From Cyanobacteriota bacterium (GTDB lineage: Bacteria > Acidobacteriota > Vicinamibacteria > Vicinamibacterales > UBA2999), in the NCBI GenBank assembly GCA_019752015.1, contig JAIEMQ010000063.1:1-46385 (forward strand): DNA of 46,385 nt, written 5' to 3'. The translations under genes were made by a program, and so were the position numbers. This document shows positions 1-46,385 of this stretch, one piece after another. Each line of letters begins with the position of its first letter. Position 1 is the first letter of the stretch. The notes beneath the pieces were generated by a model. That model was given only the letters and a program-made list of their open reading frames with translations, did no database searches and was not told the DNA's origin.

Positions 1-72
1 GAGAGATCTCTCTCTCGTGATCCCATCTCGATTCATGCCGAGAGCCGAGCCGCAAACGCGCTTATTTTGGGA

Positions 73-2391
73 CTAGTACCGAATCGTCACTCCGCCAAGC
101 GCGCTGACGCCAGGCATGGGGTTATAAAAGCGTCTCGCCCCATCGTTCACCTGCGGCAGCGACGTGTAGGCTTTGTCGAACAGGTTGTTGATCGTGACGA
201 AGGGCGACACGCGCGCCCGGCTGCCGACACGCCAATCGTAACCGACGGTGGCGGTGGTGACCGTGTAGGGCTCGTTCGTGAACACGTTGGCATCATCCAC
301 GAAGTAGCGGCCCACCGACTTCACGTTGATGCTCGCGTTGGGTCCCCGCGCCGGTTGATATCGCAATTCCGCAAACACGTCGTGACGAGGAATGCCGGCC
401 AGGCGGCGGCCGCTGAGATCCTGGCCGAGCGCATTGAACCGGCTGAAGACGTAGTCGGAGTAGGTATAACTCACGGTTGCGGATAACGGCTTGGTTAGAC
501 GCAGCGAGGTGGCGAATTCGAGCCCCGTTTGTTTGACGGCAGCCGCGTTGAGCGACGCGGTGAAGGTGGTCCCGCCCGCGGGCCGCAGAATCTGCCGCGT
601 GACGATGAAGTCATCGATGTTCTGACGGAACAAGGCCGCTTCGAATGACACCCGCCGGCCGAATTCGCCTTTCACCCCGCCTTCGTAGCTGCGGTAAATC
701 ATCGGATTGAGCCCGACGTTGAGCACGAACTCGCCTTCCGTGAATGGGGAATTACGCAGCTGTTCGCTCACCGGCGCTTCGAGACCTTCACTGACGTTGC
801 CATAGACCGATAGAGCAGGCACCGGCCTGAACACGACGCCAAGCTTCGGCGTGAATCGTTCGAAGGTGCGCGTAAACACCGCGCCCGGCAGGCCGGGGCG
901 CATCAGGTCTTCGAAGCCGAAACTGATGCGGTCGAACCGGCCCCCAAGGTTGAGCAGCAGACGCGAGAACAGCGTCAGTTCGTCCTGGACATACAGGCCG
1001 ACGGTCTGCAAATTCTCCTCGAGAAGCTGCTGTGTGGCGCCCGTGACGCGGCTGAGGATCTCATTGCGCAACGGTGTGTTCTGATAATCGACGCCGAGCG
1101 TCAACCGGTGCTCGAGGCCGGCAAGCGGAGTCATATTCAGATAGCGCACATTCGCGCCGCGGTTGATGAAGAACTGGCCGTTCCGGATCGGACCTGACGT
1201 GGTGGCGTAAATCGGACGCGGCACGTAATAGCCTTTGAACTCGATCTGGTCGCGGCCGAACAGCGGCCTGGTATAGGTCACTCCCGTCCGGAATTCGTCG
1301 ATGCTGCCGCGAATGCCGCCCGTCGATACGAGCGCGGGATTTGGTTGTCGTGGATTGGCGGCGGCCTCGGCGGCCGTCAATGACCCTGGAATGAGCTGTT
1401 CGAGCTTTTCGTAACTGATGATCGTCGTCAGGCTGGCGCCGGAGTCCGTGGTGTAACGCAGTTTGCTGTGAAAGCCGGTCGAGCTGTATTCGGACAGTTC
1501 GCGATAGCCGCCCTGATCGGTCCGAAAAGCGCTGCCGAAGTAACTGAAATTCCCCTTCTGGCCGCTCAGTTTGAAATGCTCCTTGAAGAGGCCGAAGGCC
1601 CCGGCCGTCTGCTGAAACTGCACGAACGGGACGGGCGACCCTTCTTCGGTGATGAAGTTGATGACGCCGCCGGCCTGATTCCCGTACAGGGCCGAGGCTG
1701 GTCCGCGCACCACTTCCACGCGCTGGACCGACGCCAGGTCGACGTTGATGAAGTCCTGCGCCGAGCCGCCGGCATTGTTTTTCGGTACGCCGTCGACCAG
1801 GATTCTGACCCCTCGGGACCCGAACGTGTTCTGCGCGCCGGCGCCTCGGATGCTGGGGACGGCGCGGGTCGATCCGTCGAGGTGCACGCGCATGGCGACG
1901 CCCGGGACGCGCTTGAGGATCTCATTGACATTCGTCATCTGCTGTCCGCGAAGCACTTCCTGCGTGTCGACCACGCTCACCGCCGCCGGGATCTTGCCAA
2001 TCTCCTGATCGGCGCGGGTCCCGGTCACCACCACCGTTTCGAGCATGGCCGTCAGTTCGAGCGTGAAGTCCACGGCGAGCGGCGCCGTCCCAACCTGTAC
2101 CTGGTCGCGCGTGGTCGTGCGAAAGCCGTTCATTTCGGCGCGAACGCTGTAGGTCTGCGGAGCGATGTCTGCGAACCGGTAACGTCCGTCCAGATCACTG
2201 AAGACCGTGCGAACCTGCCGGCCCACGCTGTCGAGCAGCGTCACCGTGGCACCGGGCAAGACCGCGCCTTGCGGGTCACTGACCGTACCGGAGAGGGAGC
2301 CGGACCCTTGCGCGGCTGCCATCGCTCCCGTCGACAGAACGATCAACGTGCACAGAAGCATCGAACGCACACCAACATACCGATCGGTCAT
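73..2391 (-). CDS. TonB-dependent receptor with N-terminal carboxypeptidase-regulatory-like domain
   Basis: An outer-membrane TonB-dependent receptor of 772 residues. It has a signal peptide (hydrophobic run followed by AMAAAQ), then a carboxypeptidase-regulatory-like beta-sandwich (SGTVSDPQGAVLPGATV, about residues 30-110). A plug domain follows (GKIPAAVSVVDTQEVLRGQ to VEVVRGPASALYGNQAGGVI), then a beta-barrel ending in a terminal aromatic strand (GGVTIRY). The plug resembles the siderophore/cobalamin/metal type (IRGxG...LVDGVP) more than the Oar type of the other two receptors here, so it is probably a real importer of an iron, cobalamin or metal complex. The substrate cannot be read from sequence. 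An ATG at 2391 is preferred over the in-frame GTG at 2397 because GAGG lies 7 nt upstream of it. The gene diverges from the M48 protease gene. Confidence 0.9.
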   Translation of the reverse strand: MTDRYVGVRSMLLCTLIVLSTGAMAAAQGSGSLSGTVSDPQGAVLPGATVTLLDSVGRQVRTVFSDLDGRYRFADIAPQTYSVRAEMNGFRTTTRDQVQVGTAPLAVDFTLELTAMLETVVVTGTRADQEIGKIPAAVSVVDTQEVLRGQQMTNVNEILKRVPGVAMRVHLDGSTRAVPSIRGAGAQNTFGSRGVRILVDGVPKNNAGGSAQDFINVDLASVQRVEVVRGPASALYGNQAGGVINFITEEGSPVPFVQFQQTAGAFGLFKEHFKLSGQKGNFSYFGSAFRTDQGGYRELSEYSSTGFHSKLRYTTDSGASLTTIISYEKLEQLIPGSLTAAEAAANPRQPNPALVSTGGIRGSIDEFRTGVTYTRPLFGRDQIEFKGYYVPRPIYATTSGPIRNGQFFINRGANVRYLNMTPLAGLEHRLTLGVDYQNTPLRNEILSRVTGATQQLLEENLQTVGLYVQDELTLFSRLLLNLGGRFDRISFGFEDLMRPGLPGAVFTRTFERFTPKLGVVFRPVPALSVYGNVSEGLEAPVSEQLRNSPFTEGEFVLNVGLNPMIYRSYEGGVKGEFGRRVSFEAALFRQNIDDFIVTRQILRPAGGTTFTASLNAAAVKQTGLEFATSLRLTKPLSATVSYTYSDYVFSRFNALGQDLSGRRLAGIPRHDVFAELRYQPARGPNASINVKSVGRYFVDDANVFTNEPYTVTTATVGYDWRVGSRARVSPFVTINNLFDKAYTSLPQVNDGARRFYNPMPGVSALGGVTIRY

Positions 2392-2512
2392 GCACACACC
2401 TCATGTATAACCTACGTGGCGAACTGCCGGGACAAAATTAAAAGTCTTTCACAATTCTGGGCGCACGCGCCGGTTGAACGGCGGTGGCTGGCTTTTTGCT
2501 CGTCTCGACAGC

Positions 2513-3898
2513 ATGAGAACGAACATGTCGCGCGAACCGTTCATCGTGCTGGTACTGTTGAGTTTGCCGCTCCTCGCGATTTCGGGCCAGACGCCGGTCG
2601 ATGTGCATCGCAACAAGTACACGCCGGCTCAGGACGTGCAGCTCGGACGACAGGCCGCTGCGGAGGTCGAACAGCAACAGCCGATCCTGCGGGACGGCGA
2701 AATCGACGGCTACATCGACGCCCTCGGCGGGCGGCTGGTGGATGCGCTGCCACCCGAGCGGCGGAATCCGGAATTCCGTTATTCGTTTACGGTCCTCAAC
2801 CAGCAGGAACTCAACGCGTTTGCGTTGCCGGGCGGCCCGATCTACGTTTACAGGGGCATGCTCGAGGCGTCGAACACGGAAGGGGAAGCGGCCGGCGTCG
2901 TGGCCCACGAGCTGAGCCACATCGTGCTGCGACACGGCACGGCGCAGGCCACCGCCGCAAGCAAGTTCCAAATCGGCCAGGTCGCGGGGCAGATTCTGGG
3001 CTCCATCGTCGGCGGATCGACCGGAGCGATTATCGCACAGGGATCCGGGTTCGGCCTCGGCACCTACTTTCTGAAATACAGCCGTGAGTTCGAGCGCGAG
3101 TCCGATCTCCTCGGGGCGCAGATCCTGGCGCGGGCGGGCTACGATCCGCGTGAGATGGCCCAGATGTTCCGGACACTCGAGGCGCAGGGCGGGAGCCGCG
3201 CGCCCGAGTGGATGAGCACGCATCCCAATCCGGGCAACCGTTACGAAACGATCAATCGTGAGGCGGCGTTGCTTCGCGTCGAGACGACGCCGCGCCGTTC
3301 GACCGCGTTCTCCTCCATCCAGGCCAGACTGCGGTCGATTCCTGGGGCAAGATCGACGCCGCAGCAGACACGGCCCGTGAGCACGGGCGGCCGCCGCCGC
3401 AACAGCGCCGGTCGAAGTGTCGAGCTGCCGTCCTCACAATATCGGACGGTCCAGGCCGACATCGTTAGTGTGGCAGTCCCGGCCAACTGGCAGCAGGACA
3501 GCACGGATGCCCACCTGACGTTCACGCCGGCCGGCGCCGTCTACCAAGGCAACGGTGTGTCCGCGTTTACGCACGGGATCCAGGTCGGGACCATCAGCAC
3601 GCAGTCGCGCGATCTGGCGAGCGCGACCGAGGAGGTCGTACGGCTGTTCAATCGATCCAACCCCGGCGCGCGATCGAGCGGGAGCCGCCGCGACACTCTG
3701 GCAGGACGGCCTGCCTTGCGCACCGAACTGACCAATGTCTCAGAGGTGACTGGTCAACCGGAGCTGGTGACGCTGTCCACGGCGCAGCTGCGCGACGGCA
3801 CCCTGCTCTACCTGATCGCGACCGCTCCACAAGCGGAATTGCGCACCTATGAGAGCGTGTTCCAGCGCGTGCGCCAGTCGCTGCAGATCAACGACTGA
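2513..3898 (+). CDS. M48 family zinc metalloprotease (BepA/Ste24-like), secreted
   Basis: A 461-residue exported zinc protease. A hydrophobic N-terminal segment (IVLVLLSLPLLAIS) is followed by an M48 catalytic domain. The zinc-binding HELSH motif is at about residues 132-136, and the downstream SREFERESDLLGAQ helix carries the third (Glu) ligand and the conserved Asp. After the protease domain there is a basic, Ser/Arg-rich linker (about 270-310) and a C-terminal domain of about 150 residues with no motif I can name. The family includes periplasmic BepA-type proteases that control outer-membrane protein assembly, and the position among TonB receptors fits that role, but this is inference. An in-frame TTG lies upstream at 2474. 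The ATG codons at 2513 or 2525 sit directly before the signal segment and are more likely; no clear Shine-Dalgarno decides between them. Confidence 0.85.
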   Translation: MRTNMSREPFIVLVLLSLPLLAISGQTPVDVHRNKYTPAQDVQLGRQAAAEVEQQQPILRDGEIDGYIDALGGRLVDALPPERRNPEFRYSFTVLNQQELNAFALPGGPIYVYRGMLEASNTEGEAAGVVAHELSHIVLRHGTAQATAASKFQIGQVAGQILGSIVGGSTGAIIAQGSGFGLGTYFLKYSREFERESDLLGAQILARAGYDPREMAQMFRTLEAQGGSRAPEWMSTHPNPGNRYETINREAALLRVETTPRRSTAFSSIQARLRSIPGARSTPQQTRPVSTGGRRRNSAGRSVELPSSQYRTVQADIVSVAVPANWQQDSTDAHLTFTPAGAVYQGNGVSAFTHGIQVGTISTQSRDLASATEEVVRLFNRSNPGARSSGSRRDTLAGRPALRTELTNVSEVTGQPELVTLSTAQLRDGTLLYLIATAPQAELRTYESVFQRVRQSLQIND

Positions 3899-3951
3899 CG
3901 CAGGGCGAGATATGGCCTGTAGGCACTAACATGTTTGGAAAGGATTTACCC

Positions 3952-4554
3952 ATGTCAACCGTTCGCGGACACGTATTGTCGATCGTCGTACTGGGCCTGG
4001 CTGCGGGCATACTCGGTGGCGGCATCAAGCTGGTCGCCCAACCCGCTACTGGCGAGCGGTTCCGCGCCTTCGCCATCAACATGGATGCCATGGCCGGCTG
4101 GACAGGCGCTCAAGCCGTTGAAATCGTCGTCGATCGGTGGTCGACGGAAGCAGAGGCCACGAGATTGCTCGAGGTGTTGCAGCGCGAAGGTCCGCAGAAA
4201 TTGCTCGACGCGCTGCAGTCGATCCCCCGGCTCGGGTACATCCGGACGCCCGATACCATTGGATACGAGCTGCACTTCGCCCGCAAGACGGCAGGCGAGG
4301 ACGGCGGTGAACACATCGTGATCGCCACCGATCGCTACGTCAGCTTCTGGGAAGCGCGCAATCAGCCGCGGACGATTGATTATCCGTTCACGGTGATTGA
4401 GATTCACATGAACCGGGACGGCACCGGGGAGGGGAAGATGTCAATCGCGACGAAGATCACCGCGGATCCCAAGCGGCAAACCGTTGTGCTGGAGAACTAC
4501 GGCACGCAGCCCGTTCGTCTCAACAACATCCGGCGCGAGGCGAAGGGTCGATAA
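3952..4554 (+). CDS. Conserved hypothetical secreted protein
   Basis: A 200-residue protein with an N-terminal hydrophobic segment (VLSIVVLGLAAGILGGGIKL) that acts as a signal or membrane anchor. The mature part is mixed alpha/beta, with a helical stretch STEAEATRLLEVLQREGPQ and a beta-rich C-terminal half. I do not recognise a named domain, though similar proteins (signal segment, 'WSTEAE..LL', 'GYI..PDTIGYEL.FAR') are familiar as conserved hypotheticals in Acidobacteriota. The ATG at 3952 is chosen because GGAAAGGA lies 7 nt upstream; an ATG at 3931 in the same frame lacks a site. It sits between the protease and TonB receptor genes on the same strand. Function unknown. Confidence 0.7.
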   Translation: MSTVRGHVLSIVVLGLAAGILGGGIKLVAQPATGERFRAFAINMDAMAGWTGAQAVEIVVDRWSTEAEATRLLEVLQREGPQKLLDALQSIPRLGYIRTPDTIGYELHFARKTAGEDGGEHIVIATDRYVSFWEARNQPRTIDYPFTVIEIHMNRDGTGEGKMSIATKITADPKRQTVVLENYGTQPVRLNNIRREAKGR

Positions 4555-4714
4555 ACACCTTTGTCGAGATCGCCCAGTGAGTGTGCAATAGCGTTCTTTG
4601 ATGTCAGGCATTTCCCCAGCAACCAAGTAGAACCGGGACGATTTATTAACAAATTTTAATCCTCTCCGATGAACGGTGTGCGAAGCTGTGTGCCCACGTC
4701 GCAGGAGAGACTCA

Positions 4715-7534
4715 TTGACCATTTCCGTCCGGGCACGAGTGTGTAGGGCGATTGTCGTTGCCATGGTTGGCATCACCGCGCTGCCGTGGTCGGCAACGCT
4801 GCAGGCGCAGGCCGGCACGGCCGCGATCGAAGGCACGGTAACGGACGCCACCGGCGCAGCGCTCCCGGGTACGTCCGTCGTCATCACGCACGAGGAATCG
4901 GGCATCACTCGCACGATCACGACGGGCGCCGACGGCCGGTTTCAAACCCCCGCGCTGCGGCCCGGCCGCTATACGGTGACGAGCGAATTGGCGGGCTTCG
5001 CACCCGCGACGCAGACCGGCGTCATGCTCACCGTCGGCAGCACGTCCCGCGTCACATTGACGATGAGTCTGGCCGGACGTACTGAAGCGATTACCGTCAC
5101 TGGCCAGGCGCCATTGATCGATACCGCCACGGCAGAAGTGGGCATCACGGTCACCACCCCGCAAATCGCGAACTTGCCGCTCAACAGCCGCGAGTTTCTT
5201 GATCTCGCGAACCTGGCCGGCGCGGCGAAGCCGGATGTTTTTCGGCCTTATAACGACGTTCAGGTCGGCGCCATGTCGGGACGCATGACGAACGTATCGG
5301 TCGACGGCATGGACAACAATCGCGAGTTGAACGGTGACCCCAACGTTCGCTTCAGTCTCGATGCCGTGCAGGAATTCAAAGTCGTGACCAACGGGTTCAT
5401 GCCGGAGTTTGGCCGGGCGAGCGGCGGGCTGGTGAACGTCGTCACCAAGTCCGGAACCAACAACATCGACGGCACCGCGTTCGGCTACTTTCGCGATCGG
5501 TCACTCAATGCGCGCAACGCTTTTGAAGTTGAACGAGCACCGTTCAGCCGCCAGCAGAGCGGCGTAGCCGTTGGCGGCCCCATCGTCAAGAACCGCGCGC
5601 ACTTCTTCGGGAATTTCGAAGGTCATCGGATCAACACGCAGAAATTCGTGAATACACGCGGCGCGTTTCCGGCGTTCGAACGGACCATCGAGCAGGGCAA
5701 TCGCAATTATCTCGGCAGCGGCAAGGTCGACGTGCAGCTCAACAGCCGGCACTCATTGACCGGCCGCTATTCGCGGCACCGGACGCGGACGCCCAGTGAG
5801 AACGGGGGCGGTGCGGTGACGGCCGAAGCCGCGTACAGCCGCGAGGGCGAGGAACAATCGGCCATGGCGGCGCACACGTGGGTGATGTCGGCGCGTGCGC
5901 TGAACGAGGCGCGCGCACAATATTCGACGTATATGTTCGCGGAGCAGAACAACAGCAGCGAGGTGGGCGTCGACCGCGGCGGGCTGCTGCTGACCGGCAA
6001 CGGCGGTGGCTGCTGCGATGCCGGGGCGACGGAGCGCTATTTCGAGTTCCGCGACGATTTATCCTATCAAGCCACTGGCGCCGGCGGCGAACACCGGGTG
6101 AAGGCCGGCGTGTCGTGGAAGCGCGTGCAGCATGGCGGTTTCGACAATGCCTACAAGGTCGGCCAGTTCGTCTTCGATACCGCCGCCGAATTCGACAGCA
6201 CCAATCCGGCGACGTATCCGAGCCAGTTCCGAATCGGCGTCGGTACCGGCCGTGTCGAGGCCGTCAACCAGCTGATCGGCGCCTACGTGCAAGACAGCCT
6301 GAAAGCCACCGAGAAACTAACGATCAATTACGGTGTCCGCTATGACGTCGAAGTCGGCGCGGTAAACCCCGGCGGCGCGCCTGGCACACGCTCGCTGGTC
6401 GATGCATCGCGGCGCCGGACCGATACGAACAACTGGGCGCCACGTGTGCAGTTCACGTACGATCTCGGCGGCGATGGCGCCACGGTGCTTCGCGGCGGCT
6501 ACGGGATTTTCTACGATCAAATCCTGATGGGCCTGCGCACCAGCGAGCTGCGCACCGACGGTCAGACCTATAACATCGCAACCATCACCGATCCCAACCG
6601 GTTGCGCAATTTCCCGAACGTGGCCGCCACGCTCGGCGGCTTGTCGGCGGCGCAGTTCCTGTCGGCAGCGCCCCCTGACGTCACCATCATCGGCAACGAC
6701 ATTGCCACGCCGTACAGCCGGCAGCTGACAGTCGGAATGAGCCGGCAGATCGGCGCGGTGTTCGTGGCGAGTGCGGAGTATCTCCGCGTCGATGGCCGCG
6801 ATGAAATCGTCCTCGTCGATCGCAATCCGCCGGTGCCACCGGCGTTCGCCAGGACCAACACCGCGTTCCGGCGCATCCGGGTGTATGAGAGTCTCGGCCG
6901 ATCGCAGTACGACGGCATGTACTTGCGCCTCGACAAGCGATTCGACGGCCGCTGGCAGATGCTCGCCACCTACAACCTCGCGCGCGGCCTGGCCACGGCC
7001 GACTCGCCGTTCAGCATCGTGTCGGATCCATTCAACATCGACGCGGATTATGGTCCGAGCTCGTACGTGCAACGCCATCGCGTATCGTGGAGCGGCGTAT
7101 TCGTGTTGCCGCTTGACATGCGGCTGGGCAGCATCCTGACGTGGGCATCGCCGCTGCCGTACAACATCACCGCGGGTCTGGACATCAACCGCGACTTGAA
7201 CAACATCGACCGTCCGTCAGGTGTCCGGCGGAATGCCGGTGGTGAGGCCTCTGACATCGCGTCGATCAATGCCTGGCGATCCAGCAACGGACTGGCGGCC
7301 GTGACCGCCGATGATCTCAACGGCGCCAACTATTTCAACTGGGACGTCAGAGTCAGCCGCAGTTTCAACCTTGGTGGTCAGGCGCGGCTCGAGGCCATGC
7401 TGGAAGCGTTCAATCTGACCAACCGGGCGAACTACATTCGATTCGTCACCAATGCGCGGCTGGCCAGCCTCGGACAGCCCACGGTGGCCGGCGAGCCGCG
7501 CCAGGTGCAGCTCGGGCTGCGGTTCACCTTCTGA
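4715..7534 (+). CDS. Oar-like TonB-dependent receptor
   Basis: A 939-residue outer-membrane protein with signal peptide (ITALPWSATLQAQA), an N-terminal carboxypeptidase-regulatory-like domain (AAIEGTVTDATGAALPGTSV), a plug (LPLNSREFLDLANLAG ... VSVDGMDNNRELNGDPNVR ... VQEFKVVTNGFMPEFGRASG) and a long beta-barrel ending in VQLGLRFTF. This plug form (FDGVD..., EFKV.TN.Y.AEFGR.SG) is the Oar/SusC-like group that is greatly expanded in Acidobacteriota. Substrates are usually peptides or oligosaccharides but cannot be assigned here. The likely start is TTG at 4715, which has AGGAG 7 nt upstream (4703-4707); an earlier in-frame GTG at 4676 lacks a comparable site. The preceding 160 nt contain an AT-rich stretch (about 4641-4665) that could hold the promoter. 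Confidence 0.9.
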   Translation: MTISVRARVCRAIVVAMVGITALPWSATLQAQAGTAAIEGTVTDATGAALPGTSVVITHEESGITRTITTGADGRFQTPALRPGRYTVTSELAGFAPATQTGVMLTVGSTSRVTLTMSLAGRTEAITVTGQAPLIDTATAEVGITVTTPQIANLPLNSREFLDLANLAGAAKPDVFRPYNDVQVGAMSGRMTNVSVDGMDNNRELNGDPNVRFSLDAVQEFKVVTNGFMPEFGRASGGLVNVVTKSGTNNIDGTAFGYFRDRSLNARNAFEVERAPFSRQQSGVAVGGPIVKNRAHFFGNFEGHRINTQKFVNTRGAFPAFERTIEQGNRNYLGSGKVDVQLNSRHSLTGRYSRHRTRTPSENGGGAVTAEAAYSREGEEQSAMAAHTWVMSARALNEARAQYSTYMFAEQNNSSEVGVDRGGLLLTGNGGGCCDAGATERYFEFRDDLSYQATGAGGEHRVKAGVSWKRVQHGGFDNAYKVGQFVFDTAAEFDSTNPATYPSQFRIGVGTGRVEAVNQLIGAYVQDSLKATEKLTINYGVRYDVEVGAVNPGGAPGTRSLVDASRRRTDTNNWAPRVQFTYDLGGDGATVLRGGYGIFYDQILMGLRTSELRTDGQTYNIATITDPNRLRNFPNVAATLGGLSAAQFLSAAPPDVTIIGNDIATPYSRQLTVGMSRQIGAVFVASAEYLRVDGRDEIVLVDRNPPVPPAFARTNTAFRRIRVYESLGRSQYDGMYLRLDKRFDGRWQMLATYNLARGLATADSPFSIVSDPFNIDADYGPSSYVQRHRVSWSGVFVLPLDMRLGSILTWASPLPYNITAGLDINRDLNNIDRPSGVRRNAGGEASDIASINAWRSSNGLAAVTADDLNGANYFNWDVRVSRSFNLGGQARLEAMLEAFNLTNRANYIRFVTNARLASLGQPTVAGEPRQVQLGLRFTF

Positions 7535-7621
7535 CAGATGCGCCGGCGTGCGCGCGCCGGTTTCGTGTGTGGTTGTAAATGAAGTCGGAATTCGCGTTAC
7601 GAATGGCACAGGAGTGCAGGC

Positions 7622-10600
7622 ATGACGACAAGGATCGCCGTGTTCACGTTCGCCTTCATCTGCGGTATCGCCTCTCACGGGTCCGGTCAAAGTCAGACGA
7701 CCGGAGCGATCTCCGGTTTTGTCGAAGACGCCACGCGGGGCATGTTGCCGGGCGCCGTCGTGACCGCGCAACATCAGGGCACGGGCCTGACGCGCACGAC
7801 GGTCGCCACTGAAACCGGCAGCTATGCCCTGCTGTTGCTGCCGCCGGGCAAGTACGCGGTGTCGTTCTCGCTGGACGGATTCCAGTCGCGCAACTATCGC
7901 GAGATCACCGTCAATGCGACCGAACGAGTTTCCCTGAACGTCACGCTGAGCCTCGCCGAGGTCACGACCAGCGTCGATGTGTCGGCGGTGGCGCCACTGG
8001 TGCAGGCGGAGACGACGGCCCTCGGCCGCGTCATCGACGAGCGCATGATCGCCAGTCTGCCGCTGTCGACCAAGAACTACACGCAGTTGCTCGCCTTGTC
8101 GCCGGGCGCGGCCGCCTCCGTGGCGGACACCGCGGCGCTTGGCCGCGGCAGCATCAACATCAGCTCCAGCGGCGCCCGCGTGGTGGCGAACAGCTTCACG
8201 CTGGACGGCGTCGACGCCAATAACATTCATCAGAACCTGGCCAGCGAAAACACCGTGGGGTCCAACGGCGCGCCGGTGCCTTCGACCGAGGTGATTCAGG
8301 AGTTCAAAGTACAGACGAGCCAATACGATGCGCAGAGCGGGCGCAATGGCGGCGCGAGCATCAATGTCGTGACCCGGACCGGCACCAACCAGTTTCGCGG
8401 AGTGGCCTATTGGAACGCCCGCCGGGATGCCTGGAACGCGAACACGTTCTTCTTCAACAAGACAGGAACGCCGCGCCCCGTGCTGCGGCAGAATCAAGGC
8501 GGCGCGACGCTCGGCGGACCACTGCGCCGCGACAAGACGTTCTTTTTCTTCGGTTATCAGGGCACCCGTCAGGTGAATGGCGCCTCGCTGGCGACCAGCC
8601 AGCGATCATTGGTCCTGCCGCCGCTGTCCGACGTGCGGACGGCGCAGGCCCTCGGCAGCATCTTTGGCGGCCAGTCAGGACGCAACGGCGGTGTGGCGAT
8701 CGCACCCGACGGATCCAATATCAATCCGGTGGCGCTGGCGCTGCTGAACTACAAATTGCCGAACGGTCAGTACCTGATCCCAAGTCCGCAACGCGCCGGC
8801 GCCGGCGTGAACTACAGCGTGTCGATTCCGGCGTTGTTCGAGGAAGCGCAGGCCACCGTCAATCTCGATCACAACATTTCGTCGGCGAACCGGGTCTCGC
8901 TCAGAATCTTTGGCGCCAACACGCCGCAAACGCGGCCGTTCTCACAGGGGCTCAATACGCCCGGGTTCGAAAGCCGGCAGGATTTGAAGAACCGGAACAT
9001 CGCGCTGACGAACGTCTGGATATTCGGTTCCCGCACCTTGAATGAAATCCGCGTCGGGCGCGCCCGGCCCACCGGCGAGATTACCGGAACCGCCGGGCCG
9101 TTTCTGCAGGATATCGGCATGACCCGTGTCAACGCGCAAACCATTCCGCAGATTCCAGGCATTACCGTGTCGGGACAGTTTGCGCTCGGGTACGGTGGCA
9201 GCTCACCGCAGACCGTGTCCCCGACCATTTGGACGCTGCAGGACACCCTGTCGTTGACGAGAAGCTCGCATACGATTCGCATCGGCGCGGAGTATCGGAA
9301 ATATCAGACGTATCAGTCGGAGCCGATTTTTCGCGGCAGTCTCAATTTTCTCTCCTTTCCCGACTTTCTGCTGGGCCTGCCGGGAGGACCTGACGGGAAC
9401 GGGACATCGGTCAGCAACATCCAGAGCGCGAATCTTGCATCCGGCGTGGACGGCCGTGATTACCGGGCCTTCGACGCCTCGGCCTTCGTTCAAGACGACT
9501 GGCGGATCTCGCCGCGGCTCACGGCCAATCTGGGGCTGCGCTACGACTTCATGCAATTTCAGTCGGACCGATCGGGGACGACCGGCAACTTCGATCCCCG
9601 TCTTTATCAGCCACCGCCGCCCGGCGGACAGACCAGCGCCGGGTTCGTCCTGCCGCAGGAGGCCCCGAATCCTTTCAACCTGCCGGTCGTGAACAGCAGC
9701 CTGGTGGATCGGAATCCCGCCAGGAATTTTGCGCCGCGCGTCGGCGTGGCCTACCGGCTCTTCGAACGCAAGTCCGTCGTCCTGCGCGGCGGTTACGGAA
9801 TTTTTTACGAGCGTATTTCCAACCAGATGATCCTGCAGGCTGGAAACACGCCGAACTTCCGCACCAGCATGTCGGCGACCGGCGTCGACGCAGCGTATGC
9901 GTCTTTTCAGCGGCCCTTCCTCGACATCCCGCCAATCGAAGCGCATCCACGATTGCCGGTGCTGTATGCCCCGCCGTACTCGCCGACGCGTCCGTTGCTG
10001 GGCGGTTCGCCGCTCGACCCGCTGCTTTCGACACCTCGTCTCCAGCAGTACAGTTTCAATGTTCAGGCCGAGCTCATGGCCAACATGCTGCTGGAAGTCG
10101 GATACGTCGGGTCGAGAGGATCGTACTTGCCGGTGAAGATCCAGATCAATCAGGCGCTGCTGGCGAGCCCGGAAAGGCCGGTCAACGGCATCACCGCCAA
10201 TACCGCGGCTAACGCCGTCGAACGCGTTCCGTTCATCGGCTATTCGCCGAACGGGCTCGGGCAGAATCAAAACTCGAGCTCGTCCCGATACAACTCGCTG
10301 CAGACAAGCGTGACGAAGCGACTGAGCCGCGGACTGCAGTTCCTGGCGTCGTATACTTTCGCCAGAAGCGTCGACAACAGTTCCGGTTCCTTCGGACAGA
10401 CGCTGGCGACCATGAGCGGCGACCAGCGCGACATGGCGCAGGCCTGGGGGCCGTCCGATTTCGACCGCCGGCACCGTTTCGTGTTCTCGTTTGCGTACGA
10501 GATCCCCGAATGGGGCGGCCGATGGAGCGACACGGCGTTTGGACGCAAATTTTTCAGCGGCTGGCAGTTCAGCGGCGTGGCGCTGACGCAGGGCGGAACA

Positions 10601-11014
10601 CCACTGACGATCACCGACGCTCAGGGCGCACGCTTGTACGGTGTCACGACCTCACGCGCGAATTGGGCGCCGGGGGCGACCGTTCAATCGGCACAGCTGT
10701 CTGGCTCCGTCAAAGACCGGCTCAATCGCTTCTTCGACACCGCGGCGTTCGTGCCGGCCGGAAACGTGTTCGGCAATACCGGACGCGGCATCCTGCGCGG
10801 CCCTGGACAAACCAACGTCGACATTTCCATAGGCAAGATGACCGCAGTCACGCAACGCGTTCGAGCCGAATTTCGTCTCGAAGCATTCAACGTGCTCAAT
10901 CTGACGAACTTCGAGAACCCGAATACCGAGATTACGTCCAGCACCTTCGGACAAATTACCGGCACGTCGAGCAATTCACGATTGATCCAAATGGGATTGC
11001 GCATACTCTATTGA
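7622..11014 (+). CDS. Oar-like TonB-dependent receptor (large)
   Basis: A 1130-residue outer-membrane receptor of the same Oar-like group as its upstream neighbour. Visible parts are a signal peptide ending near SHGSGQSQ, a carboxypeptidase-regulatory-like domain (GAISGFVEDATRGMLPGAVV), a plug (TKNYTQLLALSPGAAAS ... TLDGVDANNIHQ ... VIQEFKVQTSQYDAQSGRNG) and a barrel ending LIQMGLRILY. Start ATG at 7622 has AGGAG 7 nt upstream. It follows the 4715-7534 receptor by about 90 nt on the same strand, so co-transcription is likely. The two are not near-identical copies: length and plug sequences differ. The ligand is unknown. The 3' end converges with the DUF2934 gene after only 50 nt. Confidence 0.9.
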   Translation: MTTRIAVFTFAFICGIASHGSGQSQTTGAISGFVEDATRGMLPGAVVTAQHQGTGLTRTTVATETGSYALLLLPPGKYAVSFSLDGFQSRNYREITVNATERVSLNVTLSLAEVTTSVDVSAVAPLVQAETTALGRVIDERMIASLPLSTKNYTQLLALSPGAAASVADTAALGRGSINISSSGARVVANSFTLDGVDANNIHQNLASENTVGSNGAPVPSTEVIQEFKVQTSQYDAQSGRNGGASINVVTRTGTNQFRGVAYWNARRDAWNANTFFFNKTGTPRPVLRQNQGGATLGGPLRRDKTFFFFGYQGTRQVNGASLATSQRSLVLPPLSDVRTAQALGSIFGGQSGRNGGVAIAPDGSNINPVALALLNYKLPNGQYLIPSPQRAGAGVNYSVSIPALFEEAQATVNLDHNISSANRVSLRIFGANTPQTRPFSQGLNTPGFESRQDLKNRNIALTNVWIFGSRTLNEIRVGRARPTGEITGTAGPFLQDIGMTRVNAQTIPQIPGITVSGQFALGYGGSSPQTVSPTIWTLQDTLSLTRSSHTIRIGAEYRKYQTYQSEPIFRGSLNFLSFPDFLLGLPGGPDGNGTSVSNIQSANLASGVDGRDYRAFDASAFVQDDWRISPRLTANLGLRYDFMQFQSDRSGTTGNFDPRLYQPPPPGGQTSAGFVLPQEAPNPFNLPVVNSSLVDRNPARNFAPRVGVAYRLFERKSVVLRGGYGIFYERISNQMILQAGNTPNFRTSMSATGVDAAYASFQRPFLDIPPIEAHPRLPVLYAPPYSPTRPLLGGSPLDPLLSTPRLQQYSFNVQAELMANMLLEVGYVGSRGSYLPVKIQINQALLASPERPVNGITANTAANAVERVPFIGYSPNGLGQNQNSSSSRYNSLQTSVTKRLSRGLQFLASYTFARSVDNSSGSFGQTLATMSGDQRDMAQAWGPSDFDRRHRFVFSFAYEIPEWGGRWSDTAFGRKFFSGWQFSGVALTQGGTPLTITDAQGARLYGVTTSRANWAPGATVQSAQLSGSVKDRLNRFFDTAAFVPAGNVFGNTGRGILRGPGQTNVDISIGKMTAVTQRVRAEFRLEAFNVLNLTNFENPNTEITSSTFGQITGTSSNSRLIQMGLRILY

Positions 11015-11058
11015 TCGTCGAGGCGCTCGCTGTCGTCGTCGGTAAATGCGAGTCGAGT

Positions 11059-11165
11059 ATGAAGTCAATTGTTCTTTGCGTCGTCAGCGCCATGGTTTTC
11101 ACCGCGTCGAGCGCGGTCGCCCAGAGTCCCGCGGACTTCACCGGCGCGTGGCAGGCGAAGAATAC
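11059..11165 (+). pseudogene. Possible truncated 5' end of a secreted-protein gene (antisense to DUF2934 gene)
   Basis: Reading plus from ATG 11059 gives a very good signal peptide (MKSIVLCVVSAMVF then SSAVAQ) followed by PADFTGAWQAKN, the kind of start seen in small secreted proteins. After about 35 residues the reading frame continues to 11448, but only as the reverse complement of the DUF2934 gene and the 3' end of the M50 gene, so it is unlikely to be meaningful. I interpret it as a gene start cut off by a deletion junction near 11155-11165. It may instead be a chance antisense frame. Confidence 0.3.
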
Positions 11166-11385
11166 CAGGCCGACCACCGCGTACTTGTCGCTCGGCTTCG
11201 AGCCAGTCATCGAGGTCATGGCCATCCGCCTGGCCTCGGGCGAGATACCGTTCATAGGCGTACGCCGCGATCTGCGCGCAATCGATCTCACGCCCGGCAC
11301 CTGGCCCGACAACTGCGGGCTCATCAGGGTTCGAGAGGGGTGCTGGTTCGTCAGCGGACATTGGCTGATTCCTCTGCGTGGTCAT
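11065..11385 (-). CDS. DUF2934 domain protein
   Basis: A 106-residue protein with the DUF2934 signature IAAYAYERYLARGQADGHD followed by LDDWLEAE (about residues 39-68). DUF2934 is a short helical domain of unknown function common in Acidobacteriota and Proteobacteria. The start is well supported: GGAGGT precedes ATG 11385 by 5 nt. The C-terminal about 38 residues (rich in Arg and Gly, ending DDAKNN) are antisense to an apparent signal peptide on the other strand and may not be native sequence. The gene follows the M50 protease gene by 15 nt and is probably co-transcribed with it. Confidence 0.75.
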   Translation of the reverse strand: MTTQRNQPMSADEPAPLSNPDEPAVVGPGAGREIDCAQIAAYAYERYLARGQADGHDLDDWLEAERQVRGGRPGILRLPRAGEVRGTLGDRARRGENHGADDAKNN

Positions 11386-11400
11386 GTTTCACCTCCATGG

Positions 11401-12622
11401 TCACAAATATGGACAATCGAGCATCATGCCGCGCGCGGCGCCGGGTAACGGCAACACGATCAGCACTAACAGCACGAGCGCCGCCGCGCCAAGAGCGTAA
11501 CGCTTTGCGTCGGGCGGGGTCACATCATCGAGTGCCGGCATATGCGAGAAGCCGGCGACGAGCGTCACAATCAGCGCCCACATCAGCAGCCCCGGCCACA
11601 CGGTCAGGGCGAGCGCAAACATCAGCAGTACGGTGACCATGCTGATGATGCGTGCGTACCGCCGTCCGAAGAGGGCGTACGCAATGTGGCCTCCATCGAG
11701 CTGACCAACAGGCAGCAGGTTGAGCGCCGTGACGACCAGGCCGATCCACCCCGCGAGGGCCAGCGGCGAGAGCTGCACCACCGCGCCGGCCGCGTCGGAC
11801 AGGCTGCCGCCGTTCGCCAGTTGATACATCAGCGCGAACAGCACGGACATGCCGGCGTGCATCCCCTGCACGGCGTCGCGTGGACTCTGTTGGGTCCCTT
11901 CCAATCCGAAGTAGAGCGCAGGCAGCGCGACCACGAGACCGGCGAGCGGGCCCGCGATGCCGATATCGAAGACGGCGCGCCGGCTCTTGATCAGCTGCTT
12001 GATCTGGATAAACGCACCGAGGGTGCCGAGTCCCATCGGGACCGGGATGAAGTACGGCCAGGTGACATCGACACCGTGGCGCCGGGCCGCGACGAAATGG
12101 CCCATCTCGTGGACGCCGAGGATGCCGAGCAGCGCCGCCGCATACGGGATGCCCGCCGCAAATTGCGACGGATCGCTCCAGAGATTGACGCCACGGTGCA
12201 GGGCGCCCGCAAACACCGTGGTGACAACCGTCGCGGCAAACAGCGCAACGTTGATCCAGGGCGAGGAGCGGCGATGGACCGCCGCACCCACGGCCACCGG
12301 TAAGGCGAGCACCCTGACGACGTTCCGCCCGAGGGATTCGAGCAATGGGATTCGCCCTTCGCGCCTGAACGCAGGCTCGAGCCTGGCGAGCGTTGCACCG
12401 GCATTGGTGCGCAACCGTCCTTCGATTGCGGGCACGCCGCCATACGCGTAGTTACGTTCAACGGAAAGCACATCGCCGGCGGCCTCGGCCAGCGTCTTTG
12501 CGTCTGCAGCGGTCTGTTCCTGTGCCTCCGCCGCGGCGGCGCGCACGCATCCACGGCAGCAGAAACAACAGCAACAGCAGCACGGCGTCGGCGAGTCGAA
12601 GAGCACGTCTCGGTTGTCGCAT
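11401..12622 (-). CDS. Site-2-protease-like M50 metalloprotease (apparent frameshift near 5' end)
   Basis: An integral-membrane M50 zinc protease of the EGY1/cyanobacterial S2P type. An N-terminal soluble domain (LSVERNYAYGGVPAIEGRL) precedes membrane helices carrying HEMGHFVAARRHG (zinc motif) and, later, LLPVGQLDGGH (third-ligand Asp). The GPLAGLVVALPAL segment between them is also typical. The long open frame begins at a TTG (12648) and would read six Cys in a row in its first 30 residues. In another frame, ATG 12622 with AGGAGG 6 nt upstream gives MRQPRRALRLADAV then LLLLLFLLPWMRA, a convincing membrane leader. The true start is therefore 12622, with a one-base frame change at about 12525-12555 in a GC-only stretch. 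Sequencing error, pseudogene or recoding are all possible. It lies 42 nt after the Met-rich gene. Confidence 0.8.
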
Positions 12623-12664
12623 CGCGATCCTCCTGCGCAGGCCACCAACGACGAGTGGCCGCTG

Positions 12665-12997
12665 CTATTTCATGTCTTTGCCGTGCATCTTCTCCATCAT
12701 GTTCATCATGTTCATGCACATCTTCATGTGCTCACGCATGTCGGTCAGGGACTTTTCCGTCCGATCCAGGGCCGCTCGCATCTTGTTGACATCATTCGAA
12801 GCCTTGGCATCGGCGACCGTCGTCGCGAGTTGATCGAGTGATTTGGTCGTGGCCTGGCAGTGCTCGCGACAGCCTTTCATCATGTCGCCCATCGACATCT
12901 GGTCCATCTTCTGCGACGGCTTGGCTGTCTGTTGCGCCACGGCGGCGACACCGAGCAGCAGTGTGACGAGTGCGACTGCAATGGATTGCCTGATCAT
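12665..12997 (-). CDS. Met/His-rich small secreted protein (module copy A)
   Basis: A 110-residue exported protein. A signal peptide (IAVALVTLLLGVAAVAQQ) is followed by a helical mature part with GDMMKGCREHCQ and a C-terminal Met-rich tail (REHMKMCMNMMNMMEKMHGK). Clustered Met, His and Cys residues suggest soft-metal binding (Cu+, Ag+, Hg2+), but no named domain is recognised. It is a clear paralogue of the protein encoded at 28230-28849, which has the same GDMMNGCREHCQ motif and in addition a YHS domain. Start ATG 12997 has AAGGAG 8 nt upstream. Downstream the M50 gene follows on the same strand. Confidence 0.75.
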   Translation of the reverse strand: MIRQSIAVALVTLLLGVAAVAQQTAKPSQKMDQMSMGDMMKGCREHCQATTKSLDQLATTVADAKASNDVNKMRAALDRTEKSLTDMREHMKMCMNMMNMMEKMHGKDMK

Positions 12998-13207
12998 CTG
13001 TGTACTCCTTTATGAGTTTGTTGCACCGTTGTGATTCGATTTCTCCACTCCGTCGGCCTTTCGGAACACGGTGGCGTGCGCAGCCGGCATGGCGCCTCGA
13101 GACGCCGGTCTTCTGCCTGAACGTTTCTGGAACAGTTGAGATCTGCGGGCGACGTGCGCCACAGCCTGCATTGCGGTGTGCAAGCTGAAGAAAGAAAAGG
13201 CGAAGAA

Positions 13208-13594
13208 TTAGATCAGCAGGCTGGCGGCGAGGAGGTACTTCGGAACCCGAGTTGGACCCGGATGAGTCACCACGGCGTGACGAACGTGCGAGAACTGACG
13301 ATCCGATAGCGTTGCGGGCGGCAGAATGACCGCTGTTATCGAGTTCAGCACGGGAGCGGTGAGATCAACCCGCTGCTTGGTGGCAAGGAGCTGCTGGATC
13401 TGGGACGTCCCGCGGGCGCAGCAGTCGTGCTCGTCGCCCGATTTCGCGCACGCATGACCCATCGCCGCGCAACACGCCATCGCGGCTCCCGTCATCGCCG
13501 GCTCAGTCGTACAGCTCGCCGACAACGTCACCGAGAATGCCAGCATCAGCATCCACGTGATCGGCGCCGTCGTGCGTGACAGCCGTGTGCGCAT
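13208..13594 (-). CDS. Cys-rich small secreted protein, paralogue 1 of 3
   Basis: A 128-residue protein with a signal or anchor segment (APITWMLMLAFSVTLSASC) and a conserved core ACCAAMGHACAKSGDEHDCC, then a variable linker and a conserved C-terminal end (VPKYLLAASLLI). Two close paralogues lie at 29891-30274 and 43341-43706; all three keep the paired Cys blocks, the spacing and the PxYL-x-ASLLI-like end. Paired cysteines with His suggest metal or redox chemistry; no named family is recognised. The start at ATG 13594 has GAGG 5 nt upstream and a TTGACT/CACAAT promoter immediately before it. It is the distal gene of the module USP, ICMT-like, small membrane protein. Confidence 0.7.
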   Translation of the reverse strand: MRTRLSRTTAPITWMLMLAFSVTLSASCTTEPAMTGAAMACCAAMGHACAKSGDEHDCCARGTSQIQQLLATKQRVDLTAPVLNSITAVILPPATLSDRQFSHVRHAVVTHPGPTRVPKYLLAASLLI

Positions 13595-13603
13595 CGCAGC
13601 CTC

Positions 13604-13633
13604 ATTGTGGACGCGACGCACGTCGACAGTCAA
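13604..13633 (-). promoter_or_regulatory. Putative sigma-70 promoter of Cys-rich paralogue 1
   Basis: On the minus strand TTGACT (13633-13628) and CACAAT (13609-13604) are separated by 18 nt. The -10 is followed directly by GAGGCTGCG and the ATG at 13594. The same layout with 17-nt spacers occurs before both paralogues, which is the main reason to believe it. Confidence 0.5.
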
Positions 13634-13683
13634 CCTGAGCCGCACGACACTGAGAGGCGGGCAATGATGACAACGCGCGCGCA

Positions 13684-13806
13684 TCACATGTTCTTGTGAT
13701 CGTCTTTGCCGTTGCCGCGACGGTCATGCCGCATGAACAGCATCGGCAGACAGCAAAACACAAGAAACGCCGCCAATGCGATCCATAGCCAGGGAATTCC
13801 GTCCAT
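13684..13806 (-). CDS. Small single-helix membrane protein (module copy A)
   Basis: A 40-residue protein: a short N-terminus, one membrane helix (WLWIALAAFLVFCCLPMLFM) with a Cys-Cys pair and a Pro, then a basic/acidic His-containing tail (RHDRRGNGKDDHKNM). ATG 13806 has AAGGAG 7 nt upstream. Paralogues with the same helix pattern are encoded at 32346-32513 and, more distantly, 31340-31474. It sits 17 nt after the ICMT-like gene. Function unknown; a small partner for the membrane methyltransferase or a metal-responsive membrane peptide are guesses. Confidence 0.7.
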   Translation of the reverse strand: MDGIPWLWIALAAFLVFCCLPMLFMRHDRRGNGKDDHKNM

Positions 13807-13823
13807 AGTTAACTCCTTGCTTT

Positions 13824-14513
13824 TTAATGCCGGCGAGCCGCCACGGTCTCGTGACGATTCGACTCGTCGCGAGGGTGTGTAACGGACGGTTGAAACAGGT
13901 CGCGCCATTTATCCCATCGCGGGAAAAACATCGGAATACGCTGTCGATAGTCGATGTATTCCTCGCCGAATCGCTCAATCATGTGTCGCTCCTCCTTGCG
14001 CGCGAGCCCGACATACGCCAGCACGATCAACGGAAACGCCGCCAACGAAAAAATCGTCGGCCAGTGCACGACGCCTTCGCCAAACACAACGAGGAAGATG
14101 CCTGTGTACTGTGGGTGCCGGACAACCGCGTAGGGTCCGTCGGTCGCCATCCGGTTTTCCTTTCGCGCCCGATACACCTCGCGCCAGCCGCTGCTGATCA
14201 GCGCCACGCCAAAAAATGCGATGGCATACCCGATGGTCATCGAAATCAGCATCGCCGCCTGCGTTCCGGTGAGATAAATCCAGAGATTCTGATCCCAGAA
14301 TGGCCCGGACACATCCAGACCAAACCATCGCGTCAGGAAGTACAGCGTGATCGGAAAGCCATACATTTCCGCGTAGAACGCGATAATGAACGCCTGCACG
14401 ACGCCGGCACGCGCCCATTCCTTCCAGCTTTTTGGCACCACGAAGCGGTAGAAGAACCACGAGACGATGGCGATCGAAATCGCCGCCGCTGCCCAAAAGG
14501 TCTCCGGATTCAT
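13824..14513 (-). CDS. Isoprenylcysteine carboxyl methyltransferase-like (ICMT/PEMT fold) membrane protein
   Basis: A 229-residue multi-pass membrane protein. The C-terminal third has the ICMT/phospholipid methyltransferase signature DGPYAVVRHPQYTGIFL followed by EERHMIERFGEEYIDYRQR and IPMFFP, the SAM-binding motifs of this superfamily. About five membrane helices precede and surround it. Bacterial members methylate lipids or unknown acceptors; the substrate is not evident. The start codon overlaps the stop of the upstream universal stress protein gene by 4 nt (ATGA), so the two are translationally coupled. A truncated copy of its first 36 codons lies at 32579-32686, again next to a small membrane protein gene. 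Confidence 0.85.
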   Translation of the reverse strand: MNPETFWAAAAISIAIVSWFFYRFVVPKSWKEWARAGVVQAFIIAFYAEMYGFPITLYFLTRWFGLDVSGPFWDQNLWIYLTGTQAAMLISMTIGYAIAFFGVALISSGWREVYRARKENRMATDGPYAVVRHPQYTGIFLVVFGEGVVHWPTIFSLAAFPLIVLAYVGLARKEERHMIERFGEEYIDYRQRIPMFFPRWDKWRDLFQPSVTHPRDESNRHETVAARRH

Positions 14514-15460
14514 GACGGCACCCGCTCAATGGAGTCCGCGTCAGACGCCGGCTCAGCTCGCACGGTGAGGACCGGACAATCCGCTTCGCGAATAACGTGG
14601 CTTGTCGTCGAGCCGAACCAACGCTCCTTCGCGCCCTTGCCGTGCACGCCCATGACGATCAAATCGGCATTCGCGTCCGCCGCCAGGCGGAGGACCTCGC
14701 GATGCGCCTTGCCGATCGTGACGTGGTCCTCTACGGTAAACTCGCGACGAGCGGAATCCGGGATGATAGCGGCCAATTGCGTCGCCGCGTCCTGGGAGAG
14801 ATGGGCGCCATACTCAGGTACATTGAAATGAGCCGTCGCCCTCGGTAAGTCGCTGATGCCTTCGACAACGTGGAGCAGGATGATCGTCGCTTTTGTCTGT
14901 TTAGCGACGTCCAGTGCGTACTGCAATGCACGCATCGACGCGGGCGAAAAATCCATCGCGCAGAGGACGGCCTTGTATGGCGGCGGATTCGCGGCGGCGG
15001 ATCGCGTTTGCGGCGACACTGTCAGGACAGGTGTGCGCGTCGTTCGAAGCACCTTTTCCGTGACTGAGCCAATGACGAGACGGTCGAAGCCGCCGCGCCC
15101 GTGCGTGCCCATCACCACCAGATCGGCCGAAATCTCCTCGGCAAGCCGGACGATCTCTTTCGCTGGACCGCCTTCCCTGACGGCGAGTTCCGCAGAACCT
15201 TCAATTCCCAGCGACGTGGAGAAGCGGTTGAGCTCTTCGATGATGTCCTGGGGTTTCACGAGCGGTAGCGTCGGCACGTCGCCGTGAATTCCCGGCACCG
15301 GGCCCCACGGCAGCAGCGTGCTGTACACGTGAACGAGCGTGATCTGTGCGCCGTACCACTTCGCAGACGCCACAGCATGCTCCACCGCGCCCCTGGATGG
15401 CTCAGAAAAATCGATCGGGCACACAATGCGTTTGATGTCCACCATATCCCCTCGCGCCAT
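14510..15460 (-). CDS. Tandem universal stress protein (two UspA domains)
   Basis: A 316-residue cytoplasmic protein with two Usp domains. Domain 1 starts IKRIVCPIDFSEPSRGAVEHA and has the nucleotide-binding loop GTHGRGGFDRLVIGSVTEKV. Domain 2 has KAVLCAMDFSPASMRALQYA and GVHGKGAKERWFGSTTSHV. The G-2x-G-9x-G(S/T) pattern in both loops suggests ATP binding. ATG 15460 is preferred because GAGGAAG lies about 6 nt upstream; a second ATG at 15445 is possible. It follows a 42-codon gene by 8 nt and overlaps the ICMT-like gene downstream. Usp proteins typically act in stress and dormancy adaptation. Confidence 0.88.
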   Translation of the reverse strand: MARGDMVDIKRIVCPIDFSEPSRGAVEHAVASAKWYGAQITLVHVYSTLLPWGPVPGIHGDVPTLPLVKPQDIIEELNRFSTSLGIEGSAELAVREGGPAKEIVRLAEEISADLVVMGTHGRGGFDRLVIGSVTEKVLRTTRTPVLTVSPQTRSAAANPPPYKAVLCAMDFSPASMRALQYALDVAKQTKATIILLHVVEGISDLPRATAHFNVPEYGAHLSQDAATQLAAIIPDSARREFTVEDHVTIGKAHREVLRLAADANADLIVMGVHGKGAKERWFGSTTSHVIREADCPVLTVRAEPASDADSIERVPS

Positions 15461-15468
15461 GCTCTTCC

Positions 15469-15597
15469 TCATCGCCAGAAGAAGAAACTCAGAAGGGCCA
15501 AGATCCCGATTCCTATGCAGAACCACATCGGCCACATCCCACTCATAGTTCTATTGCGATCGCCACCGGAACCCGCTGATCCATGCATGTTGTCCAT
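15469..15597 (-). CDS. Small single-helix membrane protein, first gene of the stress module
   Basis: A 42-residue frame reading MDNMHGSAGSGGDRNR, then a hydrophobic helix (MWFCIGIGILALLSFFFW) and Arg as last residue. GGGGA stands 6 nt before ATG 15597, and the stop is 8 nt before the Usp start with the Usp ribosome-binding site in between. The spacing and membrane helix argue that it is real. No homology recognised; it resembles in size, but not in sequence, the 13684-13806 protein. Confidence 0.5.
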   Translation of the reverse strand: MDNMHGSAGSGGDRNRTMSGMWPMWFCIGIGILALLSFFFWR

Positions 15598-15683
15598 GAT
15601 TATCCCCGTCGGTGACCACGACCAGCACCTTCTTCTGGCGCCGGCCTTTCAGTACGTGACCCGGAACCCTGGATCGCGGAGGC

Positions 15684-16976
15684 TCACAGCCAACCGTGCA
15701 CAAATCCGGCCCGGCGCAACCCCGTGACGATGTAGGGGCAACGCCGCATCAGCCGCCAAACCAAGCCTGAGCGGTAATTCTCAATCATCGGCACATTGGG
15801 TCCCTGATTGAGACCGTAATGCACCGGGCATACCCAGCCCGACGCGCCTTCGGACTGCGCCGGGTATGTGGGATTGAAACTGCCGATGAAGCCATAGGGG
15901 GTTCTCGTCTCCGGATATACGTCCAGCCAATGCCGAATCGCCGGGAGGACAATCTCCGGCGCGAACGGCAGCGAGGCGATGACGCCCCACGGGGCCAGTG
16001 TGCCATCGTCGGGCCCGTCCGGCACGCCGCGAGCCCGGTATCCGAAGAAGTGACGATCGACCCCGTTGATCCGACGGGACTCCGGGCCGGGGCCATCGCC
16101 GGCCGTCAGGCCCCAAACCAATTTGCCATAGCCCTCGAATCCGAGCGGATTGCGCACCGCATGCTCCTGCTGGACGTAGGTCGCGCGCCGGCTGTTCTCG
16201 AAATAATCGATGCTCGTGCTGCGCATGAATGCGTCTTGAATGTCGCGAAAGTCGATCCACACATGCGAAAATTGGTGGATGAACAGCGGGCCGGCGTAGA
16301 GGAATTCGTGGCCATAGATCGTCTTCCAGGCGAAGCTCGACGTCCATGCCGTGTAACTGTGTTCAGGCAACGGATGCGTCGGTGAGCCAAGGCCCAGCAC
16401 GTACAGGATCAGCGCCTCGTCATAGCCCTCCCACCGGAACGCCAGAAAGCCGCTCTCCGGCATCCATCCGTGCGTGACCGTCGTCCCGCGGTCCTGCGCC
16501 CAGGTCCAATCCACGCGGCGATAGAGCGCGTCGGCGAGCGCCCGGATCTCCGCCTCGTCGTCCACTTCGCGGTCGAAATAGGCCGCGACAGTCAGCATGC
16601 CGGCCAGCAGGAACGTCGTGTCGATGGTCGACAGTTCGGACTGCCACGCTCGCCGCCCGGTTTGCATGTCGAGAAAGTGGTAATAGAACCCCTTGAAGCC
16701 GGTGGCGTCCGGCTCAGGTCCCTGGGGGCTGTTCGAGAAAAATCGCAGCGTGATCAGCGTGCGTTCGACGGCGGCCGCGCGCGGCCAGTAGCCACGTTCG
16801 ACGGCAACCGGATACCCCGCCAGCGCAAATCCGACGACTGCGATACTGGCTGCTGAACCCTCTTCTGTGCGGTCCGACACCAGGCCATTGACAGGATTCG
16901 TCTGGTCTACGAAGTACGCAAACAAATCCCTCTGCAGCGCCTCGAGCACGGCATCGTTGCTGGTTGGCGGGTTCAT
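15684..16976 (-). CDS. Glucoamylase-like (PF10091/GH144-type) carbohydrate-active enzyme
   Basis: A 430-residue (alpha/alpha)6-type enzyme. Recognisable segments are GLVSDRTEEGSAASIAVVGF, the STIDTTFLLAGML helix, HGWMPESGFL..RWEGYDEALILYVLGLGSPTHPLP, and near the C-terminus TPYGFIGSFNPT and NQGPNVPMIENYRSGLVW. These are hallmarks of the glucoamylase-like family PF10091, which includes GH144 endo-beta-1,2-glucanases; the substrate may be beta-1,2-glucan but this is not proven. No signal peptide is visible, so the enzyme may be cytoplasmic. Its ATG overlaps the GH39 stop by 4 nt (ATGA), so it is translationally coupled to that gene. Confidence 0.85.
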   Translation of the reverse strand: MNPPTSNDAVLEALQRDLFAYFVDQTNPVNGLVSDRTEEGSAASIAVVGFALAGYPVAVERGYWPRAAAVERTLITLRFFSNSPQGPEPDATGFKGFYYHFLDMQTGRRAWQSELSTIDTTFLLAGMLTVAAYFDREVDDEAEIRALADALYRRVDWTWAQDRGTTVTHGWMPESGFLAFRWEGYDEALILYVLGLGSPTHPLPEHSYTAWTSSFAWKTIYGHEFLYAGPLFIHQFSHVWIDFRDIQDAFMRSTSIDYFENSRRATYVQQEHAVRNPLGFEGYGKLVWGLTAGDGPGPESRRINGVDRHFFGYRARGVPDGPDDGTLAPWGVIASLPFAPEIVLPAIRHWLDVYPETRTPYGFIGSFNPTYPAQSEGASGWVCPVHYGLNQGPNVPMIENYRSGLVWRLMRRCPYIVTGLRRAGFVHGWL

Positions 16977-18436
16977 GACGTCGCACCTGTCTCTGGCGAC
17001 TCCGGCACGAACTCCACGGTGACGGTCGCGACCGCATGAGAGGGCAACACGAGATCCAGATGGATGACGCGCTCGGTGTAGGCGAAGGGCTGAGGTTCCT
17101 GCACCAGCCGAGAGGCCGCCTGCAGGCGTTCGATTTGGTCTGCGCTCAGGTAGTCGGGTTCGCCCATGTCGCGCCAAACGCGCTTGGCATTGGCGTGGTG
17201 CTCATCAATCCGCTCGAGGGTAATCCGCCGAGGGGTGCGCGCGCCGGTCAGCCGGACATAGATGTCCTGCGCCTCGATGGCATGACGCGGCAGGGCATGA
17301 TTGGCGAGCAGCACCGTGACCGCCGCCGGCTTCCGAATGACCCATGCATCCACGGTGTCGTGTAATCCGTCGACCCGCAAACGGTCCGTGCCGAGGCGGT
17401 GTAACAATTCAAAGGCGCGGTACGCCGGCTTCGCGATTCCGTGCAGGTTCAGCAGGCCGAAGCCGCCGTGAAAGGGCACGGACGGAAAATAGTTTTCTTC
17501 GAAGATGTCGGAAAACGTCCAGAAGCTGTAGCCTTCCACCAGATCGCTCGCTTCCAACACGGTTTTGACGATGAACGCGGCGGCGTACGGCTCGTCATGC
17601 CGCGGGTCCCGCGGATTCGAGGAGGTATTCCACTCCGTGTAATAGACGGGTCGCCCGCGGGCGCGGCGGTGCGTCCCTTGGACCTGCTCGCGCAAGATGC
17701 TTCGCCGGCTGTTCGCGAGTTGGGTCTCCGTATCCTGGCCTTCGTTTCCCAGCGCATCGGTCGGGTAATGATGCGTGCTCACGAAATCCGCGGGCAGTCG
17801 CTGTTGTTCGCAGAAATCGAGAAACTCTTCGACCCACTCGTTCTTCGCTGACGCGGGGCCGCCAACTCTCAGTTGTGCGTCCACCGCCTTGATCGCTTCC
17901 ACGGTGTGGCGGTACAACTCGAAGTACTCCTGCTGCGTGCCCGTCCAGAAGTCTTTGAGGTTCGGCTCGTTCCACACCTCGAAGAACCAGGTGCGCACCT
18001 CTTCGACGCCGTAGCGGCTGACCCAGTGCCTGACGAGCGTGCCCACGAGCGTCGCCCACTCCCCGAAATCCCGGGGTGGCGTGACGTTGGCGCGGTAACG
18101 AAACACCGTCGTGGAACCGGACGCCAGCGCCTCGGGCATGAAACTCAGCTCGACGAACGGTTTCATCCCGATTGACAGCAGAAAGTCTACGATCTGGTCG
18201 GCATTGAAGAAGGAATAGAGAAACTTGTCATTGTGGACGATCATGGTGCCCATGTCGTCGCACATCAGGCCATGAAAGCGGACGTGCCGAAAGCCTAGTT
18301 CCGCGCGACAGCGCGCCAACTGGGACTGCCAATCCGCGCGCAACGCGACCGGCGCGTGGTCGCTGCCGACCGTGTGCTCCCAGACATGCGTTAGCGGCCG
18401 GCCGGGCTCAGATAAATCGCAGATAAAAACCGGCAT
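16973..18436 (-). CDS. Glycoside hydrolase family 39 (beta-xylosidase-like)
   Basis: A 487-residue retaining glycosidase. The acid/base Glu is E157 in WFFEVWNEPNL and the nucleophile Glu is E268 in RPVYYTEWNTS; the 111-residue spacing fits clan GH-A, family 39. Further landmarks are FRHVRFHGLMCDDMG near the N-terminus and FVSTHHYPTDALGNEG. There is no signal peptide. Family members act on xylosides or iduronides. Start ATG 18436 has AGGAG 8 nt upstream and begins 1 nt after the SDR stop. With the SDR and the glucoamylase-like gene it forms a compact three-gene carbohydrate unit. Confidence 0.88.
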   Translation of the reverse strand: MPVFICDLSEPGRPLTHVWEHTVGSDHAPVALRADWQSQLARCRAELGFRHVRFHGLMCDDMGTMIVHNDKFLYSFFNADQIVDFLLSIGMKPFVELSFMPEALASGSTTVFRYRANVTPPRDFGEWATLVGTLVRHWVSRYGVEEVRTWFFEVWNEPNLKDFWTGTQQEYFELYRHTVEAIKAVDAQLRVGGPASAKNEWVEEFLDFCEQQRLPADFVSTHHYPTDALGNEGQDTETQLANSRRSILREQVQGTHRRARGRPVYYTEWNTSSNPRDPRHDEPYAAAFIVKTVLEASDLVEGYSFWTFSDIFEENYFPSVPFHGGFGLLNLHGIAKPAYRAFELLHRLGTDRLRVDGLHDTVDAWVIRKPAAVTVLLANHALPRHAIEAQDIYVRLTGARTPRRITLERIDEHHANAKRVWRDMGEPDYLSADQIERLQAASRLVQEPQPFAYTERVIHLDLVLPSHAVATVTVEFVPESPETGATS

Positions 18437-18437
18437 T

Positions 18438-19418
18438 CTACGTCTCCTCTCCGTCAGAAGGATTTGGGTACCGGCTGAGCGAAGAGAAGTGGGTGCGCAG
18501 ACGGAGCTGCAGATCCGGGCCGCGCTCGCGGTCGCGATAGGGACCGTGGGCGCCGGGGTCGCCGGGCATGGTCTCGAACAGGATGTCCTGCTGCTGATCG
18601 TTCGGTTTGTCCAGGAACTGCGGATCCCACGCGGCCTTCGCCAGGTAGCGGTCCAGGACGCCGGGGATGAATTTCTGGCCCCACACGGCCTGAAGCGTGG
18701 GACCGCCGACCAGCATCTCACGCGGTGCGTGCCTGGCGGCCCAGAGGATCGCTTCGGCAATGGTCTCGGGGCTGAACAACGGCGGCACGGGTTGCTGCTG
18801 CTTCGGCATTTTGTTGCGCTGGCGTTCGGACTGGGGCGTGTTCACGGCCGGCAGATGCACGTGTGTGAGCCGCACGTGGCTACCGTCGTGAATCAGCTCG
18901 CTACGGAGCGAGTCGGTAAAGCCGCGGACCGCAGCCTTGGCGGCGCAGTACGCGCTTTGCAGCGGAATCGAGCGATATGCCAACGCCGATCCGACCTGAA
19001 CGATGGTGCCTCCGTCGCGCGGCAACATGCGCCGCAACGCAGCCAGGGTGCCGTGGACATAACCCAGATAGGTCACGTCGGTCACGCGACGGTACTCTGC
19101 GGCCGTGGTGTCCGTCACTCGCGCCAGCACTGTCGCCATGGCGACGTTGACCCACGTGTCGATACGGCCCCAGCGTTCCTCGACAGCGGCAGCGGCGCGC
19201 TCAACAGCGTCCGCATCCGCGACGTCGGTCGGCAGCACCAGCGCATGGCCGCCAGTCTGCCGAATCTCTTCTGCCGCCGCAGCGAGGGCGTCAGAGTTGC
19301 GCGCCAGCAGCGCCACCTTCGCGCGCTGCGCGCCGAATGCCCGGGCGACCGCGCGGCCGACCCCGCTCGATGCGCCAGTCACCACAATCACTTGCTCCCT
19401 CGACGTTGGCGGCGCCAT
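18438..19418 (-). CDS. Short-chain dehydrogenase/reductase with C-terminal extension
   Basis: A 326-residue classical SDR: NAD(P)-binding TGASSGVGRAVARAF at about residues 14-28, ALVLPTDVADADAV, catalytic Ser in VQVGSALAYRS and YxxxK in QSAYCAAKAAVRG. The usual NNAG is replaced by NVAM, as in related SDRs. After the Rossmann domain there is an extension of about 80 residues (GGPTLQAVWGQKFIPGVLDR onward), as in a common group annotated only as 'SDR family oxidoreductase'. Substrate unknown. GGAGG precedes ATG 19418 by about 9 nt. It lies 96 nt downstream of nuoN and may be read through from the nuo-like operon. Confidence 0.88.
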   Translation of the reverse strand: MAPPTSREQVIVVTGASSGVGRAVARAFGAQRAKVALLARNSDALAAAAEEIRQTGGHALVLPTDVADADAVERAAAAVEERWGRIDTWVNVAMATVLARVTDTTAAEYRRVTDVTYLGYVHGTLAALRRMLPRDGGTIVQVGSALAYRSIPLQSAYCAAKAAVRGFTDSLRSELIHDGSHVRLTHVHLPAVNTPQSERQRNKMPKQQQPVPPLFSPETIAEAILWAARHAPREMLVGGPTLQAVWGQKFIPGVLDRYLAKAAWDPQFLDKPNDQQQDILFETMPGDPGAHGPYRDRERGPDLQLRLRTHFSSLSRYPNPSDGEET

Positions 19419-19514
19419 CAGTCCTGCCTCCTTGTGCGCAATCCCATGCCGGCGACTTCGACTCCTCCTTTCGGATGAAAGCGAGACACCGTGGTTCGGG
19501 TCAAGCTTACTTGT

Positions 19515-20963
19515 TCAGTCTGGCAACAACCGGACCGCACGAAAGACGGCGAACAACGGCTGAGCCCAGATGCCAAACACCACGAGCGCTGTGGCAGTCG
19601 CTGCGATCGATACCGCAGCCCACGATCCAAACGTCGGCAGCGGTTCTTGCCGCTGCTCAGACTCAGCCGGCCCAAAGTACGCGGGCCCGAGCATGCGCGC
19701 ATAATAAAAGAGCGAGACCACGGTGTTGATCGCCGCCACAACAGCCAGCCAGCTGTAGCCTGCGTCGATGGTGGCGCCGAACAAGGCCAGCTTCGCCGCA
19801 AATCCTGCCAGCGGCGGGATACCGACAAACGACAGGAAGCTCGCAACGAGGGCCAGCGCGAGCAACGGATGGCCGGCGGCCAAGCCCGTATAGCGCTGGC
19901 GGCTGGCCTCGCCACGCAGCTCCACCACCACACCGAATGCCGCAAGGTTGGCGCAAGCGTAGGCCACTAGGAAATAGAGAAGAGACGGGATGGCCAGATC
20001 ACTGCGGCCAACCGCCACGATCGCCATCAGCCCGTACCCGGTCTGCGACACCGCTGACCACCCGAGGAGCCGGCGCACATCGTCTTGCCACAGCGCCGTG
20101 ACGTTACCGAGCGTCATCGTGGCGGCGGCGATCACGGCGATGAGCGGGCGCCACCCGACACTACTCTCCGGCAAAACCATGACCAGTCGCGCCAGCACGA
20201 TCAGTGCGGCAACTTTCGACGCGGTGGTAATAAACGCGGCCACCGGCGCAGGCGCGCCATCCGCAGCGTCCGGCACCCAGGCGTGCGCGGGAACCGCTCC
20301 CATCTTGAATGCCAGGCCAACGACCATCAGGCCGGTCGCCGCCACCAGCGGCAGTGAGTGTGCGGCGTCGAGGCCTGCCAGCAGCCCCGACAGGGTGGTC
20401 GTGGCGGCGAGGCCGAACATCAGGACGACGCCATACACCATAGCTCCATTTGCCAGTGCGCCTAGCAGGTAATACTTGATCGCGGCTTCGGACGCGCGTC
20501 GCGATCGCCGGTGATAGGCGATCAGGACGGAACCTGTTGCGGACGACAGCAGCACGCCAAGGGTAATCTGCATGAGATCCGCGGCGCCCGCGAGCAGCAT
20601 CGCGCCGAGCGCGGAGAGCAGGAGCAGCGTGTAGTACTCACCGTGCCGAGGGTCCCGGGCAAACCAGTCGACGGACAGCGCGATGGTGACGGCCGTGACG
20701 CCCAGAATGATGAGCTTTGCCCACAAGGCGGCACCATCGACCGCGTAAGTCGCGGCGAATGTCAGACGCTGACTGCCCTGGAGCAAAGGAACGGTCGCCA
20801 TCACGGTCGCGCCGACACTCCCAAGCGCCAGTGCTGCAGCCCACGCCTGAACACGCTGCGGAGTAAAGAGCGCAAACACCAGGGTGCTCACAGCGCCGCC
20901 CAGAAGAATGAGCTCAGGGAGCACGTCGGCGATGGGTAGGGCGCCCATGTTACTCATGCGCAC
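19515..20963 (-). CDS. nuoN: Complex I-like antiporter subunit NuoN
   Basis: A 482-residue membrane protein with about 14 helices, homologous to NuoN. The mid-membrane Lys of TM7 is in AFKMGAVPAHAWVPD, a further Lys in ITTASKVAALIVLARL, and the TM12 Lys in GFAAKLALFG. The usual TM5 Glu is missing: the corresponding helix reads ITLGVLLSSATGSVLIA. It is the last of the nuo-like genes and is separated from nuoM by 2 nt. GTG 20963 is the first in-frame start after the nuoM stop; ATG 20957 is an alternative. Confidence 0.88.
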   Translation of the reverse strand: MRMSNMGALPIADVLPELILLGGAVSTLVFALFTPQRVQAWAAALALGSVGATVMATVPLLQGSQRLTFAATYAVDGAALWAKLIILGVTAVTIALSVDWFARDPRHGEYYTLLLLSALGAMLLAGAADLMQITLGVLLSSATGSVLIAYHRRSRRASEAAIKYYLLGALANGAMVYGVVLMFGLAATTTLSGLLAGLDAAHSLPLVAATGLMVVGLAFKMGAVPAHAWVPDAADGAPAPVAAFITTASKVAALIVLARLVMVLPESSVGWRPLIAVIAAATMTLGNVTALWQDDVRRLLGWSAVSQTGYGLMAIVAVGRSDLAIPSLLYFLVAYACANLAAFGVVVELRGEASRQRYTGLAAGHPLLALALVASFLSFVGIPPLAGFAAKLALFGATIDAGYSWLAVVAAINTVVSLFYYARMLGPAYFGPAESEQRQEPLPTFGSWAAVSIAATATALVVFGIWAQPLFAVFRAVRLLPD

Positions 20964-20965
20964 AT

Positions 20966-22447
20966 TCAGCGACCGATAAACGGACGGACACCGGCCTCGA
21001 TGACCGCGAGCAGCGGAGCCGGCGCCACGCCGATAGCGACGACAAACAGCAGTAACGCGGTGAGCGAGACGAGTTCCACCGCGCTCAGATCACCCCATCC
21101 GCTCCACCGCTCAGGCAGCTCACCGAAGAACACGCGCTGAAGCAGGTGGAGGAACAACGCCGCCGTGATGATGATGCCGAGAAGGCCAACGGCGGCCAGC
21201 CACGGATACAGGGCGAATGTGCCGATGAAGATCTGAAACTCCGCGACGAAGCCGGCGAGCCCGGGAAGGCCGAGGCTCGCGAAGGCGGCGAGGGCCGTCA
21301 GGCCGGTGAGTGCGGGAGCACGCCGCGCCAAGCCCCCGAATTCCCCAACCTCGTAAGTCTGAGCCCGCTGCCAGATTGAGCCCGCGATGAGAAACAGCGC
21401 CCCTGTGATCAGCCCGTGTGCGACCATTTCCACCGTCGCGCCGACGAGCGCGAGCGTGCGCGCATTCTCGTGGCCGGAGACCACCGCACCCGCGGCCGCG
21501 ATGCCGAGGACCGTGTAACCCATGTGGTTGACGCTCGTGTAGGCAATGCGCCGCTTGATGTTCGGTTGCGCGAGCGCCACCAGCGCGCCGTAGACGATGC
21601 TCACCACCGCGAGAATGGCCAGCGGTAGCGCAAATCGCTGGAACGTGTTGGGCATCATCGCGAGCAGGATGCGGATGAATCCGTACGTGCCCATCTTGAG
21701 CAACACGCCGGCGAGAATGGTTGACACGGGTGCCGGTGCGTCAACATGCGCGGGCGGCAGCCACGTGTGGAACGGCACGAGCGGCGCCTTGATGGCGAAA
21801 CCCAGGGCAAATCCTGCGAAAGCCAGCGATGCGGCAAGGCTTCCGTCATCGAGAGGGCGCCGGGCGATCAGTTGCGCCATATCGAACGTGCGCGGCTCAC
21901 TGCTGAGATACAGCGCCAGTACGGCCAGCAGCAGCGCCAGAGATCCGGCGAGTGTGTACAGGAAGAACTTGAGAGCCGCCCGGCGGGCGGGTTCGCCATG
22001 ACCCCAGATACCGATCAGGAAGTACATGCCCACCAGACTCAGATCCCAGAAGACATAGAACAGCAGCAGGTCGAGCGCGAGAAATACACCCAACGAGACA
22101 CTTTCCAGAAACAGAAACAAGGCGAAGTAAGCCTTGGGCTGGCCGCGGAGATCGACCGGGTACGCAATGGCGGCGACGAACAACAGGCTCGTCATCGCGA
22201 CGAGCGGCAGCGAGATGCCGTCCAGACCGACGGTGTAGGCGGCACCGAGCGTCGGAATCCACGCCACCGTTTCAACCTGGTCGAATCCCGCCGCCCCATC
22301 GAAGAGAAACCAGGCGCGCGCTGAAATCACCAGCGGCACCGCAGCGACCGCCGTCGCGAGCATCCTGAGCAGACGCTCGCGCCCTCGGGGCAAGAGCATC
22401 ACGAGCAGCGCACCAAGTAAGGGGACGACGATGGCAGTTGTGAGCAC
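20966..22447 (-). CDS. nuoM: Complex I-like antiporter subunit NuoM
   Basis: A 493-residue proton-translocating membrane subunit. Conserved landmarks are FAIKAPLVPFHTWLPPAHVD (TM7 Lys), LLKMGTYGFIRI (TM8 Lys), VNHMGYTVLGI and GFVAEFQIFIGTF (TM12 Glu). The TM5 position that is normally Glu is Asp here (FWDLSLVGMYFLIGIWG). GTG 22447 has GGAG 7 nt upstream and starts 3 nt after nuoL. Charge conservation suggests that the channel still conducts protons. Confidence 0.92.
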   Translation of the reverse strand: MLTTAIVVPLLGALLVMLLPRGRERLLRMLATAVAAVPLVISARAWFLFDGAAGFDQVETVAWIPTLGAAYTVGLDGISLPLVAMTSLLFVAAIAYPVDLRGQPKAYFALFLFLESVSLGVFLALDLLLFYVFWDLSLVGMYFLIGIWGHGEPARRAALKFFLYTLAGSLALLLAVLALYLSSEPRTFDMAQLIARRPLDDGSLAASLAFAGFALGFAIKAPLVPFHTWLPPAHVDAPAPVSTILAGVLLKMGTYGFIRILLAMMPNTFQRFALPLAILAVVSIVYGALVALAQPNIKRRIAYTSVNHMGYTVLGIAAAGAVVSGHENARTLALVGATVEMVAHGLITGALFLIAGSIWQRAQTYEVGEFGGLARRAPALTGLTALAAFASLGLPGLAGFVAEFQIFIGTFALYPWLAAVGLLGIIITAALFLHLLQRVFFGELPERWSGWGDLSAVELVSLTALLLFVVAIGVAPAPLLAVIEAGVRPFIGR

Positions 22448-22450
22448 GGA

Positions 22451-24451
22451 TTATCTCCAGAAGGCAGCAACGCCAATGAGGCCGAGCGATCCAATGGTGA
22501 GAATAAGGTAGTAATCGTGCGCGAGACCGGTCTGGAGTCGACGACTGTGCCGGCCCGCCCTGCCGACGTCATCAGCGACGCCCTCAACCACGGTATCGAG
22601 ACGCTCGTCATCGGCGGAGCTCGAAGCATCCGCGACGCGGCTGAACGCACGCGCCAGCCACTCAACGGCACGGTCAATAACACGATCGTCGGCCGTACGC
22701 GAGGTGCCCGCCATGACGCTCGTTACATCGGCGACCGTGGTGCCAATCCTTTCGAACATGAGCTCGGCGCGCCAGGCTGCCAGGCGGGAGATCAGCGCCG
22801 CGGTCCGCGTCGCTGTACGAATCCCCGCGTCGACGACGCGGTCGTCGAATTTCGCCAGCGCGATGCTCAGTCGCAGCGCAGGAGTGACGACCAGGCGTGT
22901 TGCCAGCATTGGAAGTCCGAACCAGCCCGCGGCGAAGTTGCGTTGTTTGTCGGGTAAGCCAAGATCAAGGAGGATGCCACGCCTCCAGAGGAGCCAGCAC
23001 GTGCCGCCCGCTGCAGTAGTTGTGATCAGTGAGAACAGCACGAGCCTGGCAGCCTCAGTCGGCAACGTCTGATCGGTAATCTGCTCGAACCACCGTGCGG
23101 CGCCTGGCAGCCACAGAAGTCCGAGCAACACCGAAACGCCAGCCAGAAACGTCAGACTCCATCGTTCGAGCCGCGTCGGCTGGTGGACAGCGGCGGATGG
23201 CCCCGGACCAAAGGCGAGGAGATACAGGCGACCGGCGTAGAGCGTGCTCAAGAAGCCGGCGCTGATCAGCCCCGAGATCAGCCATGGGCCGCCGAACCGG
23301 GCCTGCGTCGCCGCTGCAAGCACTTGTTCTTTGGAGTAAGCCCCGCCGAGTGGGGGAACCGCGGCGAGTGCCAGCGCCCCGATCGCGAAGAGACGCGCGA
23401 CATGCGGGAGCGCAGTGCCAAGCCGATGCCGCGCCAGATCACCTGTGCCGGCCGCGTGCACTGCGACCCCCGCCCCGAGGAAGAGCAACGCCTTGAACGC
23501 CGCGTGTGTCACCAAATGGAGGCCCGCCGCTGCTGTAAAGCCGGCGCCCACAGCGACGAACATGAGCCCGTATTGAGCCGATGTCGACGCCGCGAGCGCC
23601 TTCTTGAGATCCGATTGCAGTGATGCCACCACCCCGCCTGCGAGCGCGGTTGCGAGTCCCAGCCATGCCACCGTCGGGTGAAACCAGCCGGTTGGCGCAA
23701 GTACTGGCGCGAGCCGCGCCAGAAGAAACGCACCGGCGGCCACCATCGTCGCCGAATGAAGCAGCGCAGACGCAGCAGTGGGACCGGCCATCGCAGAAAA
23801 GAGCCACGGCGAAAACGGCAGTTGTGCGGACTTCGCCGCCGCAGCCAGCAGCACGCCGGCTGCCACGACGTGAAGGGCCGAACGGTCGGCGTTCACCAGT
23901 GCATCGAACCGGACAGAGCCGGTGGCTGCGACGCTGGCCGCCGCCGCGAGGTACAAGCCGAGGTCGCCAGTGCGAGTGGTGATGAACGCGTTCAGCGCCG
24001 CGCGCGGACGCGCCGGATCACGCCACTCAAACGCAATCAGCGCCCAGGAGCACGCACCAACGAGCTCCCACGCGATGAGCAGGGTGAGCAAGTCTCCGGC
24101 GACGGCGAGCAGTTCCATAGCCCCTGTGAATACCAGCAGCAGTGCCAACAGCCGGGAGTCGCTGGGGTTCGAACGTGAGGACGCGCTTGCATACGCGACG
24201 ACCGGGAGGGCAATCACCGGGATCAGCACGATCAGCACGCGGTTGAGGCCGTTGACGGCGAGCTGTAGCTCGAAGCGCGGCCCCCACCACGACCAGTCGA
24301 TAACGGGCTGCACGGCGGCGGCCCACAAGGCGACCGTAAACACAACAACGAGCGGAGCGACGGCCAGCCATGGCAGCAGAGCTCGCCGGCGGATTATCAG
24401 CATTGCGGCGGCTCCGCCCCACGGCACCAGCGGCAACAGCCAGATCATCAT
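22451..24451 (-). CDS. nuoL: Complex I-like antiporter subunit NuoL
   Basis: A 666-residue subunit. It keeps the TM5 Glu (IAWELVGACSWALIAFEW), the TM7 Lys (AKSAQLPFSPWLFSAMAG), the TM8 Lys pair (SDLKKALAASTSAQYG) and the TM12 Lys (GGAYSKEQVLAA). It has the long C-terminal part of NuoL, including a polar, charged amphipathic stretch (about 540-630) and a last membrane helix (LILTIGSLGLIGVAAFW), so it belongs to a complex-I-type and not a simple Mrp-type assembly. The ATG overlaps the nuoK stop by 4 nt. Confidence 0.92.
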   Translation of the reverse strand: MMIWLLPLVPWGGAAAMLIIRRRALLPWLAVAPLVVVFTVALWAAAVQPVIDWSWWGPRFELQLAVNGLNRVLIVLIPVIALPVVAYASASSRSNPSDSRLLALLLVFTGAMELLAVAGDLLTLLIAWELVGACSWALIAFEWRDPARPRAALNAFITTRTGDLGLYLAAAASVAATGSVRFDALVNADRSALHVVAAGVLLAAAAKSAQLPFSPWLFSAMAGPTAASALLHSATMVAAGAFLLARLAPVLAPTGWFHPTVAWLGLATALAGGVVASLQSDLKKALAASTSAQYGLMFVAVGAGFTAAAGLHLVTHAAFKALLFLGAGVAVHAAGTGDLARHRLGTALPHVARLFAIGALALAAVPPLGGAYSKEQVLAAATQARFGGPWLISGLISAGFLSTLYAGRLYLLAFGPGPSAAVHQPTRLERWSLTFLAGVSVLLGLLWLPGAARWFEQITDQTLPTEAARLVLFSLITTTAAGGTCWLLWRRGILLDLGLPDKQRNFAAGWFGLPMLATRLVVTPALRLSIALAKFDDRVVDAGIRTATRTAALISRLAAWRAELMFERIGTTVADVTSVMAGTSRTADDRVIDRAVEWLARAFSRVADASSSADDERLDTVVEGVADDVGRAGRHSRRLQTGLAHDYYLILTIGSLGLIGVAAFWR

Positions 24452-24753
24452 CCGCGCAGAGTCTTGAGCTTCTCGGTAATGTCGGCCTTGCGGATGCGAT
24501 AGACGTTGACGACGAGCGCGAAGCCGATGGCCATTTCGACCGCCATCACCGTCACGAGCACGATGGCGAGGAGCTGCCCTTTGGGCGTTCCGCCGGCCGC
24601 CATGGCCCACAGCGTACCCGTTGCCAGAATGGCGCCGCTCAGCATCAACTCGAGCCCCATCATGATCATGACGAACGACTGCTGACTGAGAGCGCCGTAG
24701 ACGCCGATGCCAAACAATGCGGCAGCAACAAGGAGTAAGGTTTCCACCGTCAT
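24448..24753 (-). CDS. nuoK: Complex I-like subunit NuoK
   Basis: A 101-residue three-helix protein. Both membrane Glu residues of the E-channel are present: one in MMGLELMLSGAIL (about residue 35) and one in AVEMAIGFALVVNVYR (about residue 73). The canonical NuoK ends with a similar basic tail. It overlaps nuoJ upstream and nuoL downstream by 4 nt each. Confidence 0.92.
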   Translation of the reverse strand: MTVETLLLVAAALFGIGVYGALSQQSFVMIMMGLELMLSGAILATGTLWAMAAGGTPKGQLLAIVLVTVMAVEMAIGFALVVNVYRIRKADITEKLKTLRG

Positions 24754-25334
24754 GCGGACCCCTTCTCAGTGGAGGGCGGACCTTCACCCGCGTTCTGGGA
24801 GTTTTCGACCGCCGGCTCGATCGAGTCTTCGTCGGCCAACCCATACCGCCCGCGCCGGCTGGCAATGGCGAGGGCACCGATCATCGTTGCGAGGAGGGTG
24901 ACGCCAGCCGTCTGGAAGATCAGCATTGAGTCGTTCAGGAGCTCCATCCCGAGGCGAGCGGTCACGTCTCTCGTCGCGAACGAGACTCCCGCTGGAAAGC
25001 GTCCGAAGACACCGACCGCTCCCAATCCGAGAAAGGACAGGACACCGGCCGCAATCGCGGCGCGATGCTGATGAACCATGGTCATCGGATTCAACCCGGC
25101 CGGGTTCATCATGAACATCACCATGAAGACCGCCATGATGGTCATCTCCCCAGCGAGCATGAGCAGCAGCACGAGGCCGAGAAACTCTGCGCTGAGCAGA
25201 ACAAGGATGACCGCCACCGCGGCGAACGAGACCATGAGCCAGTACGCCGCACGCACCATGGAGTCGGTGCGGAAGACACGCCAGGCGCTCAGCACCGAAA
25301 TACCGGACATGATCCAAAAAAGAACATCGGTCAA
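24750..25334 (-). CDS. nuoJ: Complex I-like subunit NuoJ
   Basis: A 194-residue membrane protein with about five helices and a charged cytoplasmic tail (SIEPAVENSQNAGEG). It aligns with NuoJ by position and by FRTDSMVRAAYWLM and AEFLGLVLLLMLAGEMTIM. The TM3 segment that in ordinary NuoJ reads like YVGAIMVLFLF is replaced by MLAGEMTIMAVFMVMFMM, so the key Tyr region is altered although an acidic residue is present. Start is TTG 25334 with AGGAGG 8 nt upstream, overlapping the nuoH stop by 4 nt (TTGA). Confidence 0.85.
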   Translation of the reverse strand: MTDVLFWIMSGISVLSAWRVFRTDSMVRAAYWLMVSFAAVAVILVLLSAEFLGLVLLLMLAGEMTIMAVFMVMFMMNPAGLNPMTMVHQHRAAIAAGVLSFLGLGAVGVFGRFPAGVSFATRDVTARLGMELLNDSMLIFQTAGVTLLATMIGALAIASRRGRYGLADEDSIEPAVENSQNAGEGPPSTEKGSA

Positions 25335-26278
25335 GATCCGATCCTCCTGAGCGCGAGTATCCCGGAGAGGAACACATGCACCAGTGCGACGGGGATGAGG
25401 ACCACCCACGACACCACCACGAACCGCTCCAGTCGCACGCGCCCGAAGAGGTGCTTCGCGACGACCATCAGCGCGATCAGCAGCAGCGTCTTGAGCGCCA
25501 TCCAGACCGATCCCGGTAACCAGGGCCCGAGCCAGCCCCCGAGGAACACCGCCGCGCCCATGGCGCTCACGGCGACCAGCACCGCAGCCTGAGCCGCGCG
25601 CCACAACAGGAGCGCGGTCCCGGACAATTCCGCGACCGTACCGCCCGCCAGATCAATCCCGTCGGGAAGTCCAAGCGGACCCAGGAACGACACTCCCAAC
25701 GCGGCGATCAGATAGAGGGGTAGGCCGAGCGGCTGCCGCACGACGTTCCAGAGCGTGTCCTGCGAGCGAACGATATCAGCGACGTTCAGCGATTCGGCTG
25801 GGAGCGCCGCCGCGATCAGCACGAGCACGAGCGGCATCTCGAAGGACAGCGCCTGCGCGACGAATCGATAGCCGCCGATGAGCGGAAAGGTGGAGTTCGC
25901 CGACCAGCCGTTCAGGAATACAGCGACCATGACCATCGCCATCGTGGCGCCGAAATACACGATCCCTGAGCTGACCTCCAGCGCCACCGCTGGTGTGAGC
26001 GGGACGACGGCGAGCGCCGCTGCCGCGAGGGCGCCGAGGAGCGCCGGGGCAACAGCCCACGTTGCCGAGTCTGACCTCTCGGTATCGCTGCGCTGCTGAA
26101 GCAGCAACAGCGCGGCGTGCTGGAAAGGTCCGACCAGCGCCCGGGTGAGACGGAGCGGCTCGCCGGCAATGCTCCGACCAATGACTCGGTCGAGGACCAC
26201 CGTGCCATAGATTCCCAGCGTGAGCGCCAAACCGACGCTGGTGGTCGTCACGACCACCATGACGAGCCAATCGGTCAT
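25331..26278 (-). CDS. nuoH: Complex I-like subunit NuoH with degenerate quinone-site motifs
   Basis: A 315-residue eight-helix membrane protein. GWSANSTFPLIGGYRFVAQ and LSFEMPLVLVL match the most conserved NuoH segment (GW.SNSKYPLLGG...SYE.PL). Two quinone-site segments are strongly diverged. The N-terminal ERK..GRMQ.R.GPN loop is replaced by VLDRVIGRSIAGEPLRL, and the PFDLPEAE.ELV.G...EYSG loop by GLPDGIDLAGGTVAELSG. The gene overlaps the NuoB/D-like gene by 4 nt. The divergence suggests a subunit that still connects the membrane arm but does not bind quinone in the usual way. Confidence 0.85.
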   Translation of the reverse strand: MTDWLVMVVVTTTSVGLALTLGIYGTVVLDRVIGRSIAGEPLRLTRALVGPFQHAALLLLQQRSDTERSDSATWAVAPALLGALAAAALAVVPLTPAVALEVSSGIVYFGATMAMVMVAVFLNGWSANSTFPLIGGYRFVAQALSFEMPLVLVLIAAALPAESLNVADIVRSQDTLWNVVRQPLGLPLYLIAALGVSFLGPLGLPDGIDLAGGTVAELSGTALLLWRAAQAAVLVAVSAMGAAVFLGGWLGPWLPGSVWMALKTLLLIALMVVAKHLFGRVRLERFVVVSWVVLIPVALVHVFLSGILALRRIGS

Positions 26279-27654
26279 TCGTCGCGCTCCACCGCGGGCT
26301 TTCCGGATGTTGGCGTCTCCACTGGACTCGCCGCACGCGCCTCGCGCACATCCAGATCAAGGCTGACAATCGTCGTGACGGCATCTCCCCACTCCATCCC
26401 TCGAACGAGGCCGGGGAGCAGCGTCAGCAGCGCCGGGGTTGGCCCTGTTTCTGGGCGCAGCACACCGCGAGGCGACTCCACTGATCCGGCGCCACCGGCA
26501 GGTTGTGCCCCGGCGCGCGCTAGAGCCAGGCTCTGGATGACTTCGCCCAACCGCTGCCGCCAGCGCGCGCGGCAGTCTCCGTCGTTGTGCACAAGAGGCT
26601 CAAAGCCCAATTTGTCGTAGGCCGGATCGACGAGCCGCGAATCGTCGGAGAGACCGGCGGCCCGAGCGACGGGGCCGAGTCCGCGCCCGCTGAGCTGCTG
26701 TCGCTCAAGAATCCCCACGCCGGCCGTGCTCCAATCGAACGTCCGGATACGGTCCAGTAATCGCCGAAGCGCCAGGATGTCGCCCGCCTTGCCTGGCTCA
26801 AGTGCCGGCACGAACATCAGTACCCGCCGCCCGAGCGCCTCGAGGCCGTGGACCCGAAGCGCGTGTGCCAACCAGCGGAGATGATGGCGTGCGCGCGCCA
26901 GCTCGAGCTCGCCGACCGGGACGGGCTCCGTGAGCGCACGACGGAATGGATCCCTGAGGAGGTCGCCCTGTGACTCCCCTGAGGACAAAACGTTTCCCTG
27001 TGCGAACAGAGATTCCGCGATCGTCACCTCCTGCACCACATCGCCTTGCAAGCGCACGTCGAGGATGAGGCCGCTCGGAAAGGGCGGAAAGAACGGACCA
27101 ATCCGCATCGGGAGTTGGTCGAGCTCGAGGCCATCGCGATCCGGAGCGCGTTCGGCCATCGGCCGACCGTACGGCACCCCGCCCGTCATGCCCGTGCCGC
27201 CCTGGCCGTACGGGCCGACGCCGCGCCACGGCGCCGGCTCTTCGTCGGGAAGCAGCGCCTCGTCCGAAGCGTGTCGCTTCGTGAGTAGCGCACGCTGCAC
27301 CGTGCGGAGAGCCTCGAACAAGTCCTCCGACGGGCCGACAATGGTCGCGTGCGGAAAAAGGGTCGCATGCTCCGCTGTCATTACGGAGGGTCGCGACCAG
27401 ACTGTTGCCCGCGGGTGCGACATCATGGCGTGTACGCGCCGCGCGGAATCCTGCAGGGGAGCCGGCAAGAGACCGGCGACCCACAGCACATTTGCGGACC
27501 GCGGTGAATCGACCAGACAAATGTCGTCGCGCAGGCGCAGGTCGTCAATATTCGTTGGTGAGTTCACGCCCGCCAACGCGAACACACGTACCGGAGCGCG
27601 GCACGCCAGCGGTATCAGCAGCCGGCGGAGGCCCTCTGCAACAGCGTCCCTCAT
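26275..27654 (-). CDS. NuoB-NuoD-like fusion protein lacking Fe-S ligands
   Basis: A 459-residue soluble protein placed where nuoB-C-D would be. Residues about 1-125 align by eye with NuoB: LACRAPVRVFAL in place of LACCA..., LVDSPRSANVLWVAG in place of ASPRQADVLIVAG, then RRVHAMM, and ATIVGPSEDLFEALRTVQ in place of VPGCPPTAEALL. Of the four N2-cluster cysteines only C18 remains. From about 183, RIGPFFPPFPSGLILDVRLQG and GDVVQEVTIAE resemble the N-terminus of NuoD/hydrogenase large subunits (GP.HP...). The rest is Arg/Leu-rich helical sequence without the catalytic motifs. A Gly/Pro-rich linker joins the halves (about 143-165). It overlaps nuoA and nuoH by 4 nt. I infer a structural coupling subunit; function unknown. 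Confidence 0.7.
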   Translation of the reverse strand: MRDAVAEGLRRLLIPLACRAPVRVFALAGVNSPTNIDDLRLRDDICLVDSPRSANVLWVAGLLPAPLQDSARRVHAMMSHPRATVWSRPSVMTAEHATLFPHATIVGPSEDLFEALRTVQRALLTKRHASDEALLPDEEPAPWRGVGPYGQGGTGMTGGVPYGRPMAERAPDRDGLELDQLPMRIGPFFPPFPSGLILDVRLQGDVVQEVTIAESLFAQGNVLSSGESQGDLLRDPFRRALTEPVPVGELELARARHHLRWLAHALRVHGLEALGRRVLMFVPALEPGKAGDILALRRLLDRIRTFDWSTAGVGILERQQLSGRGLGPVARAAGLSDDSRLVDPAYDKLGFEPLVHNDGDCRARWRQRLGEVIQSLALARAGAQPAGGAGSVESPRGVLRPETGPTPALLTLLPGLVRGMEWGDAVTTIVSLDLDVREARAASPVETPTSGKPAVERDE

Positions 27655-28007
27655 GACCATTCGAGCGCGCCCTCCCGCCAGGCATACAGGATGCCGAGCA
27701 TCAGGATCACGATGAACATGAGCATCTCGACGAACGCAATCATTCCTTCGCGCACGAACACGACCGCCCACGGGTACATGAAGACCATCTCCATATCGAA
27801 GGCCAGGAACAGCAGCGCCATGGCGTAGTAGCGCGCGTGAAAACGATTCCACGCGTGCACGGCTGGTGGGTCACCGCCGGAGAACGGAATGCGCTGAGGA
27901 CCCGTCGTCTCGGGACGATTCAGTACGTCGCCCACCCGCCGCACGGCCAGCCAGGCACTCAGGCCAGCCACAAAGACGATGAGCGCCGCACCGAGCGCGG
28001 CCAGCAC
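27651..28007 (-). CDS. nuoA: Complex I-like subunit NuoA
   Basis: A 118-residue three-helix protein. RFHARYYAMALLFLAFDME matches the conserved second helix of NuoA with its Asp and Glu pair (FDMEMVF). The loop that normally holds the ECG motif reads RIPFSGGDPPAVHAWNRF, so the Cys near the quinone pocket is absent. GTG 28007 has GAGG 5 nt upstream and begins 2 nt after the YHS gene stop. It is the first of the membrane genes of the operon. Confidence 0.88.
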   Translation of the reverse strand: MLAALGAALIVFVAGLSAWLAVRRVGDVLNRPETTGPQRIPFSGGDPPAVHAWNRFHARYYAMALLFLAFDMEMVFMYPWAVVFVREGMIAFVEMLMFIVILMLGILYAWREGALEWS

Positions 28008-28009
28008 CG

Positions 28010-28168
28010 CTACCTCGCTTTGTCGGCGTAATCCTCAGGGCTCTCGTCGAACTCCTTCTTACAGTCTTTGCTGCAGAAGTGATAACGCTTGCCCTCGTGT
28101 TCGGACGTCCCCACCGCATCGCTTTCTTCGATCACCATGCCACACACTGGATCTTTTGCCTTAGCCAT
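28010..28168 (-). CDS. YHS domain small protein heading the complex-I-like operon
   Basis: A 52-residue protein that is almost only a YHS domain: KDPVCGMVIEESDAVGTSEH, then EGKRYHFCSKDCKKEF and ESPEDYADKA. The Cys of DPVCGM and the FCS.DC pair are the expected metal ligands; such domains bind copper or other soft metals and occur in P-type ATPases and resistance genes. AGGAG lies 6 nt before ATG 28168. The stop is 2 nt before the nuoA GTG, so it is translated from the same message as the nuo-like genes, an association I do not recall from other complex I operons. Confidence 0.85.
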   Translation of the reverse strand: MAKAKDPVCGMVIEESDAVGTSEHEGKRYHFCSKDCKKEFDESPEDYADKAR

Positions 28169-28229
28169 TGTTTACTCCTGTCACCCGCTGGTAACGCATT
28201 GATGAACACGCCTATTCGACTACTCGCCG

Positions 28230-28849
28230 TCAACTTCGCGCCGCCTCCCCGGCGGCTCTCGTATCGCTAAGATGCCGGCAAGAATAATGACACCACCGCC
28301 GGCGATACCGAGCGGCCCGAGCCTTGGCGAACTTTTCCTTATCCTCCTTCGAACAGAAGTAATACGTGCGCCCTTCGTGCGACGCGGCTGGCGCATTTCG
28401 CGCGCTGACCTTTCCCTCGCACACGGTGGCGAGGTCACTGGCAGATGTGGCCATTCTGATCTGCTCTCCAGCCATCATTCCCATCGCGCCCGAGCCACCC
28501 ATCATGTTGCCCATCCCGCCGCCGTGCATCTTCTCCATCATCTTCATCATGTCCATGCACATCCCCATGTGCTCTTTCATGTCGCCGAGCGGCTTCTGCG
28601 CCTGATCCAGCGCAGCGCGCATCTTCGCGGGGTCGTTCGAGGCGTTCGCGTCGTCCATCGTCTTTTGCATCTGCTCCATGGACTTCATCGGCAACTGACA
28701 ATGCTCCCGGCAGCCGTTCATCATGTCGCCCATCGACTGCCGCGCTTCTCCGCGGGCGTGTCTGCCGTTTGCTGTGCCACGGCTGTGACGCCGGACAACA
28801 GCCCAACAACGAGTGCAACTGTCGTGATTCGCTTAATCAAAATGTCCAC
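28230..28849 (-). CDS. Met-rich/YHS secreted protein, frameshifted (module copy B)
   Basis: From GTG 28849 (GGGAG 7 nt upstream) the frame gives a signal peptide (IKRITTVALVVGLLSGVTAVAQQ), then stops near 28725. In another frame from about 28740 the sequence continues SMGDMMNGCREHCQ, a Met-rich stretch (EHMGMCMDMMKMMEKMHGGG) and a YHS domain (VCEGKVSARNAPAASHEG, TYYFCSKEDKEKF). Comparison with the intact paralogue at 12665-12997 shows one missing or extra base near 28740-28745. After the YHS domain the frame is scrambled, and the neighbouring frame reads LGPLGIAGGGVIILAGILAI, a membrane helix that may belong to a fused small-protein gene. Probably a soft-metal-binding exported protein, now broken or misread. 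Confidence 0.6.
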
Positions 28850-28936
28850 TGTTGTTCTCCCTTGTTTATGATCCGTTCACCGTTCTATTGATCGCTGCAT
28901 CTATCGAGCCGCAGAGGGTTTTGGCGCGTTTGTCGG

Positions 28937-29734
28937 TCACGCCCGGCCTCTCGCGTATGTTGCTGTCGACGTTCCGTGTCTGATCCACACGGCAACTGCG
29001 ATGGCCACCGCAAAGATCGTCAGGGCCGTCCAGTGGCCGTTCGTAAGACCGAGCGCAACCGTTGGGACATCGCCCCGAATGAAGAACAGGCCAAAACGCA
29101 GGGTGCTAAACAGGATCAGGTAAAGAAGAAACAACCCACCGTCAGGCACCCGTCCGCGCATTCTCAAGAGCGCTGCGGCGATCGCGAGATCGCCAGCCAT
29201 CTCGTAAAACTGGACGGGATGCCGCGGAACGCCGTCTATAGGCGCATAGCTATTGGGATGGGTGTAGACGACAGCCCACGGCAACGAGGACGCGGTGCCG
29301 TAGTCCATGCCCGCGAGGCCGCAGGCTACGCGGCCGACGGCACCCGCCACTGGGATCGCAGGTGCAAACAGATCCGCACTGCGCGCGAAGGACACTTGCC
29401 GACGCCGCGTATACAGGAAGGCAGCACCGGTCGCACCAACGAGTCCTCCGAAAAAGGCCAAGCCGCCTTCCCAGACGGCGAGAACCCGCCACGGATCACG
29501 CATAAACGTGCCGGGATCGTTCTGCACGATGAAATACAGGCGCGCCCCGATGAATGAACCGATGAGCGTCCACACCAGAAGGGATTCGACGTGCGCGGGA
29601 TCGATATGAGAACGCGGTGTTCCGCGGCGAATGACCGACGCCGCGGTCAGAAACGCCGCAACCCAGCCCAAGCCGTACCAATTGATCGGGATCCGCCCGA
29701 CGTAGGCGATGGGACCCCAAGAGATCTCAATCAT
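28937..29734 (-). CDS. Prolipoprotein diacylglyceryl transferase (Lgt)-like protein, divergent active site
   Basis: A 265-residue multi-pass membrane protein with the overall Lgt layout: INWYGLGWVAAFL, GARLYFIV, VWEGGLAFFGGLVGA, GRVACGLAGMDYGT, VPRHPVQFYEMAGDL and FSTLRFGLFFIRGD. True Lgt transfers diacylglycerol to the Cys of prolipoproteins. Here the His of GG.SFHGG is Phe, and the Asn of the GR.GNF.N.E motif is replaced (GRVACGLAGMD), while the Arg of that motif is kept. It may be a paralogue with another acceptor or a weakened enzyme. ATG 29734 with AGGG 8 nt upstream is chosen over GTG 29740. Confidence 0.75.
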   Translation of the reverse strand: MIEISWGPIAYVGRIPINWYGLGWVAAFLTAASVIRRGTPRSHIDPAHVESLLVWTLIGSFIGARLYFIVQNDPGTFMRDPWRVLAVWEGGLAFFGGLVGATGAAFLYTRRRQVSFARSADLFAPAIPVAGAVGRVACGLAGMDYGTASSLPWAVVYTHPNSYAPIDGVPRHPVQFYEMAGDLAIAAALLRMRGRVPDGGLFLLYLILFSTLRFGLFFIRGDVPTVALGLTNGHWTALTIFAVAIAVAVWIRHGTSTATYARGRA

Positions 29735-29818
29735 CCGCACGACCCTGTCCTGTTGACGTTGACCCGCAGCCAGTTCGTAGCTGAAACAGCTAGAACCTGG
29801 TGACGGGAGTCATCTAGT

Positions 29819-29849
29819 AGGTGGAGCCCTCAGAAACGAGGCACCACCT
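29819..29849. terminator. Hairpin between Lgt-like and Cys-rich genes
   Basis: AGGTGG-A-GCC at 29819-29828 pairs with GGC-A-CCACCT at 29840-29849, giving nine pairs with one A-A mismatch and an 11-nt loop. No clear T-run follows on the minus strand, so it may be a weak terminator or a processing hairpin after the Cys-rich gene. Confidence 0.35.
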
Positions 29850-29890
29850 GTCGCCTGCAATGAGCAAGCTGATGAAAGGAAAAGCGAAGA

Positions 29891-30274
29891 CTAAACGAGA
29901 AGGCTGGCGAGGAAGAGATACGTCGGGGTGCGACGGGGCCGTAACGCTGCGTGTGCGACCTGGGTTAAATCGTGCTGGATTAAAGAGGACGGTATGGCGG
30001 GCAGCAGCGCGAACGGTACGAGGAGAGGATCCGGCGCGGCGAGGGAGACTCCCTTAGATGCGATCAGCCCCTGCGATACACGCGAACTTTTATGGGAGCA
30101 GCAATCCTCGCCCCCCGCCATTGCGCCGCAATCGTGGCCCATCGCCACGCAGCATGCCTTCTGCGCATCAGTCATTTCCGCGCCAGTGACGCAATTCGCA
30201 GACAGGGCGACCGCGAACGCTACAGCGAGCGTCCATGCGATCGACCGAGTCCAGCGAATCATCCACCTACGCAT
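29891..30274 (-). CDS. Cys-rich small secreted protein, paralogue 2 of 3
   Basis: A 127-residue paralogue of the 13208-13594 protein. It has a signal or anchor segment (SIAWTLAVAFAVALSANC), the Cys core ACCVAMGHDCGAMAGGEDCC, and the C-terminal PTYLFLASLLV. ATG 30274 lies directly after the same type of promoter as its paralogues. The 3' flank (about 29855-29890) also resembles the 3' flank of paralogue 1 (GCAAGCTGA then AAAGAAAAG-like sequence), which supports a duplication that included non-coding DNA. Function unknown; the metal-resistance context suggests a soft-metal or thiol role. Confidence 0.7.
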   Translation of the reverse strand: MRRWMIRWTRSIAWTLAVAFAVALSANCVTGAEMTDAQKACCVAMGHDCGAMAGGEDCCSHKSSRVSQGLIASKGVSLAAPDPLLVPFALLPAIPSSLIQHDLTQVAHAALRPRRTPTYLFLASLLV

Positions 30275-30283
30275 CGAATTCTC

Positions 30284-30312
30284 ATTGTTGCGCGCAGCGT
30301 AATGCATGTCAA
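30284..30312 (-). promoter_or_regulatory. Putative sigma-70 promoter of Cys-rich paralogue 2
   Basis: On the minus strand TTGACA (30312-30307) and AACAAT (30289-30284) are separated by 17 nt. It is preceded by CTGT, as in paralogue 3, and followed by GAGAATTCG and the ATG at 30274. The predicted transcript leader is only a few bases. Confidence 0.5.
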
Positions 30313-30343
30313 ACAGTTCGCGACAACAGTTCAGTCGGTTGCA

Positions 30344-30832
30344 TCATGCGATGTGTGGCGGGCTCGGCGATCCGGTCCGTCGCGCCTCGAGGGCCTTCAC
30401 CTTCTCGAGGCGGCGCACATGGCGCGGTTGATTCGAGAAGCGTGCGGCCAGGAAAGATTGAACCAGCTCATGGGCCACGGCCGCGCCGATGATGCGCGCG
30501 CCGAGCACCAGAACGTTCATGTCGTCGTGCTCGACGCCTTGGCGAGCCGAATACGTGTCGTGGCAGATGGCGGCCCGAACGCCAGGCAGCTTGTTCGCCG
30601 CGATCGAAGCCCCGACGCCGCTGCCGCAGATCAACACGCCGCGCTGAGCACGTCCGTCGGCCACCTCTAGACCTACAGACTCCGCCACATCGGGATAATC
30701 CGAAGGCTCGTCCGAGTGAGCGCCGGCGTCGACAGCGTCGAGGCCTTGCGCGAGGAGATCTCGTAGCACTTCCTGTTTGAGCGCGAACCCCGCATGATCG
30801 GCGCCAATGATGATCCGCATGATGATCCGCAT
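30344..30832 (-). CDS. rpiB: Ribose-5-phosphate isomerase B (RpiB/LacAB family)
   Basis: A protein of about 161 residues, close to the usual RpiB length. Motifs are [51 protein letters not shown] with the catalytic Cys, [19 protein letters not shown] and LGARIIG. It interconverts ribose-5-phosphate and ribulose-5-phosphate in the pentose phosphate pathway. The start region contains a tandem copy of ATGCGGATCATC, giving two candidate ATGs (30832 and 30820) that encode MRII twice; neither has a strong ribosome-binding site. A broken 6-phosphogluconate dehydrogenase gene lies about 3 kb upstream, so both may be remains of one pentose-phosphate cassette. Confidence 0.88.
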
Positions 30833-30868
30833 CGACTTGTTCACTCGCCGGCTTCGACAACGACCACG

Positions 30869-31243
30869 TCAATCCAGATCTTCAGCCAGGAAGGCAGTGT
30901 TGATCGCGAAGGCGGCGCCCGCCCCTTCTGCTGCCGCGATAATTGTAAGCTGCGCCGCACGCGAGGCGTCTCCGGCCACGTACAGGCCAGGAATATTCGT
31001 GGCTTCATATTTCCCGGTCCGGATGGCACCCTTGCGGGTGAAGTGACACCCAAGCTTGGCTGGTAGATTGGAGTGCTGTCGTTGACCGGTGGTGAAGAAC
31101 AGAGCCCGGCGCGGAAGGGCGGCGCCGGTTTTGAACACGACCCGTTCGAGTATGCCGTTCGATCCATCAAGACGGGCGATCGGTTCCTCTCGCAGGGGAA
31201 TGCCGTGCCTGGCGAGCCGTTTCAGGTTGTCGCGCGAACAACC
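30869..31243 (-). pseudogene. Thioredoxin-reductase-like flavoprotein, C-terminal remnant
   Basis: About 124 codons without a start: DNLKRLARHGIPLREEPIAR, then GAALPRRALFFTTGQRQHS, LGCHFTRKGAIRTGKYEATN and the conserved FAD-binding IPGLYVAGDASRAAQLTI plus AAAEGAGAAFAINTAFLAED. This is the C-terminal third of a TrxB-like pyridine nucleotide oxidoreductase. The N-terminal FAD motif and the redox Cys pair are missing, and an in-frame TAA stands just upstream at about 31252. Truncated and probably not functional. Confidence 0.75.
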
Positions 31244-31339
31244 TTAGGCGTTCTCAATCCGCTGCCTCGCTTTTCCGGTCATCTGTGCAACGTAGGGTGG
31301 GAAGGCTCGGTGCTCGTCGGACGAGATTTCGTACGCACT

Positions 31340-31474
31340 TCAGGATCTGTTCGAGCCGTCACCGGGTTTCTCAGCGCTCTTTGGGCTTCCGTACTTTCGC
31401 ATGTGAGAAGCCACGGGGAGCACGACGCAGCAAGCAACCATCAGTCCCACAAGCAGCGCAAGTGAAAGGTTCAT
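31340..31474 (-). CDS. Small single-helix membrane protein with Cys-Cys-Pro helix
   Basis: A 44-residue frame: helix LSLALLVGLMVACCVVLPV, then a basic tail (ASHMRKYGSPKSAEKPG). GGAGG lies 7 nt before ATG 31474. The CC...P pattern near the end of the helix and the polar tail match the proteins at 13684-13806 and 32346-32513, so it is likely a third, more distant family member. Function unknown. Confidence 0.55.
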   Translation of the reverse strand: MNLSLALLVGLMVACCVVLPVASHMRKYGSPKSAEKPGDGSNRS

Positions 31475-32244
31475 AGGCAAGCCTCCATTCGGTTGCTACC
31501 CGATGAAACGACCGCCACCACCGTAAGTGATCGCGGCCGGGTTGGGCGGCAGTGCCTATCCTTTCGGCGGCGGATCCTCACGGATGCCGCGCGCGACCGC
31601 CCGTGAAGACGAAGCGTCCCCCAACGCGTCACACTCCCGATGTCCTCCATGCGCCACCAGGCGCCATTCCGACGGGACGCCGTACGTTCTTCTTCACCAC
31701 GGTATCCGGCAATCTGCCCTACCGAACCGACCTCGATCTGCCCCACCGATCCGCGCCGGATCGCCTTTCCAGACACACCGTCCGTGATCCGAACCCTGGT
31801 GAGCCCTGGCACCGCCCACCCGACATCGCGAGCATCGCCGGTCGGGTCGCGCTTACGGATACGTCTCCGCACGCTGAGCGTGGCCAGCCCGACCTCGCTT
31901 TGCGCGTAGCCTTGCACCCACAATGGAAACCACCGCTTGGACTGCGCCAACAACCGCTGGATGGTACGCGGATGCACCGCGTCAAAGGTCGAGATGAAGA
32001 AGCGGACGTTGGAGAGAGGCCCCCTCGCGTCGTTGGCGAACTGTTCCCACCGGATGTATAGGTTGGGGAATGTATCAACCACAGTCGGCCGATAGCGGCT
32101 CAGAAATGTCGCCGTCGTCGCGGGGTCGGTGTCGAAGAGAGCCAGATGGGCACAGCCGACCGCCAGAAGGGCGTGCCAGCCCGACAGCACCCGCGCGTGG
32201 ACTGCTGTCGGACACGTGGCGAACACATCGCGACGAGTCAACAT
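31471..32244 (-). pseudogene. AMP-dependent synthetase/ligase fragment
   Basis: Residues 1-216 of this frame resemble the central part of an ANL-superfamily adenylating enzyme: LFDTDPATTATFLSRYRPTV, TFPNLYIRWEQFA, FISTFDAVHPRTIQRLL, GYAQSEVG in place of the usual YG.TE motif, GWAVPGLTRVRI and WWRMEDIGSVTRWG. The N-terminal third (with the P-loop-like TSGTTG) and the C-terminal domain with the catalytic Lys are absent. From about 31596 to 31471 the frame no longer matches. It is a remnant, flanked on both sides by small membrane protein genes. Confidence 0.7.
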
Positions 32245-32345
32245 GACCCAGTGGGCGATCAGCTGGACGCAGGCCTGACCGGCAAGGCTGCGGCCAGCGC
32301 TGAGCGCCGGTCACGAGGCCACGCGTCTTTGGGTTTGATGCACAA

Positions 32346-32513
32346 TCATTTCGCTCCCGTGGTTTTGTCGCGCGAACCGGAAGACTCGCTCCCGTCGTCC
32401 TTTCGATGCGTGTCGATTGAGCGCTTGTGGTCACGACCCATGAACAACATCGGCACGCAGCAGACGACCAGGAACGCTATCAACGCTATCCAGAGCCAGG
32501 AATTACCGGCCAT
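32346..32513 (-). CDS. Small single-helix membrane protein (module copy B)
   Basis: A 55-residue protein: MAGNS, then helix WLWIALIAFLVVCCVPMLFM and a basic tail (GRDHKRSIDTHRKDDGSESS). It is a close paralogue of the 40-residue protein at 13684-13806 (MDGIPWLWIALAAFLVFCC...). GAGG lies about 6 nt before ATG 32513. Like its paralogue it follows an ICMT-like methyltransferase gene, but here that gene is only a 5' remnant. Confidence 0.75.
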   Translation of the reverse strand: MAGNSWLWIALIAFLVVCCVPMLFMGRDHKRSIDTHRKDDGSESSGSRDKTTGAK

Positions 32514-32578
32514 GTTTTCCTCTTTTCTCGATGTGGAGGTTGTGACTCACATACTTGGAGTCGAGGCGAGCCGAAAGA

Positions 32579-32686
32579 ATCAGCGCGTGTCCATTCCTTC
32601 CAGCTCGTCGGCACAAGGGGTCGGTAGAACAACCACGAGACGATCACGATCGACAGGGCGGCGGCTCCCCACATTGTGCTGTTCAT
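32579..32686 (-). pseudogene. ICMT-like methyltransferase, 5' remnant
   Basis: The first 36 codons (MNSTMWGAAALSIVIVSWLF then YRPLVPTSWKEWTRAD) match the N-terminus of the intact ICMT-like protein at 13824-14513 (MNPETFWAAAAISIAIVSWF...VPKSWKEWARAG). After EWTRAD the sequence runs straight into the region upstream of the small membrane protein, so about 190 codons have been deleted. Its ATG overlaps the HAD stop (TGATG). Confidence 0.8.
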
Positions 32687-33426
32687 CAAAGCTCCTCGGC
32701 GTCGAGCGATGCGGACGATCCAGGCCGCGCACGACTTCCAGGCAGTGGCTCTTCGAGGGTCGGTACGACATGGTCCGCACCGGCCGCCCGGAGCTCGTCG
32801 AGCGTGTACTTGCCCGTGGCCACACCGACGGCGATCGCGCCGGCGGCATGCGCGGCCTCCATGTCGCGCGGGGTATCGCCGACGACCAGTACGCGAGCGG
32901 GATCCATCGCATGGCCGTGGAGTCTGCCGCAGCGAGCGATCGCCACGCGCGTGAGCTCGCCGCGGTCGCTCGAGTCGGATCCGTAGCCACCGAATGCGAA
33001 GAACCGGTTGAGACCCGCGCGGGCGAGCTTGATATGCGCGGCGGCCTCTAACGCGCCCGACACCAGGCCAAGCATGATGCCGGCGTCGACCAGGCGCGGG
33101 AGCAGCGCCGTCACTCCGGGCATCACTCGGTAGCCTGGCGACTGCTCCACCTCCGGTACCAATCGATCGAGGTAGGCGCATAGCAGGCGTGCCATGTCCT
33201 GATCGGTTGGCTCCCGGCCGAGCACACGGACGAACGTGAGACGACCCACCTCGGGGTCCGTCATCCCGGCTTCAGTGAATTGCCCGATGTCGGCGGGGAT
33301 ACCGTGCAGCCGGTCGAACGCGTGCCGCCACGCCCTCGTACCAGCGCCGCCGGTTGAGATCAGGCATGAGTCGATGTCGAACAGGATGGCCGCCGGCCTC
33401 TGTCCGCCGTCCTCAGGACGCGTCAT
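32686..33426 (-). CDS. HAD family hydrolase (phosphoglycolate phosphatase-like)
   Basis: A 246-residue HAD phosphatase. Motif I is AILFDIDSCLISTGGAG with both Asp residues, motif II is GLVSGALEAAAH, a Lys follows in AHIKLARAGLNRFF, and motif IV is VLVVGDTPRDMEAAHAAG. The helical cap between motif I and II fits the Gph/PGMB-like class. In the middle of a decayed region it has no frame disruption. Substrate unknown; phosphoglycolate or a sugar phosphate is plausible given neighbouring pentose-phosphate genes. Confidence 0.85.
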   Translation of the reverse strand: MTRPEDGGQRPAAILFDIDSCLISTGGAGTRAWRHAFDRLHGIPADIGQFTEAGMTDPEVGRLTFVRVLGREPTDQDMARLLCAYLDRLVPEVEQSPGYRVMPGVTALLPRLVDAGIMLGLVSGALEAAAHIKLARAGLNRFFAFGGYGSDSSDRGELTRVAIARCGRLHGHAMDPARVLVVGDTPRDMEAAHAAGAIAVGVATGKYTLDELRAAGADHVVPTLEEPLPGSRARPGSSASLDAEEL

Positions 33427-33463
33427 TGGTCGCGTCTCGCCGCACGAATCCTCTGCATGATCG

Positions 33464-34154
33464 TCATCGCCGCGCCCCGCCGGTCGACGTCCGCTCGATT
33501 AGCGTCTCCCAGTCCGTATGCACGAAGCCGTCCTCGGGTCGATCGGCACGCTGGTAGGTATGGGCACCGGCAGGCATCCGGCTCGCTCGCAGCCGCTCGG
33601 TCCTCATGCTCGAGAGGATCCGCGCATCGACGGCGGCGGCGATTGTCGGAACCGCGCTACCGAGCTCCAGGGCGATCTGCACGGTCCACGAGCCGTGCCT
33701 TTCTGCCCGGCTTGATCGAGAATCAGATCGACGAGGGGGCGACCGGTATCCGGATCGCGGGCGGCCAGCACGCGGGCGGTGATCTCGATCAGGTACGACT
33801 CTCGCGCCGCACGGTGTCTCTGAAGAATGAAGTACCACCGTCGATGACGATGTCATCCGGCGACAGCAGTGGAATCAGCCTCTCGAGCATCTCGTCTACC
33901 GGAGCGCCGGCCTTGACCATCAGCAGCACGCGGCGGGGCGGTGTCAGGCTGCGGGTGAAATCCTCGAGCGATGTCGGGTTGACCCAGTTCCGATCGACTC
34001 CGTTCTGCTGGATGAAGCGGTCCACCTTCCCTGCAGACCGCGTCCAGAGTGCGACCCGGTATCCGTGATCGGCGATGTTCAGCGCGAGGTTCTCGCCCAT
34101 CAGGCCGAGGCCGATCAGGCCGATATCTGCTGGCAGTGGAACCGCGGATGTCAT
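33464..34154 (-). pseudogene. gnd: 6-phosphogluconate dehydrogenase with internal deletion and frameshifts
   Basis: From ATG 34154 the N-terminus is intact (IGLIGLGLMGENLALNIADH, then RVLLMVKAGAPVDEMLERLI and VIDGGTSFFRDT). Near 33797 the sequence jumps, in another frame, to SYLIEITARVLAARDPDTGR and LVDLILDQAGQKGT, which lie over 100 residues further on in normal Gnd. A second frame change leads to GSWTVQIALELGSAVPTIAA and ARILSSMRTERLRAS. The substrate-binding core is gone, so the enzyme cannot be functional. The start codon overlaps the stop of the epimerase remnant by 4 nt. Confidence 0.8.
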
Positions 34155-34357
34155 AGCGCGCCAGCTTTTCGCGCGTCAGCCTGGAGCTCGAGCCCGTTCT
34201 CGCGGTAGAAGCCAGGCGGGTCGGCCTTCAGCGCCGCCACCATTTTCGGAAGCGTCTCTCGTAGCGATCGCTTGGGCTGCCAGCCTAACAACTGGCGGGC
34301 GCGGGTGATGTCGAGTGCGTAACCCGTGACCAGGACGAGCCCGCGTTCGCGTGTCAT
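34151..34357 (-). pseudogene. NAD-dependent epimerase/dehydratase remnant (ends joined, middle deleted)
   Basis: ATG 34357 (GGAGG 7 nt upstream) gives MTRERGLVLVTG, the first strand of a Rossmann fold, and then directly YALDITRARQLLGWQPKRSL followed by RETLPKMVAALKADPPGFY. That is the C-terminal end of an extended SDR (sugar-nucleotide epimerase type). About 250 codons are missing, but start, stop and frame are kept, giving a 68-residue frame. Not an active enzyme. Confidence 0.7.
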
Positions 34358-34412
34358 GACCATACCTCCCGATTCGCCATCCTGCATAGGGCGCTTGCGC
34401 TGTGTTCGCAGG

Positions 34413-35855
34413 TCAGACGATCCATGATTGCCACGCGCCATATCGCTCGCGAATGTGACCGCGGGGAAGCGACAGTGCGAGGATCAGCAATCCTGCCACG
34501 AGGCCGTTCCACTGTGCGGCGGCACTGGCCCCGCTCAGCATCCAGCCGGACGCGAGGATCCACGCGCCGAGCAACACGTTCACAAAGCGGAACGCGCGGA
34601 CCACTTCCGCTGTCGAGATCACAGCGACGGTGACGACGAGAGCGCCAGCCACCTGATCGCTGTGGGCGGCAGGTACCTCTGACCCCAACAGCACGGGTGA
34701 GAACATGACCCACACCCCGGCAATCGCGCTCGCGACGAGGGTCCAGGGCGGGGTCACGCCCCATGTCACCGCCTCCGACAGAGGTCGTACGGGCGCGCCG
34801 TAGCGAGGCGTCCGGGTGTCATCCGATCCGCCCTCCAGCGTGCCGCCGACCCAGAAGGTGCGCCACAACGACTTGCCGTTCCGCCGTGCCGCGGCGAGGA
34901 ACTGCCCGGTCACGATCACTTCATCAACGGTGAAGGGAATCATGATCAACATCATGAACGCTGCCGCCAGACAGAGCGTGCACCACTCGCCGACGGCGAC
35001 CGGCTGAAGGATCACGAGGATGATGTGCGTGAGACCGAGCGGGACGATGACGATGAAGAAGAACGTGACCATCCAGGGCATGCTCCGCCAGCGCGTGCGC
35101 CCGCCCATCCAGGCCATCAGGAATTCGACGGTGTAAGCGAGCGCGCCGAGCCCGGCGTCGGAGATTGGAAACATGCGCGACACCTCAGACGTCAGCACCT
35201 GTCGCGTGCCGCTTCCGAAGAAGGGGTCCCACACGGTCTCGATGTATCCGAGCTGGAACGCGGCGAGATAGCGCGAGATCATCCAGCCCACGAAACCGAG
35301 GACGATCATGGGCGCACGCTGGTGCCAGGTCGAGGGGTTATAGCTCCAGCCGGGCGCGATTTCCGGCCCGGGCTTCATCATCTCCATGTGATGGGCCATG
35401 CCCGGCATCGTTGGCACCAGGATCGAAAGCGTGATCGCGAGCGCACCGACTAGCGTGTCGTTGAGGTAAGCAGCGGCATCCGGCGCCCAGAAGAAAAGCG
35501 GCGCGGCCTGCAGCCAGATGCCGACGAGCGCCACCGTCCAGCGGCCGACAAAGTCCCATCGCGGCCAGAACGCGAGCACCGAACAGACGGTGAGGAGGGT
35601 ACCGCTGAGGACGTCGCTCAAGAGGAGTGCTGGACGCGTGTACCCGAACGTGAAGGGGCTGCTAATCAGCCAGAGGCCGAGCAACGCCACCGTCGCGTTC
35701 GTCCACAGCCACTTCTCCCGCATCTTGCGGGTCATCTCCACATGGCCGCCTTCGACCGGACCTGCGGCCGTCATACCGGCGTGGTCTTCTCCATCCATCG
35801 CCATTGCCGCGTGGTTTGGCGGGGAGATGTCCGGTTTTGAGTGCGGGTCGCCCAT
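34413..35855 (-). CDS. SPW-repeat membrane protein with vitamin K epoxide reductase (VKOR)-like domain
   Basis: A 480-residue multi-pass membrane protein. The N-terminus is His/Met-rich (HAAMAMDGEDHAGM). SPW-type repeats (GLWLISSPFTFGY, GIWLQAAPLFFWAPD, GVWVMFSPVLLG, ASGWMLSGAS) occur in both halves. Between them is a VKOR-like part (ETVWDPFFGSGTRQVLTSE ... ISDAGLGALAYTVEFLM ... GEWCTLCLAAAFMM) with the CxxC redox pair. VKOR proteins oxidise DsbA-type partners with quinone. The ATG at 35855 lies 4 nt after the Usp stop; an in-frame ATG at 35885 would overlap that gene. Intact in an otherwise decayed region. Confidence 0.85.
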   Translation of the reverse strand: MGDPHSKPDISPPNHAAMAMDGEDHAGMTAAGPVEGGHVEMTRKMREKWLWTNATVALLGLWLISSPFTFGYTRPALLLSDVLSGTLLTVCSVLAFWPRWDFVGRWTVALVGIWLQAAPLFFWAPDAAAYLNDTLVGALAITLSILVPTMPGMAHHMEMMKPGPEIAPGWSYNPSTWHQRAPMIVLGFVGWMISRYLAAFQLGYIETVWDPFFGSGTRQVLTSEVSRMFPISDAGLGALAYTVEFLMAWMGGRTRWRSMPWMVTFFFIVIVPLGLTHIILVILQPVAVGEWCTLCLAAAFMMLIMIPFTVDEVIVTGQFLAAARRNGKSLWRTFWVGGTLEGGSDDTRTPRYGAPVRPLSEAVTWGVTPPWTLVASAIAGVWVMFSPVLLGSEVPAAHSDQVAGALVVTVAVISTAEVVRAFRFVNVLLGAWILASGWMLSGASAAAQWNGLVAGLLILALSLPRGHIRERYGAWQSWIV

Positions 35856-35859
35856 GATC

Positions 35860-36180
35860 TCAGCTCTGGGATTCGTCAATGGCACGGAGCGTCAGCACGG
35901 GGCACGGCGCCTCGCGAACGATGCGGTGCGTCGTCGAGCCAAACCGATGCTCGAAACCTCCACGTCCGTGGGTACCCATGACGAGCAAGTCGGCGCCGGT
36001 CTTGTCCGCAAGCCGCACGATCTCCTTTGCCGTGTCTCCTGCCGTGACGACGATCTCGGGCGAAGAGTCGCGCAGCGCTCTCGCACGGAAACGGCGCACC
36101 TCCGCGCCGATCTCGTCGGGCAGAACAGCGGATGCCTCCGAAAAGTCGATCGGACACAGAATGCGTTCCACGTTCACCAT
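35860..36180 (-). CDS. Universal stress protein, internally shortened
   Basis: A 106-residue frame with a good Usp start (VERILCPIDFSEASA) and end (LADKTGADLLVMGTHGRGGF, FGSTTHRIVREAPCPVLTL). The first helix and strand 2 of the usual 140-residue fold are missing: after SEASA the sequence goes straight to VLPDEIGAEVRRFRARAL. GAGGAGG precedes ATG 36180. The frame is open, so a shortened protein could be made, but it probably does not fold normally. It parallels the intact two-domain Usp at 14510-15460. Confidence 0.7.
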   Translation of the reverse strand: MVNVERILCPIDFSEASAVLPDEIGAEVRRFRARALRDSSPEIVVTAGDTAKEIVRLADKTGADLLVMGTHGRGGFEHRFGSTTHRIVREAPCPVLTLRAIDESQS

Positions 36181-36195
36181 CTCGTCCTCCTCGAA

Positions 36196-36380
36196 TTACT
36201 TCGCGTTCACCGAGAACTTACGGCTGCCGATTTCATGACCGCCTCTGCTGACCTTGATAGTGGCGTCCCAACTGCCGGCGACATTGCTGCACCTTCGCTC
36301 CGGCCACTTCCATGCCGGGCGACCGCCATCACGGTGATCGCCAGGATCACAGTAATGATTCCGAACAGCACTTTGTGCAT
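36196..36380 (-). pseudogene. FixH/YtkA-like small exported protein, frameshifted
   Basis: From ATG 36380: a signal or anchor segment (HKVLFGIITVILAITVMAVA) followed by RHGSGRSEG. In another frame from about 36290 it continues GSWDATIKVSRGGHEIGSRK and FSVNAK. This end resembles the last strands of the domain at the C-terminus of the CusB-like protein at 40185-41828 (WTWETTVTVRKGGQVIGVSR). Most of the domain (about 60-70 residues) seems missing. Probably a broken copper-associated protein gene. Confidence 0.5.
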
Positions 36381-36428
36381 TTACGCCTGCCCCCGCTGAT
36401 GACGGTTGCAATGGCCGCCAGCTACTGG

Positions 36429-36869
36429 TCATTTACGTTTTGCCTCGAGCGGTGAGCCGCAACCAGGCATAGCCTTGCCAAAGTACGGATTCGCGATCGT
36501 GTCGCCCTTCTGCATCCATGGCTTGTTTTTCATCGTGCAGATGAACGCGTGCGCGCCGGCAATGTTGGCGGCCTGGAATGTCGGGACGAGCGCGGTTGAC
36601 AGCTCGCCGAAATGCTTCCTGGCGTCATCGAGCGACTTCGCTTTGATCAGCTGCTCAGCAGACGCTTTCGCACGCGCGCCACCAACCTTGTCAGCGAGCG
36701 GCGCCAGCATCTTGGCGTGCATCGCGACGTCCGGCAGCGTGTCCGTCGAGAGTGCGACGCGAACTAGTTCGTAGTGATCGAATGCCTCGAGGACCGACTT
36801 GTCTTGCGCCGACGCAATCGCCGCCAACCCGAGACACATCGCCGCCGCAAAAGTACCGATTCTTCTCAT
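36429..36869 (-). CDS. DUF3347-like periplasmic copper-associated protein
   Basis: A 146-residue exported protein. A signal peptide (FAAAMCLGLAAIASAQD) is followed by HYELVRVALSTDTLPDVAMH, ARKHFGELSTALVPTF, HAFICTMKNKPWMQKGDTIA and NPYFGKAMPGCG. The Cys-x-Met, the Met and the final Cys-Gly are the hallmark of DUF3347 domains, which occur alone or at the C-terminus of CusB-type adaptor proteins and are thought to bind copper. GGAG lies 7 nt before ATG 36869. It follows cusA by 45 nt on the same strand and probably acts with that pump. Confidence 0.82.
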   Translation of the reverse strand: MRRIGTFAAAMCLGLAAIASAQDKSVLEAFDHYELVRVALSTDTLPDVAMHAKMLAPLADKVGGARAKASAEQLIKAKSLDDARKHFGELSTALVPTFQAANIAGAHAFICTMKNKPWMQKGDTIANPYFGKAMPGCGSPLEAKRK

Positions 36870-36914
36870 TGTCTGACTCCTCATTGTTTAAAACTCTGTT
36901 AACGACTCCACACA

Positions 36915-39900
36915 CTACGCGACCGCGTGTTTCAACTCCCGCTCCCTCCAAATCTCATAGATGACCGGATACACGAGCAGTTCCATGATGAAAGAGGTGA
37001 AAATGCCGCCCAGCATGGGCGCGGCAATCCGCTTCATGACGTCCGCGCCCGCGCCGTCGGACCACATGATGGGCGTCAACGCGAGGAACAGCACGACCAC
37101 CATCATCACTTTCGGTCTCAGACGCTTGGCAGCGCCGTGCATGATCGCCTCGCGCAGATCCGCGCGCGTGCGCAGTTGCCCCTTGGCCTGTGCTTCATCA
37201 CGCGCGAGGTCGAGATAGAGCAGCATGAAGACACCTGTTTCGGCGTCCACGCCAAGCAGCGCAATCAGACCGACCCAGACGGCGATGCTGATGTTGTATC
37301 CCAGCGCCCAGATGAAGAGGATCGCGCCTACCGCGGAGAAGGGCACCGCGAGCAGGATGATCGACGTCTTCACCATGGATCCGGTGTTGAAGTAGATCAG
37401 CAGGCAGACGATCACGAGTGTCACCGGCACGACAACCTTCAGCCGTTCGCGCACCCTGAGCATGTACTCGTACTGCCCGCTCCACTGCAGCTGATAGCCG
37501 GCGGGCAGCGTAACCCTCTCAGACACCACCCGGCGCGCGTCCTCGACATAACTCCCCAGATCGCGGCCCGTCACGTCGACATAGAGGAACCCGGCCAGGA
37601 ACCCTTCCTCGTTCTTGATCATCGGCGGGCCCGTGCGCATCGTGATGGTCGCGAGCTGCTCGAGCGACACCTGCGCGCCACTCTCCGTAGGTACCAGCAC
37701 GCGTCGAAGATTCGAGAGATCGTCGCGAAGCTCGCGCGCGTACCGCACGTTGACCGGGTAACGTTCACGCCCCTCAACGGTGGTGGTGACGGTGTTGCCT
37801 CCGATTGCGGACTCGAGGATGTCCTGGACGTTGCCCACCGAGAGGCCATAGCGCGCCGCTTCCAGCCGGTTGACCTCGAAGTCGATGTAATAGCCACCGG
37901 TGACGCGCTCGAAGAACGCGCTGCGTGTGCCGGCGACGTCCTTCATGACACGTTCGAGCTCCAACCCGATCTGCTCGATCGTGGCGAGATCCGGTCCGAG
38001 AACCTTTACTCCGACCGGCGTTCTGACGCCGGTCGTAATCATGTCGATGCGGGTACGGATCGGAAAGAGCCACGCGTTCGCGAACGCGGGAAGTTGCACG
38101 GCTCTATCCATCTCGTCGATCAGGGCTTCCCACCCGATCTTCCGCGCTTCGGGCCAGAGGAAACGGAATGGCGCCTTCATGAACTCCGGCACGGACCAGG
38201 AGGAGTAGAAGCGCGATCGTGTGACCGTCCGCCACTCTTCTTCTGGTTTGAGGACCACAGTCGTTTCGACCATGCTGAATGGAGCGGGATCGGTCGATGA
38301 TTCGGTCTTGCCGATCTTGCCGAAGACGGTCGACACTTCGGGCACCTGTTTGATGAGCCGGTCCTGGATCTGAAGATATTTGGTGGCCTCGGTGACCGAA
38401 ATCCCCGGCAACGTAATGGGCATGTACAGAATCGTGCCCTCGTTCAGCGGCGGCATGAATTCACTGCCCAGGCTCATATAGACCGGCACGGTGAGCCCAA
38501 CGATCGCCACCGCGGCGGCGATCACCAGCCAACGCAGGCGCAACATGAGCCGTAACACAGGGGTGTAAATCCGCATCAGCGTGCGGTTGAGCCAGCTGTG
38601 CTCCTCTTGTTCGATCCTGACGAAGAATGTGTTGAGCGTCCGTGCCAGCACGCGCGGACGGAAATCGAAATCTTTCACCCGTGTGAACAGGAGCAACATC
38701 ACCGGACCGAGTGTGATTGCGAGAACCGCCGCAATCGCCATCGACGCATTCTTGGTGAATGCGAGCGGTTTGAAGAGACGTCCTTCTTGAGCCTCGAGCG
38801 CAAAGATGGGGAGGAACGAAACCGCAATGACCAGCAGCGAGAAGAAACTCGGCCCTCCAACTTCCTTGACGGCATCCACAATCACGCGCGTCGGATCGCC
38901 CACGCGACCCTCCGCAACCCAGTGCTCCAGCTTCTTGTGCGTTTGCTCGACGACGATGATCGCGGCGTCCACCATGGCGCCGATGGCGATGGCGATGCCG
39001 CCGAGACTCATGATGTTCGACGTCAGACCGCTGTAATACACCGGGATGAAGGAAATGATGATCGCGATGGGAATCGTGGTGATCGGAACCATGGCACTCG
39101 GTACGTGCCGCAGGAAGATCAAGATCACGACACTGACAATGATCAGTTCTTCGATGAGCGTACCGGTGAGCGTCTCGATCGACCGGTGAATCAGATCGGA
39201 GCGGTCGTAGGTGGTCACCACTTCGACGCCCTCGGGAAACGAGCCTTTTACTTCCTCGAACTTCGCCTTGACACGGTCGATGACATCGAGCGCGTTCTCG
39301 CCGAAGCGCACCACCACGATGCCGCCGGTGACTTCCCCCTCGCCGTTCAGCTCGGTGACGCCGCGGCGCATTTCCGGGCCAAGCTGCACGTCGGCCACCT
39401 GCCGCAGCAGGATCGGCGTGCCGTTTTCGTCGCTGCCGAGGGCGACGTTCTCGAGATCCGCTGTGGATTTGATGTAGCCGCGGCCGCGGACCAAGTACTC
39501 CTTTCCGGTAAACTCCACGACACGTCCGCCCACCTCGTTGTTGCTCATCCGCACCATCTCGATGACGCGGTTGAGCGGCACGTTGAGGGCGTTCAATCGA
39601 TTGGGGTCGACGCTGATTTGGTATTGCTTGACGAAGCCACCAATGACTGCCACTTCGGCGACGCCGGGAACACTCTCCAGCCAGTAGCGGACGTACCAGT
39701 CGTTGAAGGATCGAAGTTCCGCGAGGTTGTACCGTCCGGTGCGATCGACCAGCGCGTATTGGTATGCCCAGCCGACGCCGGTGGCATCGGGGCCCAGTCG
39801 CGGCGCAACACCCTCGGGCAGTTTGCCCTGGAACTTGCTCATGTACTCAAGGACACGACTGCGGCCCCAGTAAATGTCGGTGCCCTCGTCGAACACGATG

Positions 39901-40181
39901 TAGACGTAAGAAAACCCGTAATCCGAAAGGCCGCGCACCACCGAAACGTTGGGCGCGGCGAGCATCGCCGAAACGATCGGATACGTAATCTGGGCCTCCA
40001 CCAGATCCGGACTGCGGCCAGGCCACTCGGTATAGATGATGACCTGAGGGTCCGACAGATCGGGAATCGCGTCGAGCGGCACGTTGCGCATCGCATAGAG
40101 CCCGCCGGCCACCGCGAACCCGGTGAACAACAGCACGAGGAACTTGTGCGACGCGCTGAACTCGATGATGCGATTGATCAC
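36915..40181 (-). CDS. cusA: RND heavy-metal efflux pump, CusA/CzcA family
   Basis: A 1088-residue inner-membrane RND transporter. Landmarks are an N-terminal helix followed by VPLDAIPDLSDPQVIIYTEW, the TM4 motif GGIAIAIGAMVDAAIIVVEQ with the proton-relay Asp, and the second-half membrane helices (GLIALLGVDAETGVFMLLYL). FSMVETTVVLKPEEEW, RTRIDMITTGVRTPVGVKV and PPMIKNEEG contain Met residues in the periplasmic region, where CusA uses Met ligands for Cu+/Ag+. The lack of the CzcA-type DFG motif and the Met placement favour monovalent copper/silver, but I could not align residue by residue. It starts 3 nt after the cusB stop. Confidence 0.9.
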   Translation of the reverse strand: MINRIIEFSASHKFLVLLFTGFAVAGGLYAMRNVPLDAIPDLSDPQVIIYTEWPGRSPDLVEAQITYPIVSAMLAAPNVSVVRGLSDYGFSYVYIVFDEGTDIYWGRSRVLEYMSKFQGKLPEGVAPRLGPDATGVGWAYQYALVDRTGRYNLAELRSFNDWYVRYWLESVPGVAEVAVIGGFVKQYQISVDPNRLNALNVPLNRVIEMVRMSNNEVGGRVVEFTGKEYLVRGRGYIKSTADLENVALGSDENGTPILLRQVADVQLGPEMRRGVTELNGEGEVTGGIVVVRFGENALDVIDRVKAKFEEVKGSFPEGVEVVTTYDRSDLIHRSIETLTGTLIEELIIVSVVILIFLRHVPSAMVPITTIPIAIIISFIPVYYSGLTSNIMSLGGIAIAIGAMVDAAIIVVEQTHKKLEHWVAEGRVGDPTRVIVDAVKEVGGPSFFSLLVIAVSFLPIFALEAQEGRLFKPLAFTKNASMAIAAVLAITLGPVMLLLFTRVKDFDFRPRVLARTLNTFFVRIEQEEHSWLNRTLMRIYTPVLRLMLRLRWLVIAAAVAIVGLTVPVYMSLGSEFMPPLNEGTILYMPITLPGISVTEATKYLQIQDRLIKQVPEVSTVFGKIGKTESSTDPAPFSMVETTVVLKPEEEWRTVTRSRFYSSWSVPEFMKAPFRFLWPEARKIGWEALIDEMDRAVQLPAFANAWLFPIRTRIDMITTGVRTPVGVKVLGPDLATIEQIGLELERVMKDVAGTRSAFFERVTGGYYIDFEVNRLEAARYGLSVGNVQDILESAIGGNTVTTTVEGRERYPVNVRYARELRDDLSNLRRVLVPTESGAQVSLEQLATITMRTGPPMIKNEEGFLAGFLYVDVTGRDLGSYVEDARRVVSERVTLPAGYQLQWSGQYEYMLRVRERLKVVVPVTLVIVCLLIYFNTGSMVKTSIILLAVPFSAVGAILFIWALGYNISIAVWVGLIALLGVDAETGVFMLLYLDLARDEAQAKGQLRTRADLREAIMHGAAKRLRPKVMMVVVLFLALTPIMWSDGAGADVMKRIAAPMLGGIFTSFIMELLVYPVIYEIWRERELKHAVA

Positions 40182-40184
40182 GCG

Positions 40185-41828
40185 CTACCTCGCCGTCACG
40201 TTCGTCCGAGACACACCGATCACCTGTCCGCCTTTGCGCACGGTGACTGTCGTCTCCCACGTCCACGCCATTGGTATCTCGATCTCGCCCGTGTACTCTC
40301 CAGATCCCGCTGGAAACAGACCGGCCTTCGCCTCCATCGGCGCCATTGCTCCCATCTGCGGCATGAACAACTTCACCTCGACCTCCGCGTCTTGTATGGG
40401 CGCACCAGAGGGATCGAGGACGCGAACGCGAAGCCGGTTCTTCCCGACCTTGGCCGGCGAAGGTTCCGTCGTCACGTCGACCTTCAGCGCGGGCCCGGTT
40501 GGGGCCTGTTGCGCCGGCGCCTGTGACGGTTTTCCCATCGCCGCGAACGCGCCCCGCAGCCGGCTTTCCGCGTCGATGAGAAAATTCGCCGCGGTGACGA
40601 CACGCTCACCGGGTTTCAGTCCACTGTTCACGACACGGTCGTTCTCGACTTCGGCACCGACTTGCACTTGCCGGGGCTCGAAATAGCCGTCACCAACGTC
40701 GACGAACACGTACTGGCGCTCGCCCGTGTCCATCACCGCTTCCGCGGGAACGACAATGCGAGTGCCGAGATCGACCTGGAGCACCAGGTTGTAGAAGGCA
40801 TCTGGTTTGAGCAGGCCGCCACGATTAGGGAATTCGAGACGGATCTCGCCCGTACGAGTCTGCGGATTCACGAACGGCGAGATGAACGTCACGCGACCGG
40901 ACATCGGCTCGAGACTTGTCCCGTACGGGAACTCGAGACGCGCCTGATGGCCGACACGGATAAACGGCAGTTCGGCTTCGAACACCTGGCCGAGCAGCCA
41001 CACGGACGACAGGTCGACAATGGTGTAGATCTGGTCTTCCGGCGTGATGCGCTGGCCAGCTTGATAGGCGCCGCGCTCCTTGACCACGCCGGTCGCGGGC
41101 GAGTACACCGTTGCCGTGCGCGACACCTGCCCGGTGCGCTCGATCTGTTCGATATGCGAGGGCGGGAGGTCCCACAGCAGCAGACGCCGGCGTGCCGCAT
41201 CCGCGAGGAGATTACCGCCTTCACGAGCGTGCGCGAACGAACTATCGCCCAGTTCACGCTGCGCCCGCAGCGCGAGCAGATACTCCTGCTGGCTGGCAAC
41301 GAGTTCGGGACTGTAGATGGTAAAGAGCGGTTGTCCCTGCTTCACCGGCTCGCCGACAAAGTTGACGAACACCTGTTCGATCCAACCCGAAATCTTCGTG
41401 TGGACTCGGGAGATTCTGCGCTCATCAATCGCGACGCGCGCGACACTCCGAATCTCTTTCGCGACAGGACGCTGTGTGACCTCAGTGATCTTGACGCCGA
41501 TCGTCTGCTGCCGTTCCGGCGGAACGAAGAAGGTCTGCGGCGCGCCGTTACCGCTCGCGGCGCCGGTCACGGGGTTCGGCGCCGACGGATGGTCAGCCGC
41601 CTGGGTCGACGCGTTGCCCGGCGGCGCGGATCCAGCCCGGTCGCCGCTCATACCTGGCATGCCGGGCATGGCTTGCTCCATGCCCTCTGACTTGCCTTGG
41701 GCGGAGGACGCTCGCCCGCGTAAGTACATGACGACCGCCACGACCGCCACCGCAATAGTCAGAATCGCCGCGAAGAGGATGACGCGCCGGCGCCGATTTG
41801 CCATGATCATGTGCGTGGGCCCCGTCAT
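40185..41828 (-). CDS. cusB: RND efflux periplasmic adaptor, CusB family, with extra C-terminal domain
   Basis: A 547-residue membrane fusion protein. An N-terminal membrane helix (VILFAAILTIAVAVVAVVMY) precedes a Met-rich stretch (GMEQAMPGMPGMSGDRAG) like the metal-binding N-terminus of CusB. The adaptor core shows VRSVARVAIDERRISRVHTK, GWIEQVFVNFVGEPVKQGQP and the hairpin PELVASQQEYLLALRAQREL. Beyond the core (after about residue 430) a beta-sandwich domain of about 100 residues follows (LRVRVLDPSGAPIQDAEVEV ... WTWETTVTVRKGG), resembling FixH/YtkA. ATG overlaps the cusC stop by 4 nt. Confidence 0.88.
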   Translation of the reverse strand: MTGPTHMIMANRRRRVILFAAILTIAVAVVAVVMYLRGRASSAQGKSEGMEQAMPGMPGMSGDRAGSAPPGNASTQAADHPSAPNPVTGAASGNGAPQTFFVPPERQQTIGVKITEVTQRPVAKEIRSVARVAIDERRISRVHTKISGWIEQVFVNFVGEPVKQGQPLFTIYSPELVASQQEYLLALRAQRELGDSSFAHAREGGNLLADAARRRLLLWDLPPSHIEQIERTGQVSRTATVYSPATGVVKERGAYQAGQRITPEDQIYTIVDLSSVWLLGQVFEAELPFIRVGHQARLEFPYGTSLEPMSGRVTFISPFVNPQTRTGEIRLEFPNRGGLLKPDAFYNLVLQVDLGTRIVVPAEAVMDTGERQYVFVDVGDGYFEPRQVQVGAEVENDRVVNSGLKPGERVVTAANFLIDAESRLRGAFAAMGKPSQAPAQQAPTGPALKVDVTTEPSPAKVGKNRLRVRVLDPSGAPIQDAEVEVKLFMPQMGAMAPMEAKAGLFPAGSGEYTGEIEIPMAWTWETTVTVRKGGQVIGVSRTNVTAR

Positions 41829-43171
41829 TGCAGGAGATCGAGCCCGGTCAATGCCTCGAGACGTGCGAGCGCACGCAAGTACTCGACCACGTAATCGATG
41901 TGCGCGAGCTCGTGATCGCGCAGCCGAATCCAGCTCGTCAGCGTCGTCAAGAAATCGATTCTGCCGACTTGATACGTCGACATTGCCGATTCAAGTGCCA
42001 GACGCGCCTGTTTCAGGATCGCTTCGTCGTACAGCCGCAGGATCTCTCGTGCGGAGCTGGCCGCCGCGTAGGCCTGATCGACTTGAGAGACGACCTCGAG
42101 ACGTCGCGCGTCGATCGCCGCCTGCGCGCCGCGCAGCGAGGCTTCCGCTTCCTCGATGGCCTTCCGCTGCTTTCTGGCGGCGTAGAGCGGGACGCGCAGC
42201 GTGCCGCCGAACGTCCAATACGGATCGAGTCCCCCACGGTTGTGGTACACGAAGCTGGCGCCGAAATCCGGCTTGAGCTCCCGCCTGGCGAGTTGCACGG
42301 CGAACTCGCCGCGCGACCCTTCGCGTGCGGCCACGGCAATCTCCGGATGCGTATCCAAGGCCCGCTGGCGCAGATCCTCGAGCGGCGGCAGCTCCTTCGG
42401 ACCCGCGACCGGAGCGAGCGTGCCCGCACTCCACTGCACGGGCTGTCGCGCAATGCTCCGAAGACTCGCCTCGGACGTGCGCACACGCCGTCGCAGGATC
42501 GAAAGCCTCTCTTCGATGCGAGACACTTCGACTTCAGCGTCCAGGACGTCCTGCTGCGGCGCCTCACCAACCGAAAGCCGGACGGCGGCCGTCCGTTCGA
42601 GCAGGTCCAAGGTGCGGCGATTGCGTTCGAGAATCGCTGTCATCGCCTGGACGCCAAATATCTCCAGGTAGGTTTCCTTGACCGCGGCGACGAGCTCGCG
42701 AATGCGGGTATCGCGCCGCAGGCGTTCAACTTCCACGTCCTCCTGCGCCACGCGCTCGCGCAGACCGCGTTTTCCCGGATAAGGAATCTCCTGCGTCACC
42801 CCGACATACACTTCGCTGAACCCGTTCTTTCCGAGGGTTTGAAACGGAACGGGCCCACCTTCATTCAGCACGCCGTATTCGAACATCGGGTCCGGCAGCG
42901 CGCCGGCTTGCGGCACGCGCGCACGTGCCGCGAAGACGCGTTGCTCGAGCGCCGCCAGGTCCGGGTTCCGCTCCAGGACATCTGCAATCAGGCTGGACAG
43001 TCCGGCCGGTCCTTGCGCGCGTTGGGCCGGAACAATGACCGCCGCTCTGTCCGGATCAGCCGGCGGCGTTTGTGGTGTCGGTCGCTGCGCTGCAGGGCCC
43101 TCGGCGGCGGCGTGCGGCCCCGCGAAGATCATCAACGTAAAAAATGCAAATGAACTGGCTGCGATACTCAT
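41825..43171 (-). CDS. cusC: Outer-membrane efflux protein, CusC/TolC family
   Basis: A 448-residue outer-membrane factor. A signal peptide (SFAFFTLMIFAGPHAAAEG) is followed by two TolC-type repeats: LIADVLERNPDLAALEQRVF with GALPDPMFEYG in the first half, and LRQRALDTHPEIAVAAREG with RRELKPDFGASFVYHN in the second, both with long coiled-coil helices. With CusB and CusA it would form a tripartite metal efflux system spanning both membranes. ATG 43171 is preferred because the signal peptide starts there, with GGGAAACGG upstream; an upstream in-frame start (43249) is less likely. Confidence 0.87.
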   Translation of the reverse strand: MSIAASSFAFFTLMIFAGPHAAAEGPAAQRPTPQTPPADPDRAAVIVPAQRAQGPAGLSSLIADVLERNPDLAALEQRVFAARARVPQAGALPDPMFEYGVLNEGGPVPFQTLGKNGFSEVYVGVTQEIPYPGKRGLRERVAQEDVEVERLRRDTRIRELVAAVKETYLEIFGVQAMTAILERNRRTLDLLERTAAVRLSVGEAPQQDVLDAEVEVSRIEERLSILRRRVRTSEASLRSIARQPVQWSAGTLAPVAGPKELPPLEDLRQRALDTHPEIAVAAREGSRGEFAVQLARRELKPDFGASFVYHNRGGLDPYWTFGGTLRVPLYAARKQRKAIEEAEASLRGAQAAIDARRLEVVSQVDQAYAAASSAREILRLYDEAILKQARLALESAMSTYQVGRIDFLTTLTSWIRLRDHELAHIDYVVEYLRALARLEALTGLDLLQ

Positions 43172-43295
43172 GATCCGTTTCCCAGGTTGATCTCGGCGAC
43201 ACCCGTGTGTCGACAGTTCGCCGTCACGCGACAGCGCCGCAGTTAGCACTGGACGTGCCGTCGCGCACGCGAAGGTGACCCATCTCGCGCCTGTG

Positions 43296-43310
43296 CGTAG
43301 GATTCCTACG
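43296..43310. promoter_or_regulatory. 15-bp palindrome between cusC and Cys-rich paralogue 3
   Basis: CGTAGGA-T-TCCTACG is a perfect inverted repeat with 7-nt arms and a single central base, about 125 nt before the cusC start and 30 nt after the Cys-rich stop. It could be an operator for the cusCBA genes. No matching regulator gene is identified. Confidence 0.35.
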
Positions 43311-43340
43311 AACAGACAGCGAAACCAAAGGGCAAACGGA

Positions 43341-43706
43341 CTAGATCAGGAAGGCAGAGCCGAGCAGATATGAGGGGACGTACGCGTAGGCCAGCGAAAC
43401 GCGAGTAGCTCTTCGATTCCGGAGCGGAAACGAGGGCGGCGCCGCAGCCATCACAACCGGCGCGATGTCAGCCGTCGGAATCAGAATTTTAACGGACGTC
43501 AGTTGGGGCGTCGCGTCATTGTCGGGCGTGCAGCAGTCGTGCTCCGCGCCCATCGACTCGCAGGTGTCCGCCATCGACGCGCAGCAGGCGTGCTCCGCGG
43601 CGGTCATCTCTTCACCGACCAGACACTCGGCAGACAACACGACTGCCAGCGCGAGGACGAGAACCCCCGCAACTGGTCGCGTCAACTGTCGGATCCGCCG
43701 CATCAT
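43341..43706 (-). CDS. Cys-rich small secreted protein, paralogue 3 of 3
   Basis: A 121-residue member of the same family as 13208-13594 and 29891-30274: signal or anchor segment (VAGVLVLALAVVLSAECLVG), core ACCASMADTCESMGAEHDCC and C-terminal YVPSYLLGSAFLI. Paired cysteines and one His of the core are conserved. The start is placed at 43706 (MMRRIRQ...) because the ATG at 43718 lies inside the predicted -10 element; the transcript would then be nearly leaderless. It is the first minus-strand gene of the cus group and diverges from the mer-like operon, placing the family firmly in a soft-metal context. Confidence 0.68.
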   Translation of the reverse strand: MMRRIRQLTRPVAGVLVLALAVVLSAECLVGEEMTAAEHACCASMADTCESMGAEHDCCTPDNDATPQLTSVKILIPTADIAPVVMAAAPPSFPLRNRRATRVSLAYAYVPSYLLGSAFLI

Positions 43707-43716
43707 GGCCGTGATC

Positions 43717-43745
43717 ATTGTCGCGCCGCAGACAGTCGGTGTCAA
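43717..43745 (-). promoter_or_regulatory. Putative sigma-70 promoter of Cys-rich paralogue 3
   Basis: On the minus strand TTGACA (43745-43740) and GACAAT (43722-43717) are separated by 17 nt, preceded by CTGT as in paralogue 2. Transcription would start around 43710, just before the ATG at 43706. Confidence 0.5.
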
Positions 43746-43815
43746 ACAGCTGTACCGTTGGGCTCGAACCGCTGCGAGGTTTCACGCGACAAACGCGAGC
43801 AGCTCCCGTCCACGC

Positions 43816-43847
43816 TTGACTCTGGAGTGCGCTCCAGGGTGCATAGT
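43816..43847 (+). promoter_or_regulatory. MerR-family operator/promoter (ZntR-like, 20-bp spacer)
   Basis: TTGACT (43816-43821) and CATAGT (43842-43847) are separated by 20 nt instead of 17. The spacer holds a dyad CTGGAG-TGCG-CTCCAG at 43822-43837. Over-long spacers with a central dyad are diagnostic of promoters that MerR-type regulators activate by DNA distortion. The sequence is strikingly close to my memory of the E. coli zntA promoter. The next gene starts at 43855, so the mRNA would have almost no leader. Confidence 0.75.
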
Positions 43848-43854
43848 GTAGCTG

Positions 43855-44337
43855 ATGGCGGATTGCTGCGACTCTCCAAACCGTGTGGTGACTGGCGCCC
43901 AGAACACGTGCCCGCATTGCGGCGCAAAAGGCGCCAGGGTCGAACTCACCACGGTCAAGGCGTTGCTCACAGAACTGGCGCTCCGGCAGTTCGAGCCGGG
44001 GCCGCACTCCTTCTGCCCCGGCGCGACGTGTTCGGTCGTGTACTTTGCGGCCGATGGGCAGGTCTACACGACGACGGACGTTCGGGTGCCCGTGTGGCAG
44101 AAGCAGCCGGCGGGCGCGCGCAGAATCTGTTATTGCTTCGACGAGAACGAGGCGTCGATGGCACGCGAGGTGGTCGAGACAGGCCGGTGTGGCGCCGTCC
44201 AACGCGTCCGAGACCATATCGCGGCGGGCCGCTGCGCCTGCGAGGTGCGAAACCCCCGCGGCACCTGCTGCCTGGGCGAGGTCATGAAGGCCGTCGCGCG
44301 AGTGGAATCCGAATGCTCGTCGGAGGTTGAGAAGTAG
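43855..44337 (+). CDS. CopZ-like [2Fe-2S]/zinc metal-binding protein
   Basis: A 160-residue cytoplasmic Cys-rich protein. The N-terminus has CC and a CPHC zinc-type pair (DCCDSPNRVV ... NTCPHCGAKG). A middle part (FCPGATCSVVYFAADGQVY) and RRICYCFDENEASMAREVVE match the N-terminal domains of the CopZ copper chaperone of Archaeoglobus. The last part (RCACEVRNPRGTCCLGEVMK) is a BFD-like [2Fe-2S] segment. The HMA domain of full CopZ is absent, but an HMA protein (MerP-like) is encoded three genes on. It probably receives or reduces a soft metal ion in the cytoplasm. No ribosome-binding site is evident, fitting a leaderless start. Confidence 0.82.
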   Translation: MADCCDSPNRVVTGAQNTCPHCGAKGARVELTTVKALLTELALRQFEPGPHSFCPGATCSVVYFAADGQVYTTTDVRVPVWQKQPAGARRICYCFDENEASMAREVVETGRCGAVQRVRDHIAAGRCACEVRNPRGTCCLGEVMKAVARVESECSSEVEK

Positions 44338-44339
44338 CA

Positions 44340-44759
44340 ATGGCGAACGGCTATCGAATCAGTCAAGTCGCACAACAGGCAGGTGTCACGCCCGACGCGA
44401 TCCGCTATTACGAGCGGCTCGGCGTGTTGCCACGCCCGCCGCGCACGGCCGGGGGACTGCGGTCGTACGGGGACGACGTGCTGCCACGGGTGCGCTTCAT
44501 TCAACAGGCCCAGGCGCTGGGTTTGACGTTGAAGGATGTGAGGGAGCTCGTCGCGAATGAAGGCCGCGCGGGGCATCAGCGGTGCGGTCGCGTGCGGGAT
44601 CTCCTGAGGACGCGCCTCGCCGACGTCGATGCGCGGATCAGAGAGATGCACGCATTTCGCCGCACGCTTCGCGGCCACCTGAATGCGTGCGAACGCGCAT
44701 TGGAGCAGGACGCGCCGGTCTGCCCCGTGATGGTCCGGTTGGGAGGGCGCAGTCGATGA
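44340..44759 (+). CDS. merR: MerR family metal-responsive regulator
   Basis: A 139-residue regulator. The helix-turn-helix and wing are YRISQVAQQAGVTPDAIRYY and ERLGVLPRPPRTAGGLRSYG, followed by RVRFIQQAQALGLTLKDVRE and a dimer helix. Cys residues at the positions used by soft-metal sensors are visible (HQRCGRVRDLL, LNACERALEQDAPVCPVM), a Cys pattern close to MerR/ZntR. It lies 2 nt after the CopZ-like gene inside the operon, so it would be autoregulated from the 43816 promoter. The metal could be Hg, Zn, Cd or Pb; MerT/MerP favour Hg. Confidence 0.85.
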   Translation: MANGYRISQVAQQAGVTPDAIRYYERLGVLPRPPRTAGGLRSYGDDVLPRVRFIQQAQALGLTLKDVRELVANEGRAGHQRCGRVRDLLRTRLADVDARIREMHAFRRTLRGHLNACERALEQDAPVCPVMVRLGGRSR

Positions 44760-45070
44760 AGACGGCTCTCGCTGCCGTCATGGCGGCCGGCGTCGCATCG
44801 GCGTGTTGCATCGGACCGGTGGCGTTCGTGCTTCTCGGCGTCGGCGCGTTCGGGACCTCTCTCGCGGCACTGGAACCGTACCGGCCGGTCTTCCTCGGCA
44901 TGACAGCGGTGCTGCTTGGCGGCGCGTTTTACGTCGCCTACCGCCCGACGTCCGACTGCGACGCGTGCGCGCCGGCATTGCGGCGGCGTACGCGGATCGC
45001 CGTCTGGATTGCGACGGTGGTCGCTGTTGCACTTGTCACATTTCCCTCCTACGTTGGCTATCTGTTCTGA
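44756..45070 (+). CDS. merT: MerT-like mercuric ion transporter
   Basis: A 104-residue inner-membrane protein with three helices. The first has the Cys-Cys pair (ASACCIGPVAFVLLGVGAFG), then LAALEPYRPVFLGMTAVLLG, a cytoplasmic loop with two more Cys (SDCDACAPALRRR), and a last helix ending FPSYVGYLF. This is the MerT pattern: Hg2+ moves from the first Cys pair to the loop pair. GGGAGG lies about 9 nt before ATG 44756, which overlaps the merR stop by 4 nt. Confidence 0.87.
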   Translation: MKTALAAVMAAGVASACCIGPVAFVLLGVGAFGTSLAALEPYRPVFLGMTAVLLGGAFYVAYRPTSDCDACAPALRRRTRIAVWIATVVAVALVTFPSYVGYLF

Positions 45071-45080
45071 AGGAGGACGT

Positions 45081-45401
45081 ATGCGAAAGGTGTTGGTGCT
45101 CGTTACCGCGATTGCGTTCGGCGGCGTCGCGACAGTAACGGCTACGCGCGTGCACACGACCCAGGCCAAGCCGGCCGAAGCGACGAAAGTCTTCACCATG
45201 AAGGTGACGGGGATGACCTGCTCCGGCTGTGAAGCGGCAGTAGAGATCGCGGCGAAACAGATTGACGGCGTGAAAGACGCGAAGGCGAGCTACGCGAAAG
45301 GGACGGCGGAGGTCACCTACGATCCGGCGAAGACGGCCCCAGACGCAATCGCCAAGACGATCGCGCAGAAGACTGGCTACAAGACGGAAGTGGTGAAGTA
45401 G
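45081..45401 (+). CDS. merP: MerP-like periplasmic heavy-metal-binding protein
   Basis: A 106-residue protein. A signal segment (KVLVLVTAIAFGGVATVTAT) is followed by an HMA domain with VTGMTCSGCEAAVEIAAKQI (metal-binding GMTCxxC), VKDAKASYAKGTAEVTYDP and a conserved KTGYKTEVVK end. It would hand Hg2+ or another soft metal to MerT. AGGAGG is 4 nt upstream of ATG 45081. In classical operons merA follows; here only remains of it do. Confidence 0.88.
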   Translation: MRKVLVLVTAIAFGGVATVTATRVHTTQAKPAEATKVFTMKVTGMTCSGCEAAVEIAAKQIDGVKDAKASYAKGTAEVTYDPAKTAPDAIAKTIAQKTGYKTEVVK

Positions 45402-45455
45402 AACGCCGTCTGCGCGCGTTGACGGCGCAGGAACTGAAGAAGACTGCCCTGATGA

Positions 45456-45690
45456 CGGAGGAAGGGGCCCGTCGGCGGCAGGTGCGTCAACCGCGGGTGT
45501 CTGCCGTCCAAGAATCTCATCGCCGCAGTGAAGCTGCTGCACGACGCGCAACATCCTCGGTTCCCGGCCTGACGGCGTGCACGATCGGTCGCGATTTCGC
45601 CGCCCTGATTGCGCAGAAAACCGGCCTCGTCCACGCCTATCGCAAGCAGAAATACGAGAGGCTGATCGGCGGCGGAATCAGGCTCGAGTC
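45456..45690 (+). pseudogene. merA: merA (mercuric reductase) remnant
   Basis: A frame at 45456-45569 reads [20 protein letters not shown] followed by [13 protein letters not shown] and a stop. The CVNRGC redox pair and LPSKN are the active-site signature of MerA and related disulfide oxidoreductases. In another frame from about 45560 the sequence continues [20 protein letters not shown] then GLVHAYRKQKYERLI, which matches the MerA segment just after the redox motif. The N-terminal FAD region and the entire C-terminal two-thirds are absent. The remaining sequence between 45402 and 45807 holds nothing else I recognise. Confidence 0.75.
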
Positions 45691-45807
45691 AGCGCGCCGA
45701 TCGGCGGCCCGCGCATCGAAAATGCTCGGCAATCGCCCGACACGTCCACGTGTGCCTCTAACCGTTCAGGACGGCTTTCGACGACAATGCGCAATGAGGG
45801 ACACACC

Positions 45808-46353
45808 ATGATCAGATCCTGGCCGGCCCCCGTGTGGGGTTCGTATTCGAAAGTTGTGTCGCCCACCATCGATCAAGAGCTCAGGGCCCGCGGAGTGGCG
45901 CAAGTGATCGCCGTGTTGGCGCCGAATGCCGCTGCCGGTGGGACGAGAGACGATGCGCGGGCGCGGCGAGTCGAGTCGCATTTCCGCTCGTCGGAGCGCT
46001 CCATCGCCAGCGCGCTCCGCGAAGACAGTGGCATGCGAAGCCCCGCCACGGATGCGCCGCCTGCGGAATCGCCGGCGATCACGTTTCCGAACCTTGGCGT
46101 GGTCCTGGGGACCGCCGATGCGGAAGGCATCGCGGCCCTGCAAGCCAGCGACGACGTGACGGCGATTTGCGGGACGCCGCCGATCAGTCTGATCAAACCT
46201 GAACGGAGGGCCCCGGCACCCTTGGACGCAACCACTACCTGGGGTCTCGAATTTCTGGGTGTCAAACGGCTCTGGGACCAGGGACTCACAGGTGAAGGTG
46301 TAAGAGTTGTAGGCCTGATCCGATTCAGTGGACGGTTTAGTTACGCTGTTTGA
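45808..46353 (+). pseudogene. Subtilisin-like (S8) serine protease, prodomain part only, truncated
   Basis: ATG 45808 with GAGGG 7 nt upstream opens a frame that reads as a prodomain (YSKVVSPTIDQELRARGVAQ, HFRSSERSIASALR, LGTADAEGIAALQASDDV) and then TTWGLEFLGVKRLWDQGLTG and EGVRV. That is the region just before the catalytic Asp (normally G.GVRVGHLDTG). At about 46309 the match stops abruptly and a short unrelated tail ends at 46353. The Asp, His and Ser of the triad are all lost. The break coincides with what looks like an insertion-sequence end. Confidence 0.65.
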
Positions 46354-46385
46354 GTTCTTCGTCGTTCTTTCTTCGTTCTCATGAT
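46309..46385. mobile_element. Putative end of an insertion sequence (IS3-like inverted repeat) at the right edge
   Basis: The S8 protease frame is interrupted at about 46309 by TGTAGGCCTGATCCGATTCA followed by GTGGACGG. The TGT start and the ...GTGGAC ending 20-25 nt in resemble terminal repeats of some IS3-family elements. An AT/TC-rich stretch follows and ends in ATGAT, which could be the first codons of a transposase. The window ends here, so neither the transposase nor the other end can be seen. Confidence 0.4.

Follow-up and report, generated by a model that had tools for sequence, protein, structure and literature searches.

A mer-type cassette that has lost its reductase but shows signs of being kept

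Main finding

The window, a stretch of 46,385 nucleotides that is the whole of contig C41 in the draft genome of an uncultured-type acidobacterium (5.9 Mb, 82 contigs, estimated completeness 100%), holds a mer-type cassette that lacks a reductase and bears signs of being kept. Several routes of merA loss occur in its lineage. The copZ-like, merR, merT and merP genes of the cassette are intact and tightly packed, as an earlier note on this DNA had described them; the largest overlap or gap between neighbours is no more than 10 bases. We give about an even chance to the reading that the set, under MerR control, takes up a soft divalent metal (most likely Hg(II)) and hands it over, and that it is still kept despite the loss of its reductase. 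In such a cassette, MerP would bind the metal in the periplasm, MerT would carry it inward, and the CopZ-like protein, via cysteine sites of the Zn and [2Fe-2S] type, would accept it in the cytoplasm instead of MerA and then store it or hand it to thiols or to a P-type ATPase of the genome; MerR would turn the cassette on in the presence of the metal. Storage, thiol exchange, ATPase export and reduction at the cluster are possible fates of the bound metal.

Import of a metal without a sink, for example by MerT and MerP without MerA, should harm the cell by making it hypersensitive to Hg. Since reductase-less mercury transporters are expected to be harmful, their survival under selection would, if true, mean that MerA does not serve as the cytoplasmic sink in every case. 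With a CopZ-like acceptor, there would be a route of mercury sequestration that is overlooked when merA alone marks mercury handling. Reductase-free cassettes of this kind also occur in a number of related bacteria.

The four kept genes and their promoter

The first gene (43855–44337, forward strand) encodes a CopZ-like metallochaperone of 160 amino acids that scores 124.7 bits against the curated family NF047645 (cut-off 100). Its sole Pfam domain is PF18423 (zf_CopZ), over the Pfam cut-off and without an HMA tail, and A. fulgidus CopZ-NT (2hu9) matches it with an E-value of 1.4e-8 and with the cysteine pairs aligned. Judged by its family, the protein would be of the N-terminal CopZ type, with predicted Zn and [2Fe-2S] sites.

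The second gene, merR (44340–44759, forward), encodes a MerR-family metal sensor with PF13411 and PF09278 over the Pfam cut-offs. Its best solved relative is 4ua1 (E-value 1.8e-18), which we take to be the MerR of B. megaterium, and Cys82, Cys117 and Cys128, located by counting, align with cysteines of both 4ua1 and 5crl; these positions are presumably those of the Hg ligands. A lone Cys117, without the second Cys and the His of ZntR, favours Hg, Pb or Cd over Zn. The product stays under every NCBIfam equivalog cut-off, including that of the Hg-MerR model (97.7 versus 150.85).

The product of merT (44756–45070, forward) belongs to the inner-membrane Hg transporter family (PF02411, 72.9 bits, cut-off 32.9), carries a CC pair and a DCDAC loop, and is the sole PF02411 match in the genome. 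It is followed by a merP-like gene (45081–45401, forward) for an HMA protein (PF00403, 57.9 bits) with the motif GMTCSGC and an N-terminus that is hydrophobic by eye; its TIGR02052 score is 42.1 bits, under the cut-off of 92.55. By Pfam cut-offs (PF02411 and HMA) the two proteins form a MerT–MerP transport pair, with both under their NCBIfam equivalog cut-offs.

A single MerR-type operator-promoter, read from the sequence (43816–43847, forward), leads these four genes. It has a -35 box TTGACT, a -10-like CATAGT and the dyad CTGGAG-TGCG-CTCCAG, which at 43822–43837 is a perfect 6+6 repeat inside a 20-base spacer. A dyad within a 19–20 base spacer is the defining spacing of MerR-family promoters. 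The earlier note had set the start of the operon at 43816; this is the -35 box of the promoter and no part of copZ. An operator of the form TTGAC..GGAG..CTCC lies 5' of copZ in 13 of the 21 CopZ loci found in the order, the window counted, and a search for the exact pattern gave one occurrence in the window genome. The 26-base operator core TTGACTCTGGAGTGCGCTCCAGGGTG is identical in the window, L092, L148 and L154, although the window differs from L092 and L148 by a synonymous divergence of 0.8–1.2. The fifth base of the window's -10 departs from the NATACT shared by eight relatives and occurs in none of these eight.

These features bear on the idea that the operon has switched to a different metal, be it Cd, Pb, Zn or Cu, leaving merA useless, which we regard as improbable. 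The ZntR model scores slightly higher than the MerR model (99.6 versus 97.7 bits in NCBIfam, both under cut-off), the loop from Cys117 to Cys128 is longer than that of Hg MerR, a CusA-family RND efflux set lies divergently next door, and the operator resembles the ZntR/zntA type. However, the closest regulator with a solved structure is a MerR in which all three cysteines align, and MerT has kept its Cys pairs. Moreover, L091, the one genome of the order with an intact copZ-merR-merT-merP-merA set, shares the long loop and a near-identical operator, so neither feature marks a switch of metal.

The merA remnant

The claim that merA is destroyed was borne out: what is left is a remnant of 88 codons (45416–45688, forward; MerA codons ~20–110; TIGR02053 and tblastn) with two frame changes, the first ~20 codons and everything beyond codon ~110 being gone. 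It consists of the pieces 45416–45463, 45474–45566 and 45566–45688, in frames A, B and A. The two pieces reported earlier are real, but the first piece, which shares its frame with the last, had been missed. TIGR02053 matches 45459–45593 (E-value 5.4e-8, with one stop inside), and the N-terminal half of the MerA of G471, a genome of the same family, matches 45416–45688 by tblastn (E-value 2.2e-17); tblastn with three MerAs found no further pieces in the whole window. A functional MerA is found neither at the locus nor, over the cut-off, in the draft genome.

The earlier suggestion that merA exists elsewhere did not hold, as none of the eight TIGR02053 matches in the genome exceeds the curated cut-off. 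The two long matches, judged by eye from their open reading frames, look like dihydrolipoamide dehydrogenases adjoining E2-like genes. The remaining short matches were judged by score alone. The stretch at 30841–31170 was rejected as MerA, being thioredoxin reductase-like by eye and without a Pfam match. It is also very improbable that an intact merA is present and escaped notice, lying in an assembly gap or collapsed in the assembly. The draft consists of 82 contigs, that of the window stops 697 bases 3' of the remnant, and the same-clade MerA of G471 sits on a separate contig with a frame break of its own; yet the completeness estimate is full, the remnant is internal to the contig, which continues past it, and sister loci have differing merA remnants at the same place. 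An assembly error at merA itself, which the earlier note wished to see excluded, is unlikely because a comparison of orthologous operons found other merA remnants in three of four sister loci and none in the fourth. Between the remnant and the contig end, an open reading frame (45808–46353, forward) is by eye similar to the N-terminal part of a subtilisin-like protease, has no Pfam match, and has its stop 32 bases before the contig end.

Replacement reductases were considered as well. A disulfide reductase adjoins the copZ set in G102, G162, G245 and G335 and lies ~6 kb off in G173, and there is none beside the window operon; the candidates scanned (L074 and L104) gave glutathione reductase as their top score and stayed under the MerA cut-off.

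Sister loci

A CopZ match was found in 18 of 162 genomes of the order, at 21 places. In a CopZ tree, which left out L159 and other short fragments, the 18 order-level rows form one group (93/95, open fork), in which the window, L095, L148, L154 and L092 make up a well-supported set (100/99). No member of this set has an intact merA beside its operon. The leftovers comprise MerA codons 102–142 and 248–359 in L092, codons 3–35 in L095 (E-value 8e-6) and codons 449–478, inverted, in L148 (E-value 6e-5); in L154, no merA leftover, merR, merT or merP was found within 3.2 kb 3' of copZ. The leftovers differ among the sisters, and the loss of merA here is therefore real and came about through different deletions. 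Broken merA genes also occur in L146 and L160. In L151, an intact merA lies on the opposite strand (4623, reverse) behind a copy of the copZ operator of its own; the two units may be parts of a single regulon.

The solitary copZ of L154 (3645–4141) stands behind the same operator and is divergent from a CusA homologue; from this locus, CopZ may function without MerT and MerP.

A mobile origin found no support: there was no DNA match in plasmids, and the MerP-like protein has matches in 2708 plasmid records, with identities below 60% throughout and always less than 80% of the protein covered. No viral relative of MerT was found.

Constraint after the loss of merA

The relative rates of change of the window and its sister copies were compared against outgroups, codon by codon, by the Nei–Gojobori method. 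The short merA remnant, measured against its sole MerA sister, that of G471, has an excess dN of 0.127 [0.061, 0.216] and 0.149 [0.080, 0.236] with two outgroups (repeat bootstrap [0.041, 0.220] and [0.071, 0.234]). In the same comparison, three functional MerA lineages gave differences of 0.003–0.030 (intervals from -0.060 to 0.114). The four kept genes, pooled over 462–496 codons in six sister/outgroup pairs, gave -0.034 to +0.017, with a top 95% bound of 0.054, but their sisters lack merA too, so that drift common to all would stay hidden. Single-gene tests have wide intervals, copZ alone reaching up to 0.073 [-0.001, 0.154]. For the merA piece of L092, the excess was 0.081 [-0.027, 0.184] and 0.150 [0.044, 0.272]; as it was seen with one of the two outgroups, the result for the window is repeated in part only.

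The four kept genes contain no stops or frameshifts. Under simulated neutrality with d = 0.13–0.15, 4.9–5.4 stops are expected in them and the probability of none is 0.0085–0.0035 (2000 runs), rising to 0.0875 at d = 0.06 and 0.29 at d = 0.03. The two frame changes both fall within the remnant (probability 0.023 by length alone). In these sequence comparisons, the window copy bears signs of constraint after the death of merA.

The rival to be taken most seriously here is slow decay, in which merA was lost first, the other four genes are to follow, and their intactness reflects youth; we hold this to be a real possibility, though a doubtful one. The earlier note had offered a dying operon and a new acceptor side by side, and the evidence splits between them. 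Decay is visible in other copies of the order: copZ has a nonsense codon in L092, the start of merP is shifted in L095, merR is cut in L151, merT is cut in L146 and shifted in L147, and L160 is mostly fragments, although part of the breaks in these draft copies may be sequencing errors. The operon is patchy, with a CopZ gene in one of the nine genomes of the genus searched, and of 12 positions that do not vary across 20 MerA rows the remnant is changed at one, a weak test in which functional rows are changed at 0–2. Because 11 of the 12 are still kept, merA may have died recently. A dying operon fits less well with four genes that, pooled, have no excess change, stop or frameshift beside a remnant whose excess is measurable, or with the conserved operator core and the dN/dS of 0.06–0.29 between the merA-less sisters L092 and L095. 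The constraint on the window copy and the frequency of merA-less copZ–merT sets in the phylum sample speak for a new acceptor.

The pattern in the phylum

Among 396 genomes sampled from the phylum, CopZ occurs in 40 and MerT in 54. Thirty-five of the 40 CopZ genomes were examined, G044, G068, G139, G164 and G180 being left out for weak or partial hits, and loci with MerT alone were sampled in part. With HMMs built for this analysis, merT lies within 3 kb of copZ at 31 loci in 28 of the 35 genomes. Four of these 31 loci have a MerA over the cut-off no more than 6.5 kb away, and six of the 28 genomes have one somewhere in their sequence, leaving 22 without; many of these genomes are drafts, and some are incomplete.

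CopZ, MerT-like and HMA regions occur in one chain of 479–495 amino acids in G141, G147 and G188, the MerT part with 16–23 bits and the HMA part with 21–23 bits, both under the Pfam cut-offs. These one-chain fusions (L073, 6200–7687; L081, 6373–7860; L071, 2860–4299) lie in genomes without a MerA over the cut-off, two of which are among the 22 MerA-less copZ–merT genomes. They resemble the cassette in compact form, and are the best hint that CopZ may act directly with the transporter. The fusion in L073 also has a DF-family part.

An open reading frame resembling a P-type ATPase, with the DKTGT motif, is present in 7 of 31 merA-less loci (L071, L075, L081, L092, L095, L103 and L110), a list that includes order-level loci and differs in part from the 31 copZ–merT loci; in a minority of cases the path may therefore end in export. 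The window contig has no P-type ATPase match, and seven heavy-metal P-type ATPases over the cut-off lie on other contigs of the genome. No other recurring partner stood out around the merA-less sets in a rough clustering that lumped HMA proteins and whose small clusters mostly seem to be shadow frames.

A more tentative extension, which we think unlikely, is that MerR, MerT, MerP and CopZ are a self-standing metal system of Acidobacteriota apart from mercury reduction, that the [2Fe-2S] CopZ-like acceptor might reduce or lock up Hg(II), and that merA can be gained and shed again, with the window in mid-course.

Relation to known systems

The window shares with the canonical mer operon (merR-merT-merP-merA) a MerR regulator, MerT, a MerP-like HMA protein, a MerR-type promoter and, as a remnant, merA after merP, but differs in that merA is dead and a CopZ-like gene comes first. 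Its merR is second and co-directional, whereas the commoner place, in the portion of PMC3466566 available, is divergent. The CopZ-like protein shares with the N-terminal domain of A. fulgidus CopZ (2hu9, NF047645) a putative Zn-binding domain and, by alignment, a [2Fe-2S]-type cysteine pattern, and differs in lacking the C-terminal HMA (copper) domain and in its mer-type operon setting. NF045683 (MerT/CopZ fusion-like heavy metal transport selenoprotein), close to the window set as MerTP is, joins MerT with a CopZ-type part in its name; in the window the proteins are separate and score 51.2 and 37.4 bits, far under the cut-off of 375.

The nearest working analogue found is a set of engineered Hg accumulators (PMC6215804, seen in excerpt), in which import by MerT/MerP is likewise combined with a cytoplasmic binder that replaces the reductase. 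Those are man-made with a plant metallothionein as the binder, whereas the window cassette is natural and has its own MerR and promoter. The excerpted PMC3466566 tabulates neighbours around merA, so that merA-less sets go uncounted there. The sections available of PMC8261052 discuss MerB without MerA and list seven Acidobacteria with MerA, and a search of them by term gave no passage on MerT/MerP without MerA; those of PMC7967564 deal with MerT in plants. Among open-access papers in PMC, none on a merA-less copZ-mer operon was found by title or abstract start.

Other features of the contig

Divergent from the operon lies an RND efflux set of the CusA/CzcA family (36915–43249, reverse), with CusA over the cut-off, a CusB-like adaptor and an outer membrane efflux protein. 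Between this set and the operon is a small Cys-rich open reading frame (43341–43745, reverse); similar ones were seen by eye at 29891–30307 (reverse) in the window and at 1–288 (reverse) in L095. The stretch 30841–32244 (reverse) contains a truncated thioredoxin-reductase-like piece and an open reading frame with just the C-terminal half of an AMP-binding enzyme, perhaps another patch of gene remains on this contig.
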